Source of the DNA: Nitrososphaerota archaeon
Lineage (GTDB): Archaea; Thermoproteota; Nitrososphaeria; Nitrososphaerales; Nitrosopumilaceae
Reading direction: 5' to 3'
Assembly (NCBI GenBank): GCA_028867785.1
Contig: JAGWFS010000015.1
Location: 1 to 56,021, forward strand
DNA length: 56,021 nucleotides
The notes below the pieces were generated by a model. The model saw only the letters and a list, made by a program, of their open reading frames with translations. It had not been told where the DNA came from and made no database searches. Position 1 is the first letter of the stretch. Each line of letters begins with the position of its first letter. Below, piece by piece: positions 1 through 56,021 of the stretch. The position numbers and the translations under genes are program-made.

Positions 1-76
1 CGATGATGACCATCCAGATCTTCTTCAGTCTCTGGATCTCAACTTCTTTTGGAATCAGTGCTGGCATTTGTGCCAT
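1..76 (-). CDS. amoC: Ammonia monooxygenase subunit C, N-terminal fragment (cut by window edge)
   Basis: Only the first 25 codons are inside the window, read leftward from the ATG at 76. The peptide begins MAQMPALIPKEVEIQRLKKI, which I recognise from memory as the conserved N-terminus of archaeal AmoC in Nitrosopumilus-type ammonia oxidisers. AmoC is a multi-pass membrane subunit of the copper enzyme that oxidises ammonia to hydroxylamine. A TATA-like element lies about 25 nt before the ATG, so the message is probably leaderless. The fragment is too short to test membrane segments or metal ligands; the identification rests on the N-terminal match and on the archaeal context. Confidence 0.85.
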   Translation of the reverse strand, partial: MAQMPALIPKEVEIQRLKKIWMVII

Positions 77-96
77 GATGACATGACGTACTCTTA

Positions 97-118
97 AGAT
101 ATAATCGTCAAGACGATT
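97..118 (-). promoter_or_regulatory. amoC promoter: TATA box overlapped by a perfect palindrome
   Basis: On the minus strand a TATA-like ATTATATC lies 22-28 nt before the amoC ATG. Directly upstream and overlapping its first bases is a perfect dyad, AATCGTC-TT-GACGATT (plus-strand 103-118, 7-bp arms). A protein bound there would cover the TFB/TBP recognition region. A helix-turn-helix gene diverges about 220 bp away and is a natural, unproven candidate for the binder. Confidence 0.55.
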
Positions 119-339
119 TCAATTTTTGAAAATCAGAATTTTGTATCGTGCAAGACATTATTTTTTCAATTTATTTCAAAAAATCTTTTGATAATATTGC
201 AGGATTATAGGCAAAAACTATGCAGTAACTCTGTTCTCTAAAATGTAACACATTGATGTGTATCATTATGGTTGAATTGGAACCAAATTGTGTTGCTGTG
301 TATGCTAGAGGTTTAAAAATTTTCAAGACAATAAAAAAC

Positions 340-657
340 ATGCAGATATCGCAAAAAGAATCAGAAATGACAAATAACAAGATCCTGCTTGATGTAATGG
401 CAGACAAATACTGCATATCTATCCTTCAGGCAATAAAAGATGAACCAAAATCTGCCTCCCAGCTAAGTTCAGAGTGTGGAATTTTCATTGGCATAGTGTA
501 TAGAAAACTAAAACTACTCCAAAAAGGCTGCCTGCTAGACATTCACTACGAAATCAGGCCAGACGGGAAAAGATTTTTTCTCTATAAAAGCCAAGTCAAG
601 AGCATAATGGCGTCGTTTGTTGACAACGCTCTGGATGTAGTCATAGAAAAAAGATAA
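340..657 (+). CDS. Winged helix-turn-helix transcriptional regulator, divergent from amoC
   Basis: A protein of about 105 residues with an ArsR-like winged-helix region: a helical N-terminus (ILLDVMADKYCISILQAI), the HTH (SASQLSSECGIFIGIVYRKL) and a basic wing ending in FFLYKSQVKS. An open frame extends upstream to 253, but that part looks non-coding; starts at 340 (ATG CAG ATA) or 367 (ATG ACA AAT) fit the family better. It is a paralog of the gene at 27373-27696, which shares the SSEC HTH segment and the YKSxVKS motif. It diverges from amoC, so it may control ammonia-oxidation genes, itself, or both; that is inference from position. Confidence 0.75.
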   Translation: MQISQKESEMTNNKILLDVMADKYCISILQAIKDEPKSASQLSSECGIFIGIVYRKLKLLQKGCLLDIHYEIRPDGKRFFLYKSQVKSIMASFVDNALDVVIEKR

Positions 658-788
658 TCACGTTGTACCAAAAAAACAGTAAATTGCAAAAATTATCTAG
701 TGACAAACAGGCAGTGTTTTCGATTCGATGTATTTGTAAATTTTAACAGCTTGGATACTTTATAGCAAAACCAAGAACTGGGTTTCCT

Positions 789-1673
789 GTGGATGTCAAG
801 AAAGTTCCAGAACTATTATCGATATCTGGACACCCGGTAGGCTTTGGCGGATGCAGGAATGCTGGCGGAGAATTTGATTGCTGCGAGTACAACATCAGCG
901 TCTTTGATGATATTCTGGGGGAATCTGTCCACGATGTTTCTGGAAATTTTGTAAAACTGCACCATTGCTCATTGTCGGAATCTGACGCGTCAGTTCTGGT
1001 CCAACTAGAAAACCTGACCATTCTTCATGATGATCAATGGAATCTGCGTATGTTTATGGCACAAATTAAAGAAAAGAGGGAGAAAATATTCGACTCTTAT
1101 ACACAAAGCTGTCTTGTTGACGCTGGAATTTTTGCAAACAAGTCAAAGGAGGCAGTAAAAACCAATGATCCTTTTGCTGCAGTGTGGATAAAATGTGCGG
1201 CATATTTTCTTGCAGACACATTGTTTTCAATCAATGCAATGCGTCCAAGTCCAGTCCACATGCTGGAAATAACCCGTAATCTGAAAAAAAATGACGTGAA
1301 TCAGACTTTCTCTCTTGTGCATCAAATGCTTGGCATGGAGAGGGCATCCACCTCGGTCCTTGCAAGGATGGTAAAATCCACCGCGGGTTTTTCTGACATG
1401 GTTGAAAATAACGGCAGCTCCGCGATAATAAAAAGAAAGTATGAATACCTGATTGAAAATTCGCTGCTGTCAGACTGTTATTTCTATCTGGGATACATAA
1501 ACAGGAATAATATAGTAAAAATCAAAAGCCAGATTCATAAAAATCCAGAATACATCCATGTGCTAAAAACCGCACTTGACATAGAAAGTGATCATCTTAC
1601 GGTGGACAAACAGGCCGCTGAATTGTTGCAGAGAATAAACGAGCTTCTGTCCGATATAAAAGACAAAAAATAG
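789..1673 (+). CDS. Conserved-looking hypothetical protein, Cys-containing N-terminus
   Basis: About 294 residues, not recognised. The N-terminus has a Cys cluster (GFGGCRNAGGEFDCCEY) that could bind metal; the rest is mostly helical with no membrane segment. The GTG at 789 is the first usual start, but the frame stays open and protein-like (FIAKPRTGFP) back to a stop at 744-746 without ATG, GTG or TTG. The true start is therefore uncertain and an unusual start codon is possible. It lies downstream of the HTH gene in the same direction, 130 bp away. No function is assigned. Confidence 0.7.
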   Translation: MDVKKVPELLSISGHPVGFGGCRNAGGEFDCCEYNISVFDDILGESVHDVSGNFVKLHHCSLSESDASVLVQLENLTILHDDQWNLRMFMAQIKEKREKIFDSYTQSCLVDAGIFANKSKEAVKTNDPFAAVWIKCAAYFLADTLFSINAMRPSPVHMLEITRNLKKNDVNQTFSLVHQMLGMERASTSVLARMVKSTAGFSDMVENNGSSAIIKRKYEYLIENSLLSDCYFYLGYINRNNIVKIKSQIHKNPEYIHVLKTALDIESDHLTVDKQAAELLQRINELLSDIKDKK

Positions 1674-1734
1674 CGATATCGATTTACACGAGTTTTTTAA
1701 TAACCTTTAAAACCCTGTAGGAGATCCCCCAGAT

Positions 1735-1878
1735 ATGACAGACGCAGCATGCGGATGCGAGGCATCATCAGAGAATGGCGTAGAATGTGATTGCGCCATG
1801 CAAGGCGAATGCTATTGTGAGGTTAATTGTTCCTGCAAGGCATCAGTTTGCAAAGAACAGGTAGCTTCATTCAAATAG
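1735..1878 (+). CDS. Metallothionein-like cysteine-rich microprotein
   Basis: A 47-residue ORF with nine cysteines at 6, 8, 18, 20, 26, 28, 32, 34 and 39. They form four C-x-C pairs (CGC, CDC, CYC, CSC) plus one single Cys, with no aromatic core apart from one Tyr. This density and the C-x-C pattern are typical of metallothioneins that bind Cu(I), Zn(II) or Cd(II) in thiolate clusters. A TATA-like CTTTAAAA at 1705-1712 puts the transcript start near the ATG. T-rich tracts from 1880 to 1908 look like an archaeal terminator, so it is probably a monocistronic gene. In a copper-dependent ammonia oxidiser, buffering copper is a reasonable but unproven role. Confidence 0.7.
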   Translation: MTDAACGCEASSENGVECDCAMQGECYCEVNCSCKASVCKEQVASFK

Positions 1879-1923
1879 AATTTTAGACCTTTTTTCTTTT
1901 ATTTTTTAAAAAAGCATTGTCGG

Positions 1924-2094
1924 CTACTTTTCATCCTCGTCTTTGATTCCCCATGTTCTTACAAGCTCCTTCTGAAACTTGTCTACTTGCTTTTCGTTTA
2001 GGGAATCCCCGCAGTTCTTGTGTGTTGGAACTACTGTCATGCCATCCAACTTGAATTCCACTTCGTACATGTGGACCTTTTCGCACTCACACAT
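1924..2094 (-). CDS. Small hypothetical protein with N-terminal CxC
   Basis: A 56-residue ORF on the minus strand starting ATG TGT GAG TGC (MCECEKVHMYEVEF) and ending TWGIKDEDEK. It has a short beta-like N-terminal half, a conserved-looking CGDSLNEKQVDKF segment and an acidic tail. Upstream on its own strand an A/T-rich AAATATA lies about 25 nt before the ATG, as expected for a leaderless archaeal gene. Codon use resembles the neighbours. It lies convergent to the Cys-rich microprotein; the three cysteines could bind a metal. Function unknown. Confidence 0.6.
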   Translation of the reverse strand: MCECEKVHMYEVEFKLDGMTVVPTHKNCGDSLNEKQVDKFQKELVRTWGIKDEDEK

Positions 2095-2173
2095 GTGCCA
2101 AGTACTATTGCTCCACTATATTTGCTTATTTGAAACCTTTAACTATGAGCCGACTAGGTAGCTGAGTAACAGG

Positions 2174-2848
2174 ATGGCAAGTATAAAACTTGTAGCACTC
2201 TTTGCTATCGTTATAGTGTCAGCTGCCGCAGGTCTGATATGGCCGTTTTTCACAAATTTGCATTTTAACCTAGTGCCAAGCACAGCAAGCTTGTGGTACA
2301 TGGGAAAAGGATCAAAATACGAACCTGAGATGGTATACAGAGTTTCTTTTAACAACACAAACTTTACTGCTGACATGAAATTCCTGCCAATGCAGGGACA
2401 AAACCAAAGCTTACTTGTACAGATAAAGCCGAGCGGCAGCAATAATACAATAAGCCAGACGGTACAAATCGGCCTTGTCTATGATTATCCTAATGTCTCA
2501 CCTGAGGCAAAACCATATTTTGACATTTTAGACCAATCTGTGTTTTCCATGCGTGATTATGCAACGACTAACCAGTATCTCGCAAAGGGAGCCGAATGGG
2601 GAGATCTCTACATTGGGGCAAACCATGAAAAGCTTGCTGTAACAGATGTCAGTATTACGTCCTTTGGGTTTGGCTCGGCAAACGCGTACTTGCTGTCTTA
2701 TAGGATAGGGGCAAACGAAAACAAGTTTTGGATAGTGGACAACCTTCCCTTGCCGGTAAAGGCACAAGTGTATGATTTCAACGGTAACCTGGATTATACT
2801 TTTGAATTGGCCTCGCTCAAGGCGCCGTCAACTCCGGGATTTAGCTGA
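2174..2848 (+). CDS. Secreted or membrane-anchored hypothetical protein
   Basis: 224 residues. Residues 1-24 form a hydrophobic signal or anchor (LVALFAIVIVSAAAGLIW) after a short basic start. The remainder is rich in Asn, Thr, Tyr and beta-type segments, with several N-x-T/S sites (for example FNNTNFTADM), in keeping with an exported glycosylated surface protein. No catalytic motif was seen. It overlaps the end of the next, convergent gene by 55 bp. Not recognised. Confidence 0.75.
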   Translation: MASIKLVALFAIVIVSAAAGLIWPFFTNLHFNLVPSTASLWYMGKGSKYEPEMVYRVSFNNTNFTADMKFLPMQGQNQSLLVQIKPSGSNNTISQTVQIGLVYDYPNVSPEAKPYFDILDQSVFSMRDYATTNQYLAKGAEWGDLYIGANHEKLAVTDVSITSFGFGSANAYLLSYRIGANENKFWIVDNLPLPVKAQVYDFNGNLDYTFELASLKAPSTPGFS

Positions 2849-3306
2849 TAGCAGTTAATCAAAAGCCAGTTGCAGAATTCTTTTACCTTGTCATCGAATT
2901 TGCCCCATACGTGCAAGGATGCCGGCAAAATGTCCAATCTCATGTTTTCCAGTACGACCCTGACCCCTTCCTTTCCTTCGTACATATATGCATCATGTAC
3001 CTGCGGTCTGTCTAGAATTTCACTAGCTTTTGATTTTATCAAATTTCTGTCGATTGGAAAATTTCTGCTGTTTCGCTGAAAAACCATGCCGATGTTTTCT
3101 GTTCCGTATGACTCGAAATCCTCAATTTTTCCCCTCTGCGGAAAATTCAGCGAAAGAGTAATTCCGTTTTTTACTCCTATCTTTGACGCAATCTCATTTA
3201 TTGTTGTAAATGCCATTGCTGGATTTTTTTTCAAAAGAATCCTGATCTGCGGCATGTTTGACACAAGCTCCTTTCTGAGGTCTGCGGTAATCGAGGAAAA
3301 ACTCAC
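2794..3306 (-). CDS. Hypothetical cytoplasmic protein, 170 aa
   Basis: Soluble mixed alpha/beta protein without membrane segments. The N-terminal 60 residues are helical (ADLRKELVSNMPQIRILLKK, then INEIASKIGVKNGI, which could be an HTH-like segment); the C-terminal half is beta-rich. The frame ends 55 bp inside the convergent gene 2174-2848. Such overlaps are unusual but also occur at 4 kb and 20.7 kb here. A promoter region is shared with the gene at 3379, which diverges. No family is assigned. Confidence 0.7.
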   Translation of the reverse strand: MSFSSITADLRKELVSNMPQIRILLKKNPAMAFTTINEIASKIGVKNGITLSLNFPQRGKIEDFESYGTENIGMVFQRNSRNFPIDRNLIKSKASEILDRPQVHDAYMYEGKEGVRVVLENMRLDILPASLHVWGKFDDKVKEFCNWLLINCYQLNPGVDGALSEANSKV

Positions 3307-3378
3307 AGCTACAAAATAGAAAAAATTCTCATATATTTATTGAGTTCACTTAATTACTGGCACCTTGTTTGCTTATTC

Positions 3379-4017
3379 GTGCTTCCGCTTGACAAGGACG
3401 GCGTACCATGTGACGAAGGCTCAGAGAAGGCCTCAAGCGTGGAGGATTACAAGGTAACATGCATACAGTTCATCAAGGACATATGCGGTGACTATCTTGC
3501 ATGGGTTGATTATTACAAACTTCCAGCTGATGAGGACAAGAAGAGAAGAGACAAAATACATGCAATAGTTGAACGCACCAACGAATGGATTGCCAAAGTT
3601 GCCACCACCATCAAGGCAGTAGATGTTGTCATGAATGACGGAATTCAAAAAATGGCAGAAAATACTGCTGGATATCCCTTCCAAATCGGGGTCTTTGTAA
3701 ACAACATGTCTGGTTACACTCTTGCCAAGCCCGGAATGATAGACATCAATGTCAAGGCAGTCGGAAGAGAGGGCAACAAAGTAAAGATGGGCTGGCATCA
3801 AAAGGATAAGAGATTTCTGATAAGCTCGACAAGTCCGGTATCAATCGAGTCAAACATCGAAGAGCAAGAGTTTGACATGATGGACCTGCACCTGAAAATG
3901 GATTCGACAAAATGCCAGCAAAGGGACGTTATATCATTCACAGTGATAGTGGTAGAAACAAAAGACAGTCAAGAATATGAAAGACGAGGAATGACTACGA
4001 TAATCCATCTGGGATGA
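3379..4017 (+). CDS. Hypothetical protein, ~212 aa
   Basis: The protein has an acidic, Cys-containing N-terminus (LDKDGVPCDEG), a helical middle rich in Lys and Asp, and a beta-rich C-terminal half ending in MTTIIHLG. A TATA-like ATATATTTA at about 3331-3339 predicts transcription from near 3360, so I prefer the GTG at 3379 to the TTG at 3340, which would lie before the transcript start. It overlaps the convergent gene 3995-4318 by 23 bp. Not recognised; no membrane or secretion signal in the preferred form. Confidence 0.65.
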   Translation: MLPLDKDGVPCDEGSEKASSVEDYKVTCIQFIKDICGDYLAWVDYYKLPADEDKKRRDKIHAIVERTNEWIAKVATTIKAVDVVMNDGIQKMAENTAGYPFQIGVFVNNMSGYTLAKPGMIDINVKAVGREGNKVKMGWHQKDKRFLISSTSPVSIESNIEEQEFDMMDLHLKMDSTKCQQRDVISFTVIVVETKDSQEYERRGMTTIIHLG

Positions 4018-4318
4018 CTTCTAATACTATGCGCAAATCTTCTGACCGCTTGTCGGAATATTTCATCGATGAAATCTTTTTTGCCAGTTCCTCGTCTTTG
4101 ACAAGTGATGCACGTCCGAGGAAAGACAGATCATTTATCGCTATGCTGACACGGGGCTCTGCAATGGCATTTTTCAGCCAGTCGCTATCCTGATTTCTTC
4201 TTGAAAAATAGAATCTGTTGTTGTGAAATACGGCCCTGAGCTCGACCGAATGTTCCTTCCCAGTTTTTCTACCCTTGGTGGACAGTACTGCCCTGAGCGG
4301 GCCTTCATTGAATTCCAT
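3995..4318 (-). CDS. Split beta-barrel F420/FMN-binding protein (deazaflavin-dependent nitroreductase-like)
   Basis: 107 residues with the family signature near the N-terminus: LSTKGRKTGK followed by a beta strand, then RFYFSRRNQDSDWLKNA and a strand containing RVSIAINDLSFLGRASLV. This order (T-x-GRKSGK, hydrophobic strands, N-P-x-V) matches the F420-dependent nitroreductase-type split-barrel proteins. These use the deazaflavin F420, which ammonia-oxidising archaea make, or FMN. The protein is a little shorter than typical members (about 130-150 aa), lacking extra N-terminal helices. The substrate is unknown. Confidence 0.7.
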   Translation of the reverse strand: MEFNEGPLRAVLSTKGRKTGKEHSVELRAVFHNNRFYFSRRNQDSDWLKNAIAEPRVSIAINDLSFLGRASLVKDEELAKKISSMKYSDKRSEDLRIVLEVIPDGLS

Positions 4319-4406
4319 GAGTCTGTTTCTGTTCTAAAGAATTTAACCCATTAGATTGAAAACTCTGATACCTGATTCAATAAGCTGACTTGGAAACTCT
4401 CTCTCA

Positions 4407-4853
4407 ATGGCAACATCGCTAGAATTTAACCGAAATCAGATAAAGGCAGACGAGTTTAAAGGAAAAAAAGTCATTGACAGAGAAGGAATAGACTATGGAA
4501 AGGTAAAACACGTGCACATAAACTCTGATACACTGGAAGTAGTGGGGGTCACGGTTCATGAGGGATTTGGCAAGGACTACTTTTTGTCGCGAGATTATGT
4601 GGACAGGTTTACTGAAGAGTCAGTTCTGCTTTCGTCGGCACCGATACGAACAGACGTAACGGTGGTTGACATCGATGGCAAAAAGGTCGGAAAGGTAAAA
4701 CGACTCCACATGAACAAAGACACAAACGAACTTGACTCTATAGAAGTAACCGAGGGTCTTACTGGCTCGAGGATATTTCATACCTCTGAAATCTGGGGTG
4801 TCGGAGAGAAGATAATCCTCAGGCTGACAAAAGACGAGTACAAAAAGCCTTAA
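4407..4853 (+). CDS. Double PRC-barrel domain protein
   Basis: 148 residues made of two PRC-barrel repeats, roughly 12-80 and 83-145. The signatures are KGKKVIDREGIDYGKVKHV and the matching VVDIDGKKVGKVKRLHMN, each followed by a strand with E-V-x-x-V. PRC barrels are small beta-barrels found in RimM and photosynthetic reaction-centre H subunits and often mediate protein or RNA contacts. In archaea, stand-alone proteins are common but uncharacterised. T-rich DNA from 4855 to 4880 may terminate the transcript. The exact role is unknown. Confidence 0.8.
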   Translation: MATSLEFNRNQIKADEFKGKKVIDREGIDYGKVKHVHINSDTLEVVGVTVHEGFGKDYFLSRDYVDRFTEESVLLSSAPIRTDVTVVDIDGKKVGKVKRLHMNKDTNELDSIEVTEGLTGSRIFHTSEIWGVGEKIILRLTKDEYKKP

Positions 4854-5067
4854 ATTTTTTACAATTTTTCCTATTTTTCAATACTTTTCATTTTCTAGAG
4901 ACAAACTGGCCTGTTTTAGTGCCTGAAATGAATCCGTGTATGCAAAAAATCTTCTGTATCTCATGACAATCTGGCGTCTCAAGGACTACTAATTTATCAT
5001 AGTTGACAAAAACTGCAATAATTCCTAACTTAGGAGATCTTCTTGGTGTTTTACGACTTTTTCGTAA

Positions 5068-8000
5068 TTGAGAGCCTCTCTTACACTAATAGTCATTATG
5101 GCACTTGTACTGTCAAGCATGACAGTCGAGTCTGCATGGGCAAACGACCCCCTGCCGTTTGTAACCCAGTGGGGAGCATATGGTTTACAGACTACTGCCA
5201 AGTTTGCATTTCCACAGGGAATAGCTACTGATACTGCAGGAAACGTCTACGTGACAGATCTGGGAAACAGGAGAGTACAGGAATTTGATAACGCTGGAAA
5301 CTTTTTGTCCACTTGGGGAATGAAGGGATCTGGCAACGGTACCTTTCAAGCGCCTGAAGGAATAGCAGTGGGCGGCGGCTCAATTTACGTTGTTGATAAT
5401 GACTTGAACATTGTTGAAAAATTTGACATGAGTGGGCACTTTATCACGCAGTGGGGAGGGCGCGGAAGCGACAAAGGTCAATTCTTGCTTCCTCAAGGTG
5501 TTGCAGTGGATTCCAAGGGCAATGTTTACGTCGTAGATACCGGAAACAGCAGGGTTGAAAAATTTAACGGCAACGGAACGTTTCTGTCTTCCATTGGAAG
5601 CAGCGGCCTTGACAACGGACAATTTCTTTCCCCACACGGCGTAGCTGTTGATTCATTTGATTTTGTTTATGTTACAGATACCGGAAATAACAGAGTAGAA
5701 AAGTTTTCCCAGGACGGAACTTATTTGCAGTCATATGGCGAAGGTGAAAGCCTCAAGTCTCCAATCGGAATTGCAGTCGATAAATCAGGCGACATATTTG
5801 TTGCAGACGACGGAAACAATAGGATGGTTGAATTCCAAAGCAACGGAAATGTTGCAAGCTGGGGAAGTCCAGGAACAGGGCCTGACTTTTTCATGGAGCC
5901 AAGAGATGTTGCAATTGATTCTGCAGGAAGCGTCTTTGTTGTTGACAGCGACAACAACAGGATAGAAAAGTTTGGCTCAACCACAGCGCCGCCATCTACA
6001 CCATCTAAGACACCTATAACTGGCAACCAGACAACCCAGGCTGCCCAGAACCAAAACACAGTACAAAGTACAAATGCATCACTAATCACAGATCCAAGCG
6101 AGAAAACTGCACCGCAGATTACCTCTCCTCCAGACATGACCGTGGAAGCAACAGGAAACCTGACACCCGTATCGGTAGGACAGGCCACTGCAACAGATGC
6201 AGTCAAAGTCGTCTCCATTACAAATAATGCACCGTCAAAGTTTCCTATCGGGACCACGATGGTTACATGGACTGCCATGAATGCTGGCGGAAATACCGCA
6301 AAAGCAATTCAGAAAATAACAGTAGTTGACACTACGCCTCCCACACTTACTGCTCCTCCAAATGTCACAGTCCAGGCAACAAGCGCTGATCACAATACTG
6401 TTGATCTTGGGCTTCCATCTTCCTACGATGCAGTAGGGGTGGAATCTGTCACAAATGACGCTCCTGCATACTTTCCATTGGGACAGACAATTGTCACGTG
6501 GAAGGCGGTAGATCCATCAGGCAATGTAGCCACCGCCAAGCAAACAGTGACAGTCCAGGATACAAAACCTCCTACAATCAAGTCTCCTGCAGACATGACT
6601 GTCAATGCCACAGGGTCTCTAACACAGGTCAACATCGGACAGGCCACTGCAAGTGACAACACTGGAATCTCTTCTCTTACAAACGATGCTCCGCAGCAAG
6701 GATTTCCACTTGGCACCACAGTCGTTACATGGACTGCAGTTGATGCTGGAGGAAACACGGCAAATACAACACAAAAAATCACTGTTGTAAACCACACGCC
6801 TCCAAAGCTGACACCTCCTGCAGCAGTTACATTTGAGGCAACCTCGTTGAACAACAACACCGTACCAATCGGCAATGCAACAGCTACCGACTTTGAGTCA
6901 ATAGCTATATCTAACAACGCCCCACACACATTTCAGCTTGGCAAGACCACTGTTATTTGGACTGCAAGGGACATGTCAGGCAACACTGCTAATGCTACTC
7001 AAATTATCAACGTGGTAGATACCACTGCTCCAAAACTAACACCTCCTGCAGCAGTTACCTTCGAGGCTACATCTGTCAGTGCAAATACAGTACCTGTAGG
7101 CAATGCGACTGCCACTGACATCGAGCCGGTCACAATCACCAGCAACGCATCAAAGACATTCCCTCTTGGCAAGACCGCTGTTGTCTGGACCGCAAAGGAC
7201 ACATCAGGAAATACAGCCAATGCGACCCAACTCGTAACCGTAGTTCATACCATTCCTCCAAAGATCACTGCTCCACAGACAGTAACCTTCGAGGCAACTT
7301 CAATGGATAACAACACTGTACCATTAGGATCACCGACTGTAACCGATATTGAGCAGGTAACAATGACAAACGACGCTCCAAAATCATTCCCGATAGGAAT
7401 GACTACTGTAACATGGACCGCAAAGGACACCTCAGGAAATACAGCCAATGCCACTCAGACTGTAATAGTAAAGGATACCACTGCTCCAAAACTAACACCG
7501 CCAGCTAACATTACCTTCGAGGCTACATCTGTCAGTGCAAATACAGTACCTGTAGGCAATGCGACTGCCACTGACATCGAGCCGGTCACAATCACCAGCA
7601 ACGCATCAAAGACATTCCCTCTTGGCAAGACCGCTGTTGTCTGGACTGCTGTTGACAAGTCTGGCAACAAGGCAAATGCCACTCAGATCATATCCGTAGT
7701 GGATACCACTGCTCCAAAGATTATAGCCCCGCAGGCAGTGACTTCTGCAGCCACATCACTTGACAATAATACCGTATCAATTGGAAACGCTACTGCTACT
7801 GATAACGTAAAGGTAGTTTCTATTACTAACAACGCTCCAAAGACATTCCCGCTTGGCAAGACAACAATCCTTTGGGTTGCTACTGACGAGTCAGGAAACA
7901 AGGCAAATGCAACACAGGTCGTTGACGTTGTAAACACATCGCCTCCAAAGCTAACACCTCCCGCGGGCGTTACCTTTGAGGCTACCTCGTTGAACAACAA

Positions 8001-8985
8001 CGCGGTACCTGTAGGCAATGCGACTGCCACTGACATCGAGCCGGTCACAATCACCAGCAACGCATCAAAGACCTTCCCGCTTGGCAAGACCGCTGTTGTC
8101 TGGACTGCTGTTGACAAGTCTGGCAACAAGGCAAATGCCACTCAGATCATATCCGTAGTGGATACCACTGCTCCAAAGATTATAGCCCCGCATACCGTTA
8201 CAGTAAATGCCACAAGTCCAACAAGCAATACTGTAAACATTGGCAATGCGACCGCAACTGACAATACAAAGGTGATTTCCATTACTAGCAATGCTCCTGC
8301 AGTATTTCCATTTGGCAATACTACAGTAACCTGGACTGCAAAAGATGAGGCAGGAAACATTGCGACTGCTACACAGCTAATCGATGTAGTCGATCACACT
8401 GCTCCACAGTTGACAATCCCATCCGACATTGTCATCAACGCAACGTCATTTGCAACGCCAGTCTCGATAGGACAGGCCACTGCAACCGGCATAATTGACA
8501 CCTCGCCCAAGATAACAAACAACTCTACGGGCCTATTCCATATTGGCAAGACTGCAATAGAATGGACTGCTGTTGACAAGTTTGGAAACAAAAAGACGCT
8601 AGATCAGACTGTAAACGTTCTAGCCTGTGGCAAGCCAGAATCTCTCTATAACGTGATAATGGGAACCAACGGCAACGATACGCTGACGGGTTCGTCAGTG
8701 CAGAACTTGATACTTGGACTTGACGGGGACGATATCATTCACGCAGGTCCTGCAGGCGACTGTATAATCGCAGGTAACGGCAACAATGTGATATTTGGAG
8801 GCAGCGGAAACGACATGATAATTGCAGGCAACGGTGACAATATCATCAAAGGAAGCACGGGAAACGAATTGATCTATGTTGGCACTGGAAGCAACATAAT
8901 CCAGGGAGGCTCCGGCCATAGCACATGCTACTTGGGAAATCCTGGAGCAGACACTGTAGTTAACTGCCAGGCTCTAAAACAATAA
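5068..8985 (+). CDS. Giant secreted NHL / HYR / RTX-like repeat surface protein
   Basis: 1305 residues. Residues 1-26 are a signal peptide (start TTG 5068; cleavage likely after ESAWA). About 30-310 are six NHL beta-propeller repeats, each with GIAVDSxGNVYVxDTGNxRVEKF. A Thr/Pro/Gln linker (310-350) follows. Then come eleven HYR (Ig-like) domains of about 80 residues, each starting with a variant of TAPKLTPP and ending with W-T-A-x-D-x-S-G-N-x-A. The last 110 residues carry RTX-like nonapeptides (GTNGNDTLTG, GLDGDDIIHAG, GGSGNDMIIAG) that would form a calcium-binding beta-roll. Many N-x-T/S sites suggest glycosylation. It is likely an adhesin or matrix protein. The HYR DNA contains near-identical blocks, a sign of internal duplication. 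Confidence 0.85.
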   Translation: MRASLTLIVIMALVLSSMTVESAWANDPLPFVTQWGAYGLQTTAKFAFPQGIATDTAGNVYVTDLGNRRVQEFDNAGNFLSTWGMKGSGNGTFQAPEGIAVGGGSIYVVDNDLNIVEKFDMSGHFITQWGGRGSDKGQFLLPQGVAVDSKGNVYVVDTGNSRVEKFNGNGTFLSSIGSSGLDNGQFLSPHGVAVDSFDFVYVTDTGNNRVEKFSQDGTYLQSYGEGESLKSPIGIAVDKSGDIFVADDGNNRMVEFQSNGNVASWGSPGTGPDFFMEPRDVAIDSAGSVFVVDSDNNRIEKFGSTTAPPSTPSKTPITGNQTTQAAQNQNTVQSTNASLITDPSEKTAPQITSPPDMTVEATGNLTPVSVGQATATDAVKVVSITNNAPSKFPIGTTMVTWTAMNAGGNTAKAIQKITVVDTTPPTLTAPPNVTVQATSADHNTVDLGLPSSYDAVGVESVTNDAPAYFPLGQTIVTWKAVDPSGNVATAKQTVTVQDTKPPTIKSPADMTVNATGSLTQVNIGQATASDNTGISSLTNDAPQQGFPLGTTVVTWTAVDAGGNTANTTQKITVVNHTPPKLTPPAAVTFEATSLNNNTVPIGNATATDFESIAISNNAPHTFQLGKTTVIWTARDMSGNTANATQIINVVDTTAPKLTPPAAVTFEATSVSANTVPVGNATATDIEPVTITSNASKTFPLGKTAVVWTAKDTSGNTANATQLVTVVHTIPPKITAPQTVTFEATSMDNNTVPLGSPTVTDIEQVTMTNDAPKSFPIGMTTVTWTAKDTSGNTANATQTVIVKDTTAPKLTPPANITFEATSVSANTVPVGNATATDIEPVTITSNASKTFPLGKTAVVWTAVDKSGNKANATQIISVVDTTAPKIIAPQAVTSAATSLDNNTVSIGNATATDNVKVVSITNNAPKTFPLGKTTILWVATDESGNKANATQVVDVVNTSPPKLTPPAGVTFEATSLNNNAVPVGNATATDIEPVTITSNASKTFPLGKTAVVWTAVDKSGNKANATQIISVVDTTAPKIIAPHTVTVNATSPTSNTVNIGNATATDNTKVISITSNAPAVFPFGNTTVTWTAKDEAGNIATATQLIDVVDHTAPQLTIPSDIVINATSFATPVSIGQATATGIIDTSPKITNNSTGLFHIGKTAIEWTAVDKFGNKKTLDQTVNVLACGKPESLYNVIMGTNGNDTLTGSSVQNLILGLDGDDIIHAGPAGDCIIAGNGNNVIFGGSGNDMIIAGNGDNIIKGSTGNELIYVGTGSNIIQGGSGHSTCYLGNPGADTVVNCQALKQ
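7055..8192 (+). repeat. Near-identical internal DNA repeats in the HYR region
   Basis: Positions 7055-7190 and 7511-7646 (136 bp) are identical by eye, offset 456 bp. Positions 7546-7733 and 8005-8192 (188 bp) are identical except two bases, offset 459 bp. The offsets equal about two HYR domains (152-153 codons). Neighbouring HYR domains differ much more, so these blocks were copied or gene-converted recently. They can recombine and change the domain number, and they are a likely place for short-read assembly error. Confidence 0.85.
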
Positions 8986-9031
8986 AACTTTGATTGTTTT
9001 TCACTGTTGATTTTCATAGTGAAAGATTGAT

Positions 9032-9523
9032 TCATCTTCGCTTTATGGAAAAAACAGCTAGACCGAAGGCTCCATTTATCCAAAGTATATCAGCTAGGAT
9101 AAATTCTATATTCACATACGTCCATCGTGTGGCATCAAGCAGATTGAATAAAATAGTGGTTGCTTGTGCGTGAACGTTCCGCATTCCAGCATTAAATGCG
9201 GCACTATCAGGAGATGTTGTTGCAATCTTATCAGTGGTTGCAAGCATCACAGTCAGATCATTTTGCATCAATCCAAAGTTAGTGTCTTCGGTGATAGATA
9301 TCCATACTGGATTTCCAGACATGGGCAGCAGAGTTTTTATTTTTTCTATCTGAGTTTCAACCTTCTGGGGATCTGATGTTGCCTGGATCTCTAATAATGC
9401 TACACGTGCCCTGTTCAGAGGATAAATGTAATCATTCTGAAACTCAATAAACAACAAGATGCCCAAAACTATTGATGCTACACATCCTACTATGATGATT
9501 CGGTAAAACGGAGGTTTACCCAC
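9032..9523 (-). CDS. Single-pass membrane protein with extracytoplasmic helical domain
   Basis: Read from the GTG at 9523 (163 aa). An open frame continues upstream but overlaps hemL and has no ATG, so the GTG just before the membrane segment is preferred. A basic stretch (GKPPFYR) precedes one transmembrane helix (IIIVGCVASIVLGILLFIEF), followed by an extracytoplasmic helical region (NRARVALLEIQATSDPQKVE). A second hydrophobic stretch near the C-terminus (FILADILWINGAFGLAVF) may be another helix, ending in KRR. Its promoter region is shared with divergent hemL. Not recognised. Confidence 0.65.
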   Translation of the reverse strand: MGKPPFYRIIIVGCVASIVLGILLFIEFQNDYIYPLNRARVALLEIQATSDPQKVETQIEKIKTLLPMSGNPVWISITEDTNFGLMQNDLTVMLATTDKIATTSPDSAAFNAGMRNVHAQATTILFNLLDATRWTYVNIEFILADILWINGAFGLAVFSIKRR

Positions 9524-9624
9524 ATCTCGGTTCTGTAAATAGAGTATTTTAATTATCAAATGATTCTTCCAAAATAAACATCTTCCATATGGATTATAAT
9601 GACAATCTGCCTTTTTGGGAATGT

Positions 9625-10902
9625 ATGTCAAATTCCAAGGAATTGTTTTCCAGGGCAAAAAAGGTAATTCCCTCCGGAATCAACAGCCCTGTCAGATATT
9701 ACACTCCTTATCCGTTCTTTGTCACAAGGGCGCAGGGAAGCTCGCTCTGGGACGCTGACGGAAACAGGTATCTTGATTTTTGCAACGGATACGGTGCACT
9801 GCTTTTGGGTCACAGAAGAAAAGAGATTGTCTCAAGTGTAGCATCACAACTAAAGAAAGGTACGCTCTATTGCGCACCGACAGAGCTTGAAGTAGAACTG
9901 TCAGAGCTTGTATCAAAAAATTTTCCTTCCATGAAAAAAATCAGGCTGGTAAACACAGGAAGCGAGGCAACAATGACTGCCATAAGACTTGCACGAGGAC
10001 ACACAAAAAAGAAAAAGATAATCAAGTTTGAAGGATGCTATCATGGCGCACATGACTATGTATTGGTAAAGGCAGGTTCTGGCGCTGCACACAATGGAAT
10101 CTCAGTCTCCGATGGAGGACTGGATGAGGTCTCAAAGAACACGCTTGTTGTCCAGTATAACAACTCTGAAGAACTCGCCTCTGTCATGGAAAAAGAAAGG
10201 GATGTTGCTGCAGTGATAGTGGAGCCAGTTCTTGCAAACATGGGACTGGTGCTGCCGGAAAAAAATTTCTTGCGCAATCTCAGGAAGCTTACGCTGGAAA
10301 ACGACAGCCTTTTGATATTTGACGAGGTGGTGACAGGATTCAGAATGTCTCTAGGGGGAGCACAGGAGTGCTATTCCATAAAGCCTGACATTACCGCGCT
10401 TGGCAAGGCACTCGGAAATGGATTTGCCATCGCCGCAGTGGGAGGAAAGCGGGACGTCATGGACATGCTGTCTCCGGAGGGAAAGGTATACCAGGCAAGC
10501 ACGTATGCAGGCAACCCAGTATCTGTTTCTGCCGCGGTTGCATCTGTGAAGACTATGAACAAGAATAAAAACAAACTCTATCCATCACTTGAAAAGGCAT
10601 GCAGGTCACTTGCATCATCTCTGGGAGATCTTGCATCTGACATGGGCATACCGCATCAGATTAACCATGCAAGCTCCATGTTCCAGATGTTTTTCACAGA
10701 CAAGCGAGTGGTAGACTATACTACCGCAAAGGCAGCCGATGCTGCAAAATTCAAGAAACTGTTCAACGGGCTGCTAAAAAACGGAATCTTTGTAGCGCCC
10801 TCCCAATTTGAAACGGTTTTTCTCTCTTTTGCTCACACAGACGAGGACCTCAAAAAGGCAATCGACGCGTATGAAAAAGCGCTAAAGACGGTGAAAAGAT
10901 GA
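9625..10902 (+). CDS. hemL: Glutamate-1-semialdehyde 2,1-aminomutase
   Basis: PLP enzyme that converts glutamate-1-semialdehyde to 5-aminolevulinate, the second step of the C5 route. It is read from ATG 9625 (SNSKELFSRAKKVIPSGINS), the usual family start; an in-frame ATG at 9589 would add 12 residues and, with a TATA-like element at 9546-9556, could be a leaderless start. Diagnostic segments are NTGSEATMTAIRLARG, GCYHGAHD, the cofactor Asp in FDEVVTGFR and the PLP lysine in LGKALGNGF (Lys261). The length, 425 aa, is normal. Its stop overlaps the start of hemC (ATGA), so it opens the hemL-hemC-cobA-hemD operon. Confidence 0.95.
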   Translation: MSNSKELFSRAKKVIPSGINSPVRYYTPYPFFVTRAQGSSLWDADGNRYLDFCNGYGALLLGHRRKEIVSSVASQLKKGTLYCAPTELEVELSELVSKNFPSMKKIRLVNTGSEATMTAIRLARGHTKKKKIIKFEGCYHGAHDYVLVKAGSGAAHNGISVSDGGLDEVSKNTLVVQYNNSEELASVMEKERDVAAVIVEPVLANMGLVLPEKNFLRNLRKLTLENDSLLIFDEVVTGFRMSLGGAQECYSIKPDITALGKALGNGFAIAAVGGKRDVMDMLSPEGKVYQASTYAGNPVSVSAAVASVKTMNKNKNKLYPSLEKACRSLASSLGDLASDMGIPHQINHASSMFQMFFTDKRVVDYTTAKAADAAKFKKLFNGLLKNGIFVAPSQFETVFLSFAHTDEDLKKAIDAYEKALKTVKR

Positions 10903-11834
10903 AGTATCTTGTGGGTGCCAGGGGAAGCCAGCTCTCCTTGGCGCAAACCAACTGGGTGATTGAAGAGATCAAAAAGAAAAACCCGCAGGCAGAATTTGAG
11001 ATAGTTCCGATAACTACAAAAGGCGATACTGATGCAAGGCCACTTTTTACGATAAACCAGAAAGGAATCTTTGAAAAAGAGATTGACAGGGCGGTGGCGG
11101 AAAAAAAGATAGACTTTGCGGTGCACAGCCTCAAGGACGTTCCTGCCGAGCTTCCAGACGAGCTTGTACTTGCCTGCATCCCAAAAAGGGAGCCTGCCAA
11201 CGACATTTTCATATCAAAGGATGGGACCACGCTGGGTTCAATAAAAAAAGGTGCAGTAATAGGGACAAGTAGTCTCAGGCGCGCAGTGCAGGTGTCCAGA
11301 CAGAGGCCCGATCTGGTTGTCAAGCCCATCCGGGGAAACATTGAAACAAGAATTAAAAAAATTGCAGAGGGAAAATTTGACGGCATAGTTCTTGCCCAGG
11401 CCGGAATACAGAGACTAGGGCTTGACATAAAGTTTGAAAAACTCTCCGTTGACGCATTTACGCCATCTCCTGGACAGGGCGCACTTGCAATAGTTGCAAG
11501 AAAAGACAATCACCCGGTACTGGAACTGTTGAAAAAAATCGAGGACGAAATGTCAAGAAACGCAATAGAGGCAGAAAGGTCACTGTCCATGTTTGTAGAC
11601 TCGGGATGCAGGTTTCCTGTCGGAGCCCTTGCAGTACAGGATGGCAAAAGACTGACGCTTAGCGTCACGGTTTATTCGGTTGATGGAAGCAGGTTTCTCG
11701 CAGTGACCAAAGACTCTGAATCAGGCAGGGCAAAGGAGCTTGGGCAACAGGTTGCATCAGAGCTTTCAGCAAAAGGAATAGAAGAGCTTGCAAAGGACTG
11801 GAGAGAAAAGGTAGAAGAATGGAACAAAAAATGA
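10899..11834 (+). CDS. hemC: Porphobilinogen deaminase (hydroxymethylbilane synthase)
   Basis: Joins four porphobilinogens into hydroxymethylbilane. The 311-residue protein begins with the family motif VGARGSQLSLAQT. The catalytic Asp lies in HSLKDVP (Asp80), the substrate-binding arginines in TSSLRRAVQ and PIRGNIETR, and the dipyrromethane-cofactor cysteine in DSGCRFPVGA (Cys237). It is joined to hemL and cobA by 4-bp ATGA overlaps, which implies translational coupling. Confidence 0.96.
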   Translation: MKYLVGARGSQLSLAQTNWVIEEIKKKNPQAEFEIVPITTKGDTDARPLFTINQKGIFEKEIDRAVAEKKIDFAVHSLKDVPAELPDELVLACIPKREPANDIFISKDGTTLGSIKKGAVIGTSSLRRAVQVSRQRPDLVVKPIRGNIETRIKKIAEGKFDGIVLAQAGIQRLGLDIKFEKLSVDAFTPSPGQGALAIVARKDNHPVLELLKKIEDEMSRNAIEAERSLSMFVDSGCRFPVGALAVQDGKRLTLSVTVYSVDGSRFLAVTKDSESGRAKELGQQVASELSAKGIEELAKDWREKVEEWNKK

Positions 11835-12574
11835 AAGGCAAGGTATTCATAGTAGGTGCAGGCCCGGGAGATCCAAAATTGATTACGCTCAAGGCAGTGG
11901 AGGCAATCAAGTCAGCAGATATAGTGCTCTATGACAGATTGGTAAGCAAGAAAATAATATCCATGATTCCAAAGAGGGCTGAAAAAGTCTATGTAGGAAG
12001 GGCGGTAGGGGACGACTACAAGCACCAAGATACGACAAACGAGCTGATGGTAAAATATGCCAGAACAAAAAGAAATGTTGTCAGGCTAAAGGGGGGAGAC
12101 CCGTTCATCTTTGGCAGAGGGGGAGAAGAAGCAGAGTTTCTCATGGAACGTGGCGTCAAGTACGAGATAATACCCGGCATAACCTCTGGAATAGGTTCTG
12201 CCGAATATTCAGGAATACCGCTAACACACAGGGACTATGCATCCTCCGTTGTTTTTGTCACAGGGCACGAGGACGCAAAAAAAACGCAGGGAGTTGTAAA
12301 CTGGAAAAGACTTGCCAAGTCCGTTGATACGATTGTAATCATGATGGGGCTGTCAAGGCTGGATATAATCTCAAAAAATCTTGTCAGCGGAGGGCTTGAC
12401 AGAGACACTCCAGTTGCAGTAATTCAGAACGGGACAACAAAAGATCACACGATGATAAAGGGAACGCTTGGAAACATTACAAGGAAGGTAAGGGAGGCAA
12501 AGGTGAGGCCCCCATCTATAATTATAATAGGCAAAGTCGTCTCTCTCTCAGATAAGATAGGGTGGAGAAAGTGA
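11831..12574 (+). CDS. cobA: Uroporphyrinogen-III C-methyltransferase (SUMT)
   Basis: Transfers two methyl groups from S-adenosylmethionine to uroporphyrinogen III, giving precorrin-2, the branch to siroheme, haem and cobalamin. Motifs are the N-terminal VGAGPGDPKLITLKA, the VRLKGGDPFIFGRGGEE loop, IIPGITSG and GIPLTHRDYASS. ATG 11831 overlaps the hemC stop by ATGA; an in-frame ATG at 11819 is less likely. At 247 aa this is a stand-alone SUMT, not fused to a CysG dehydrogenase or to HemD; the dehydrogenase is at 28812. Cobalamin is also a major thaumarchaeal product, so the enzyme may serve both branches. Confidence 0.95.
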   Translation: MKGKVFIVGAGPGDPKLITLKAVEAIKSADIVLYDRLVSKKIISMIPKRAEKVYVGRAVGDDYKHQDTTNELMVKYARTKRNVVRLKGGDPFIFGRGGEEAEFLMERGVKYEIIPGITSGIGSAEYSGIPLTHRDYASSVVFVTGHEDAKKTQGVVNWKRLAKSVDTIVIMMGLSRLDIISKNLVSGGLDRDTPVAVIQNGTTKDHTMIKGTLGNITRKVREAKVRPPSIIIIGKVVSLSDKIGWRK

Positions 12575-13365
12575 TACAGGGCAAAGTCATAGCAATAACA
12601 AGATCAAAGGACGATTCTGAAGAGTTTGTCAGGTTGATTACAAGTGAAAAGGCACACGCCATGTCGCTTCCAACAATAGAGCTTGTCAGCAAGGGGGATA
12701 CGATGGTGGATGAGTTTCTGGATGCCATGAGAGAAGATGATCCGGACTTTTCCGTGTTTATGAGCTCAAAGGCAGTAAAACTCTTGTTTGACACCGCAAA
12801 AAAGATCTCAAAATACGAAAAACTTCAGCTGGCAGTTGCAAACACTATGGTGATTGCAGTGGGCCCGAAAACAAAAGCTGCACTCGAATCGGAGGGAATC
12901 CGGGTCGCCCATGTTCCGGAACGATTCTCGTCAGTGGGCGTGGGGGAAGTATTTACGCGACTAAACGCAGAAGACAAAAAAGTCATAGTGCCAAGAAGCG
13001 GCGCGTCAACCCCGTTTCTTGCACAGCTTCTTGAAAAGATAGGGCTAAAGGTAAAGGAGGTATACCTGTACGACGTAAAATCGCACAGCGATCTTGCCCA
13101 GTGGATTGATTTCAAAAAACTGTTTTCTGAAAACAAGGTGGACGGTGTTGTCTTTACAAGCGCCTCATCTGTCAGGGCCTTTTTTGAGATAATGCTTGTA
13201 GATACAGACAAAAAAACACTGAAGGCAAACCTGGAAAAAACTACCGTTGTTGCAATAGGTCCGTTTACCGCAGACGAGCTGAAAAAATTTGAAATAAATC
13301 CGGTAACTGCAGACGTGCACACTGTTCTAGGTGCTGTAGAGACAATCAAGAACTGTCTTTGCTGA
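12571..13365 (+). CDS. hemD: Uroporphyrinogen-III synthase
   Basis: Closes hydroxymethylbilane with inversion of ring D to uroporphyrinogen III. The family is weakly conserved; support comes from two domains linked by short strands, the opening KVIAITRSKDDSEEF, FMSSKAVKLLF, VVAIGPFTADEL near the end and FTSASSVRAFFE, plus the position between SUMT and the operon end. GTG 12571 overlaps the cobA stop as GTGA; a GTG at 12562 is also in frame. 264 aa is the normal length. Confidence 0.9.
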   Translation: MIQGKVIAITRSKDDSEEFVRLITSEKAHAMSLPTIELVSKGDTMVDEFLDAMREDDPDFSVFMSSKAVKLLFDTAKKISKYEKLQLAVANTMVIAVGPKTKAALESEGIRVAHVPERFSSVGVGEVFTRLNAEDKKVIVPRSGASTPFLAQLLEKIGLKVKEVYLYDVKSHSDLAQWIDFKKLFSENKVDGVVFTSASSVRAFFEIMLVDTDKKTLKANLEKTTVVAIGPFTADELKKFEINPVTADVHTVLGAVETIKNCLC

Positions 13366-13432
13366 TCCAAACGTTCATCCCTCAGAAAAATTCCTGATTT
13401 TCAAATCTCATTACAAAACTTTGGAATGAGAG

Positions 13433-13511
13433 CTTAGCTTGACCTAAGAAAGCTTTTTTGAGGTGCTGGCAAGACAAGATCAGGCCATTGCATGCAATTT
13501 AGCTTGGCCTA
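13433..13511. promoter_or_regulatory. Two direct copies of a TTAGCTTGrCCTA motif upstream of sufB
   Basis: TTAGCTTGACCTAA at 13434-13447 and TTAGCTTGGCCTA at 13499-13511 match in 12 of 13 bases and lie 65 bp apart in the 209-bp gap before sufB. The first is flanked as CTTAG-cttgac-CTAAG, a small dyad. Such paired sites could bind a regulator upstream of the suf promoter. No other copies were noticed, but I could not scan exhaustively. Confidence 0.35.
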
Positions 13512-13544
13512 CTCCGCTGTACATGTATGAAGAGGTGTGTAACT

Positions 13545-13569
13545 TTTTTATAACATAACGGGGTTATGT
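13545..13569 (+). promoter_or_regulatory. sufB TATA box and start-site palindrome
   Basis: TATA-like TTTATAA lies at about 13545-13551, 24-30 nt before the sufB ATG at 13575, so the message should be leaderless or nearly so. Between them is a perfect dyad ACATAAC-GGG-GTTATGT (13553-13569, 7-bp arms), placed where a repressor would block initiation. An iron or Fe-S responsive regulator would make sense for a suf operon but none is identified. Confidence 0.5.
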
Positions 13570-13574
13570 AGATC

Positions 13575-14975
13575 ATGACAACTGAGAACCTCAATATGGA
13601 TTATACCAAATATGATTTCAAAGACTCGACCGAGATGTATGTATATACAAGCAAGAAGGGCCTGTCACGGGAAGTAGTTGAAGAAATCAGCAGGCTAAAA
13701 GGTGAACCGCAATGGATGCTTGACTTTAGGCTCCGTTCGTATGACATCTTCATGAAAAAACCAATGCCAAACTGGGGCGCGGATCTGAAAATAATTGACT
13801 TTAACAATATCTACTATTATGCCAAGGCCTCAGAAAAAACAGAAAAGGACTGGGACAGTGTTCCAGCCGAAGTCAAGGCGACATTTGACAAGCTTGGAAT
13901 CCCAGAGGCAGAAAAGAAATTTCTGGCAGGCGTCGGAGCCCAGTACGAGTCAGAGGTTGTCTATCACAGCCTGAGGGAAGATCTCGCAAAAAAGGGAGTG
14001 CTGTTCCTTGACACTGACACTGCACTAAAAGAGCAGCCAGAAATTTTCAAAAAGTTTTTCGGCAAAATAATTCCTCCGGAGGACAACAAGTTTGCAGCAC
14101 TAAACAGTGCTGTATGGAGCGGTGGCTCGTTTATCTATGTGCCAAAAGGAGTGAAGGTGGACCTTCCACTGCAGGCATATTTTAGAATCAACAAGGAAAA
14201 CATTGGACAGTTTGAAAGGACACTGATAATTGCCGACGAGGGAGCAGAGGTGCACTACATAGAGGGATGCACCGCACCTGTATACTCGTCCGAATCACTG
14301 CACTCTGCAGTGGTTGAATTGATTGCAATGAAAGGTGCCAAACTAAGATACACAACAATCCAAAACTGGAGCAATGATGTTTACAATCTTGTAACAAAGA
14401 GGGCATACGCATACGAAGGTGCAAGAGTAGAATGGATTGACGGCAACATTGGAAGCCGTGTAACCATGAAATATCCAGGAGTCTACCTGATGGGACAGAG
14501 AGCACACGGGGAGACACTGTCTATTGCGTTTGCAGGAAAGAACCAGCATCAGGACACCGGTGCAAAAATGGTCCACCTTGCCTCGAACACCACATCCAGA
14601 ATCACATCAAAATCAGTCAGCAAGAGCAACGGCAGGACAACATACCGAGGACTGTTGCACGTTGCCAAAGGCGCAACAGATGTCAAGGCATCAGTAAGAT
14701 GCGATGCACTGTTACTTGACGACACATCAAAGACCGATACTTATCCATACATGGAGATTAACCAAGAGGACGCAACAATCACCCACGAGGCAACAGTAGG
14801 GAAGATAGGAGACGAGCAGATATTCTATCTGATGACAAGGGGATTCACAGAAGAGGAAGCGCTTACCCTCATCGTAAACGGATTCATAGAGCCATTTACC
14901 AAGGAGCTCCCGATGGAATATGCAGTAGAGCTCAACAGGCTAATCAAGCTTGAAATGGATGGCTCTGTCGGCTAG
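13575..14975 (+). CDS. sufB: Fe-S cluster assembly scaffold SufB
   Basis: Core scaffold of the SUF machinery, on which 4Fe-4S clusters are built with SufC and SufD. The 466-residue protein has the SufB-type N-terminus ([20 protein letters not shown]), [38 protein letters not shown] and the C-terminal [19 protein letters not shown]. The conserved Cys of the EGCTAP motif and the [10 protein letters not shown] segment are present. Start ATG follows a clear promoter. It heads sufB-sufD-Rieske-sufS-sufU; the ATPase gene sufC is not adjacent. Confidence 0.95.
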
Positions 14976-15000
14976 CCGACAAGTCACAACCTGAAAAGAC

Positions 15001-16401
15001 ATGTCTTCTTTTGTCCTGTCAAAGCTTGGCACACAACACTTGGATGAAATCTCAGAGGCAAACAACGATCCATCCTGGCTAAAAGAGTACAGGAAAAAAT
15101 CCTTTTCAATATACGAGCAGCTTCCCGCCGAGGTCTCTCCGCTTTACAACAAGTATACAGACGCCAACAGGATGGACTCGTCGCAGGTTGCATTCTCGCT
15201 AAGCTCTGACACCACGCTGCCTGACTTTGTAAACGACAGGCTGTCTGAGATATCTGATAGCCCGAGCATAATCCAGATAGGTACAAACATATCAAAGATC
15301 AGCCTTTCTGCAGAACTCAAGTCAAAAGGCGTTGTCGTGTGCTCCATCCATGATGCAATAAGGGAGCACGAAGACAAGATAAGAAGGGTGTTTGAAAAAA
15401 TTGATGCAAACAAAGACAAGTATGTCGCACTGAACAACGCGTTTTTCAACTCGGGAATCTTCATCTACGTACCAAGAAACATTTCTGTGGAAAAACCAAT
15501 CCACATAATCAGCTCGCTTGCACTTGACAAGACATCGACTATATCACGAAACATAGTGATCGGCGAAGAGGGCAGCAAGGCATCGGTTGTACAGGAGATC
15601 TATGCACCCAAGTCTGAAAACCAACAGGCGTATCTGGAGGTGCTTGATACTACCGTGAACCCCAACAGCAGCATTGAGCTTGTGACACTGCAGGCAATGA
15701 GCGAGAACGCGGTAAACTTTTCGTCAAGGGCTGCAAACATTGCACAGGATGCAAGGATGAGCTGGTACCTTGGGCTGTTCGGCTCGCATCTCTCAAGATA
15801 CAAGGTTGACAATTATCTAAACGGCACGGGCGCAACGGCACACGACACGGAGGTTGTGTTTGGAAACAAGAACCAGTCCTTTGACCTGGCCTCGAACCTT
15901 ATACACAATGCACCGTCCACGATTGGCCGGGTGCTTGAAAAGTCAGTTCTCAAGGACACGTCAAAATCGCTCTTCAAGGGAATGATTAGAATTGAGACTG
16001 GCGCAACCCATTCCGAGTCTTATCTTGCGGGACATTCCATACTGCTTGACAAGGGGGCAAAATCCGATTCCATTCCGGGCCTTGAGATTCTGACAAACGA
16101 CGTCAAGGCGACGCACTCTGCATCTGTTGCACAGATGGACGAGGAGCAGCTGTTCTATCTTGCCAGCCGATGCCTCAGCAAGTCGGAGGCGCAAAAGATC
16201 ATCGTGGAAGGATTTCTCGAGCCGCTGTCAAGAAAAATGTCATACCAGATTCGGGCCTGGATAAGCTACCTCATTGAATCCAAGTGGCTTGGCAGGGATC
16301 TTACAATAAAGACAGACGAGCAGCTAAAATCAATTCTTGAAGTGGAAGAGACTAGGTATAGAGAGACTGACATCTTTGGAAGTCACTACAAGTACAGGTG
16401 A
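15001..16401 (+). CDS. sufD: Fe-S cluster assembly protein SufD
   Basis: A SufB paralog (466 aa) that forms the SufBC2D complex and is needed for iron entry. The beta-helix region shows ALNNAFFNSGIFIYVPRNISVEKPIH, the DKGAKSDSIPGLEIL stretch corresponds to [10 protein letters not shown] in SufB, and the end carries SRCLSKSEAQKIIVEGF. It begins 25 bp after the sufB stop and its own stop overlaps the Rieske gene (GTGA). The lower similarity to the SufB core and the lack of the EGCTAP motif support SufD over a second SufB. Confidence 0.92.
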   Translation: MSSFVLSKLGTQHLDEISEANNDPSWLKEYRKKSFSIYEQLPAEVSPLYNKYTDANRMDSSQVAFSLSSDTTLPDFVNDRLSEISDSPSIIQIGTNISKISLSAELKSKGVVVCSIHDAIREHEDKIRRVFEKIDANKDKYVALNNAFFNSGIFIYVPRNISVEKPIHIISSLALDKTSTISRNIVIGEEGSKASVVQEIYAPKSENQQAYLEVLDTTVNPNSSIELVTLQAMSENAVNFSSRAANIAQDARMSWYLGLFGSHLSRYKVDNYLNGTGATAHDTEVVFGNKNQSFDLASNLIHNAPSTIGRVLEKSVLKDTSKSLFKGMIRIETGATHSESYLAGHSILLDKGAKSDSIPGLEILTNDVKATHSASVAQMDEEQLFYLASRCLSKSEAQKIIVEGFLEPLSRKMSYQIRAWISYLIESKWLGRDLTIKTDEQLKSILEVEETRYRETDIFGSHYKYR

Positions 16402-16718
16402 GTCTGTTGTCAGAATGGGTAAAGGTTTGTGACACAAGTGATCTGAAAAAAGGGGAAATGCTTGATTTCGATTACAACGAAAAGAAAATTTTGCTTGCAA
16501 ACGTCAACGGAAAGATTTACGCAACTGACCGCACGTGCACCCATGCCGACGCAGATCTTGCAACTGGAATTCTAAGCGAGGAGGGGGTGACATGCCCTCT
16601 GCACCTGTCCATGTTCAATCTTGAGACGGGTGTACCTCAAAACCTTCCGGCCGAGGTTCCGCTGAAAACCTACAATGTTAAAATAGAACAGAACGAGATC
16701 TATGTCGAGGTAGAATAA
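16398..16718 (+). CDS. Rieske-type [2Fe-2S] ferredoxin
   Basis: 106 residues with both halves of the Rieske cluster motif: C47-T-H49 in DRTCTHADADL and C66-P-L-H69 in VTCPLHLSMFNLETG. This is the soluble dioxygenase-ferredoxin type: there is no membrane anchor and no disulfide cysteines. GTG 16398 overlaps the sufD stop (GTGA). Placement between sufD and sufS suggests it is an electron donor for cluster assembly or repair rather than for a dioxygenase; that role is inferred from the operon only. Confidence 0.92.
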   Translation: MSLLSEWVKVCDTSDLKKGEMLDFDYNEKKILLANVNGKIYATDRTCTHADADLATGILSEEGVTCPLHLSMFNLETGVPQNLPAEVPLKTYNVKIEQNEIYVEVE

Positions 16719-16731
16719 TCTGCAAACAAGT

Positions 16732-17964
16732 GTGATAAACATTGAAAATATTCGAAACGATTTCCCGATCCTAAAGCGCAAGGTACACAAGGACAAGGCG
16801 CTGGTCTATTTTGATAACGCCGCGACCACGCAGAAGCCAATGCAGGTCATTGATTCCATAAGCCACTACTACCTACACTACAACTCTAACATACACAGGG
16901 CAGTGCATGAGCTTGCCGAAGAGGCCACTCTTGCATACGAGACAACAAGGGACAAGATTGCCAAGTTCATCAACGCAAAGAACAGGGAAGAAATTGTATT
17001 TGTAAGGGGCACGACTGAGGCAATAAACCTCGTAGCATACGCGTGGGGGAGGCAGAACATAAACAAGGACGACATTGTAGTTACGACAGAATACGAGCAC
17101 CACAGCAACATTGTTCCGTGGCAACTTTTAACAAAAGAAAGGGGCGCAAAACTAGAATACATTGGAGTAGACGACAACGGGGAGCTCATACTTGATCAGC
17201 TGAACAGGTATCTGGAAACCGGCAAGGTAAAACTTGTTACATTCAGCCAGATGTCAAACGTTCTTGGCACAATAACAAACTCTGAAGAGATTATCAGGCG
17301 CTGCAAGAAAAATGGCGTCAGGGTTCTAGTTGACGGAGCCCAGTCTGTTCCGCACATGAAGGTAGACCTTCAAAAACTTGACTGTGACTTTTTTGCATTC
17401 TCTGCGCACAAGATGCTTGGCCCGACAGGAGTCGGAGTACTGTGGGCACGAAAAGAACTCCTTGAGGCCATGGTGCCGTTCAACGGGGGAGGAGACATGA
17501 TACGAGAAGTGCACAAGTACGAGACCACATGGAACGACCTTCCGTACAAGTTTGAGGCGGGAACCCCAAACATTGCAGACGTGATTGGATTTGGAGCAGC
17601 ACTTGACTATCTTGACAAGATAGGCATGGACAAGGTGCGAGAGCACGAAGTGGAAATAACAAGATATGCACTTGACAAGATCTCGCAGATAAAGGGAATC
17701 AAGATTTACGGGCCTATGGATACTGCCAAACGCGGAGGAGTAATATCGTTTAACCTTGGAGACATTCACCCACATGACCTTGCAACAATCATCGACGAGG
17801 ACGGAGTTGCGATACGTTCCGGACACCACTGCGCGCAGGTATTGATGGAAAGACTTGACGTCTCTGCAACATCTCGAGCAAGCTTTTATATCTATAACAC
17901 AAAAGACGAAGTGGATGTTTTCATCAAGTCTCTCTACAGGGCAAAGGAGCTGTTCCGAATTTGA
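16732..17964 (+). CDS. sufS: Cysteine desulfurase SufS (group II)
   Basis: PLP enzyme that takes sulfur from cysteine as an enzyme-bound persulfide. The 410 residues contain YFDNAATTQKP, the PLP lysine in FSAHKMLGPTGVG (Lys227), and the active-site cysteine in IRSGHHCAQVL (Cys367), the short-loop form of SufS that needs a sulfur acceptor. That acceptor is probably the SufU encoded next, whose TTG start overlaps this stop (TTGA). The GTG start follows the Rieske gene by 13 bp. Confidence 0.95.
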   Translation: MINIENIRNDFPILKRKVHKDKALVYFDNAATTQKPMQVIDSISHYYLHYNSNIHRAVHELAEEATLAYETTRDKIAKFINAKNREEIVFVRGTTEAINLVAYAWGRQNINKDDIVVTTEYEHHSNIVPWQLLTKERGAKLEYIGVDDNGELILDQLNRYLETGKVKLVTFSQMSNVLGTITNSEEIIRRCKKNGVRVLVDGAQSVPHMKVDLQKLDCDFFAFSAHKMLGPTGVGVLWARKELLEAMVPFNGGGDMIREVHKYETTWNDLPYKFEAGTPNIADVIGFGAALDYLDKIGMDKVREHEVEITRYALDKISQIKGIKIYGPMDTAKRGGVISFNLGDIHPHDLATIIDEDGVAIRSGHHCAQVLMERLDVSATSRASFYIYNTKDEVDVFIKSLYRAKELFRI

Positions 17965-18401
17965 GTAGTGCGGACATTTACCGGGAAATAATTCTTGACT
18001 ATTACAGAAACCCAAGGAACTATGGCAAGCTGCCAAACCCTGACGTTGCGCAGAGGGACAGCAATCCGCTGTGCGGCGACGAGCTTGAGATGCACCTAAA
18101 CATACAGGAGAACAAGGTGGTTGACGTCAAGTTCACAGGCAAGGGATGTGCAATCAGCCAGGCAAGTGCCTCCATGCTAACCGAGCTAATCATGGGCAAA
18201 GACTTTGAGGCCGTAAAAAAACTCTCAAAAGAAGACATACTTGACAACCTGGGCCTGCATGACCTGGGACCTGCCAGGATCAAGTGCGCACTGCTGTCGC
18301 TCAAGGTTCTAAAATCCGGCCTGTACTCGTATCTCTCCGAGAAGCTAAAGGATACCGCGTCTGCAGACAAGATAAAAGAAGAAGCATCGGGTCTCTACTG
18401 A
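17961..18401 (+). CDS. sufU: SufU-type sulfur transfer / scaffold protein
   Basis: 146-residue IscU/SufU fold protein. The zinc or cluster ligands are C38-G-D40 (NPLCGDELE), C63 (GKGCAISQASAS) and C109 (ARIKCALLSL). In Gram-positive bacteria SufU carries sulfur from SufS through a zinc-assisted exchange; the coupling with sufS here suggests the same. The spacing between the first two motifs favours SufU over IscU. TTG start, TTGA overlap with sufS. Confidence 0.92.
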   Translation: MSSADIYREIILDYYRNPRNYGKLPNPDVAQRDSNPLCGDELEMHLNIQENKVVDVKFTGKGCAISQASASMLTELIMGKDFEAVKKLSKEDILDNLGLHDLGPARIKCALLSLKVLKSGLYSYLSEKLKDTASADKIKEEASGLY

Positions 18402-18402
18402 T

Positions 18403-18732
18403 TTGGCAGCAGCAATACCACTTCAGATAAGAAAAGTAATCTTTGAAAAGTTCAACGACCCAAACCTCCGGTTCACAAACGACGAGATATTTGACTTCCT
18501 AAAGGAAAACGGTCTTGACGCGTCAATTACCATTGACGACATGGAGTCATACTTTACCGCACTGCACGACGAGGGACTGATAAGGCAGATTGCGCAGAAC
18601 TTTACCACAAAATGGTTCAAGCTATTTGATGTGATGGAAAAACACAGCTGCAAGTCATGCGGACAGGATGTCTATCTTGGAAAACTAGAGCCGCGTATCT
18701 GCCCAAACGCCCAGTGCAAGGCGTCTATTTAG
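18403..18732 (+). CDS. Winged-helix protein with C-terminal zinc ribbon
   Basis: 109 residues. The N-terminal 75 residues form a winged-helix-like domain (FTNDEIFDFLKENG, then MESYFTALHDEGLIRQI). The C-terminus carries a zinc ribbon, HSCKSCGQDVYLGKLEPRICPNAQC, with a C-x2-C and C-x4-C pair. It starts at TTG 18403, two bases after the sufU stop, so it is likely the last gene of the suf operon and could be its regulator. It ends 8 bp inside convergent pgk. Confidence 0.7.
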   Translation: MAAAIPLQIRKVIFEKFNDPNLRFTNDEIFDFLKENGLDASITIDDMESYFTALHDEGLIRQIAQNFTTKWFKLFDVMEKHSCKSCGQDVYLGKLEPRICPNAQCKASI

Positions 18733-19933
18733 TCCTGTATCTTTCTGCCGCTTCTTCCAGGGCTTGGATCATGGGCAGTTTTACCCCAGTAAGATACAGC
18801 ACGAGTGCCCCGCCTGCAGTGCTGATGTGGTTTATCTTCTCGGCAAGGCCGTATCTTTTGAGCGCAGCAGTAAGGTGTCCGCCGCTAACTATGGTTGTTG
18901 CAAAAGAGTTTGCCACTCCCTTGAGAAGTTCCTCTGTTCCAAACTTGAAATCTTCATTCTCGAAAAATCCTGCAGGACCGCTCATGAAGACGGTACCGGC
19001 GCCCTGTATTGATTTTAGGTAGTACTCGACCGTTTTTGGACCAAGGTCATAAACGCTGTCCCCCTTTACAAGCTCACGCACGTCCATCTCCACCCTCTTT
19101 CCGCTCCTTTCAACTGCAATATCCACAGGTACGGAAAAGACATCAGGGTACTCGCCAATGAGGGAGTGTGCCTTTTGCACGACTTCCTCTTCTCTTTTTA
19201 TCCCAAGAGGGAACTTGATTCTCCCCTGAGCCCTCAAAAACACGTTTGCTATCACACCTGTAAGCATCACCTGGTCTGCCCGGCCGTTCTGAATCAGCTC
19301 CTTTATGGCCTCCAGCCTGTCTATTACCTTGGATCCGCCAAGCACCACGACATGCGGCCCTTTTGCCACCGTCATTATCTCGTCAAGCTTTCTTACTTCG
19401 CGCTCGACCAGCCTTCCTGCGCACGCCGGAAGAACGTGTGCAAACCCAATGATTGACGGATGCGCGCGGTGCGAGCTTGGAAAGGAATCAAGGACGCACA
19501 GGTCAAACAACTTGGAGAGCCTTGTTACCATTATTGTCTTTGACGCATCAGAGGTTGAAAATTCGTAATTTTCTTCGGCGCACAGCCGCACGTTATCTAA
19601 AAGTATAATGTCGCCGTCCTTCATGTTCTTGATCTCATTCTGGGCGTCGGACCCGATTACATCCTCCACGTACTTTATCTTGCGGCCAAGCATCTGCTCG
19701 AGAACCTTGGCGTGATTTTCCATGCTGGTATAGTCCTTGTTGCCCACTCTTCCCTGGTGTGACATGATGACGACCTTTGCACCCTCCAGGTCCTTGAGCG
19801 AGTCGGTTGATTCCTTTATCCTGCTTGTCTCAATTATCTTCATGCTTGCAGGATCTATGGGGCAGTTCATATCCACGCGCAAAAAGACGGTCTTGCCTTT
19901 TGTGTCAAAATCGTCAAGAGTTAGAATCCTCAC
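18725..19933 (-). CDS. pgk: Phosphoglycerate kinase
   Basis: Interconverts 1,3-bisphosphoglycerate and 3-phosphoglycerate in gluconeogenesis/glycolysis; ammonia oxidisers use it mainly in the gluconeogenic direction. 402 aa, with FLRVDMNCPID at the N-terminus, VIMSHQGR, LLDNVRLCAEE, VVLGGSKVIDRLEAI, VFMSGPAGFFE and the C-terminal TIVSGGHLTAAL nucleotide loop. The start is GTG at 19933. It is convergent with the suf operon and overlaps its last gene by 8 bp. Confidence 0.93.
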   Translation of the reverse strand: MRILTLDDFDTKGKTVFLRVDMNCPIDPASMKIIETSRIKESTDSLKDLEGAKVVIMSHQGRVGNKDYTSMENHAKVLEQMLGRKIKYVEDVIGSDAQNEIKNMKDGDIILLDNVRLCAEENYEFSTSDASKTIMVTRLSKLFDLCVLDSFPSSHRAHPSIIGFAHVLPACAGRLVEREVRKLDEIMTVAKGPHVVVLGGSKVIDRLEAIKELIQNGRADQVMLTGVIANVFLRAQGRIKFPLGIKREEEVVQKAHSLIGEYPDVFSVPVDIAVERSGKRVEMDVRELVKGDSVYDLGPKTVEYYLKSIQGAGTVFMSGPAGFFENEDFKFGTEELLKGVANSFATTIVSGGHLTAALKRYGLAEKINHISTAGGALVLYLTGVKLPMIQALEEAAERYRTK

Positions 19934-20072
19934 GGCGATCCTTTCTTGGTGGTGGTTAAAATCTTTTAGTCACTGATCTGTTTTATAGCAGAATTTTTTA
20001 GAAGAATTGATCTCGTTTTAATATGGACTGGCTTTCGATTATTGTATACATGACAACAAGGAGGATCTTTCC

Positions 20073-20732
20073 GTGCAAAAATGGATCTTTGATGTAAGAA
20101 GTAGAGCATTTTTCCTTCTTATGGTGGCATTTTTTGTGATGGTGTATCTGGCAAGCGCAAAAATCCCAGCCTATCCTGACGGCGCCTTTGAAGCCTCGAT
20201 GCAGAAACTGACGGGAAACACTGTCCTTGATCTCACCATGCAGGTGTTCTCCGAGCTAGGGTGGGTGCTGTATCCGATATTTGTTGCAATAGTGCTTTTT
20301 ATAAGAAAAAGCACTAGGCGCCTGGGGCTGATACTACTGCTCTCCCTGCTAATTGGAACCATAGCAGCAGCATACATGCGGTGCTACACTGGATATGAAA
20401 AGCCAGATCTGCAGTACACAGGGGCGCAGCTCTCGATAAAGTCAGGCGCAGACATTGAAATACCATGCCAGGTGGACGGAACGTTTCCTGCAGGACATAC
20501 TGTCAGGACAACTCTTTTTGCATTCATAGTTGGATACGCGCTGTCAAGGAGATTTCCGCGCGGGTGCCATCTTGTGTGGCTCTATCCTATTCTTGTCTCA
20601 ATCAGCAGGCTCTATCTTCTGCAGGAATATCCTACGACGGTGATTGGAGGCGCAATACTTGGAATACTGCTTGCTGATGTCATGTCTAAAAAACTCAAGC
20701 TCGAATTGATCTTTGACAAGTCAAAAACCTAG
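20073..20732 (+). CDS. PAP2-family membrane phosphatase-like protein lacking one catalytic His
   Basis: 219 residues with about six transmembrane helices. The PAP2/lipid phosphatase motif 2 is present as FPAGHTVRT (usual PSGH), and motif 3 is recognisable as SRLYLLQEYPTTVIGG. The position that is normally the nucleophilic His (SR-x5-H) is Glu here, and motif 1 is degenerate (RCYTGYEKP). It may be inactive, or have another activity. GTG 20073 is preceded by AAGGAGG at 20058-20064, one of the few good Shine-Dalgarno sites in the window. Likely envelope lipid metabolism, uncertain. Confidence 0.7.
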   Translation: MQKWIFDVRSRAFFLLMVAFFVMVYLASAKIPAYPDGAFEASMQKLTGNTVLDLTMQVFSELGWVLYPIFVAIVLFIRKSTRRLGLILLLSLLIGTIAAAYMRCYTGYEKPDLQYTGAQLSIKSGADIEIPCQVDGTFPAGHTVRTTLFAFIVGYALSRRFPRGCHLVWLYPILVSISRLYLLQEYPTTVIGGAILGILLADVMSKKLKLELIFDKSKT

Positions 20733-21116
20733 GTCGTCCAGCACGCGGGAGCTTATCAGCACCATCGCATAATGATCCTGATCATAGCTGTATATCCAGT
20801 ATCTCACATCTCTTTCCTGCTTTGCCTTGCGCAGCCCAAAGTTAAGCTCGTTCATTATTGTAAACCCGATTTTTTTTGCAGTGTTTTTTTCTTTTGTCAT
20901 CACTATCCTGAACCCTCCCTTCTGCGAAGAAAAACCAAGCCTTACCATCTCGGACGCAATCTCCGAAGCCACGTGATCGTCGTTTATCTCAAATGTCTTT
21001 GCGATGGGTATCTGAGACGGATGAAAATCCACGCACTGTTTCTGCCGCTGCCAAATAAAATCTAGTTGGTCATTCTTGTACAACCTTAAAATTTTAGGAA
21101 AAAATCGAAAAAACAT
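20721..21116 (-). CDS. Hypothetical protein, 131 aa
   Basis: A basic, aromatic N-terminus (FFRFFPKILRLYKN) is followed by a soluble alpha/beta region (SEIASEMVRLGFSSQKGGF) and a strand-rich end (VRYWIYSYDQDHYAMVLISS). No motif is recognised. It overlaps the convergent PAP2-like gene by 12 bp and diverges from the coiled-coil gene at 21192, with an A/T-rich region between them. Confidence 0.55.
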   Translation of the reverse strand: MFFRFFPKILRLYKNDQLDFIWQRQKQCVDFHPSQIPIAKTFEINDDHVASEIASEMVRLGFSSQKGGFRIVMTKEKNTAKKIGFTIMNELNFGLRKAKQERDVRYWIYSYDQDHYAMVLISSRVLDDLGF

Positions 21117-21191
21117 GTTGAAAATATTAACTCTTATGTCAAATCCTGATCATAGCAAAAACTTAATCAATTACAAAGGCCAGTTAACGCA

Positions 21192-21983
21192 ATGGCATCC
21201 TTGGAGGCACTCGCTAAATCATATAGGGTAAAAAAGGCCGAGGTTGCAAAACTGCGAAGAAGGAGCGAAAACAACCTAAAGAAGACACTCTCGCTGAAAA
21301 GGCGGTCCTCGTCAGGGCTTGTATCAATTGAGCGAAAAAAAGAATCTCTTGCCAGGCAGATATCACACGTAGCACAAATGCTAAACCAGCATCATGCACA
21401 GAAGGAGAGCATTGCTAGGCTCAAGATTGCGGCAGAAGAGAGGCTCAAACGTGAGCAGGACATGCAGGACAGCACACGGCAGCAGATTGATTATGGCGCA
21501 TCAGAAGAAAAGTCTGCCGCGCAGGAAAGATTGCGATTTATCGATGAAAAGATAGCCGAACTGCACGCGGGAATGAAGGAACGCGAGGCGGCAGAGGCAA
21601 GACTTGGAAAGCAGATTGTGGACCTTGAAAAGGAAAAGGCGCGCCTTGACGCTCAGCTGCGAAAACAGGCACATGCAAAACCGGGCCTGGTGGAACAGCT
21701 AAAGTTAAGCGAAAAGGCAGAGTCGATACTCAGGCCGCGCGTCCAGTCGCTCATCAAGAGGGAGGCCTTTGCAGCAAAGACTCTCCAGTCGATGGAGCAA
21801 AAACTTGCAAAGATACTTGCGCAAAGAAGAAATGCCAAGGGAAAAATTGCAAAGAAAAAGACTGCAAAGACCAGAACCAAGGCAAAAAGGGCTGCAAGAA
21901 AAGCAAAGAGAAAGGCACCAAAGAAAAAGACTACAAAAAGAAGAACGGCAAAAAGAAAATCAAGATCAAAATCACGAAGGTAG
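21192..21983 (+). CDS. Coiled-coil protein with histone-H1-like basic tail
   Basis: 263 residues. About 1-205 are a nearly continuous charged helix with heptad character (RLKIAAEERLKREQDMQDST; EREAAEARLGKQIVDLEKEK). About 208-263 are a low-complexity tail of Lys, Arg, Ala, Thr and Ser (KKKTAKTRTKAKRAARKAKR) like eukaryotic H1 or bacterial HU tails. No enzymatic motif. The tail predicts DNA or RNA binding, and the coiled coil predicts dimerisation or bridging, so a chromosome-structuring role is plausible but inferred from composition alone. It has its own TATA region at about 21160. Confidence 0.7.
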   Translation: MASLEALAKSYRVKKAEVAKLRRRSENNLKKTLSLKRRSSSGLVSIERKKESLARQISHVAQMLNQHHAQKESIARLKIAAEERLKREQDMQDSTRQQIDYGASEEKSAAQERLRFIDEKIAELHAGMKEREAAEARLGKQIVDLEKEKARLDAQLRKQAHAKPGLVEQLKLSEKAESILRPRVQSLIKREAFAAKTLQSMEQKLAKILAQRRNAKGKIAKKKTAKTRTKAKRAARKAKRKAPKKKTTKRRTAKRKSRSKSRR

Positions 21984-22028
21984 AAATCATGCGCTTCGTT
22001 AATATTTGAAAACTTTTTTTCCGTAAGT

Positions 22029-22805
22029 GTGTCACATTCTAGCAGGATTATTGTAGAGATAATTGAGATGCCAAAGCTCAAGAATCCGCCGCTAATCTGC
22101 GGACTTCCGGGAAGTGGATATGTGGGAAAACTTGCAGTGGATCACTTGATTGAAGAGCTAAAGGGCGTGCCGTTTGCAAACATATTTTCGTCATCGTTCC
22201 CGCCGCAGGTCTTGATCCAGTCTGATGGCACTGCAGACCTTATGAAAAACACTCTGTATTACTGCAAGGGAAAATCGTCAGACCTTGTTCTTCTCAGCGG
22301 GGATGCCCAGCCTGTCAGCCCGGAAAGCGAGTACGAGATGGCAGAGGAGATAACCAAGATTTGCGAAAAACTCGGGGTAAAAACAATCTACACCCTTGCT
22401 GCATACATCACCGGTTCGTTTACACATACCCAGAAAGTCTACGGGACAAGCACATCGCCTCAAATCGTAAAAGAATTTTCAAAATATGGAGTGCTTCCAA
22501 TGAACAGCGGAAGCATCACCGGAATGAACGGGCTGATAATCGGAGTTGGAAAAAGAAAGAACATCACCGGAGTCTGCCTGCTCGGGGAGACGTCAGGATA
22601 TGTGGTTGATGCCAAGGCCTCAAAATCCATACTTGAAACGATTGCCAAGATTTTGAATCTGAAACTTGATCTGTCTGGAATATCAAAAAAGGCGCAGGAC
22701 ACGGAACAGCTTGTCAAGACAATCGAGGAGCAGATGGGAACAAGGCACTCGCCTGATTCGCTGCCAATGACGCAGCATGACAAAAAGCTGGGGTACATTA
22801 GCTAG
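22029..22805 (+). CDS. PAC2-family protein (proteasome-assembly-chaperone-like)
   Basis: 258 residues with the PAC2 core: PPLICGLPGSGYVGKLAVDHLIEEL near the N-terminus, then LLSGDAQP, KTIYTLAAYITGSF and a conserved GMNGLIIG. Archaeal members (PbaA/PbaB) help assemble the 20S proteasome, some through a C-terminal HbYX tail. Here the end is LGYIS, with Tyr third from the end, so it is not an exact HbYX. The next gene starts directly after its stop, indicating co-transcription. Confidence 0.8.
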   Translation: MSHSSRIIVEIIEMPKLKNPPLICGLPGSGYVGKLAVDHLIEELKGVPFANIFSSSFPPQVLIQSDGTADLMKNTLYYCKGKSSDLVLLSGDAQPVSPESEYEMAEEITKICEKLGVKTIYTLAAYITGSFTHTQKVYGTSTSPQIVKEFSKYGVLPMNSGSITGMNGLIIGVGKRKNITGVCLLGETSGYVVDAKASKSILETIAKILNLKLDLSGISKKAQDTEQLVKTIEEQMGTRHSPDSLPMTQHDKKLGYIS

Positions 22806-23411
22806 ATGAAAAAGCGAGGACCCATAGTTGCCATAGCAGGTGCGGCACTCATAGCAATCGCACTTGCACTGTCCTATTCAATAATGGAAAGGGCAGGTTC
22901 AAGCCTTGGCGGCAACGGGTTTTTTCCGTCACCTGAAAGCATGTTTGACGAGACATCTGAGAGGGAGACGGTCTACCCTGGCTCTACATACACGTTCTCG
23001 CACACCACGTCATCATCACAGGTTCCTCTGATGTGGGGCCTGTACATCACGGACTACAAGTCGGACGACAGGGTTGCGGTAAACGTCACCAACATGTTTG
23101 GCGACAAGTTTGGCTCTTACCTTGAGGGGGATCCGATATTCATAAAATCATTTGTCATACCAAAGGTTGACACGTACAGCTTTGATGTGAAAAATATGGG
23201 AAACTCGTCAATAACTGCGGAGATGCTTTTCTCGGAGAACCCGGAAAAGTCAAAGGCGCTCACCGACCCAAACTCTCCGTTTAACAAAAACATTGTGCCG
23301 CTCGCAGCAGCCGGATTCCTGGTGATATTTGGGGTGATTGCAATCATTGCAGGAATAGTACTTTCAGTACTGGACTGGAGAAAAAGCAGGAATCAGTCTA
23401 GATATATCTAG
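22806..23411 (+). CDS. Membrane protein with extracytoplasmic beta domain flanked by two helices
   Basis: 201 residues. A transmembrane helix at about 7-27 (IVAIAGAALIAIALALSY), an exported domain with N-x-T/S sites (VNVTNMFGDKFGSYLEG; MGNSSITAEM), and a second helix at about 165-190 (AAAGFLVIFGVIAIIAGIVLS) ending in a basic tail (DWRKSRNQSR). Similar two-helix proteins are common in thaumarchaea but uncharacterised. It starts directly after the PAC2 gene. Confidence 0.75.
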   Translation: MKKRGPIVAIAGAALIAIALALSYSIMERAGSSLGGNGFFPSPESMFDETSERETVYPGSTYTFSHTTSSSQVPLMWGLYITDYKSDDRVAVNVTNMFGDKFGSYLEGDPIFIKSFVIPKVDTYSFDVKNMGNSSITAEMLFSENPEKSKALTDPNSPFNKNIVPLAAAGFLVIFGVIAIIAGIVLSVLDWRKSRNQSRYI

Positions 23412-23707
23412 AATTCAAGTACTTCGAGCTTGCCGTACTTGCCTACGTTGAGGGCGTTTTCGCCTTTAAACGTGCTGATGTATCCATTTTCAATTCTTAT
23501 CTTTGAGCCCTGTTTTACCATCTTGATCTGCGCATCCCATAGGGTAAGCTTGATCTGTCCGGTCTCATCTTTTAGCATTGCATCTGCAACCTGGGCTTGT
23601 CCGCCTGTCTTGAGGTTTACAGTCCTCGGTTCACCGATGCTTTCTATTGTCCCTTCAACTGGTTCTAGCCTGTTTTGCGGCTTGTTGAGTTGGCCTATGT
23701 TTGGCAT
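23408..23707 (-). CDS. OB-fold single-stranded nucleic-acid-binding protein (RPA/SSB-like)
   Basis: About 99 residues from ATG 23707 (MPNIGQLNKPQNRLEPVEG). The OB-fold pattern is clear: GTIESIGEPRTVNLKTGG, then VADAMLKDETGQIKLTLW, a linker and GSKIRIENGYISTFKG, ending in GKLEVLE. This is the layout of small archaeal RPA-like or SSB proteins. An in-frame upstream start (23767) adds a sequence that looks like promoter rather than protein, with CTTATTATT about 25-30 nt before 23707. Single-stranded DNA binding in replication or repair is the likely role. Confidence 0.8.
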   Translation of the reverse strand: MPNIGQLNKPQNRLEPVEGTIESIGEPRTVNLKTGGQAQVADAMLKDETGQIKLTLWDAQIKMVKQGSKIRIENGYISTFKGENALNVGKYGKLEVLEF

Positions 23708-23814
23708 TTGAAAAAATTCTTCAAGCTCAAATAATAAGTGTTTTGTTGCAAACTTCTGGTAACTCATCGAGGTTTAAACATTTGGTGTTCCCTGTGTTAA
23801 CTTTCGGGGATTTC

Positions 23815-24027
23815 CTAAATTGGCTTCTTTTGACGTTTAATGAAGAATACTAAAACAGATGCTCCAATAGCCATAGCTATCAAACCTGTCGTTCCATGTA
23901 ATGCCACGTCACTATTAAAAAAAGGTTTTAACAAATCTTGTAAAATGTTATAAAATATTGTAAAATACGAAGTTGCGATTAATACAATAATTGCCACTAT
24001 TGCATCTTTTTTATCAATAGTTACCAT
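23815..24027 (-). CDS. Small two-helix membrane protein
   Basis: 70 residues from ATG 24027 (MVTIDKKDAIVAIIVLIATS). Two hydrophobic helices: AIVAIIVLIATSYFTIFY and GLIAMAIGASVLVFFI, separated by a short loop, ending in KRQKKP. Codon use is A/T-rich compared with the neighbours. Function unknown; it adjoins a transposase remnant, so the stretch 23.8-24.4 kb may be an insertion scar. Confidence 0.5.
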   Translation of the reverse strand: MVTIDKKDAIVAIIVLIATSYFTIFYNILQDLLKPFFNSDVALHGTTGLIAMAIGASVLVFFIKRQKKPI

Positions 24028-24090
24028 GATCAATAATAGTTCTATTCTGAAGATATTAGTTTGAAAGGATGTATTGAGAAAGAACAGACT

Positions 24091-24243
24091 TTAGTTCTTA
24101 ATCAATGAGGCTAGTTTGATTAGAGATTCAATTTTGTTCTTTCCTAGATCCAATTTTATTCCTGACTGTTCCGCTAGTGTCTTGCCAATAGCATTATGCT
24201 CTCTGATAAAATTATAACGAATCCTAAATGCATCAATGGTTTT
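24091..24243 (-). pseudogene. C-terminal remnant of a DDE-type transposase
   Basis: In one minus frame, between two stops, lies an open 50-codon stretch without a start. It reads KTIDAFRIRYNFIREHNA, then IGKTLAEQSGIKLDLGKN. The pattern F-R-x-x-Y-N-F-I-R-x-H, then G-K-T-x-A-E-x-x-G-I is characteristic of the C-terminal end of transposases and integrases of the rve/DDE type. The rest of the gene is not present upstream, where a small membrane ORF lies instead. I read it as the decayed end of an insertion sequence. Confidence 0.55.
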
Positions 24244-24277
24244 CTACCAGATCTTGCAAGTTTTATTGGTTTTCTGT

Positions 24278-24376
24278 TTAGTGAGAATATGCGCCAGCCA
24301 CCAAAAAAACCACTGTTATCACAAAGGCGCTGAAAATGGAACCCATTACAATGGTTAACACTTTTCTTCTGGACAT
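24278..24376 (-). CDS. Tiny single-helix membrane peptide
   Basis: 32 residues from ATG 24376: a basic start (MSRRKVL), a hydrophobic helix (TIVMGSIFSAFVITVVFLVA) and a short end (GAYSH). The layout (basic inside, helix, short outer tail) is that of a genuine single-pass peptide. It lies between the transposase remnant and the HemQ-like gene; a start is available but promoter evidence is weak. Confidence 0.45.
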   Translation of the reverse strand: MSRRKVLTIVMGSIFSAFVITVVFLVAGAYSH

Positions 24377-24493
24377 TTCAATTCTCTCTTCACGTTTGAT
24401 TCAATTGGCATATTATTCATTCTGTCGTAACACGTCACCATACGCGTGTGTCTGTGATCAGATTTTAAATAACCATAAATTAATCAAGATACC

Positions 24494-25165
24494 ATGAGCG
24501 AGCAGCGCAGGACGTTTTTCAGTTTCTCTTTCTTCCAGATTGACCCAAAATGGCGCTGGATGGCAGACCTTGCAAAGGACGAGTCGGCAAAGGAAGTGGA
24601 AAACATATTGAAAAACTCCCAGATTCCTTGCAGGTCGTATTCAACTCTTGGGCTGCGTGACGACACAGAATTCCTGCTTTGGTTTGCGTCCGACTCTGTT
24701 GAAAAAATCCAGGACGTGACATCAAAGCTATACCTGACAGTATTTGGCAAGTACATAATTCCAAGACACGTCTACCTTTCGTGCACAAGGCCGTCACTCT
24801 ACACAAAAAATCCAACAACGCATGGCTGGGTTGCAGGGGAAGAGCAAAAAAAATACGCAATCGTGTATCCGTTTATCAAGACTAGACCGTGGTATCTTCT
24901 TCCACTTGAAAAGCGAAAGGAGCTGATGGCAGAGCACATTGCAGTAGGACAAAAATATCCTGACGTGTTATTGAACACGACATACTCTTTTGGAATCCAC
25001 GACGAGGACTTTATGCTTGCATTTGAGACAGACAACCTTGACAAGTTTCAGGACCTGATAATGGACCTGCGCGAGACACGGGTCAGCGAGTACATCAAGG
25101 TTGACACCCCGATGATCGTCTGCGTCAAAAAAGACCTTATCCCGTTGATAAGGAGCCTGGGATGA
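24494..25165 (+). CDS. Chlorite dismutase / HemQ family haem protein
   Basis: 223 residues with the Cld-family double ferredoxin-like fold. The most diagnostic stretch is the second half: YPFIKTRPWYLLPLEKRKEL, then MAEHIAVGQKYPDVL with the likely proximal haem ligand His148, then NTTYSFGIHDEDFMLAFETD and LIMDLRETRVSEY. This resembles HemQ, the coproheme decarboxylase that makes haem b, rather than chlorite-degrading enzymes; from memory the W-Y-L-L-P tyrosine lies in the region where HemQ holds its catalytic Tyr. It is coupled (ATGA) to a DUF1802 gene and lies in a haem-gene neighbourhood, so a terminal haem-synthesis role is inferred. Confidence 0.85.
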   Translation: MSEQRRTFFSFSFFQIDPKWRWMADLAKDESAKEVENILKNSQIPCRSYSTLGLRDDTEFLLWFASDSVEKIQDVTSKLYLTVFGKYIIPRHVYLSCTRPSLYTKNPTTHGWVAGEEQKKYAIVYPFIKTRPWYLLPLEKRKELMAEHIAVGQKYPDVLLNTTYSFGIHDEDFMLAFETDNLDKFQDLIMDLRETRVSEYIKVDTPMIVCVKKDLIPLIRSLG

Positions 25166-25710
25166 TGAAGGCGCTAAAGGAATGGGCAACCGTAGTAAAA
25201 GCACTTGAGAACGGGAACCAAACCGTCCTTCTAAGAAAGGGGGGAATACTAGAGTCTGCGTCGGGGTTTAGGGTAGAGGCGACAAAGTTTGCACTGTTTC
25301 CGACATATGAACACCAGGACAATGCGTCTCTCAAATCGCAGTACTATGGATATCTTGCAGATGCAAGGGAGAGCCAGCCAAGGGAGGGATACAATATAGT
25401 GACATCGATTGCCGAGGTAGTGGAGGAGCGCGACATATCATCGATTGAAAAACTCGAACAGCTCTCGCAGTTTCACATATGGAACGACTCTTACATTGTA
25501 GAAAGGATGAACTGGATGCCGTCAAAACCAATGAAGGTGGTGTTTCTTCGGACCTACAAGATCTCCCCAATGGAGATACCAGTGCTGCCAGATTACCACG
25601 GCTGCAAATCTTGGATAGAGTTAAATGTAAATCCAGAGGTTGGAAAAGCTGTTTTGACTGATGCCGAACTTGAATCGCAACTTGCAGAATTTAGGAGCAT
25701 TGTAAATTGA
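25162..25710 (+). CDS. DUF1802 family protein
   Basis: 182 residues beginning ALKEWATVVKALENGNQTVL followed by LLRKGGILE, the recognised start of DUF1802 proteins, with a later FLRTYKISPMEIPVLPDYHG and CKSWIEL. The molecular function of the family is not known. The start overlaps the HemQ-like stop (ATGA) and its own stop overlaps the aldo-keto reductase (TTGA), so the three are one translationally coupled unit. Confidence 0.75.
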   Translation: MMKALKEWATVVKALENGNQTVLLRKGGILESASGFRVEATKFALFPTYEHQDNASLKSQYYGYLADARESQPREGYNIVTSIAEVVEERDISSIEKLEQLSQFHIWNDSYIVERMNWMPSKPMKVVFLRTYKISPMEIPVLPDYHGCKSWIELNVNPEVGKAVLTDAELESQLAEFRSIVN

Positions 25711-26705
25711 AATACAGGACACTTGGCAAAAGCGGAATCAAGGTATCCGAGATTGGGTTTGGTGCATGGACACTTGGCCTTGACTGGTGGGGAAAGAAGA
25801 TCGAGGACGACGAGGCAAAGAGGCTGCTCAAACGCGCGTATGATCTGGGAATCAATTATTTTGAGACAGGAGACATTTACGGCAGGGGAAAAAGCGAGCA
25901 ACTGATTGGCGAGGTCTTTTCCGGAATGCGAAACGATGTTGTGATATCGACAAAATTTGGATATGATATTTACAGCAATGAGCAGATAGGACACAAGGAG
26001 CTTCCACAGAAATTTACTGCAGAGTTTACCGATTTTGCATTAAGGAAGAGCCTTGAGAGGCTGCAAACCGACCATCTTGACGTCTACGGACTACATAACC
26101 CAAAGATACACACAATCAGAGACAAGAAAATTTTTGATCATCTTGACAGCAAGATAAGGGAGGGGACAGTAAGGAGCTATCAGATTGCCCTCGGTCCTGC
26201 GATAGGGTGGACCCAGGAGGGGCTTGAAGCAATGGAGAGGACAAATGCTACGGCAGTCCAGACTGTCTACAACATACTGGAACAAAACCCGGGAAACGTA
26301 CTGGTGGAAAAGGGTGAAAAATCCAACGTTGGAATCCTTGTGAGGGTGCCTGACGCCTCTGGAATACTTACAGGAAAGGTAAAGGCAGATACAAAGATCA
26401 GCGAAAAGGACCACCGTTCTGTGCGAAGCGGGGACTGGGTTAAGCAATCACTTGAAAAGGTCGACCAGCTAATGCCGATTGCAAAAAAATACGGATGGAG
26501 CATCACAGAACTTGCAATCAAGTTTATCCTGTCATACAAGGGAATCTCGTCGGTGCTTCCTACGGTTGTAAGCGAGGAAGAGATTGTAATGTTTTCAGAA
26601 ATGTCAGACGGAAAATATCTGGATCTGTCGGATAGGGATGAGATTGCCCGTCTCTTCAACAAGTGGCCGCCATACGAGCTCAAGGCGTCTGCACAAACGG
26701 CATAG
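25707..26705 (+). CDS. Aldo/keto reductase
   Basis: 332-residue TIM-barrel oxidoreductase using NAD(P)H. It shows LGKSGIKVSEIGFGAWTLG at the start, the ISTKFGYD lysine (Lys83), LDVYGLHNP with the catalytic His130, and a C-terminal cofactor segment SVLPTVVSEEEI. The motif normally FDTAxxYG reads FETGDIYG, so the catalytic Asp is Glu (Glu53) while Tyr58 is kept; activity may be altered. TTG start overlaps the DUF1802 stop. The substrate is unknown. Confidence 0.88.
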   Translation: MKYRTLGKSGIKVSEIGFGAWTLGLDWWGKKIEDDEAKRLLKRAYDLGINYFETGDIYGRGKSEQLIGEVFSGMRNDVVISTKFGYDIYSNEQIGHKELPQKFTAEFTDFALRKSLERLQTDHLDVYGLHNPKIHTIRDKKIFDHLDSKIREGTVRSYQIALGPAIGWTQEGLEAMERTNATAVQTVYNILEQNPGNVLVEKGEKSNVGILVRVPDASGILTGKVKADTKISEKDHRSVRSGDWVKQSLEKVDQLMPIAKKYGWSITELAIKFILSYKGISSVLPTVVSEEEIVMFSEMSDGKYLDLSDRDEIARLFNKWPPYELKASAQTA

Positions 26706-26775
26706 AGGATCTTGAATTTTTGTCCAATCTAATACGAATGATTTCAGCCGGGGTGACTGCGGGAGTGCAACAGAG

Positions 26776-27303
26776 ATGGTCTTGAACAAAAAGACGTCCA
26801 CGATGACATTTCGAATTGACGAGGACGTTCTAAACAAGCTTCGCACCGAGTCGGAGCACAGGGAGACAAGCCTTAACACGTTTGTAAACCAGATATTCAA
26901 GAGGTACGTCGAGTGGGACATGTTCGAGTCAAAGGTCGGCATGGTGCCTGTTGCCAAGCCGATAATAGTGGAACTATTTGACAAGCTCTCAAAGGAAGAG
27001 ATATCTGACATGGCAAACCGGATTGGAAAAAACGTTGTACGTGATATAGTTCTGTTCATGAAAGGCGACATCAACCTGGCGTCTTTTCTCTCGTGGTTTG
27101 AGGCAAGGATGAAGGCGTCATCAATTGAGATAAACCACAACATAAAGAACGGGTATCACACGTTTATCGTAAAGCATGACCTGGGAGACAACTGGTCGCT
27201 GTATCACAAGACCGTCCTTGAGATGATATTTGCCGAAGTCCTTGACAAAAAAATCCAGTTTGACTACAATGCCGGCATGATCTCCTTCAAGTTCAGCGAC
27301 TAG
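26776..27303 (+). CDS. Ribbon-helix-helix domain protein with C-terminal sensor-like region
   Basis: 175 residues. Residues 8-48 look like a CopG/Arc-type RHH DNA-binding domain: TMTFRIDEDVLNKLRTESEH then TSLNTFVNQIFKRYVEW. The remaining 125 residues are a mixed alpha/beta domain (HNIKNGYHTFIVKHDLGDNW) of a kind seen in archaeal two-domain RHH proteins. Probably a transcriptional regulator; target unknown. It is separated from the aldo-keto reductase by 70 bp. Confidence 0.7.
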   Translation: MVLNKKTSTMTFRIDEDVLNKLRTESEHRETSLNTFVNQIFKRYVEWDMFESKVGMVPVAKPIIVELFDKLSKEEISDMANRIGKNVVRDIVLFMKGDINLASFLSWFEARMKASSIEINHNIKNGYHTFIVKHDLGDNWSLYHKTVLEMIFAEVLDKKIQFDYNAGMISFKFSD

Positions 27304-27372
27304 TTTGCAACTGTTTGCAAATAAACACATCCTAATCACCCTTGTTATATTGAATGGAAAAAGATGTAACGT

Positions 27373-27696
27373 GTGCAAGTACTTCTTTTGGGGCGCGATG
27401 TAGAGGAAGAAAATGCCCGTGCCGCTATACTGAAAATAATATCAAACGAGCAGGCAATGATGATACTGGAGCACAGCATGAATGTGCCAAAATCTGCATA
27501 CGAGATAAGCAGCGAGTGCAGCATACCTCTAACGCAGGTGTACCGCTGGGTAAGGAGGCTTCACAGGCTTGGGTTTGTCAGGATATCAGGTGACACAAAC
27601 AATGCCGGAAAAAAATATTTCATGTACAAAAGCAAGGTAAGGTCGGTTAAGGTAACACTCAACGCTACTCCCGGTCCGCAAATAGAAATTTTGTAA
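27373..27696 (+). CDS. Winged helix-turn-helix regulator
   Basis: 107 residues, GTG start. Layout matches the amoC-adjacent regulator at 340-657: helical N-terminus (AAILKIISNEQAMMILEHSM), the HTH SAYEISSECSIPLTQVYRWV, and a basic wing ending in YFMYKSKVRSV. The shared SSEC and YKSxVxS segments indicate recent common descent. Upstream (27303-27326) TTTGCAA occurs twice, 11 bp apart, and might be a binding site. Target unknown. Confidence 0.75.
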   Translation: MQVLLLGRDVEEENARAAILKIISNEQAMMILEHSMNVPKSAYEISSECSIPLTQVYRWVRRLHRLGFVRISGDTNNAGKKYFMYKSKVRSVKVTLNATPGPQIEIL

Positions 27697-27708
27697 GACT
27701 CTGCAGTT

Positions 27709-28722
27709 TTATGCCGGAATTGTTTCTTCTATATTGAACTCGTGCTCAACGAAATACTCGACCCTGGTCTTTTTGAATTCTCGCGAGCTGAAAAGAATCT
27801 TGTAGTCGTGTACGTCTATCTGTCCCTGTATCTCTTGGGCAACACTTTGCGCATCATCGTCTGACTTGCAGTGTATCATTGAAAACACGTTGTATGGCCA
27901 GTCTGGATATACGGGCCTCTGGTAGCAGTGGCTCACCTGCGGAAAAGAGCCGAGTTTTTCACCGACCTGCTCTATTCTTTCTTCTGGCACCTTCCACACT
28001 ATCATTCCATTTGCTACAAAGCCTGCCTCCCTGTGCCTGAGTATTGCGGCATACCTGCGCATGACGCCGATTTGCTCGTAATGTCTTGCCTTTTCAAGCA
28101 GCTGCTCCTCTGTTATTCCGAGGTTTTGGGCTGACTTTAAAAATGGCCTCTCGGTTATCTCAATGTCCTTTTGCAGCTCGCGTATGTACTTTTTGTCCTC
28201 TTCTGTTGCGACAAACTTGACGTCAAGAATCTCTTTCTTCTCCTCTGTGGGCCTGACGTCTGCCTTTTTTTCCTCTACCATTTCCAGCTTTACTCCGATC
28301 TTGAAAAGCTTGATTGTCGGAAGCATCCTTATCTTGTTGATTCCGTGAAGCTTTGAAAACTTGTCAATCTCAGATTTGAGGTCGGAGCCTGGCGGTACTG
28401 CCAGAGTGAACCAGAGGTTGTACTCGTGGTTTCTTTCATAATTGTGACTTACACCTGGGTGCCTGTTTATCTGGCCTGCAACATGGTCAAGCTTGTCTGC
28501 ATCGATTGACATCGCGACAAGCGCGCTCTTGTACCCAAGCCTTCGCGTGTCAAAGATTGCACTAAGCTGTCTTATGACTCCTGACTCTTTGAGTGCACGC
28601 AGCCTGTTCATCAGTTCCTCGTCTGAGACTTGAAATTTTTTTGCAATCTCAGAATACGGTCTTGGAACAAGTGGGAACGTCCACTGGATCTCGTTTAGAA
28701 TTTCCTTGTCCGTCTTGTCCAT
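27709..28722 (-). CDS. ahbAB: Fused siroheme decarboxylase AhbA-AhbB
   Basis: Removes the acetate carboxyl groups of siroheme to give 12,18-didecarboxysiroheme on the archaeal haem route. The protein of 337 aa is two Lrp/AsnC-like units joined by a charged linker (about 150-170, EEKKADVRPTEEKKE). Each unit has an HTH (PYSEIAKKFQVSDEELMNRL; LKSAQNLGITEEQLLEKARH), a GVIRQLSAIFD or GVMRRYAAILRHR strand and an effector-like half with NYERNHEYNLWFTL or CYQRPVYPDWPYNVFSMIHC. AhbA and AhbB are normally separate subunits of a heterodimer, so this is a natural fusion. It diverges from the precorrin-2 dehydrogenase gene. Confidence 0.88.
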   Translation of the reverse strand: MDKTDKEILNEIQWTFPLVPRPYSEIAKKFQVSDEELMNRLRALKESGVIRQLSAIFDTRRLGYKSALVAMSIDADKLDHVAGQINRHPGVSHNYERNHEYNLWFTLAVPPGSDLKSEIDKFSKLHGINKIRMLPTIKLFKIGVKLEMVEEKKADVRPTEEKKEILDVKFVATEEDKKYIRELQKDIEITERPFLKSAQNLGITEEQLLEKARHYEQIGVMRRYAAILRHREAGFVANGMIVWKVPEERIEQVGEKLGSFPQVSHCYQRPVYPDWPYNVFSMIHCKSDDDAQSVAQEIQGQIDVHDYKILFSSREFKKTRVEYFVEHEFNIEETIPA

Positions 28723-28811
28723 GGATGATAAACCCGACCGTAACTACAATTAAAAATGTTACCTAGATTTTCATGGAATCTATAAATATCTTACAAAGGC
28801 ATGCGAGATTG
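28723..28811. promoter_or_regulatory. Divergent promoter region for ahbAB and the precorrin-2 dehydrogenase-hemA operon
   Basis: The gap between the two tetrapyrrole transcripts is about 89 bp. A plus-strand TATA-like TATAAATA lies at 28780-28787, about 25 nt before TTG 28809/28812. This placement argues that the ATG at 28773, upstream of the TATA box, is not the true start of the plus gene. A minus-strand A/T element serves ahbAB. Shared control of the branch is likely. Confidence 0.5.
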
Positions 28812-29465
28812 TTGATAGTTGATCTCAATCTGAAGGGAAATCTGGTAATCGTTGTAGGCGGGGGAAACGAGGGGCTAAAGAAGGTAAATGCCCTGCTGAC
28901 ACAGGACTGCAAGATTCTTCTCATTAGCGACTCGACCAACAGGCAGATTGACAGGTACGTCAAGCAAAAAAAGATTGAATTCAAAAAAATAAGACTTGCA
29001 AACGCTGATTTTATAAAAAAATACAGGCCGTTTGCAGTCCTTGCAACAACCGATGACAGGGATCTGAACAGAAAGATCGTACAGCAGGCAAAAAAGATGA
29101 GGTGCTATGCGTACGCTGCAGACGATCCGGAGGTGAGCGACTTTGCGTTCGGCTCTGTCATAAACATACAGGATACCGTGCAGATAGCTGTGTCAACAGG
29201 AGGCCGGAGTCCTGCAATGGCAAGGAGGCTGAGGATGCAGGCAGAAAAGGTCTTCAAGAAACTTGTGACAAAAGAAGACATACGCCAGATAAAACTGCAG
29301 GACTTTGCCAGGCGCGCGGCAAAGACAAAACTTGGCACGTTTCCAGAACGCAAAAAGTTCCTCTACAGTGTCATGAATGACAATCGTATCAAACAATTAA
29401 TAGCTGACGGAAATCTAAAAAAAGCACAGAGCAAAGTGATCGAGATGTTGGGTGATCTTAACTGA
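28812..29465 (+). CDS. sirC: Precorrin-2 dehydrogenase (siroheme synthase NAD-domain)
   Basis: Oxidises precorrin-2 to sirohydrochlorin with NAD. About 217 residues from TTG 28812 (IVDLNLKGNLVIVVGGGNEG), the normal family opening with its NAD-binding glycine loop. Other signatures are VLATTDDRDLNRKIVQQAKK and VSTGGRSPAMARRLR. Single-domain Met8/SirC enzymes in some organisms also insert iron; no separate chelatase is seen here, so that remains open. Its stop overlaps the CTG start I propose for hemA (CTGA). Confidence 0.88.
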   Translation: MIVDLNLKGNLVIVVGGGNEGLKKVNALLTQDCKILLISDSTNRQIDRYVKQKKIEFKKIRLANADFIKKYRPFAVLATTDDRDLNRKIVQQAKKMRCYAYAADDPEVSDFAFGSVINIQDTVQIAVSTGGRSPAMARRLRMQAEKVFKKLVTKEDIRQIKLQDFARRAAKTKLGTFPERKKFLYSVMNDNRIKQLIADGNLKKAQSKVIEMLGDLN

Positions 29466-30718
29466 CAGGCCAGGTAATAAACGCAAGAGTTACTTTTAGA
29501 AAGTCTCCAATCCACATGCTGGAGAGGTTTACGTTTCCAGATGTTGATTCTGCATACGATTCCTTTTTGAGGCATTCCGGGCTGCAGGAATGCGTACTGC
29601 TGCAGACCTGCAACAGGGTTGAACTGTTTGGATTTGGAAATAGCGAGGATCTTGAAAAGATAAAAAAGACATGGGCGTCAGTGTCAGGGCTTGAAGAAAA
29701 CGCGTTCAGGGAAAATCTTGAGGTGAGCGAGGGAACAGAGGCCTACCAGCACCTGCTCAAGCTGACATCGGGGCTTGACTCGCTTGTTGTGGGGGAGGAG
29801 CAGATTCTGGGGCAGATAAAAGAATCAATGAATGCCGCAAGACAGCTAAAGGCATCAGGAAGCGCACTTAATACCATGTTTGAAAAGGCGATTCGCGTCG
29901 GCACAAGGGTAAGGCAGGCAACGGGAATCAGCAAGGGGAGCATCTCGATTGGCTCGATGGCAGTAAAACTTGCAGAGGAGAATATAGACGACCTGAAATC
30001 AAAAAGGATTCTGCTCATTGGAACAGGAGAGGCTGCAAGCCTTGTTGCAAAATCGCTCAAAAAACGAGGAATAGACTTTGGGGTGACAAGCAGGACGTTT
30101 GAGCGCTCCAAGTCCTTTGCGGATACTGTAGGGGGAAACCCTGTCAAGTTCGAGGAAGCAATTGCAAACTTTAATCTAGTCGACGTTCTCTTTGTCGCAA
30201 CGATTGCGCCATACTTCCTGGTTACATATGACAGGGTAAAGGAGGCGATGGAATCGCGCAAAAACGGCATGATGATAATGGACCTTTCAAATCCGAGGAC
30301 AGTGGACGAAAAGGTGTCAACAATCAAGAAGATAAAGATGATGAACCTGGACCAGATTGCGGAGATGGTTGACAAGAACATGCGCACAAGGATGGGGGTG
30401 GTATCGTCAGCGGAGAAGATAATTAACGAGGAGCTCCCAGTAATGGAGGCTGCAATGAAAAGGCTGGAAGTGGAACCCATAGTAAAGAATGTCTTCAAGG
30501 AAATTGATCAGGCAAGGGTCAAGGAGCTCAAAAAGGCACTGCAGATGCTTGGAGAAAAAGACGAGCAAAAAATTCGAATCATTGATCAGCTGACGCAGGC
30601 CATAGTGGAGGATATCATATCTGTACCGATGAACAACCTGAGAAGGGCATCGGAGCAGGGAGATTCCGAGATTCTAAAAACGGCAACAAAACTCTTTGAC
30701 TATAAGACAAAAGAGTAA
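29462..30718 (+). CDS. hemA: Glutamyl-tRNA reductase, probable CTG start
   Basis: First enzyme of the C5 tetrapyrrole route, reducing Glu-tRNA(Glu) to glutamate-1-semialdehyde. The catalytic cysteine lies in LLQTCNRVELF, the NADPH-binding loop in ILLIGTGEAASLVAKSL, and the helical dimerisation spine at the C-terminus. The first ATG (29516) would remove a conserved N-terminal strand; the sequence before it (VINARVTFRKSPIHMLERF) is clearly coding. The only candidate between it and the upstream in-frame stop is CTG 29462, which overlaps the previous stop as CTGA, the same junction form as ATGA, GTGA and TTGA elsewhere here. 418 aa is the normal length. Confidence 0.9.
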   Translation: MTGQVINARVTFRKSPIHMLERFTFPDVDSAYDSFLRHSGLQECVLLQTCNRVELFGFGNSEDLEKIKKTWASVSGLEENAFRENLEVSEGTEAYQHLLKLTSGLDSLVVGEEQILGQIKESMNAARQLKASGSALNTMFEKAIRVGTRVRQATGISKGSISIGSMAVKLAEENIDDLKSKRILLIGTGEAASLVAKSLKKRGIDFGVTSRTFERSKSFADTVGGNPVKFEEAIANFNLVDVLFVATIAPYFLVTYDRVKEAMESRKNGMMIMDLSNPRTVDEKVSTIKKIKMMNLDQIAEMVDKNMRTRMGVVSSAEKIINEELPVMEAAMKRLEVEPIVKNVFKEIDQARVKELKKALQMLGEKDEQKIRIIDQLTQAIVEDIISVPMNNLRRASEQGDSEILKTATKLFDYKTKE

Positions 30719-30807
30719 CAAGTTAGCCGTTGGATTACCTTATTCTATAAAAATTTACTAGTACAATTTTGTAATGATCTTTTATCCAGAATCATAGTTA
30801 TACTTAT

Positions 30808-30975
30808 GTGCGGTTGTTGATAGATTCGAAGGATACGGCTAGGGTAGCCACAAAATTCTTTGAACAGTACCACCTGATGTTGTCGTTAAAGACAACCTTG
30901 GATGAAAATATCTGGAATGTCACTGTCTCACTAGGGTTAATCAACAAACAAAACAAACTTGTCAAAAATCAGTAG
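30808..30975 (+). CDS. Short ORF resembling a truncated PepSY-like domain
   Basis: About 55 residues from GTG 30808 (TTG 30814 or 30817 also possible). Reads SKDTARVATKFFEQYHLMLS, then KTTLDENIWNVTVSLGLI and NKQNKLVKNQ. From memory, small AOA proteins have this layout (A-x-K-F-L-x-x-Y-H, then W-x-V-x-V-x-x-G) but continue with D-A-x-T-G-x-I-L-G-Y. Here the frame stops before that part, so it may be a truncated or decayed copy. It fills the 307-bp gap between hemA and hemB. Confidence 0.4.
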   Translation: MRLLIDSKDTARVATKFFEQYHLMLSLKTTLDENIWNVTVSLGLINKQNKLVKNQ

Positions 30976-31025
30976 CTTCTAAATGGCCTAACAAGTTATA
31001 TTGCTAAAAATTCGTAATTTTTGTC

Positions 31026-32006
31026 ATGTCCTATCCTAACGTGCGTCTCAGAAGACTGCGACAGAGCAGCAAGATTCGCGAACTGTTAGAAGAGGTCAGG
31101 CTTTCACCAAAGGACCTAATCTGCCCTGTATTCGTGCAGGAGGATCTCAAATCAAAACTTGAGGGCGACTCGATGCCGGGGTTTGAGAGGCTGCCTCCAA
31201 AGGACGTGGTCGACGAGGTCAACTCCATTGCGAACCTCAAGATTCCGGCAATCATGGTTTTTGGAATACCGTCACACAAGGATGACGGGGGAACGTCCGC
31301 ATTTGCGCAGGACGGCGTGGTGCAAAAGGCAATAGCTGAAATCAGGAAAAACCTTGGAAACGGGATTGCAATAATGTCAGACGTCTGCCTGTGCCAGTAT
31401 ACAAGCTCGGGACACTGCGGGCTGGTAAAAGGAGACAAGATTGACAATGACTCTAGTCTTGGCGTGCTTGCAAGGACTGCCGTAAGCCAGGCCCGAGCTG
31501 GGGCCGATGTCGTATCGCCGTCTGCAATGATGGACGGACAGGTAAAGGCAATCAGGACGGCACTTGACGACGCAGGATTTACCGACGTTGCAATAATGTC
31601 GCACTCTGCAAAGCACCGATCATCCCTTTACTCGCCTTTCAAGGACATGGCGCATTCTGCACCGCAGTTTGGCGACAGGAAGACCTACCAGCTTCCGTAT
31701 ACAAACCCAAAGGAGGCCATGCGGGAGGTAGAGACGGACATTGCAGAAGGCGTGGATGTTGTAATGATAAAGCCGGCTCTTGCATATCTTGACCTGATTG
31801 CAATGACAAGGAGTAGGTTCAACGTGCCTATATCTGCATACAGCGTTTCAGGGGAATACGCGCTTGTAAAGGCTGCCGCCATGCAGGGCTGGCTCGACGA
31901 AAAAGAGGTGACACTAGAGCTCCTTACTGCCATAAAGAGGGCAGGGGCAGATATGATAGTAACATATTTCTCAAAGATTGCCGCCAAAGCTCTTGGCGAG
32001 AAATGA
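31026..32006 (+). CDS. hemB: Porphobilinogen synthase (5-aminolevulinate dehydratase)
   Basis: Joins two 5-aminolevulinates to porphobilinogen. 326 aa. The cysteine-rich zinc site is present (DVCLCQYTSSGHCGLV), so it is the zinc-dependent class. The Schiff-base lysines lie in MSHSAKHRSSLYSPF and VMIKPALAYLDL. N-terminal RLRRLRQSSKIRELLEE is typical. The stop overlaps the next gene (ATGA). It lies 307 bp after hemA, with its own A/T-rich promoter. Confidence 0.96.
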   Translation: MSYPNVRLRRLRQSSKIRELLEEVRLSPKDLICPVFVQEDLKSKLEGDSMPGFERLPPKDVVDEVNSIANLKIPAIMVFGIPSHKDDGGTSAFAQDGVVQKAIAEIRKNLGNGIAIMSDVCLCQYTSSGHCGLVKGDKIDNDSSLGVLARTAVSQARAGADVVSPSAMMDGQVKAIRTALDDAGFTDVAIMSHSAKHRSSLYSPFKDMAHSAPQFGDRKTYQLPYTNPKEAMREVETDIAEGVDVVMIKPALAYLDLIAMTRSRFNVPISAYSVSGEYALVKAAAMQGWLDEKEVTLELLTAIKRAGADMIVTYFSKIAAKALGEK

Positions 32007-32314
32007 GAGACGACGAAGGATTTGAGATAGACAGGGCGTTTGATCTGCTGCCGCATGTTGTGGGCGCAAGCTGGGCCACAATTTGGTTTCGAATGAACAG
32101 AATCCAACGGCCAACCGCTGTTGAGTTTAGAAACAAGGTGGCGGAATACTACAAGATGCTGGACCCTCTTGTTGAATCCTATGCCAAGGACGAAAAGCTT
32201 GCAGACATGGTACGGCATGTCAGGATGCTGTACCAAAAAGAGATGGAAAGAATACTCAATGGAAAGAACGAGGAAATAGAAAAGAGGTTCAAAAGATACC
32301 TTGACTACGGCTAG
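32003..32314 (+). CDS. Small helical protein coupled to hemB
   Basis: 103 residues, soluble and helical, charged (LVESYAKDEKLADMVRHVRM; KEMERILNGKNEEIEKRFKR). ATG 32003 overlaps the hemB stop, so translation is probably coupled, which suggests a link to tetrapyrrole synthesis. No known domain. It ends 4 bp inside the convergent HD-domain gene. Confidence 0.7.
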   Translation: MRDDEGFEIDRAFDLLPHVVGASWATIWFRMNRIQRPTAVEFRNKVAEYYKMLDPLVESYAKDEKLADMVRHVRMLYQKEMERILNGKNEEIEKRFKRYLDYG

Positions 32315-33000
32315 ATCTCTGTTTTAAGCTCACCAAGAAACTGCTTCATCGTCCTTGTTCTTCTTCTTGCTTCCTGCCTCGCACTTTTTGTATTCATCCT
32401 CTTTTCAAGTAGCAGTAGTTTTCTGTAAAAATGATCCAGAGTCCATGAGGCGTCATCAGGCTTTCGCGTCCTGCAGAAGGGATCCTCGTTGCTGTAAAAG
32501 CGCCTACCTTCAGAGCCGCCGACAGAAAACGCCCTTGCAATTCCTATTGCGCCAATTGCATCAAGCCTGTCCGCATCCTGCAGTATCTTTCCTGTAGGGG
32601 TCTCTGGAACTGCACCCCTTGAGAAGCTGTGATCCCTTATCGCATCCGAGATTATTTTTATCTCCTTATCCGTGTATCCGTATCTTGATAAAATTTCGGC
32701 CGCCTTTTTTGCACTCTGGGCAGACGAATTTTTTGACCGCGGGTCTGACTTGGGATATGAAACAATGTCGTGAAGCAGGGCAGCTGCAAGCACGAGTCTT
32801 TGGTTTGCATGCTCTTTTCTTGCAAGTCTTTTGGAATTGTTGTAGACCCTCATGATATGCTCAAAATCGTGGGCCGGATCGTTTTTTTCAGCGCTCTTTC
32901 TTACCTGATTTTTTAATTTTTCAATCGAATCCAATCTTGAAATCAAGTTTTCGTATGGGGATACATGGACATAAACCGGTTGCACAGACGATCTGAGCAT
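32311..33000 (-). CDS. HD-domain metal-dependent phosphohydrolase
   Basis: 229 residues from ATG 33000. The HD superfamily metal site is complete: H in DPAHDFEHIMRVYNNSKRLA, HD in LAAALLHDIVSYPKSD, and Asp in ILQDADRLDAIGAIGIARAF. The basic C-terminus (SARQEARRRTRTMKQFLGEL) fits YedJ/uncharacterised HD hydrolases that act on nucleotides. An open frame runs on to 33144 but overlaps the divergent zinc-finger gene and its promoter, so 33000 is preferred. Confidence 0.85.
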   Translation of the reverse strand: MLRSSVQPVYVHVSPYENLISRLDSIEKLKNQVRKSAEKNDPAHDFEHIMRVYNNSKRLARKEHANQRLVLAAALLHDIVSYPKSDPRSKNSSAQSAKKAAEILSRYGYTDKEIKIISDAIRDHSFSRGAVPETPTGKILQDADRLDAIGAIGIARAFSVGGSEGRRFYSNEDPFCRTRKPDDASWTLDHFYRKLLLLEKRMNTKSARQEARRRTRTMKQFLGELKTEI

Positions 33001-33134
33001 AGTAGGCCTGAAAATCCCATGATTTGACTCCGATTTTTGAATTTCATGGAACAATATTGCAATAGAGTCTCCTTTTTGTAAGAAATAGATGAATCGTTCA
33101 AAATCCTTATAAATTAAAATTGCATATAAGCAAC

Positions 33135-33257
33135 ATGAGTTCAAAGGCGTGGAAGTGCTATCGTTGCAATCTTGTTTTTACCGACGAATCCCACGCCAAC
33201 TTGCATGAAGATCTTTCAAAACACACAGTAAGAAAGATTGACATGATAAGGGCCTAG
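33135..33257 (+). CDS. C2H2 zinc-finger microprotein
   Basis: 40 residues with one finger of the classical spacing C-x2-C-x12-H-x5-H: WKCYRCNLVFTDESHANLHE (Cys8, Cys11, His24), with His30 in SKHTVRKI. Almost the whole protein is the finger. TATA-like TTATAAATTA about 25 nt before ATG 33135 supports a leaderless transcript. A close paralog lies at 39611-39766. Single-finger archaeal proteins may bind DNA or partners; the role is unknown. Confidence 0.75.
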   Translation: MSSKAWKCYRCNLVFTDESHANLHEDLSKHTVRKIDMIRA

Positions 33258-33297
33258 ACTCGATAATCTTATTGCCATAGGACATCAAGTGTACTTG

Positions 33298-34551
33298 ATG
33301 TCGTATTCTAATCTGTCATGGATGAACTTTGATATCTCTGACGAGCAAAAAAATTTTCTAGAGCGCGTGGACACTGCATGCAAGTCAGTCCGGGATCATG
33401 AGACAGAGTGTTATCTTGCAGAAAAGACAAACAACATGATAGTCCCGGAATTTGGAAAGATTGGGATGCTTGGATGTCCGATCTCAAAAAAGTACGGTGG
33501 CCTAGGATATGACATACTGACATATGCATTTGCACTTGAAAGGATAGGCAGGGAGGGAAACTCGCTTCGCACATTTTTTTCCGCACACGTATCGATAGGC
33601 CAGATGGTTCTGCAAAACTGGGCTGACGAGGAGCAGAAGAAAAAATACCTGCCTGAGACCGTATCCGGTAAAATCATCATGGCGTTTGCGCTCACAGAGC
33701 CTGACGCAGGAAGCGACCCGGGTTCGATGACGACAAAATTTGAGGAGCGCGGAGATGATTTTATCCTAAACGGAAAAAAACACTGGGTAGGAAACGGGAC
33801 ATTTGCAAAGGTGATGACAACATATGCAAGGGGGCCCGACGGAAGGATCTCCGCATTCATTGTGGACGCTGATTCCAAGGGATTTCACGCAGAAGAGATG
33901 AAAAACAAGATGGGACTGCTCAGCATAAAAAATGCCGAGATAAGATTCGAGAACTGCGTCATTCCAAAAAGGAATCTTCTTGGGACAAAAGGAAAGGGGC
34001 TGAGCATAGCTTACAGCGCGCTGATAGACGGAAGGCTCAGCGTTGCAGCAGGGGCAATCGGCGTGATGAAGGACTGTCTTGACGAATCAATTCTCCATTC
34101 GCAAAAAAGACAGCAGCACGGCTCGGCCCTTGCAAAAAAGCAGCTGATTCAGGAACACCTGTCGTCAATGATACTGAACATAGAGAGCTCGCGGTGGCTT
34201 GTCTACAGGGCATGCGCTGCAAGACAAAAGCTTCAAGACTATGTGGAAGGCATCAAGGAGAGGGACCAAAACTGGCAGGAAAGGCTGAACCGGGAGGACA
34301 GGGAATATTCAGATCTGAGGGCAAGGGCTGACAGGTATGCAGCAATAGCAAAACTGCACACTACAAACGCCGCATTTGACTGTGCAAACAGGGCAGTCCA
34401 GATATTTGGCTCGTTTGGGTACCAGAAGACAAACAGGGCGGCAAGGCACTTTCTTGACTCGAGGGCGATAACAATCTACGAGGGGGCAAACGAGGTACTG
34501 AAGCTAAAGATAGCCTCGCTTGAGCTTGGCGACAAGTACCAGGCCTACTGA
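33298..34551 (+). CDS. Acyl-CoA dehydrogenase
   Basis: FAD-dependent alpha,beta-dehydrogenation of acyl-CoA. About 417 residues from ATG 33298. Signatures: FALTEPDAGSDPGSMTTKFE (substrate/FAD loop), LNGKKHWVGNGTFAKV, DGRLSVAAGAIGVMKDCLDE, and the C-terminal FGSFGYQKTNRAARHFLDSR then ITIYEGANEVLKL with the catalytic Glu in YEGAN(E). The specific substrate is unknown; glutaryl-type short-chain or 4-hydroxybutyrate-cycle links cannot be told from sequence. A GTG at 33289 is an alternative start. Confidence 0.9.
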   Translation: MSYSNLSWMNFDISDEQKNFLERVDTACKSVRDHETECYLAEKTNNMIVPEFGKIGMLGCPISKKYGGLGYDILTYAFALERIGREGNSLRTFFSAHVSIGQMVLQNWADEEQKKKYLPETVSGKIIMAFALTEPDAGSDPGSMTTKFEERGDDFILNGKKHWVGNGTFAKVMTTYARGPDGRISAFIVDADSKGFHAEEMKNKMGLLSIKNAEIRFENCVIPKRNLLGTKGKGLSIAYSALIDGRLSVAAGAIGVMKDCLDESILHSQKRQQHGSALAKKQLIQEHLSSMILNIESSRWLVYRACAARQKLQDYVEGIKERDQNWQERLNREDREYSDLRARADRYAAIAKLHTTNAAFDCANRAVQIFGSFGYQKTNRAARHFLDSRAITIYEGANEVLKLKIASLELGDKYQAY

Positions 34552-34636
34552 CTCGAAATTATAAAAATTGCGGTACTACATTCACTCACAATGTTAGATA
34601 ACGGATTATAATCATGGATCCAGTACCAAAAATTGT

Positions 34637-35157
34637 ATGAGTCAAGTCATGGTAAAAGACAGAAAGATCATGATGCTGTCCTTTGTTGCAGCCGCAACTA
34701 AGGCAATTGCAGGAGTTATGCATATCCAGCTAGCTCCGATGCAGCTGTCTTACGATCTGGGTGAGGGAATACTCTTCTTGGCTGGAGGTGCGTTGCAGGT
34801 CTTTTGGGCGCTGTCTGTAGTGAGACAGTGGGGAAGAATATGGCAGATTATAGGCATAGCTGGAACCATTGTCTTTGTGATGCTGTGGTTTGCAACCCAC
34901 GCGCATAACTTTGTTGGAGACACGCCTGGAGTAAACATTTCAGGAGGTGGACCGATAGGAAACATGTCGCATGGATCTCCGCAAGACAACATTACTGGGA
35001 GTCATTTTCCAAGAGGACCGCCGCCAGAGGAATTGCAAGCATACCGCATCTTGAGTACTTTCAGTTTGCGTTCATTGGCCTCTACATAATATTGGGCGTA
35101 GTGCTTTCAAAGAGGCGCGGGGCTGCAAATGCAGCTTTTGCTGAAAAGAAAAAATAA
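34637..35157 (+). pseudogene. Four-helix membrane protein split by a frameshift near 35030-35045
   Basis: The first frame encodes three hydrophobic helices (AAATKAIAGVMHIQLAP; EGILFLAGGALQVFWAL; WQIIGIAGTIVFVMLWFA) and a Gly/Asn/His loop, then ends at 35087 with a non-membrane tail. In the other frame the sequence resumes as IPHLEYFQFAFIGLYIILGV followed by VLSKRRGAANAAF and a basic end, stop at 35155. That second part is a convincing fourth helix. One base is missing near 35030-35045. It is a true mutation or a sequencing error; the intact product would be about 173 aa. Confidence 0.7.
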
Positions 35158-35182
35158 GTAGAGATTTTCTGGGGAAGAGTAT

Positions 35183-35518
35183 CTATCTCCTACCTGTTTC
35201 AGAAAATATCTTCTGCAACTTTGATTCAAGCTCTCTCTTGCTTTCTGACTGTACAAGCATGGACTGGAAAACCTTGCTTGCAGTTTCAAACATTGCATCT
35301 GCAATCTTGTCCATGGTAGGCCCAAAGTTTGCATCGATTCTCTTTTTGAGTCGTTCCACCTGTGCCTCGTGTAAGGCGTCGTGGAACGCCCCGTGCCACT
35401 CGCTGACCACGCGGCTTATGGGATCGCCAGATCCGCAACCGCAGTCATGACACTCTGCATCAGAGCTGCACGAACAAGTTGCATGTTCTATGTCACATGT
35501 TTCTGATTTGCATTCCAT
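35183..35518 (-). CDS. Protein with Cys-rich metal-binding-like N-terminus and helical body
   Basis: 111 residues. The first 28 contain seven Cys (3, 8, 15, 17, 23, 26, 28) and two His (CDIEHATCSCSSDAECHDCG), a pattern like a small metal-binding domain. Residues about 35-111 are helical (AFHDALHEAQVERLKKRIDA; ESKRELESKLQKIFSE). It diverges from an HxlR regulator with a dyad between the genes. A metal-, arsenic- or redox-responsive role is possible; the function is not known. Confidence 0.65.
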   Translation of the reverse strand: MECKSETCDIEHATCSCSSDAECHDCGCGSGDPISRVVSEWHGAFHDALHEAQVERLKKRIDANFGPTMDKIADAMFETASKVFQSMLVQSESKRELESKLQKIFSETGRR

Positions 35519-35522
35519 ATTA

Positions 35523-35546
35523 CTTTCTTATAGTCACTATAGAAAG
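35523..35546. promoter_or_regulatory. Imperfect dyad between Cys-rich gene and HxlR regulator
   Basis: CTTTCTTATAG-tca-CTATAGAAAG: the arms match except for one extra T. It lies between the divergent starts (35518 and 35602) close to the minus-gene start, next to A/T-rich promoter sequence. It is a good candidate for HxlR control of both genes. Confidence 0.45.
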
Positions 35547-35601
35547 GTAAGTATTTAAATTGGAAAGTTTCTATATGTAAATTAGATGAGGTAATGGTAA
35601 G

Positions 35602-36009
35602 TTGAAAGACGAAGAATGTAAAATCGTTCATGACTCTATGAAGACATGTCCTATTGACAATACGTTTAAGATCATCGGGAAAAAATTTACAATCCACATC
35701 ATACGAAACATGACAAGACTTGGACAGAGCAGGTTTAATGAGTTCCTGGAATCAATAGAGGGGATAAATCCAAAGACGCTGTCTGCCAGGCTGCGCGAGA
35801 TGGAAAAAAACGGCATAATTGAGAAGAGAATCTATCCTGGAACGCCGGTCAAGATCGAATATGCTATGACAAAAAAAGGGCTCGCGCTAAAACCAGTGCT
35901 TGAATCCATGGCTGCCTATTCCATGCAATATTGCGCAAAAGACGTATTCAAGGACGGCAAGCCAAAGATTCTAACGGAAATTTATTCAAAACCGCAAGAA
36001 AACGAATAG
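35602..36009 (+). CDS. HxlR-family winged-helix regulator
   Basis: 135 residues, TTG start preceded by GATGAGG (weak Shine-Dalgarno). The HxlR core is clear: FKIIGKKFTIHIIRNMTRLG, RFNEFLESIEGINPKTLSAR, LREMEKNGIIEKRIYPGTP, then VKIEYAMTKKGLALKPVLES. Two N-terminal cysteines (Cys6, Cys16 in KTCPID) could sense thiols or metals, as in other HxlR/MarR-like sensors. It diverges from the Cys-rich gene. Confidence 0.85.
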   Translation: MKDEECKIVHDSMKTCPIDNTFKIIGKKFTIHIIRNMTRLGQSRFNEFLESIEGINPKTLSARLREMEKNGIIEKRIYPGTPVKIEYAMTKKGLALKPVLESMAAYSMQYCAKDVFKDGKPKILTEIYSKPQENE

Positions 36010-36104
36010 CTTTGTTATTTTACGCTATCATTCTGTGCTGTACTGACTTACCGAAAGTTAATCTGCTATCCATTGCTTAACTTGATATTTTAAATACTTT
36101 CATG

Positions 36105-36121
36105 TGTATAGTAGATATACA
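36105..36121 (+). promoter_or_regulatory. Start-site palindrome of the tfb gene
   Basis: A perfect dyad TGTATA-GTAGA-TATACA ends one base before ATG 36123. A TATA-like TTTTAAATA lies at 36088-36096, so the dyad overlaps the expected transcript start. This is a suitable place for repression, perhaps autoregulation. Confidence 0.45.
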
Positions 36122-36122
36122 A

Positions 36123-37079
36123 ATGATAGTTAATAGTAAGACGCCCAGACAAGAGTTTGTATTCCAGTCAAAGACTGGCGAGAAATGCCCGTCCAGTGGC
36201 AACTCACATGGACCGCTGATAACTGACAGCATAAGGGGTGAGATACTGTGTGCAAGCTGTGGCTCTGTACTTGCAGACAAGGTGGAAGACTCGGGTCCTG
36301 AGCAGAGATCATTTTCAATGGAAGAATATTCCCAGAATGCAAGAACTGGGCTTGCATCTACATTATCCATTCACGACAGGGGACTGTCAACAATGATTGG
36401 AAATGCCGACAGGGACGCATCCGGGAACTCGATATCATCATACATGAAATACGCGTTCAACAGGTTGCGAACATGGGACAGCAGAAGCAAGTCAAACTCG
36501 TCGGATAGGAATTTAAAGACAGCATTTTCCATAATGTCAAGCGTGCAGTCAAAGCTTGAGGTCTCTGACACCGTGGTTGAAAGGGCGTCCTACATTTACA
36601 GAAAAGCGTTGAACAAAAACATCATCAGGGGAAGAACCATATCGGGAATGATCCTGTCTGCTCTGTACGTTGCATGCAGGGAATCCAATGTTCCAAGGAC
36701 ACTGCAGGACATTGCAAATGTGGGAAACATCTCGTTCAAGGATCTCTCAAGGCACTACCGAGTGCTTGTAAAATCTCTAGAGCTACAGGTAGACTCTTTC
36801 AACCCGCTAGAGTTTGTGTCAAAGATTGGAACGGCAGTGGGCATCAGTGAAAAGGCAAAAAGGGATGCACTTGAGATACTCAACAGGGCCCACGAGAAGG
36901 GAATAACGGACGGAAAAAACCCAGTCTCTCTTGCGGCAACCGCAGTGTTCCTGTCAGGCCTGATAAACGAGGAAAAGGCCACCCAGAACAGCATAGCCAA
37001 GGCATCTGGAGTCAGCAGCGTAACGATTAGAAACGTCTCAAAGGTTCTCATAAAACAGCTGGGAATGAAAAACCTGTGA
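36123..37079 (+). CDS. tfb: Transcription initiation factor B (TFB) with atypical zinc ribbon
   Basis: 318 residues; recruits RNA polymerase to TBP-bound promoters. The two cyclin-like repeats are clear (ERASYIYRKALNKNIIRGRT, ISGMILSALYVACRESNVPR; NPVSLAATAVFLSGLINEEK, then TIRNVSKVLIKQLG). The N-terminal ribbon is altered: C22-P-S-S where the second Cys should be Ser25, with His29 nearby, and C43-A-S-C46. Zinc might be held by His or absent. Thaumarchaea hold several TFBs; this is likely a specialised one. Its stop overlaps the next gene (GTGA). Confidence 0.9.
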   Translation: MIVNSKTPRQEFVFQSKTGEKCPSSGNSHGPLITDSIRGEILCASCGSVLADKVEDSGPEQRSFSMEEYSQNARTGLASTLSIHDRGLSTMIGNADRDASGNSISSYMKYAFNRLRTWDSRSKSNSSDRNLKTAFSIMSSVQSKLEVSDTVVERASYIYRKALNKNIIRGRTISGMILSALYVACRESNVPRTLQDIANVGNISFKDLSRHYRVLVKSLELQVDSFNPLEFVSKIGTAVGISEKAKRDALEILNRAHEKGITDGKNPVSLAATAVFLSGLINEEKATQNSIAKASGVSSVTIRNVSKVLIKQLGMKNL

Positions 37080-37704
37080 AAACGCTTCTAGTGCACTATA
37101 CGCCTAGAAACGAGAGGTCTAACACCAAAAAACTAGTGGACACGTTCCACTCTGAGATAAAAAACTCGGAGATTGAGGAGCTCAACCTTTCAAGGGATCT
37201 CCTGATCTTTTTCTTGAGGAAAACCTGGCTGCATACATACCGCGAAACTATCTGGGCCAAGACCTAGGGCCAGGCCAAATAAAGTCAATGGCCAAGATGG
37301 ACCGCATGACAGAACAGCTGATATCTGCCGACGTCGTGGTCGTGGCCTATCCCATGTATAATTTTTCCATGCCTGCATCAGTCAAGGCCTGGTTTGACTC
37401 TGTAATGCTAAAGGGAAAGACATGGGATGCAAAAGATGGAAGCTATGCAGGACTGATGAAGGGAAAAAAAGCGCTTGTGCTTGTTGCAAGCGGCGGGTTT
37501 TACGGGAAGGAACCCATGGCATCATGGGAGCACGCGCTGTCCCTTGGGAAAACAGAATTCCAGTTCATGGGATATTCTGACGTGCGCGGAGTTCTTGCAG
37601 AAGGGATGAATGCAGGAGACGAAAACAAAATGTCAGTCCTGACAAAGTCTCTCAGGCAGGTGCAGGATATTGCCCGCGAGTGGTATGGAAACGGCAAGGC
37701 CTGA
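37076..37704 (+). pseudogene. Flavodoxin-fold NAD(P)H dehydrogenase / azoreductase, frameshifted near 37200
   Basis: The GTG start overlaps the tfb stop. The first frame gives LLVHYTPRNERSNTKKLVDT and EIEELNLSRDL; one base is missing near 37196-37201, after which another frame continues as PDLFLEENLAAYIPRNYLGQ, then DRMTEQLISADVVVVAYPMY and NFSMPASVKAWFDSVM to a stop at 37704. These are AzoR/FMN-NADH quinone reductase motifs. The intact protein would be about 209 aa. It may be a pseudogene or an error; note a second frameshift 2 kb away. Confidence 0.8.
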
Positions 37705-37742
37705 AAATATTTTTTCAAAAAATAATCTTGCCAGAAAATAGT

Positions 37743-38954
37743 CTAGTTTCTGGACAGGACCTGGGTCATTATCGAAAGGCCCTGCTCTATCTGCTCCCTT
37801 GTTATCACAAGGGGAGGTATGATTCGAAGGGATTTCTGGCCTGCACCAAGAACAAGAAGCCCGCTTTTGAAAAGTTCTGCAATCTTTTTTTCCCTGCGTA
37901 CTCTTGTGTCAAATTCCAGTCCGATCATGAGACCGAGTCCTCTTACGTCAACTACTCCCTTTCTGCCGGCAAGTTCCTCCAGCCCCTTCTTCAGCATGCT
38001 TCCCATCCTTGCTGCATTTTCAAGCAACTTGTCCCGCTTTATGACACGGATTGTCCTTGCCCCAACTGCCATGTCTATCCTGCTGCCTCCTCCCCATGTG
38101 CTTGAGAGGGCAGACCTGTCTGCCGGCTCCAGTCTCTTGTTGTACATTGCTGCTCCGACCTGCAATGCCTTTGCAGCACTCATAATGTCGGGGGTTATGT
38201 CATAATGCTCAAAGGCCCACCACCTGCCCGTATGCCCAATACCTGACTGCACTTCGTCAAGGATGAGGGGTATTCCGTACTGCGTTGCAAATTTTCTCAG
38301 ATTTTTGATGAACTTCTTGCTTGCAACATTGTATCCGCCTTCGCCTTGGACAACTTCGGTCAGAATGAATGCGACCTTGTTTTCCTTGAGGATACCCTCA
38401 ATCGCATCAATCTCCGGATCGTCGTCTCTTGTGCAAAACTTGATCCTCTTTACCGGAAGCTCTGGAAAGTTGTACTTGTGTACGGGTTTGCTAAATGTAA
38501 AACTGAGCGCGCCAAGGGTTCTTCCGTGGAATGCTCCAAGACACGAGACTCCAGGCAGTGGGCCCATCTTCCTGTATGCAATTTTTATGGCATTTTCTAC
38601 TGCCTCTGCACCGCTGTTGATGAAAAATGACTTGAAGTTTCTTGGCAGTATTGTGGACAATGTCTCTGCAAGCTCGGCATGCTCCTTGGAGTAAAAGTCC
38701 TGGCCTGCAATCTTGTGGGTTCCATTTGTGGAATATTCTGTAAGAACCTCGATTACATCGGGATGAGAATAGCCTATGGGGCATGCCCCTATGTTTGAGG
38801 TAAAATCAAGGAACCTATTTCCGTCAAGATCCTCTATGACGCAGTCCTGTCCGTTTGCAATTACAAGCGGATACATGAAGGTCGAATCGTACGCATATCT
38901 TCTCATCTTATCGATTACTTTCTTTGAATTGGGACCTGGCAATTTTTTGTTCAT
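37743..38954 (-). CDS. Class III PLP aminotransferase (ornithine/acetylornithine/4-aminobutyrate type)
   Basis: 403 residues, fold-type I. Contains the opening DCVIEDLDGNRFLDFTSNIG, NSGAEAVENAIKIAYRKM, GAFHGRTLGALSFT, the cofactor Asp in LILDEVQSGIGHTGRWWAFE and the PLP lysine in IMSAAKALQVGA. This group transaminates omega-amino groups such as GABA, ornithine or lysine-pathway intermediates. Archaeal members are hard to assign; a role in arginine/lysine synthesis or GABA use cannot be told apart. Confidence 0.88.
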   Translation of the reverse strand: MNKKLPGPNSKKVIDKMRRYAYDSTFMYPLVIANGQDCVIEDLDGNRFLDFTSNIGACPIGYSHPDVIEVLTEYSTNGTHKIAGQDFYSKEHAELAETLSTILPRNFKSFFINSGAEAVENAIKIAYRKMGPLPGVSCLGAFHGRTLGALSFTFSKPVHKYNFPELPVKRIKFCTRDDDPEIDAIEGILKENKVAFILTEVVQGEGGYNVASKKFIKNLRKFATQYGIPLILDEVQSGIGHTGRWWAFEHYDITPDIMSAAKALQVGAAMYNKRLEPADRSALSSTWGGGSRIDMAVGARTIRVIKRDKLLENAARMGSMLKKGLEELAGRKGVVDVRGLGLMIGLEFDTRVRREKKIAELFKSGLLVLGAGQKSLRIIPPLVITREQIEQGLSIMTQVLSRN

Positions 38955-39094
38955 AGTTTTATCTCCTTAGGATGATAACCTAAGGGAAAAATTTTCTAAT
39001 AAACACTATCATAGGTATGTCATGGGGGAGAACCACCGGGGATTTGACGAGCCTACGCGCAAACAGAAGCAGCGAAGGGCCAAAAAAGCAAGAA

Positions 39095-39215
39095 AGATGC
39101 AGAGGGAGGTGTGCAGCCCCGAACGGGTCCAAGTCCGGCCCAAAAACTGGTTTTTGAGGAGACATTTTCAAATTTCCAGTGCAGGTTAGTGTTTCAAAGT
39201 GATAAACTTTTTGGA
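39095..39215. repeat. Dispersed 121-bp conserved element, copy 1
   Basis: Aligns without gaps to 50204-50324 in the same orientation. The GC-rich core (AGATGCAGAGGGAGG, then TGCAGCCCCGAACGGGTC) is nearly identical; the A/T-rich rest is partly conserved to ATAAACTTTTTGGA. On the minus strand both copies hold an open frame with QKVYxFE, KMxPQ and DLDPFGAAxLPLHLS in common (ORFs 39255-38980 and 50373-50125), so it is either a small protein family or a structured RNA/repeat. Neither is established. Confidence 0.75.
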
Positions 39216-39255
39216 GAATCTTAAAGCTGGATTTGGAGAAAATTATCCGCCTCAA

Positions 39256-39523
39256 AAATAGAAACTTGTGGTTGCAATTACCTTTATAATCTTAGTCACA
39301 CTGAGAAACCGTCTGTTTAAAATTATAGTAGGCTTTGAACAGAAAAGAAAAATCCCTTAGTGGTCTTTACAGGATTCAAACTGAAATAGTGCTTAAAATT
39401 CAATGAAACTTAAAGCAGGAGGGGATACACAGGGTCGTTATGCCGCTTAAAATACTTGGTAGGATCCCTCTCCTAAAATAATGATGTTTTAAAATGATTT
39501 AAGACATTCTTACGATATTCTCA
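39256..39523. other. Gene-free A/T-rich spacer
   Basis: No credible ORF with a start was found. The DNA has poly-A/T runs and short dyads and lies between the 121-bp element and the operator-like site before the C2H2 gene. A GC-richer line near 39416-39475 contains AGGAGGGGATAC and GGATCCCTCTCC, a weak hairpin (GGAGGGGATnnn...GGATCCCTCTCC) that may be a transcription terminator or a relic. No tRNA was seen. Confidence 0.35.
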
Positions 39524-39547
39524 GAAATTCCAGAAATTCTAGAATTT
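39524..39547 (+). promoter_or_regulatory. Operator-like dyad upstream of the second C2H2 microprotein
   Basis: GAAATTCCAGAAATTC followed by TAGAATTT; the right part AAATTC-TA-GAATTT is a perfect dyad. It lies 64-87 bp before GTG 39611. A related sequence in inverse orientation occurs before the winged-helix gene at 40472-40496. Confidence 0.45.
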
Positions 39548-39610
39548 ACAATAATTAGTGCGATATTGATTATATGCTTAGGATAACATATCAAGACAAG
39601 AGGATCAAAG

Positions 39611-39766
39611 GTGAAATTGGAAGAAAAATACAATTCCAATGGAAAAAACCTAGAACGATGGAAATGCTACAGATGTAATTTTGTTTTTGGTAACGAATCA
39701 ATCGCGAAATTACATGAAGATATTCTCAAACATAGGGTGCATAAGATAGGTTCACTCAATTATTGA
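39611..39766 (+). CDS. C2H2 zinc-finger microprotein, paralog of 33135-33257
   Basis: 51 residues, GTG start. The finger is RWKCYRCNFVFGNESIAKLH with the continuing EDILKHRVHKI: Cys19, Cys22, His35 and His41, the same C-x2-C-x12-H-x5-H spacing as its paralog. The shared pattern is WKCYRCNxVFxxESxAxLHE then DxxKHxVxKI. The extra 11 N-terminal residues are hydrophilic. It is convergent with the winged-helix regulator, and lies within the block that contains the hyf-like operon. Confidence 0.72.
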   Translation: MKLEEKYNSNGKNLERWKCYRCNFVFGNESIAKLHEDILKHRVHKIGSLNY

Positions 39767-39811
39767 GCAATTTATCTATAAATTAAGAGGCCCAATATAT
39801 AGTGCCAGAGA

Positions 39812-40447
39812 TTATTCTTCGTCACTAGCATATCCTCTTTCTACAAGGAATTTCTTAAACTCGTCAGACTCTGAAATCATTAGATCTATTGATCTTAGGA
39901 GGCTTGCATAGAAGAATTCCATTGCCTCGTGACTTCGCTGACAGTTTGGGCAAACATTGGTATTTTGGGTTGGTAAAAATTTTCGTAGCTCTTTGTTTTT
40001 CTCAAACTCATTTCGCAATTCCTTGAATATTTTTATTATTGGTTGACGAAGCTCGTCTGTCATGTAATCCATCATTCCACTCATCTTTAATGCTGCATCA
40101 AAATCTCTGTCTATGCCATATTTTCCCCAAGTACCTTTTTCACACACAAAGCGTTTCTTCCTGTCTCCCTTACTTTTCTTGTCTCGCGGATACAAAAAGA
40201 TAAATTCTAATCTGTAAAGTTCTTTTAAAATTGAATAAACGACACTTGCGGGAATTTTTTCTTTCTCAATAACGTCTTCTGCTGTGATCCCATGTGCTCC
40301 GGCTTGCCTGATATCATCCATGACTTTCCAAGCTAATTCTTTTGATAGTATATCTGCTTCAAGATAAGATTCGACTGGAAAGTGAGTTAGATAGGTCTTG
40401 ATATTCTTGGATTTCGTACTGTTCAATACTCGGTTTGATCCATTCAC
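39812..40447 (-). CDS. Winged-helix regulator with C-terminal CPNC-H motif
   Basis: 211 residues. The HTH region is about 40-85: AWKVMDDIRQAGAHGITAED, then VVYSILKELYRLEFIFLYPR, like TrmB/MarR-type archaeal regulators. The middle is helical (MTDELRQPIIKIFKELRNEF), and near the C-terminus C166-P-N-C169-Q-R-S-H173 may bind zinc, another metal, or an Fe-S cluster. It diverges from the DUF1059 gene and lies next to the redox complex, so it is a candidate controller of that operon. Its own promoter carries the 40472-40496 dyad. Confidence 0.75.
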   Translation of the reverse strand: MNGSNRVLNSTKSKNIKTYLTHFPVESYLEADILSKELAWKVMDDIRQAGAHGITAEDVIEKEKIPASVVYSILKELYRLEFIFLYPRDKKSKGDRKKRFVCEKGTWGKYGIDRDFDAALKMSGMMDYMTDELRQPIIKIFKELRNEFEKNKELRKFLPTQNTNVCPNCQRSHEAMEFFYASLLRSIDLMISESDEFKKFLVERGYASDEE

Positions 40448-40471
40448 ATTTTTATATGTTTCACAGAAACT

Positions 40472-40496
40472 GAATTTCTAGAAAATCTGGAAATTC
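40472..40496 (-). promoter_or_regulatory. Operator-like dyad upstream of the winged-helix regulator
   Basis: On the minus strand GAATTTCCAGATTTTC then TAGAAATTC. This matches the site at 39524-39547 closely (both have GAAwTTCCAGAwwTTCTAGAAwTT), lying 25-49 bp before the regulator ATG. TATA-like TTTATATG (plus 40450-40459) is nearby, so binding may block transcription, giving autoregulation. Confidence 0.45.
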
Positions 40497-40555
40497 ATGT
40501 AATTCGATTTTTACTTACCAATCGTTTAAGTTTACACATTACAAGTGAGAGACAA

Positions 40556-40747
40556 ATGTACTCCAATCTCAAGATGGTAAGCTTCAGGTGTGCAGAAATG
40601 GGGACAGATTGTACTTATACAATCATTGCACGCAGCAAGGTGGAACTGCTTCGAAATGTTAGAAACCATGCACTAAGAATACACGGAATGGAGGATTTGC
40701 CTGCAGACCTTGCCAAGAAGATTGAGGTTGCCATAAAAGCTGGTTAG
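40556..40747 (+). CDS. DUF1059 family small protein
   Basis: 63 residues (or 57 from ATG 40574, the usual family start: MVSFRCAEMGTDCTYTIIAR). Family features are F-R-C-x-E-x-G-x-D-C near the start, then SKVELLRNVRNHALRIHGME and a helical end. DUF1059 proteins are widespread in archaea and bacteria and often near stress or metal genes; their function is unknown. The conserved cysteines and HxxxxHG suggest metal binding. Confidence 0.8.
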   Translation: MYSNLKMVSFRCAEMGTDCTYTIIARSKVELLRNVRNHALRIHGMEDLPADLAKKIEVAIKAG

Positions 40748-40807
40748 ACGTGGATCATGTCTATCTTTGGTAATTGTGAGCATACGATTCTTCCAGATTC
40801 TTAAATC

Positions 40808-40836
40808 CTGAATTTTTCAAATTTATGTAAATTCAG
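40808..40836 (+). promoter_or_regulatory. Inverted repeat upstream of the hyf-like operon
   Basis: CTGAATTT, 13 bp, then AAATTCAG, centred about 105 bp before the hyfB ATG (40931). The half site AAATTC recalls the two dyads before the C2H2 and winged-helix genes, though the spacing differs. A common binder is possible; this is pattern inference only. Confidence 0.35.
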
Positions 40837-40930
40837 AACAATTAAATGCCATAAAACTTGGGCATAACTCAAGATACAGCACATGATTGGCGTTTTCAAA
40901 GAAAGTGAGAATTAGAATTCGTTGATTTCC

Positions 40931-42979
40931 ATGACGGATAGTTTTACCTTATTTCAAGCTGCAATTTTACTTTATGTGGCAGGAGCCATCTTAGGACTTC
41001 TTTCAAGGAATACTAGCTTAACCAGAACCATAACGTTTCTGCCCCCAACAGTGGCTTCTGTTCTACTTGTCATTTTTTCCAGTTCCATAATAATTAGTGG
41101 AAAATCATTTCAGTTTGTAGCACCAGGTACACTTTCCTTTTTTAATTTTGAAATCCTCGTAGATGGCATTTCAGCATTTTTCATTTTGATTATTGGCATA
41201 GTTTCATTTGCAGTATCGCTATATTCAATAGGCTATTCAAAAGAATATGAAATTAAAAAGAGAACATCTGCCCTAGTATTCCTTTTCAATATTTTCATAC
41301 TCTCTATGGTACTCGTAGTAGCGTCAAACAATGCATTTTTCTTTCTAGTATTTTGGGAATTGATGTCACTGACATCATTCTTCTTGGTTATCTACGACCA
41401 TGACAAAGAAGAAAACCTCAAGTCTGGAATGACCTATCTTGTAATGACGCACCTTGGAACTACGTTTATCTTTGCATCATTTTTGTTAGGTTACATACAA
41501 ACTGGAAGTTTTAGTTTTGATTCATTTCGTCATGGTTCTGCAGGTTTTCCTTTACTTGTAAAAAACCTTGTATTTGTTTTCGCATTCATTGGATTTGGAA
41601 CAAAAGCAGGAATGGTACCCCTACATGTCTGGTTACCAAAAGCTCATCCATCTGCACCAAGCAACGTCTCTGCTCTCATGTCTGCAGTTATGATAAAAAT
41701 TGGTATTTATGGAATGATAAGAACAATTTTTGATTTTAGTGGATTTGGTGCCTCACCTGATTTTGCATGGTGGGGAATGCTACTGATTGTTTTTGGGTCT
41801 GCGTCAGCTATTGTGGGAGTCCTTTATGCTGTCGTGGAACGAGACATCAAGCGAGCTCTTGCCTTTTCAAGCATAGAAAACATCGGGATAATACTAGTCG
41901 GTCTTGGACTGTCTATAGTTTTTACATCATTCCAGCTTACCGCGTTTGCCGTGCTTGCACTGGTGGCAAGCATGTACCATGCAATCAATCATGCATTCTT
42001 CAAAGGGCTACTCTTTATGGGGGCAGGCTCTGTGGTGTCAGTAACACATACAAAAAATATTGAACACTTGGGCGGTCTTGTAAAACAAATGCCGTGGACT
42101 TCATTGTTGTTTTTGATCGGCGCAATTTCAATTTCAGGTCTTCCTCCATTTAACGGGTTCATCAGTGAGTGGTTTACAATGCAATCTTTGCTGTCAAGCT
42201 ACCACATTCCATCGACAATACTTCAGATCTCTATTGCTTTTGCAAGTCTGCCCTTTGCGCTGACAATAGGAATTGCAGCTGCAACATTTGTCAAACTGTT
42301 TGCCATGACATTTCTTTCCAAAGCAAGAAGCAAGCATGCAATTAACATCAAAGAAGTTTCACGCAGTATGATTTTAGGAATGTCGATTCTTGCTGCAGCT
42401 TGTGTATTGTTTGGTGTCGTGCCATATCTTGGTACGTCATTGATATCTACTGCATTCCACCTGTCTTCACAACCATCAAGTCCGTTTGATTCTATATCAA
42501 TCCAAAATAATTCCGGCAAAAGTTTTGCAAATCTTTCCATGCCTGTTGTTGTGATTATCATATCCTCAGTCTCTGTAGCAATCTTTGGCTTTATTCGGGT
42601 ATTGGGCGGCGATACCAAAAAGACCACATACGGAACATGGGATTGTGGATTTGGAGGCCTCAATGAAAGGATGGAATACACTCCAACATCACTTTCGCAG
42701 CCAATGCGTGCAGTCTTCAAAGTTTTTTTCAAGCCGCACAATCAAACCGAGAAAGAATCTTTTGGAGAAAACCCATACCTGCTAAAGAGCATAAAGATTG
42801 AAACTGTGATAAAAAATATTTTCGAGGAGACATTTTACGCACCAATAATCTCGTCATTTGTTTTCTTTTTTGATAAAGTGCGAAGACTTCAGACTGGAAA
42901 GATAAACGCATACCTGCTTTACATCATGATAACGCTCGTTCTACTTTTGCTGTTTGTGAGGTTGAGCAACAATGTATAA
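40931..42979 (+). CDS. hyfB: Hydrogenase-4-type membrane subunit HyfB (Mrp/NuoL-like antiporter)
   Basis: About 682 residues with 14 or more hydrophobic helices; ion-translocating subunit of group-4 hydrogenase-related complexes. The proton-path Glu sits in FWELMSLTSFF, the broken-helix Lys in FGTKAGMVPLHVWLPKAHPS, and a further Lys in MIKIGIYGMIR. The C-terminal extension with YGTWDCGFGGLNERMEYTPT is characteristic of HyfB/HycC rather than NuoL. ATG 40931 is chosen over TTG 40922. It overlaps hyfC by 8 bp and heads a six-gene operon. Confidence 0.93.
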   Translation: MTDSFTLFQAAILLYVAGAILGLLSRNTSLTRTITFLPPTVASVLLVIFSSSIIISGKSFQFVAPGTLSFFNFEILVDGISAFFILIIGIVSFAVSLYSIGYSKEYEIKKRTSALVFLFNIFILSMVLVVASNNAFFFLVFWELMSLTSFFLVIYDHDKEENLKSGMTYLVMTHLGTTFIFASFLLGYIQTGSFSFDSFRHGSAGFPLLVKNLVFVFAFIGFGTKAGMVPLHVWLPKAHPSAPSNVSALMSAVMIKIGIYGMIRTIFDFSGFGASPDFAWWGMLLIVFGSASAIVGVLYAVVERDIKRALAFSSIENIGIILVGLGLSIVFTSFQLTAFAVLALVASMYHAINHAFFKGLLFMGAGSVVSVTHTKNIEHLGGLVKQMPWTSLLFLIGAISISGLPPFNGFISEWFTMQSLLSSYHIPSTILQISIAFASLPFALTIGIAAATFVKLFAMTFLSKARSKHAINIKEVSRSMILGMSILAAACVLFGVVPYLGTSLISTAFHLSSQPSSPFDSISIQNNSGKSFANLSMPVVVIIISSVSVAIFGFIRVLGGDTKKTTYGTWDCGFGGLNERMEYTPTSLSQPMRAVFKVFFKPHNQTEKESFGENPYLLKSIKIETVIKNIFEETFYAPIISSFVFFFDKVRRLQTGKINAYLLYIMITLVLLLLFVRLSNNV

Positions 42980-43913
42980 TATCGCAACACTTGTGGTGGG
43001 ATTGATCCAAGTGCTGGTTATGCTGGCGCTGGCCCCATTGCTGACCGGAATAATACGAAAAACAAAGGCAAGAACACAAAAAAGAATAGGCGCGAGTATA
43101 TTGCAGCCATACTATGATCTGTTAAAACTAGTACAAAAGGACGAGGTAGTGTCGGATCAAACATCTTGGATCTTCAGGGCATGCCCGTGGGTTAACTTTG
43201 CAGCAATGGCAACGGCTGCATTTTTCATTCCAGTGTTTTTGGTGTATACGCCGTTTGGGCTGGTGGGTGATCTTCTTCTTGTCATAGGACTTTTTGCACT
43301 AGGTAGATTTTTCACAATGCTTGCAGGCCTGGATGTAGCAAGCTCCTTTGGTGGACTTGGGAGCAGTAGGGAGATGATGATCTCTGCCCTTTTAGAGCCT
43401 GCCCTTTTTCTGAGCATATTTGTTGTGGCCATAACGTATGGCGGAACAAATTTGAGCACTACGATTGAAGCGTCTTCAATCTCTTCATTTCTACCTCATC
43501 CTCAAATCATCTTTGCGGCAATAGGCCTGTTCATTATCATATTGGGCGAGACTGGAAGGTTGCCATTTGACAATCCTGCCACACATCTTGAACTCACGAT
43601 GGTTCATGAGACGATGATTCTGGAATATTCAGGCAAAAGTCTAGCCCTAATGGAATGGTCACAGTCCATCAAACAAATCATACTTTTCACATTAATGGTA
43701 AACATATTTGTCCCGTGGGGCATCTCCTCTTCTATTTTGTTGCCATCTCTTGCGGTTGGATTTTTTATGTTTGCTGGAAAAATTTCACTATTTGGAATCT
43801 TTGTTGCTTTTCTAGAATCATCTGTTGCAAAATGGAGGCTCTTTAGGATACCTGATCTGATTGCAATAGCAATAGCCACTTCGATGATAGGAATAGTCCT
43901 CTGTTATCTTTAG
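42972..43913 (+). CDS. hyfC: Hydrogenase-4-type membrane subunit HyfC (NuoH-like)
   Basis: 313 residues, about eight helices; the connector between the hydrophilic arm and the ion-pumping subunits. Diagnostic is the cytosolic loop IIRKTKARTQKRIGASILQP, YYDLLKLVQKDEVV, corresponding to the conserved RxGPN-Q-D-L-K region of NuoH. A later loop reads GETGRLPFDNPATHLELTMV, the other family hallmark with acidic residues of the quinone/proton channel. It overlaps hyfB, and a TAGTG junction leads to hyfE. Confidence 0.94.
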   Translation: MYNIATLVVGLIQVLVMLALAPLLTGIIRKTKARTQKRIGASILQPYYDLLKLVQKDEVVSDQTSWIFRACPWVNFAAMATAAFFIPVFLVYTPFGLVGDLLLVIGLFALGRFFTMLAGLDVASSFGGLGSSREMMISALLEPALFLSIFVVAITYGGTNLSTTIEASSISSFLPHPQIIFAAIGLFIIILGETGRLPFDNPATHLELTMVHETMILEYSGKSLALMEWSQSIKQIILFTLMVNIFVPWGISSSILLPSLAVGFFMFAGKISLFGIFVAFLESSVAKWRLFRIPDLIAIAIATSMIGIVLCYL

Positions 43914-43921
43914 TGATTTTT

Positions 43922-44587
43922 ATGGAAACAATGCAATTTGATATCTTGACAATTTCTGGTGCAATACTGCTAATAGCTACGTTTGGTATTGTAGCAACAC
44001 GCGGATTTATGGATTGGCTAAATGCATACCGCTACCAGTCCATTGTACTTTCCGGAGTTACTGCTATCATAGGATACGTGACAGGAATTTGGGAAATTTA
44101 CATTGCGGCAGGCCTGACATTAGTGATAAAATCAATTATCATTCCCAAAGTTCTAACATACGTGACAAGAAAACTCGAAATTGAATTCAAGCTAGAAACC
44201 AATCCATATGTCAGCATTCGGGCGTCAGTAATAATTTCTGCACTGCTAGTAGCCCTATCATATTTTCTTATTCAACAAATTCCGTTCAAGTCTGACCAAA
44301 TTGTAAATGTATACCTGCCTGTATCAATGGCCCAGTTTTTCATCGGGTTATTTGTGCTTGTAAACAGAAGAACTGTGCTAAGCCAGGTCGTAGGGCTTTT
44401 GATAATCGAAAATGGATTGTTTCTTTTTGCCATGGCATTGACACACGGAGTATCTTTACTAATAGAGGTAGGAATATTCGTGGACATTCTTGTTGGCATC
44501 TTGATCTCTTCCATACTGCTTTTCAGAATAAGCCGCACATTTGATAGTCTAGATGTAGGCAAGCTAGAAAACTTGAGGGATGACTAG
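43922..44587 (+). CDS. hyfE: Hydrogenase-4-type membrane subunit HyfE (NuoK-like)
   Basis: About 221 residues, six or seven helices, HyfE family (longer than NuoK). Useful stretches are QFFIGLFVLVNRRTVLSQVV, GLLIIENGLFLFAMALTHG with the membrane Glu that NuoK uses for proton transfer, and the acidic LIEVGIFVDILVGILI. ATG 43922 is preferred; a GTG at 43913 overlapping the hyfC stop is also possible. Ends with TAGTG into hyfF. Confidence 0.9.
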   Translation: METMQFDILTISGAILLIATFGIVATRGFMDWLNAYRYQSIVLSGVTAIIGYVTGIWEIYIAAGLTLVIKSIIIPKVLTYVTRKLEIEFKLETNPYVSIRASVIISALLVALSYFLIQQIPFKSDQIVNVYLPVSMAQFFIGLFVLVNRRTVLSQVVGLLIIENGLFLFAMALTHGVSLLIEVGIFVDILVGILISSILLFRISRTFDSLDVGKLENLRDD

Positions 44588-46080
44588 TGGATAATCTCCT
44601 ATCTGATCTGACAATCCTGTTCCTTCTTTTGCCGCCAATAGCTGGAGCAGGCCTTGTAACAGTCTTGAAAAAGAAAAGAACAATTGGAATCATAACCATA
44701 TGCGCTGCATCTCTGATATTGATTCAAGTACTTTTTGTGGTATCAAAAATAGTGTCTGAAAAAACCATTACGGCATTCGGAAATGCATTCTATGTAGATT
44801 CGTTGAGTGCTGTGATTCTGCTTTCGGTTTCAGTTGTGGGCTTTGTGGCCGCGTTGTATTCTAAAAACTATATGGGTAGGCAGTATGACAACGGCACAGT
44901 AGATGACAAGCACATTGTAAGGTACTATCAAGGCTTTAACGTGTTTTTGTTAACCATGCTTGTAGTTCCAATTGCAAACAATTTGGGAATAATGTGGGTG
45001 ACAGTTGAAGCTACAACACTTGTATCAGTTCTGTTGATAATGCTTTACTTTAAGGAAAATGCAATCGAGGCTGCATGGAAATATCTGATAATTGCAACAG
45101 TCGGTCTCTCCTTTGCACTTATTGGAACTGTATTTTTCTATTATGCAAATATCAACGCAAACAATTCTGAAGACGCCATGAACTGGACTGGAATGGTACA
45201 CAATGCAAAACACTTTGATCCCAATTTAGTCAAAATTGCATTTGTCTTCATACTTGTGGGATTTGGAACAAAGGCTGGCCTTGCACCAATGCACACTTGG
45301 CTTCCTGACGCGCACAGTGAAGCTCCGACGCCTGTGAGCGCAGTCTTGTCAGGAGTACTACTAAACTGCGCGTTTTATGGGATAATTCGTTTCCACATAA
45401 TAAGCAGCGTATCAATAGGGCCTGAATTTTCAAATCAACTTTTGGTAATACTTGCAGTAGTTTCTATTGGAATTGCAGCCGCATCAATTTACTTCCAAAA
45501 GGACATGAAAAGAATGCTTGCCTATTCCAGCGTAGAACACATGGGTCTCATATCGCTTGGGATTGGCTTTGGTGGCCTGTTTGGAATCTATGGGGCGATA
45601 CTTCAGATTGTAAATCATGCCGTGGCAAAACCTCTGATGTTTTTTGCAAGCGGGTCTGTAAGCCAGAAATACGAAGCAAAAGCCATGTCCAAAATAAAAG
45701 GAATAATCCGAGTGATGCCGGTAACTGGAATTTTATTTTTGATTGGAGGGTTGGCGCTTGTAGGAATGCCGCCATTCAATGTTTTCTTGAGCGAGTTTAT
45801 GATTCTAAGTTCTGGTTTTAAGAGTGGGCAGTTTATTGCAACATTACTAGTAATTTTATTTCTGGTCGTAACATTTGCAGTATTTTTGAGGCATCTTATC
45901 AAAATGATTTTTGGAAACCCTCTTTCGGAAATGAAAAAAGGCGAGATGGGCAAGCTTGCAATCATACCGATGGTAATATTGTGCTCAATTGTAGTTATTT
46001 TTGGCATCTTCATACCTGCGCAATTGCAGACGCTGATACAGAACGCATCAACAATAATTAGCGGAGGAGGATTTGCATGA
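44587..46080 (+). CDS. hyfF: Hydrogenase-4-type membrane subunit HyfF (antiporter-like)
   Basis: 497 residues, about 13-14 helices, the second antiporter-like subunit. The helix-5 Glu is in WVTVEATTLVSVLLIM, the Lys in VGFGTKAGLAPMHTWLPDAH, and the HyfF-type SEAPTPVSAVLSGVLLNCAF follows. KDMKRMLAYSSVEHMGLISL holds the usual conserved lysine pair. Together with HyfB this gives two predicted pumping modules. GTG 44587 start, ATGA overlap with the catalytic subunit. Confidence 0.92.
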   Translation: MDNLLSDLTILFLLLPPIAGAGLVTVLKKKRTIGIITICAASLILIQVLFVVSKIVSEKTITAFGNAFYVDSLSAVILLSVSVVGFVAALYSKNYMGRQYDNGTVDDKHIVRYYQGFNVFLLTMLVVPIANNLGIMWVTVEATTLVSVLLIMLYFKENAIEAAWKYLIIATVGLSFALIGTVFFYYANINANNSEDAMNWTGMVHNAKHFDPNLVKIAFVFILVGFGTKAGLAPMHTWLPDAHSEAPTPVSAVLSGVLLNCAFYGIIRFHIISSVSIGPEFSNQLLVILAVVSIGIAAASIYFQKDMKRMLAYSSVEHMGLISLGIGFGGLFGIYGAILQIVNHAVAKPLMFFASGSVSQKYEAKAMSKIKGIIRVMPVTGILFLIGGLALVGMPPFNVFLSEFMILSSGFKSGQFIATLLVILFLVVTFAVFLRHLIKMIFGNPLSEMKKGEMGKLAIIPMVILCSIVVIFGIFIPAQLQTLIQNASTIISGGGFA

Positions 46081-47687
46081 ATAATGCAAATCTAGAAAAC
46101 TATGCGAAAGAGATTGCAGCCAAGTTTTCAAATAAAATAGCAAAGGTCTCCCAAAACAACGACGAGTTGCATCTCAATGTAAAATTAGATGACATGCCAA
46201 AAATATGTGACTATATTTACAAAAATCTGAATGCGAGACTTGCAACAATAATCTGCTCTGATGAACGAAAAAACGCTGCAGGCTTTGTAATCAGATATGT
46301 CTTTGAAAAAGGAGATGTCTTTATTTTTGTTATAGTATCTACAGGTCAGGGTTTTTCTTTTCCAAGTATTGTCTCACACATTCCAGCTGCTACACTTTAT
46401 GAACGAGAAATCAAAGACATGTTTGGATTGATTCCTGTCGGAAATCCTGATGTCCGACCTCTAGTATTACATGAGCACTGGCCTGACGGGATTTTCCCTC
46501 TCAGAAAGGAGTTTGAACTTGAAACAAAGGCCAAAAGACAAGATAAAGAATATCCATTTTTGAGAGTGCAGGGGGAGGGAATATGCGAAATTCCTGTCGG
46601 ACCAGTACATGCAGGAATCATAGAGCCAGGCCACTTTAGATTCAGTGTTTTGGGCGAGAATATTGTTAACTTGGAAACCCGCCTATTTTACACGCACAAG
46701 GGAATTGAAAAACTTGCAGAATCCATGAGACTTGACGAAGCATTATTGTTGTCTGAACGCATATCTGGAGACGAATCTGTGGCAAACTCATCGGCATTTT
46801 GCCAGGCAATTGAAAAGATAGCACGGGTAGAGATCCCAAGGAGGGCAAAAAAAATTAGAACTGTTTTTGGAGAGTTGGAGCGAATCTATAATCACGTAGG
46901 AACATTGGCAGGAATGTCAACTGATACAAGTTTTCCTTTTGGTGCTGCAAGACTCAACATTTTAAAAGAAAGACTGATGCGACTCAACGAATCCCTCAGC
47001 GGAAGCCGTATCCTTTTTGGAGTAAATAGAATTGGAGGTGTACGATGCGATATAACCGATGAAAATAAAAAATTAATTCTTGAAACCTTGAGTGAAATCT
47101 CAGATGATTTTGGCAAGGTAACGCTACTTTTAAAATCAAAATCGTCTTTCATGGATAGATTACGTGGTACTGGAGCTATTCCAAAAAAAATTGCATATGA
47201 TCTTGGAACAGTTGGAATAGTTGCTAGGTGTGTGGGAATAGACATTGATGCAAGGCGTGACCATCCGTATGGCAGTTACTATTTGCACAACCATAAAACT
47301 CCACAAGAACTGATACAACACCAAATTGAGATGGAAAAACGAACTGGTGATGCCTTGGCACGATTTGAAATAAGAGTAGACGAAGTCCAAGATTCTTTTG
47401 AGATCATTAGGGAATCGCTTGATCTTGAGAATGATTCCTTGCTTACGAGCGTTCCAGAGCATCTTGAACCATTTAGATCATCGCTTGGATGGGCTGAATC
47501 TCATAGAGGCCAAACACTTCACTGGGTTATGATTGGAGAAAATAACTCGATATTTCGATACAAGATTAGAACTGCTTCATTTTGCAACTGGCCTGTAGTG
47601 GGACAGGCCGTGTTAAACGACATCGTACCAGACTTTCCTCTAGTAAACAAAAGCCTGGATCTGTCCTATTCGGGGAATGACCTATGA
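46077..47687 (+). CDS. hyfG: Large subunit HyfG-like (NuoC-NuoD fusion) without NiFe ligands
   Basis: 536 residues: an N-terminal NuoC-like domain (about 1-150, with FSFPSIVSHIPAATLYEREI, KDMFGLIPVGNPDVRPLVLH) fused to a NuoD/hydrogenase large-subunit domain (about 160-536). Where group-4 hydrogenases have RxCGxC, this reads R228-I-S230-G-D-E233 (LSERISGDESVANSSAFCQA). Where they have DPCxxC near the end, it reads D528-L-S530-Y-S-G533. All four Ni ligands are gone. The fold and NuoD-type HxxxxxxxxH region (VGPVHAGIIEPGHFRF) are kept. It thus resembles Ehr proteins. Its redox site must be different. Confidence 0.93.
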   Translation: MNNANLENYAKEIAAKFSNKIAKVSQNNDELHLNVKLDDMPKICDYIYKNLNARLATIICSDERKNAAGFVIRYVFEKGDVFIFVIVSTGQGFSFPSIVSHIPAATLYEREIKDMFGLIPVGNPDVRPLVLHEHWPDGIFPLRKEFELETKAKRQDKEYPFLRVQGEGICEIPVGPVHAGIIEPGHFRFSVLGENIVNLETRLFYTHKGIEKLAESMRLDEALLLSERISGDESVANSSAFCQAIEKIARVEIPRRAKKIRTVFGELERIYNHVGTLAGMSTDTSFPFGAARLNILKERLMRLNESLSGSRILFGVNRIGGVRCDITDENKKLILETLSEISDDFGKVTLLLKSKSSFMDRLRGTGAIPKKIAYDLGTVGIVARCVGIDIDARRDHPYGSYYLHNHKTPQELIQHQIEMEKRTGDALARFEIRVDEVQDSFEIIRESLDLENDSLLTSVPEHLEPFRSSLGWAESHRGQTLHWVMIGENNSIFRYKIRTASFCNWPVVGQAVLNDIVPDFPLVNKSLDLSYSGNDL

Positions 47688-48478
47688 TAAAGGCATCAAG
47701 AAAGGGCATAGTGGGAAATGGTATAGAGACAATCAAGAATCTAGCCAATCCGCTTTCAAGCAAAAATTATCGCGGAAGCGTAATTTTTGCAGTAGAACCA
47801 ACAAATGATCAAAGAAAGACACTTGAGGACATTTGCCCAACAAAAGCGCTGTTTTCAATCAAGGAAAATAACGCGATGGGTTTGGATAATGGTAAATGTA
47901 TAACATGTGGCTATTGTAGTGAGGCTGCATCCAAAACTATTGAAATCAGCAACAAACCGGCCATTCCTGTAAATGTAAAAAGCCAGATGATTGGTTATTC
48001 TGGCCCACAAACTCTATCTTCAGAAAAATCTTATGAGCAAATTGGCAATGCATTGAAAGAAAAAATTCAAAAAATGTTTGGCAGATCACTTGCAATACGT
48101 CAAGTTGACGCCGGTTCATGTAACGGTTGTGAAATTGAAATTGCTGCACTTAACAATCCAATTTATGACATTGAGCGATTTGGAATCCATTTTGTGGCTT
48201 CTCCGAGACACGCTGACGTCTTGTTGGTAACTGGACCTGCCTCAAGAAATATGGAAATTGCTCTACTGCGAACCTATGAGGCAACACCTGGTCCAAAAAT
48301 TGTAATTGCTGTAGGTGCATGTGCATGTAGTGGTGGAATATTTGGTGATACGTATGCAACAACAGGAGGAATTGACAAGGTTGTCCCAGTAGATGTCTAT
48401 ATTCCTGGGTGTCCTCCAAGGCCTGAGATTCTACTTCAAGGGCTGCTATTGGCTGTAAACAAGATGAAACTTGAATAA
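47684..48478 (+). CDS. hyfI: Small subunit HyfI-like fused to a one-cluster ferredoxin remnant
   Basis: 264 residues. The C-terminal part (about 135-264) is the NuoB/HyfI domain with all four N2-cluster ligands: Cys146 and Cys149 (GSCNGCEIE), Cys213 (GACACSGG) and Cys243 (PGCPPRP). The N-terminus (about 30-95) is a reduced dicluster ferredoxin: Cys51-Pro (DICPTKAL), then Cys72-x2-Cys75-x2-Cys78 (KCITCGYC). These are exactly the four ligands of one cluster in the usual two-cluster fold, so the other cluster is lost. Predicted wiring is ferredoxin cluster to N2. Confidence 0.92.
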   Translation: MIKASRKGIVGNGIETIKNLANPLSSKNYRGSVIFAVEPTNDQRKTLEDICPTKALFSIKENNAMGLDNGKCITCGYCSEAASKTIEISNKPAIPVNVKSQMIGYSGPQTLSSEKSYEQIGNALKEKIQKMFGRSLAIRQVDAGSCNGCEIEIAALNNPIYDIERFGIHFVASPRHADVLLVTGPASRNMEIALLRTYEATPGPKIVIAVGACACSGGIFGDTYATTGGIDKVVPVDVYIPGCPPRPEILLQGLLLAVNKMKLE

Positions 48479-48583
48479 ATTGATCATTTAATGTTGGGCT
48501 TTACAGAATGCTGCCTTTTGAGTTCCAATGTTGATAATTTCCCTTCTACTTCTTATACAATAAATGTAAAATCTCCTACGAGC

Positions 48584-48721
48584 ATGACCACAATACAAGT
48601 TCCATATGTCTGTGGCAAATGTAAAAGTCAGTTTAGTGTAACTATGAAGCTTGGAGAGCCACTAATATCAAGAACCTGTGCCAAATGCGGTGGTATTGCA
48701 ACTGCGCCTCCTTTAGAGTGA
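48584..48721 (+). CDS. Zinc-ribbon microprotein
   Basis: 45 residues from ATG 48584 (TTIQVPYVCGKCKSQFSVTM). Two C-x2-C pairs, CGKC and CAKC (SRTCAKCGG), make one zinc ribbon. TATA-like CTTATACAATAA at about 48551-48562 is 22-33 nt upstream, in agreement with a leaderless start; an open frame to 48491 is less credible. It lies 105 bp after the hyf operon in the same direction. The function is unknown. Confidence 0.65.
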   Translation: MTTIQVPYVCGKCKSQFSVTMKLGEPLISRTCAKCGGIATAPPLE

Positions 48722-48759
48722 TAAACTATTTGCATCTTGAAGGATTTGTAATCGTGAAT

Positions 48760-48933
48760 TCAGGCCTGCAAAGATTGCAAACCTTTTTCCATTTTTGCAA
48801 TTAGTTTTTCTAGTTTTTCAGCGTCAACCTCAACTTCTTGACTAACACTACCCAGTGGACATGCAGCTATGGAAAACTGCATTATTGCTGTGAGAATCTT
48901 GATTTCTTCTTCATTAAGGTCTATTGAAACCAT
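48760..48933 (-). CDS. Small helical protein with conserved ACP cysteine, paralog 1
   Basis: 57 residues from ATG 48933: VSIDLNEEEIKILTAIMQFS, then IAACPLGSVSQEVEVDAEKL and EKLIAKMEKGLQSL. It aligns with the 52-residue protein at 49421-49579: (D/E)EKEIKIL, a helix ending ACP, then V-D-A-E-K-x-E-x-L-I-x-K. The predicted form is two helices with one conserved Cys. No family recognised; the pair suggests recent duplication. Confidence 0.6.
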   Translation of the reverse strand: MVSIDLNEEEIKILTAIMQFSIAACPLGSVSQEVEVDAEKLEKLIAKMEKGLQSLQA

Positions 48934-49109
48934 AATCAGTTTTTGATGTCATTTGATTTAAAGGATAAACACGATTTTCATACGACTTGATATGTGGAAT
49001 TCTAACACTGGGTTCAGACCTGTCTGGATTTGAGTCTTGCAGGACTTAAGAACCTTAATGGTACAATCATAATCTCAGGGAATTTCAGTTTTATTGGCAT
49101 GATTCTTGC

Positions 49110-49268
49110 CTAATCTCCGCCAGTAGTATCGCAAGCACACAATCCAAATTCATCAATCCTGCTTTTGCAGACGGCACACTCCTCTCCATACTGTACCTCC
49201 CACGGTTCCTTTGAAAATATGTGAAAATGTTCATCAATTTCTCTTGGAATTGGATTTTTGTCTATCAT
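49110..49268 (-). CDS. Zinc-binding microprotein (CxxC ... CxC)
   Basis: 52 residues from ATG 49268: IDKNPIPREIDEHFHIFSKE, then PWEVQYGEECAVCKSRIDEF and GLCACDTTGGD. C-x2-C (CAVC) and C-x-C (CAC) are likely zinc ligands. It follows directly on the zinc-ribbon fragment at 49272-49391 in the same direction. Function unknown. Confidence 0.55.
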   Translation of the reverse strand: MIDKNPIPREIDEHFHIFSKEPWEVQYGEECAVCKSRIDEFGLCACDTTGGD

Positions 49269-49271
49269 GTT

Positions 49272-49391
49272 TTATTCCCAATTATCGAGATACTGTAGGC
49301 AGTAATCGCATATAGGGTAGCCATTGTCATCTGCATATTCTGTCTTGCATCTCTTACAGATCTTTTTTGGTTCATCTGCAACCCCGTCCGT
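49272..49391 (-). CDS. Zinc-ribbon fragment without an ordinary start codon
   Basis: An open frame of 39 codons after a stop reads VADEPKKICKRCKTEYADDN, then GYPICDYCLQYLDNWE. The two pairs CKRC and CDYC form a convincing zinc ribbon, but no ATG, GTG or TTG lies in frame before it (upstream codons ACG GAC GGG GTT). An unusual start, a lost start or a single-base error is possible. Its stop lies just before ATG 49268 of the next microprotein. Confidence 0.4.
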   Translation of the reverse strand, partial: TDGVADEPKKICKRCKTEYADDNGYPICDYCLQYLDNWE

Positions 49392-49420
49392 TTATCAATA
49401 GTCTACCACCAACTCAAACC

Positions 49421-49579
49421 TCATGCGCACTCAAGTTTTGAGATTAGTCTTTCGATTTTTTCTGCATCTATTGCAAAATCTGCGTTTATGCTATCTACTG
49501 GACAGGCACCTTCTGCAAATTTCAAGATTTCAACGAGTATCTTTATTTCCTTTTCATCTAAGATTATTTGTTTTTCCAT
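49421..49579 (-). CDS. Small helical protein with conserved ACP cysteine, paralog 2
   Basis: 52 residues from ATG 49579: EKQIILDEKEIKILVEILKF, then AEGACPVDSINADFAIDAEK and IERLISKLECA. Paralog of 48760-48933, with the same Cys-Pro after the first helix and D-A-E-K in the second. The start lies 26 bp inside the upstream gene 49554-49982, read in the same direction in another frame, so the two may be coupled. Confidence 0.6.
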   Translation of the reverse strand: MEKQIILDEKEIKILVEILKFAEGACPVDSINADFAIDAEKIERLISKLECA

Positions 49580-49982
49580 GTTTTTTCACTTCAAGTTGTT
49601 TTCCTGATTTCCATTGTTTTGCCATGTGGCGAAGCCACTCGATATGTCCTAGGCTTGTCACTTTGTTGCCCTCTAGTGTAGTCCTTTTTGCCTCTGAAAG
49701 GCTGTTTCCTACTAGGATCTCTTCCTTCTTAATTAACAAATCATGTCTGAACTCAACAAATATTTTTAGAAAATTCTTTCTGTTGTCATAAAAGTTGACA
49801 AGATCATATTGGGTCAGGTAAGTACCATTTGATTTGTCATGTTTCGTCGAAACATCTTTGTAGACTAGACGTGCTTGGGAAGGCATTCTTTGGTGTTGTA
49901 ATTTTTCCAATATTGACTTATTATGTTTCCAAAAAAATCCAACATCCATATGATTTATTTTTTGAGATATTATTCCATTCAT
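49554..49982 (-). CDS. Hypothetical basic protein, 142 aa
   Basis: Basic, soluble, not recognised. Segments include FFWKHNKSILEKLQHQRMPS, YLTQYDLVNFYDNRKNFLKI and ILVGNSLSEAKRTTLEGNKV. It reads like a small regulatory or nucleic-acid-associated protein but has no clear domain. A/T-rich codon use in comparison with the hem and suf genes. The 3' end overlaps the next microprotein. Confidence 0.5.
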   Translation of the reverse strand: MNGIISQKINHMDVGFFWKHNKSILEKLQHQRMPSQARLVYKDVSTKHDKSNGTYLTQYDLVNFYDNRKNFLKIFVEFRHDLLIKKEEILVGNSLSEAKRTTLEGNKVTSLGHIEWLRHMAKQWKSGKQLEVKKHGKTNNLR

Positions 49983-50203
49983 GATTATTGATATTTGTTA
50001 TTTGATTTAAACGCAAAATAAGAATTCCACAGCTGATAACGTGCAAGACAAGTGCAGTAGTTTAGTTGCAAAATATTGCAAAATGATTATTTTTAATAGT
50101 GAAAATCGAGTATCCAGTTCAGACCTAAGTTTTTGAACTAACAGTTAGTACGAGTCTGTCAGGACTCAGAACTTTGATGCCTAAAATGAAGAATAAAAAA
50201 CTA
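49983..50203. other. A/T-rich intergenic stretch with a small hairpin
   Basis: No gene seen. It contains a hairpin GAGTC-tgtcag-GACTC at 50153-50168. A related stretch, TTCAGACCT ... GAGTC-ttgcag-GACTT, occurs at about 49010-49045, so part of this region is itself repeated. It leads directly into the second copy of the 121-bp element. Confidence 0.35.
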
Positions 50204-50324
50204 AGATGCAGAGGGAGGCATGCAGCCCCGAACGGGTCTAAATCCGCCTCAAATTTTTGACTTTGAGGCAGCATTTTTGATTTTCCAATACTAATTTGTG
50301 ATTCAAAGTCATAAACTTTTTGGA
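50204..50324. repeat. Dispersed 121-bp conserved element, copy 2
   Basis: Direct repeat of 39095-39215, gap-free over 121 bp and roughly three quarters identical by eye. The core AGATGCAGAGGGAGG and TGCAGCCCCGAACGGGTC is unchanged apart from two bases between them. The minus-strand frame ending in DLDPFGAACLPLHLSFLF shares 27 of 45 residues with copy 1. Together the copies bracket the hyf-like block. Confidence 0.75.
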
Positions 50325-50413
50325 AATATGATTCTGCGTAAAGTACAAGACCTGTGAATTCATCAGGTCTCATGGACTTGACAATGCCGGTTTCTAGTTA
50401 TGTTTAATAAAAC

Positions 50414-50434
50414 ATCTATATGTAGATAAACTAC
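50414..50434 (+). promoter_or_regulatory. Promoter of the beta-propeller gene with GTAG-N5-CTAC site
   Basis: A TATA-like CTATATG at 50416-50422 is followed directly by GTAG-ataaa-CTAC (50422-50434). The ATG of a short leader ORF is at 50441, where a leaderless transcript would begin. The same order, TATA then GTAG-N5-CTAC, is repeated at 52551, 55071-55100 and 55296-55325. Confidence 0.5.
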
Positions 50435-50440
50435 TTACTC

Positions 50441-50494
50441 ATGAAAATAGACAGTACTCCAATATTCGCCCACGATACAGGTGAGAAAAACTGA
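50441..50494 (+). CDS. Possible 17-codon leader peptide (or frameshifted 5' end) of the propeller gene
   Basis: ATG 50441 opens KIDSTPIFAHDTGEKN and stops at TGA 50492-50494. This stop overlaps CTG 50491, which begins the signal-anchor frame of the propeller. Because an A5 run (50486-50490) precedes the junction, one extra A would fuse the two frames into one protein. So this is either a coupled leader peptide or the true N-terminus separated by an indel. Confidence 0.4.
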   Translation: MKIDSTPIFAHDTGEKN

Positions 50495-51558
50495 GAAAGA
50501 TCTCAATTGTCTTAATAGGTATCATTGCTGCCGCAGCAATAATAGCTGGGACGTTTGCAGTGAAGAATCTGATCAATACTGGAATCTTTGAGGAAAATCC
50601 GGAAGAGCACACTTCATTGGGTAACGCAACGCAAATCTTCCAGCCAGTGCAAACAATCTCACTTCCAAGTGTACAAGGACGAATAGACCATATGGATATA
50701 GATCTGAGAGGAGAACGACTTTTTGTTGCAGAGATTGAAAATAACTCGGTTGGAATAATAGATCTCAAGACAGATAATGTTGTATATACTATAACCGGAT
50801 TGTATGAGCCTCAGGGAGTACTTTTCATACCTGAATCAAACGAGATCATTGTATCAAATGGTGGTGATGGCACAGTAAAATTTTTTGATGCCGCATCATT
50901 CTCACCTATTAAGACAATTTCTCTATCAAGCGATGCAGATAACATGCGCTATGATTCCACCCAGAAATTAGTTTATGTTGGCTATGGTAATGGAGGTCTT
51001 GCCATAATTGATCCAATTACAAACAAACTTGTAGGTAACATAGTACTTGATGGGCATCCTGAATCATTTCAGATATCTGATGAGCTTTCTAGGATATTTG
51101 TAAACGTACCCGCGGACGATTCGATTGTAGTAGTAGATCTTCAGAAAAGAACAATTGTAAACAAGTGGCAGAACAACGATATCAATGGAAACTATCCTAT
51201 GGCATTGGACGAAGATCTTCACAGATTATTTGTTGGATACAGAAACCCCCCACAACTGTCTGTCATAGGTACTGATTCTGGGAAAACAGTTGCAACGGTC
51301 AATATACCACAAGACCCTGATGACATCTTTTACGATGAGTCCACTAGACAGATTTATGTCTCTGGTGGAGATGGCTTTGATTATGTCGTATCAGACAACG
51401 GTGGGGGCAATTATAATGCCATGGCAAAAATTCCAACCGGCCAGGGAGCCAGAACCTCGCTTTTGGTGCCTCAAACAGAAAGATTGTACGTTGCGGTTCC
51501 CAACTATTCAATTCCACAAGCCCAAATATTGGTTTATGATGTTTCGAAGATCCGTTAA
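50491..51558 (+). CDS. Membrane-anchored or secreted beta-propeller (YVTN-type) protein
   Basis: About 355 residues if read from CTG 50491; the first GTG (50560) would cut off a clear signal/anchor (RKISIVLIGIIAAAAIIAGT). The body has repeated blades with NSVGIIDLKTDNVVYTITGL, GTVKFFDAASFSPIKTISLS, GGLAIIDPITNKLVGNIVLD and DSIVVVDLQKRTIVNKW. Such YVTN propellers are common in archaeal surface layers and bind partners or cofactors. Whether the start is CTG, or the gene is really joined to ATG 50441 by a missing base, is open. Confidence 0.8.
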   Translation: MRKISIVLIGIIAAAAIIAGTFAVKNLINTGIFEENPEEHTSLGNATQIFQPVQTISLPSVQGRIDHMDIDLRGERLFVAEIENNSVGIIDLKTDNVVYTITGLYEPQGVLFIPESNEIIVSNGGDGTVKFFDAASFSPIKTISLSSDADNMRYDSTQKLVYVGYGNGGLAIIDPITNKLVGNIVLDGHPESFQISDELSRIFVNVPADDSIVVVDLQKRTIVNKWQNNDINGNYPMALDEDLHRLFVGYRNPPQLSVIGTDSGKTVATVNIPQDPDDIFYDESTRQIYVSGGDGFDYVVSDNGGGNYNAMAKIPTGQGARTSLLVPQTERLYVAVPNYSIPQAQILVYDVSKIR

Positions 51559-51621
51559 ATCCCACAATTGCGTTTTTTGAACGGTACAATTAGGGAAAAA
51601 CAAGAGTGGATTTTTCTAACT

Positions 51622-51921
51622 CTAGCAGAGGAACATACAATGACAGGCATCAGTACCTATCTTTTCAACAAAACTGAATTCCCCCGTTAATCGTTTCAAT
51701 TCGATAAACTTTGGTCTTGGTTTTTCTTTTTCAACAACATAGTGTATCGTGTTCCCTCCCATACCTACAGTTTGAATAAATAGTATGTGTCTGTTGTTAA
51801 AATTTGTATAGTGTATCAAAGGAATAGTTGCAAGAATGGATTGTGAAGAATACAAAATTACCTTTAGAAGATCAGATAATGTCTTGTATTGAAAATATGC
51901 CAATTCAGATTTCTCGTTCAT
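51622..51921 (-). CDS. Hypothetical protein with C-terminal Cys cluster, downstream of PadR gene
   Basis: 99 residues from ATG 51921, which lies three bases after the PadR stop, so it is in the same transcript. Mostly beta/alpha soluble (FQYKTLSDLLKVILYSSQSI; TIHYVVEKEKPRPKFIELKR). The end is ACHCMFLC, with three cysteines and one His in eight residues, which could bind a metal or be a redox site. No family recognised. Confidence 0.65.
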   Translation of the reverse strand: MNEKSELAYFQYKTLSDLLKVILYSSQSILATIPLIHYTNFNNRHILFIQTVGMGGNTIHYVVEKEKPRPKFIELKRLTGEFSFVEKIGTDACHCMFLC

Positions 51922-51924
51922 GAT

Positions 51925-52509
51925 TTACTTTCCTTTGTTTGAATTCCATTCCATCTCAATGTGAATCTCAAACTTGTCTTTATTTTCTTTTGTCTTTTCT
52001 TTTGCATAAAGGAATTTGAACTCGATTGGCTCGGTGGGTTGTTTTACAATTACTCTCTTTTCGGTAGACAGAATTCTGCCGACTTCAATGTTTGATTTAT
52101 CCTGTAATGATTTTGCCAGATGGCTGAACACTTTGGACAGGTCGTTTTTGCTAATCTGAATTTTTTGTCTAAACACAGCCTGATGGGTCTCCCAATGGCT
52201 CTCTATTATCTCAGCCATTCTTGACCAATGTTCCATGGACTGGGCAAGCTCTTTTTGCCCCTTTTCTGTAATGGCATAATGTTTTCTGTCTGGTGTTTTA
52301 TCACGAAATTCCATCTTGCTTGTAACAGACTTGGTTTGTTCTAGTTTTTCAAGAGCAGGGTAGATGGTTCCTGTCTTTGGCTTCCAATAGCCAGAAAATT
52401 TTTTTTCCAGCTCTTTTATTATTTCATAACCATACATGGGTCGCTCCGAGAGTAGCAAAAGGAGCCACAGAGAGACTGCACCAACCTTCATTCCTTTTTG
52501 TTTAATCAC
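51925..52509 (-). CDS. PadR-family transcriptional regulator
   Basis: 194 residues, GTG start. The PadR winged helix is clear: VSLWLLLLLSERPMYGYEII, KELEKKFSGYWKPKTGTIYP, ALEKLEQTKSVTSKMEFRDK and HYAITEKGQKELAQSM. The C-terminal half is a helical and beta region with KRVIVKQPTEPIEFKFLYAK. PadR proteins respond to phenolics, drugs or metals and often regulate adjacent genes. It diverges from the ChrB-like gene, with a GTAG-N5-CTAC dyad between them. Confidence 0.88.
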   Translation of the reverse strand: MIKQKGMKVGAVSLWLLLLLSERPMYGYEIIKELEKKFSGYWKPKTGTIYPALEKLEQTKSVTSKMEFRDKTPDRKHYAITEKGQKELAQSMEHWSRMAEIIESHWETHQAVFRQKIQISKNDLSKVFSHLAKSLQDKSNIEVGRILSTEKRVIVKQPTEPIEFKFLYAKEKTKENKDKFEIHIEMEWNSNKGK

Positions 52510-52550
52510 TGTTCTGTCTACTTCGGGTTAGCTAAATAAGCCTTATATGT

Positions 52551-52563
52551 GTAGAGAATCTAC
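52551..52563 (+). promoter_or_regulatory. GTAG-N5-CTAC dyad between padR and the chrB-like gene
   Basis: TGTAGA-GAA-TCTACA (52550-52564), perfect 6-bp arms. It directly follows a TATA-like CTTATATG (52542-52549) of the plus-strand gene. This has the layout of a repressor site that blocks start-up of the ChrB-like gene, and it lies 41 bp from the PadR start. Confidence 0.55.
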
Positions 52564-52592
52564 ATAGGTTGATTTCCTGTAGTGATATTATA

Positions 52593-53033
52593 ATGAAATG
52601 GGTAACAAGAGAACATGCACATGTGGATAGAATTGCTTGCCCTTGGCTTATCAAGAACTTTGTAGACAAGGATGCTGAGTTTCTATTTGTTCCCGCTGAC
52701 AAGGTAATCCAGATTGCAAAGGAACAAAATGCTACTCCCTTTGATATACCAAATGTAGAACTTGGGCATCATGGAGAAGAATGTTCCTTTGATGCCATCT
52801 TGAAAAAATATGATCTGGACAAAAAGGATCCAGCGTTAACAGAGCTGGCAAAGATCGTCAGGGGCGCAGATACTTCTAACAGGTTACTAACACCACAATC
52901 GGAAGGGTTGCTTGCCATTGCTTATGGTTTCAGTATGAATGCAAAAGACGATCATGACAACATTAGTAAACAATTCCATGTCTATGATGCACTTCACAGT
53001 TTTTGCAAGTGGAAAATAACTCCGAAAAAGTAA
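52593..53033 (+). CDS. ChrB C-terminal-domain-like protein (chromate-resistance family)
   Basis: About 146 residues from ATG 52593 (MKWVTREHAHVDRIACPWLI). The ChrB domain is well supported: R-E-H-x-x-V-D-R-I-A-C-P-W-L-I, then EFLFVPADKVIQIAKEQNAT and PFDIPNVELGHHGEECSFDA, with HVYDALHSFCKWK near the end. In bacteria ChrB acts with chromate transport and the domain probably handles metal/oxyanion stress; here no chrA is present. A longer start (52569) is possible. Likely under the PadR dyad. Confidence 0.85.
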   Translation: MKWVTREHAHVDRIACPWLIKNFVDKDAEFLFVPADKVIQIAKEQNATPFDIPNVELGHHGEECSFDAILKKYDLDKKDPALTELAKIVRGADTSNRLLTPQSEGLLAIAYGFSMNAKDDHDNISKQFHVYDALHSFCKWKITPKK

Positions 53034-53054
53034 GAGTAAGGATATTGATTATCT

Positions 53055-53615
53055 GTGAAGGTAAGAAAAACCAACAAAGAATCTAGTACTGAGAAACAAT
53101 CAATCAAACACAGAAACAAGATAATTGCAGTAGCAGTCATATCTGCCATAATGGTAAGCATTGTAATTGTAAGTTACAAACTAGACAATACTATAGTAAG
53201 CAGTATTCCAACTATCGATTCAATAAGATGTGACAGTATGGAACAGTCTGTTTTTCACATACATGCTCACATTGATATTTTTGTTAATGGTCAACCGATT
53301 ATAGTACCAGCATCAATTGGCATAGAAGATAACACTTGTCTTTATTGGTTACATACTCATAAAGCAGATGGCATAATACACATCGAAGCTCCAAATACAA
53401 GAGATTTTTCTTTAGGAGAGTTCCTTGACATTTGGAAGTCAACAAACACTGATTTGCCTCCTACAAACGAGAATCCTGTCATATACGTAAACGGACAAGT
53501 TGTAACCACCACCCTAAAAGATACTTTGCTCAATGCCCATGACGAAATCGTACTTGTTTATGGAAATCCGCCGTCCAACATACCTAGGTTCTATCAATTT
53601 CCAGAAGGCCTATGA
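53055..53615 (+). CDS. Membrane-anchored protein with His-rich extracytoplasmic domain
   Basis: 186 residues, GTG start, 21 bp after the ChrB-like gene. A basic N-terminus precedes one helix (IIAVAVISAIMVSIVIVSY), then a domain with FHIHAHIDIFVNGQPIIVPA (His68, 70, 72), LYWLHTHKADGIIHIEAP (His100, 102, 109) and two cysteines (59, 95). The clustered histidines resemble copper- or zinc-binding sites. From memory, similar proteins are common in thaumarchaea but uncharacterised. Metal handling at the outer face is inferred. Confidence 0.75.
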   Translation: MKVRKTNKESSTEKQSIKHRNKIIAVAVISAIMVSIVIVSYKLDNTIVSSIPTIDSIRCDSMEQSVFHIHAHIDIFVNGQPIIVPASIGIEDNTCLYWLHTHKADGIIHIEAPNTRDFSLGEFLDIWKSTNTDLPPTNENPVIYVNGQVVTTTLKDTLLNAHDEIVLVYGNPPSNIPRFYQFPEGL

Positions 53616-53656
53616 TTTATCTATATGAAAAAATATTCAGGTTAGAATAGCATATC

Positions 53657-54664
53657 ATGAAATTAGCTCTTACATTCTACAGCGTCCTTAAGATGCCAAT
53701 AAAGGATATAATCACCTGTTCTATTGCCTCAGAGAAGGCGGGATTTGAATACATCTCTGCTGCAGAATCCTTCTATCGTGATGCCTTTGTGTTGTCATCT
53801 GCTATTGCCAGTAAGACAAATAGAATAAAATTTGGTTCAAGTATAATCCCAATACATACAAGAACCCCTTTTCAAATTGCCATGGCCAGTACCACGCTAA
53901 ATGAAATCTCTAATGGCCGCCTTGGTTATATCGGTCTTGGTATTGGATATCGAAGTAGAATCGAAAAGTATTTCGGAGTTAAAATAGAAAAATCCTCTTC
54001 CAAGATGAAAGAATATGTTGAAATAATTAGAGGTCTTCTTTCTGGAACTGACTTTTCATACCACGGAAAATTTTTTGATTTTACTGGTTTTCCAAAACTT
54101 GTCTCGCGTCCATTGAAAATACCCATTCTATTTGGGTCATCCGGAGACAAAATGATAAGATTGGCAGGACGTGTCGGAGACGGACTTGTCTTAAATTCAA
54201 TCGGAACTCGGGAGTATTACAAACATGTACTTTCTGTTTTGCATGATGCTAGGCGTGATGCCAGCCGAAAATCAACCAAATATGAGATAGCCTCTAGCGT
54301 AATTTTTTCAGTATCTGATAAACACGAGGAGGCGGTAAATGCTGCACGTCACGATGTCTTATTTTATGTACTCTATCCAGAACTAGATCCCGTTATAGCT
54401 AAAACCCCTTACGTAGAGACGGTTAAAGAGATAAGGAAAACGTATGCTCAAGGAAAGACCAATGAATCTCTCTTACTGATTTCAGATAAAATGGTAGAAG
54501 ACCTGTCAGTTTGTGGCACCGCAAAAGAATGTAGAAAAAAGATGCGAAAATTATTTGATTTTGGAATAACACTGCCCATAATCAGGGTATCAGTTCAGCC
54601 TTTCAAAGAGAATAGGCGCAAACAAGTTTTCTTGGAGGCAATCAATTCACTCAAGAGAATATAA
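53657..54664 (+). CDS. LLM-class F420/FMN-dependent oxidoreductase
   Basis: 335-residue luciferase-like TIM barrel. Signatures: SEKAGFEYISAAESFYRDAF, GSSIIPIHTRTPFQIAMAST and NEISNGRLGYIGLGIGYRSR, followed by PILFGSSGDKMIRLAGRVGD. The spacing suits F420-dependent members (methylene-H4MPT reductase-like or F420-glucose-type). The substrate is unknown. It follows the His-rich gene by 41 bp and may be in the same transcript. Confidence 0.88.
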   Translation: MKLALTFYSVLKMPIKDIITCSIASEKAGFEYISAAESFYRDAFVLSSAIASKTNRIKFGSSIIPIHTRTPFQIAMASTTLNEISNGRLGYIGLGIGYRSRIEKYFGVKIEKSSSKMKEYVEIIRGLLSGTDFSYHGKFFDFTGFPKLVSRPLKIPILFGSSGDKMIRLAGRVGDGLVLNSIGTREYYKHVLSVLHDARRDASRKSTKYEIASSVIFSVSDKHEEAVNAARHDVLFYVLYPELDPVIAKTPYVETVKEIRKTYAQGKTNESLLLISDKMVEDLSVCGTAKECRKKMRKLFDFGITLPIIRVSVQPFKENRRKQVFLEAINSLKRI

Positions 54665-54720
54665 TTGTGATTTTTGTAGATTTTGACAGTGGATAGAAAC
54701 TAAACTCTTTCTGGCCATTT

Positions 54721-55068
54721 TCATGATCCAGCAGACTCTATCTGCTTTGTCACAGTTACTCCTTGATCGCATGTTACTGTGACCATCGTTGCCGAAGATG
54801 GAGGGGAAAGATCTACCCATTGACCTGGTTCAAGGGCTGGTATTTTCTCAGAGGTTTGACCATAATCTACTTTGATGTTGGTAAGATCTGAGGTTCCAGT
54901 ATTTTTAATTTTTAGATCGGTGTATGCCATATTGCCCATTCCCGTCCCTGTTTGGGGTTCAACAGAAAGGCTGTATTGTTGCGCGGGTGAACCTAAAACG
55001 AATATCGCTATAACAGCTACTACAACAGCAGCCCCACCACCAATTGCTCCGTAAACAATGGGCCTCAT
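54721..55068 (-). CDS. Membrane-anchored surface protein, inverted paralog A
   Basis: 115 residues. Short basic start, one helix (YGAIGGGAAVVVAVIAIFVL), then a beta domain (AYTDLKIKNTGTSDLTNIKV, DLSPPSSATMVTVTCDQGVT). It is a paralog of 55327-55698, sharing YGAIGGGAA, IKNTG or VQNTG, LTNxxVDYG and DQGVTVTK. The two genes are divergent, and their promoters are almost the same for 42 bp. The domain is Ig-like (CARDB-like) in pattern. Confidence 0.8.
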   Translation of the reverse strand: MRPIVYGAIGGGAAVVVAVIAIFVLGSPAQQYSLSVEPQTGTGMGNMAYTDLKIKNTGTSDLTNIKVDYGQTSEKIPALEPGQWVDLSPPSSATMVTVTCDQGVTVTKQIESAGS

Positions 55069-55110
55069 CAGTAGATCGTCTACCTACGTAGTAATGCTAC
55101 TATTAAACAT
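55069..55110 (-). promoter_or_regulatory. Paralog A promoter with two GTAG-N5-CTAC sites
   Basis: Directly before the ATG at 55068. On the minus strand it reads ATGTTTAATA (TATA) followed by GTAG-cattA-CTAC (plus 55088-55100) and GTAG-acgat-CTAC (plus 55071-55083). It differs from the paralog B promoter (55286-55327) by one base in 42. Confidence 0.6.
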
Positions 55111-55179
55111 AACTGCTCATAATGTAGAATATCTTTTCCGGAAATTATTTCATCCCCTAACTAACAGAATAAGATCACG

Positions 55180-55273
55180 ATGGATATGGAGCAGAGGTAC
55201 ACAAAGCGGACGTCTGATAAAAAAGAATTTCGAATGTAAACAATGTGGTACATTTTTGATCGTTACTAGTTGA
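55180..55273 (+). pseudogene. Possible frameshifted zinc-binding microprotein
   Basis: ATG 55180 opens DMEQRYTKRTSDKK; after an A6 run (55217-55225) another frame reads NFECKQCGTFLIVTS to a stop at 55273. Joining the two by a one-base shift would give a small protein with CKQCG, like other microproteins here. Without that shift neither part is convincing. Very tentative. Confidence 0.2.
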
Positions 55274-55285
55274 AAGGATTTGGAT

Positions 55286-55327
55286 ATGTTTAATAGTAGC
55301 ATTACTACATAGGTAGACGATCTACTG
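55286..55327 (+). promoter_or_regulatory. Paralog B promoter with two GTAG-N5-CTAC sites
   Basis: TATA-like GTTTAATA (55288-55295) is followed directly by GTAG-catta-CTAC (55296-55308) and GTAG-acgat-CTAC (55313-55325), ending at the GTG start 55327. Two tandem dyads 17 bp apart suggest cooperative binding of a dimeric repressor near the transcript start. Confidence 0.6.
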
Positions 55328-55698
55328 TGAAGCCTATTACGTATGGAGCGATTGGTGGAGGAGCTGCAGTTATGATTGCCATAGTTATCATACTAGTCTC
55401 TCAGTCAACTCCGCAATACGCACTACTTCTAAATCCTGTGTTACAAACAGGGACGAGTACAGACATGCATGTCATGGTCCAAAATACGGGCAAGGACCCA
55501 CTTACAAATGTCAGGGTAGATTATGGACCTGGCACCAAGGCAGATGTTATCCCAGTTTTAAATCCTGGGGAAAAAATATGGTTGTCGCCGTCTAACATTG
55601 ACACGAACAATAATGTAGTAGTAACAGATGATCAGGGAGTCACAGTAACAAAACCGTATAATACACCAATTAAGACGCCTCTTGCTGATTCGGACTAG
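55327..55698 (+). CDS. Membrane-anchored surface protein, inverted paralog B
   Basis: 123 residues, GTG start. One helix (GAIGGGAAVMIAIVIILVSQ), then a beta domain with MHVMVQNTGKDPLTNVRVDY and VVVTDDQGVTVTKPYNTPIK. Paralog of 54721-55068 in inverted orientation with a 42-bp shared promoter. An exported Ig-like or CARDB-like domain of unknown role; probably induced together with paralog A. Confidence 0.8.
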   Translation: MKPITYGAIGGGAAVMIAIVIILVSQSTPQYALLLNPVLQTGTSTDMHVMVQNTGKDPLTNVRVDYGPGTKADVIPVLNPGEKIWLSPSNIDTNNNVVVTDDQGVTVTKPYNTPIKTPLADSD

Positions 55699-55794
55699 AC
55701 CACACGGTGATATTTTTTCTAACCTTGAATCTGAAAACAATTTTGCTTGTATCTATCTTTACAGATAATCTTGAATCCATGGGCTGATCTGTAA

Positions 55795-55923
55795 ATGACT
55801 ATAGTAAGGATAAGAATCTGCCTTGAATGTGGTAGCACAAATACCGTTGTGAAAGCCAATGGTATTACATGCAGAAGCTGTGGGATGCAACGTATTCTTC
55901 GTTCAGTACTTTCTAGTGATTAA
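55795..55923 (+). CDS. Zinc-ribbon microprotein (TFIIB-ribbon-like)
   Basis: 42 residues: TIVRIRICLECGSTNTVVKA, then NGITCRSCGMQRILRSVLSS. Two C-x2-C-G knuckles (CLECG, CRSCG) 17 residues apart make a compact zinc ribbon like the N-terminal part of TFB, with a basic C-terminal helix. The following gene starts immediately after its stop (55925), so they are probably co-transcribed. Confidence 0.65.
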   Translation: MTIVRIRICLECGSTNTVVKANGITCRSCGMQRILRSVLSSD

Positions 55924-55924
55924 A

Positions 55925-56021
55925 ATGGCTTGCAAGGGACTATGTAACAGATTTGCAGCCAAAAAACCATCAAATAAACTACGGTATGCATCAGGCCAGA
56001 AGCGCTGCACCATATGTAGTG
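55925..56021 (+). CDS. Zinc-finger protein, 5' part (cut by window edge)
   Basis: The first 32 codons read ACKGLCNRFAAKKPSNKLRY, then ASGQKRCTICS. I recognise from memory a common AOA protein of about 65 aa that begins MACKGxCxRxxAxKP and continues Y(S/A)xGQKRCxxCExxxxWxGxxCPCCGxxLR. Two Cys pairs are expected, one beyond the edge. Role unknown, perhaps nucleic-acid binding. Confidence 0.7.
   Translation, partial: MACKGLCNRFAAKKPSNKLRYASGQKRCTICS

Follow-up and report, generated by a model that had tools for sequence, protein, structure and literature searches.

We analyzed a window of 56,021 nucleotides, contig C66 of a 2.55-Mb draft genome whose closest named relatives are Nitrosotalea and other thaumarchaeal genomes, a lineage of soil ammonia-oxidizing archaea. 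A gene of the met8/cysG-N type (siroheme synthase N-terminal/precorrin-2 dehydrogenase) runs there into hemA, whose product catalyzes the first step of haem and B12 synthesis. The features at the junction are as follows.

28773–29465, + strand: met8/cysG-N type gene (TIGR01470 cysG_Nterm, 106 bits; PF13241)
29451–29457, + strand: Shine-Dalgarno (SD) element GGTGATC within the met8-type gene, 4 nt before the CTG, complementary over 7 nt to the 16S rRNA 3′ end
29459–29461, + strand: in-frame TAA closing the hemA frame directly before the CTG (read from the sequence)
29462–29464, + strand: CTG, the putative start codon of hemA, sharing TG with the upstream stop in CTGA (overlap comparison, tree and conservation)
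29462–30718, + strand: hemA, glutamyl-tRNA reductase, 418 aa (TIGR01035, 336.1 bits; PF05201/PF01488/PF00745)
29463–29465, + strand: stop codon TGA of the met8-type gene
29477–29515, + strand: hemA codons 6–18 (INARVTFRKSPIH), conserved coding sequence 5′ of the first ATG (pN/pS 0.018)
29516–29518, + strand: ATG, the first in-frame ATG, GTG or TTG of hemA, judged not to be the start (ACA in L013, GCG in L025)

The met8-type gene lies in a frame open from 28767 to 29465, its start at 28773 being assumed as the first ATG of that frame, and it ends in GGT GAT CTT AAC TGA. After the TAA, the hemA frame continues as CTG ACA GGC CAG GTA ATA AAC GCA AGA GTT ACT. Membership of the product in the glutamyl-tRNA reductase family is clear: the TIGR01035 score of 336.1 bits compares with a curated cutoff of 209.55, and PF05201, PF01488 and PF00745 are all above their cutoffs. 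A family search recovered hemA relatives in 248 of 250 genomes of the family. The initial annotation proposed that hemA starts with the CTG, and the positions that it gave are accurate: TAA at 29459–29461, CTG at 29462–29464, TGA at 29463–29465, no ATG, GTG or TTG before the ATG at 29516, and an open frame to 30718.

The stretch between the TAA and ATG 29516 had been described as coding, and comparison within the genus bears this out. By simple Nei–Gojobori counts over all pairs of 34 Nitrosotalea rows (those coded g1, together with L078), which are not independent of one another, pN/pS was 0.018 for codons 6–18, 0.157 for codons 19–155 and 0.58 for codons 2–5. ATG 29516 as the true start, with the sequence before it untranslated or vestigial, has in its favor that this is the first canonical codon and that an ATG stands at the equivalent position in 32 of the 34 rows; against it are the very low pN/pS of codons 6–18, the ACA and GCG that replace this ATG in L013 and L025, and the PF05201 match, which begins at hemA residue 10 with profile position 3. 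Together the same three observations place the start 5′ of codon 7. We consider initiation at ATG 29516 to be already contradicted by the sequence comparison and give it next to no chance, and we conclude that hemA is translated from codon 6 onward.

To compare the junction across relatives, we assembled 108 hemA loci, comprising the 30 best family-search matches, 20 regions chosen to cover the remainder of g1 and further genera, and 58 loci from the named collection. Two of them, L104 and L106, are without the N-terminus, and merging identical junctions yielded 71 distinct junctions, an uneven sample of related rows that stands for 248 genomes with hemA, so that Fisher values computed on these rows serve as description only. 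A met8 homologue directly precedes hemA in all 71, and in 70 the met8 stop and the hemA frame share an in-frame 4-nt overlap, in the form ATGA (42), CTGA (19), ATAA (6), TTGA (2) or ATAG (1). The exception, L012, reads TAATG with TGA next in frame. With L012 counted as ATG, the hemA codon at the overlap is ATG in 43 rows, CTG in 19, ATA in 7, TTG in 2 and GTG in none, so that 26 of the 71 rows, and the window among them, have a codon other than ATG, GTG or TTG at this place. In 23 rows (18 CTG and 5 ATA) there is no ATG, GTG or TTG at all between the in-frame stop and about codon 17. The remaining non-canonical rows are L038 and L100, which have ATA with an ATG two codons upstream, and L008, with a GTG four codons downstream. 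An ATG further upstream in relatives, which would have spoken for a different start, occurs in a few rows (e.g., L038, L043, L095–L098 and L100) and in none of the 23.

Non-canonical codons at this overlap recur across the tree. The overlap codon in Nitrosotalea (g1 plus L078) is CTG in 19 rows, ATG in 11, TTG in 2 and ATA in 2 (n = 34); in genus g18 it is ATA in all three rows, and in the outgroup genera the homologous codon is ATG. The CTGA overlap is also present in the complete genome of Ca. Nitrosotalea devanaterra (L023/L073), and since the same tetranucleotide stands in 19 of 71 junctions including this one, it reflects neither chance nor a sequencing error. A maximum likelihood tree from which the overlap codons were excluded needs 11 codon changes or more, and the state switches from canonical to non-canonical or back at least 10 times, with ATA present in at least five separate places (L100, L038, g18, L007 and L018); the tree was built by a quick method, several deep g1 branches are poorly supported, and the switch count gives no direction. 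The comparison of junctions, the tree and the conservation together strongly support the CTG within the CTGA overlap as the probable start of hemA.

The base composition of the overlap argues that the codon is maintained as a start. At the overlap, 63 of 71 rows stop with TGA. The same codon accounts for 223 of 943 stops in the N. devanaterra set (G179) and 215 of 932 in the relative G216, and of 190 orthologues that end in TGA in G179, only 86 also do so in G216. Set against this background use and turnover, the third base of the hemA codon is held as G, as in a start codon; if only the stop counted, TAA and TAG would be common, which shows that the identity of the hemA codon matters. NTG is preferred at the overlap. 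Choice of the first base is not wholly free, since G occurs in none of the 71 rows, and ATA shows that the third base can vary. A start slightly downstream, at codon 5 (GTA, GTT or ATA) or codon 6 (ATC, ATT or ATA), would be compatible with the weak constraint on codons 2–5 and with ATH at codon 6 in 33 of the 34 Nitrosotalea rows. Such a start would itself be near-cognate and hence still non-canonical; the SD in the window ends 4 nt from codon 1 and about 19 nt from codon 6, codon 1 is ATG in the outgroups, the overlap TGA is retained far above background, and length differences at the N-terminus stay in frame with the overlap in all rows. We therefore regard a start at codon 5 or 6 as unlikely.

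An extended SD element accompanies the non-canonical starts. As a reference we used the 16S rRNA of relatives, whose 3′ end is GGATCACCTCCTTA in G179, G180, G237 and G216 (L109–L112), the window's own assembly giving no 16S match. In the 23 rows without an alternative start, the SD match is 5 nt in 2, 6 nt in 3, 7 nt in 8 and 8 nt in 10, i.e., at least 7 nt in 18 of 23; in canonical rows it is below 4 nt in 6, 4 nt in 21, 5 nt in 6, and 6, 7 and 8 nt in 4 each. A match of at least 7 nt precedes only 1 of 55 canonical 4-nt-overlap genes of G179, where the scanned stretch was slightly shorter. In most g1 rows, the TGA within the SD closes the hemA frame two codons upstream. We considered whether the long SD compensates for a poor codon; the raw counts fit this idea, but the independent pairs provide no test of it, as the SD differs in only about 1.5 of 9 pairs and the SD and start-codon states are inseparable from ancestry. 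Because an SD of at least 6 nt is present in 10 of the 13 canonical Nitrosotalea rows as well and the independent pairs barely differ, we read the long SD as a permissive setting and not as proven compensation.

A hemA start codon would be dispensable if ribosomes shifted by −1 at the end of met8 and produced a Met8–HemA fusion. The two frames are indeed related by −1, and the met8-type enzyme and HemA serve connected pathways. Yet the TAA abuts the CTG in the window, so that only the last codon, AAC, could slip, and it would slip onto UAA, with which tRNA-Asn cannot pair; the bases before the stop vary across rows with no common slippery sequence, the predicted fold is no better than expected (z = +1.09), and outgroups have ATG at the overlap. 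With neither a conserved slippery site nor a stimulatory structure, a programmed frameshift is very improbable. The same fold result, no better than that of shuffled sequences, led us to reject an mRNA intron or structure at the met8–hemA junction. A search for an alternative initiator tRNA in the N. devanaterra stretches with ARAGORN, which can miss intron-bearing tRNAs, returned only two Met tRNAs with a CAT anticodon.

The initial annotation had further supposed that the first base of the restart codon is free, such that ribosomes re-initiate at any NTG within NTGA. The 11 other NTGA sites that it named in the window are all present, and ten are in frame with genes supported by homology; the start at 37076 is doubtful because two overlapping ORFs there match one G179 ORF. 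These two ORFs (window 37031–37704) match different parts of that ORF, suggesting a frameshift or sequence error. All 11 codons are ATG, GTG or TTG, which are ordinary starts, and so the sites say nothing special about the rule. In support of a general rule, all four NTGA forms do occur in the window and in the genomes. At five control overlaps, however, none of 133 rows was without a canonical start within two codons, compared with 23 of 71 at hemA. Overlapping rows numbered 5 of 7 at 16398, 11 of 11 at 17961, 28 of 34 at 25162, 33 of 34 at 25707 and 56 of 61 at 32003, drawn from the same loci plus the G179 and G216 stretches; 10899, 11831, 12571, 46077 and 47684, with at most two rows each, were not counted. 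Eight of the 133 rows are non-canonical at the overlap itself, and in each of these a canonical codon follows within one or two codons.

Genome scans likewise weigh against free choice of the first base. NTGA overlaps near the alignment start in the G179 stretches comprise 44 ATGA, 17 TTGA, 4 GTGA and 2 CTGA; the CTGA pair consists of hemA and one CTGATG, leaving hemA alone without an adjacent canonical codon. The G216 stretches have 49 ATGA, 11 TTGA, 3 GTGA and 4 CTGA, and contribute one further clear case, cbf5, as the second CTGA without a close canonical codon. Together with the lack of GTG among the 71 hemA rows, these results make a general NTG rule improbable, and such a rule does not foresee the ATA of ATAA and ATAG, in which the third base changes.

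We also scanned for conserved sequence 5′ of the first canonical codon in 860 testable orthologue pairs from the G179 stretches and 854 from G216; the scan requires at least eight aligned upstream residues and misses genes in which a canonical codon soon follows a non-canonical start. It returned 22 candidates in each genome, most of which we rejected by eye as overlapping upstream gene sequence, shadow ORFs or alignment run-on. Beyond hemA, we retained as unproven leads genes that we take to be cbf5 (G216), uppS (both genomes), a helicase (G179), and carA and a cysteine-synthase-like gene (both G216), names assigned from the sequences rather than by family search. The cbf5/truB homologue (L224:10308–11300, minus strand) has an apparent CTG start in a CTGA overlap where the homologous place in G179 is ATG. 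The uppS-like cis-prenyltransferase gene (L186:11418–12197, plus strand, in G179; L234:10013–10792, minus strand, in G216) overlaps its upstream stop as ATAA or ATAG, and in G216 no ATG, GTG or TTG precedes its ILDGNRRW motif. Because the stop before uppS is GAATAA or GAATAG and not TGA in the Nitrosotalea and g18 rows in which it was recognized, its ATA gives little sign of being maintained as a start. The helicase-like ORF (L118:8927–11674, plus strand) has no canonical start at its conserved N-terminus, its first canonical codon being codon 49, and the conserved N-termini of carA (L246 from about 8793, plus strand) and of the cysteine-synthase-like ORF (L214, about 9691–10686, minus strand) are also without one.

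Two further features of these genomes were observed in passing. In carB, an insert separates GEAGE from FDYSG; it measures 20 nt in G179, where the frame is lost, and 21 nt in G216, where in-frame stops result (L150:11801 and L246:10066 are the positions of TTCGAC after the insert). Excision would give the same protein in both genomes, and the flanking sequences base-pair into a bulge-helix-bulge-like fold; this is possibly a very small archaeal mRNA intron, and our literature search found no report of such a case in carB. An 18-nt pattern is repeated 85 times in G216 (C1, about 58770–62612) and 49 times in G222 (C1, about 1764739–1766136), with many copies at 54- or 60-base spacing, and so forms a repeat array.

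We propose that in Nitrosotalea and g18, translation of hemA very probably begins at a near-cognate codon whose place is set by the met8 stop together with the long SD. The start would be CUG in the window and AUA, UUG or AUG in relatives, in each case overlapping the met8-type stop. After terminating met8 at UGA, the ribosome or its small subunit would rest on the overlap, retained by the unusually long SD–anti-SD duplex (GGUGAUC, 4 nt upstream), and initiator Met-tRNA would be accepted on the P-site CUG despite the mismatch, so that the protein would still begin with methionine. How much HemA is made would then depend on translation of met8, and the output would probably stay low. Drift at the first codon position, and at times at the third, may have come about because the site is fixed by stop and SD and not by perfect pairing with AUG; that NTG is still preferred shows that codon identity continues to matter. 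A bolder version, in which stop and SD leave codon identity nearly dispensable and hemA alone is subject to a cellular, codon-tolerant form of termination-reinitiation acting as a dose-limiting, aIF1-sensitive control of entry into tetrapyrrole synthesis, strikes us as doubtful.

Comparison with known systems suggests which parts of this proposal are new. In excerpts of a review of archaeal initiation, the start codons are AUG, GUG and UUG (PMC7531240). Termination-reinitiation at overlaps has been studied by experiment in Haloferax and E. coli, according to part of Huber 2019 (PMC6728339); in the portion of Huber 2023 used here, −4 overlaps are ATGA or GTGA and every start codon has G as its last base, ATT being a possible rare exception (PMC10666635), and an excerpt of a 2025 review writes the −4 overlap as NTGA (PMC12548453). 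The hemA junction resembles these archaeal and bacterial −4 nt NTGA systems, as described in those parts of the three papers, in that stop and start share two bases, the SD lies in the upstream gene and the pair is co-functional. It differs from the −4 overlaps of that portion of Huber 2023 in that CTG or ATA replaces the start and the codon switches repeatedly (PMC10666635). A word search for CTG and CTGA found neither in the main text of PMC6728339 or PMC10666635. On the strength of this literature, reuse of the terminating ribosome (coupling) would seem to fit better than plain SD-driven initiation. Excerpts of work on Sulfolobus report that aIF1 discriminates against non-canonical start codons (PMC8211752), and relaxed checking would therefore need the long SD or the post-termination state.

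Non-AUG restart codons are usable, with AUG preferred, in calicivirus termination-reinitiation as excerpted from PMC3542737. There too, complementarity to rRNA holds the post-termination subunit, a resemblance of logic only, since that system, unlike the hemA junction, is eukaryotic and uses eIF3, 18S rRNA and an unrelated sequence (same excerpts, PMC3542737). We found no CUG or AUA start at an archaeal hemA, and no start-codon turnover at a fixed overlap, in the open-licence PMC literature. While the −4 overlap and its coupling are already known, the predicted CUG or AUA start of hemA and its turnover at a fixed overlap appear to be new.

The AUU of infC is a near-cognate start in bacteria, and hemA would share with it a start other than AUG, GUG or UUG. 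So would small ORFs of Methanosarcina mazei, in which Ribo-seq, as reported in part of PMC11456600, assigns CTG starts to 5% of unannotated small ORFs. Unlike these cases, hemA is a conserved metabolic gene with genus-wide codon turnover, tied to a stop overlap. Gene callers limited to ATG, GTG and TTG would place the hemA start at residue 18 or 19 for 21 of the 71 rows and further downstream for two more, losing conserved sequence. The AUG, UUG, CUG and AUA changes of hemA within one genus, at a fixed overlap, form a natural allele series, which would let one ask whether start-codon checking is laxer in post-termination ribosomes than in new ones.
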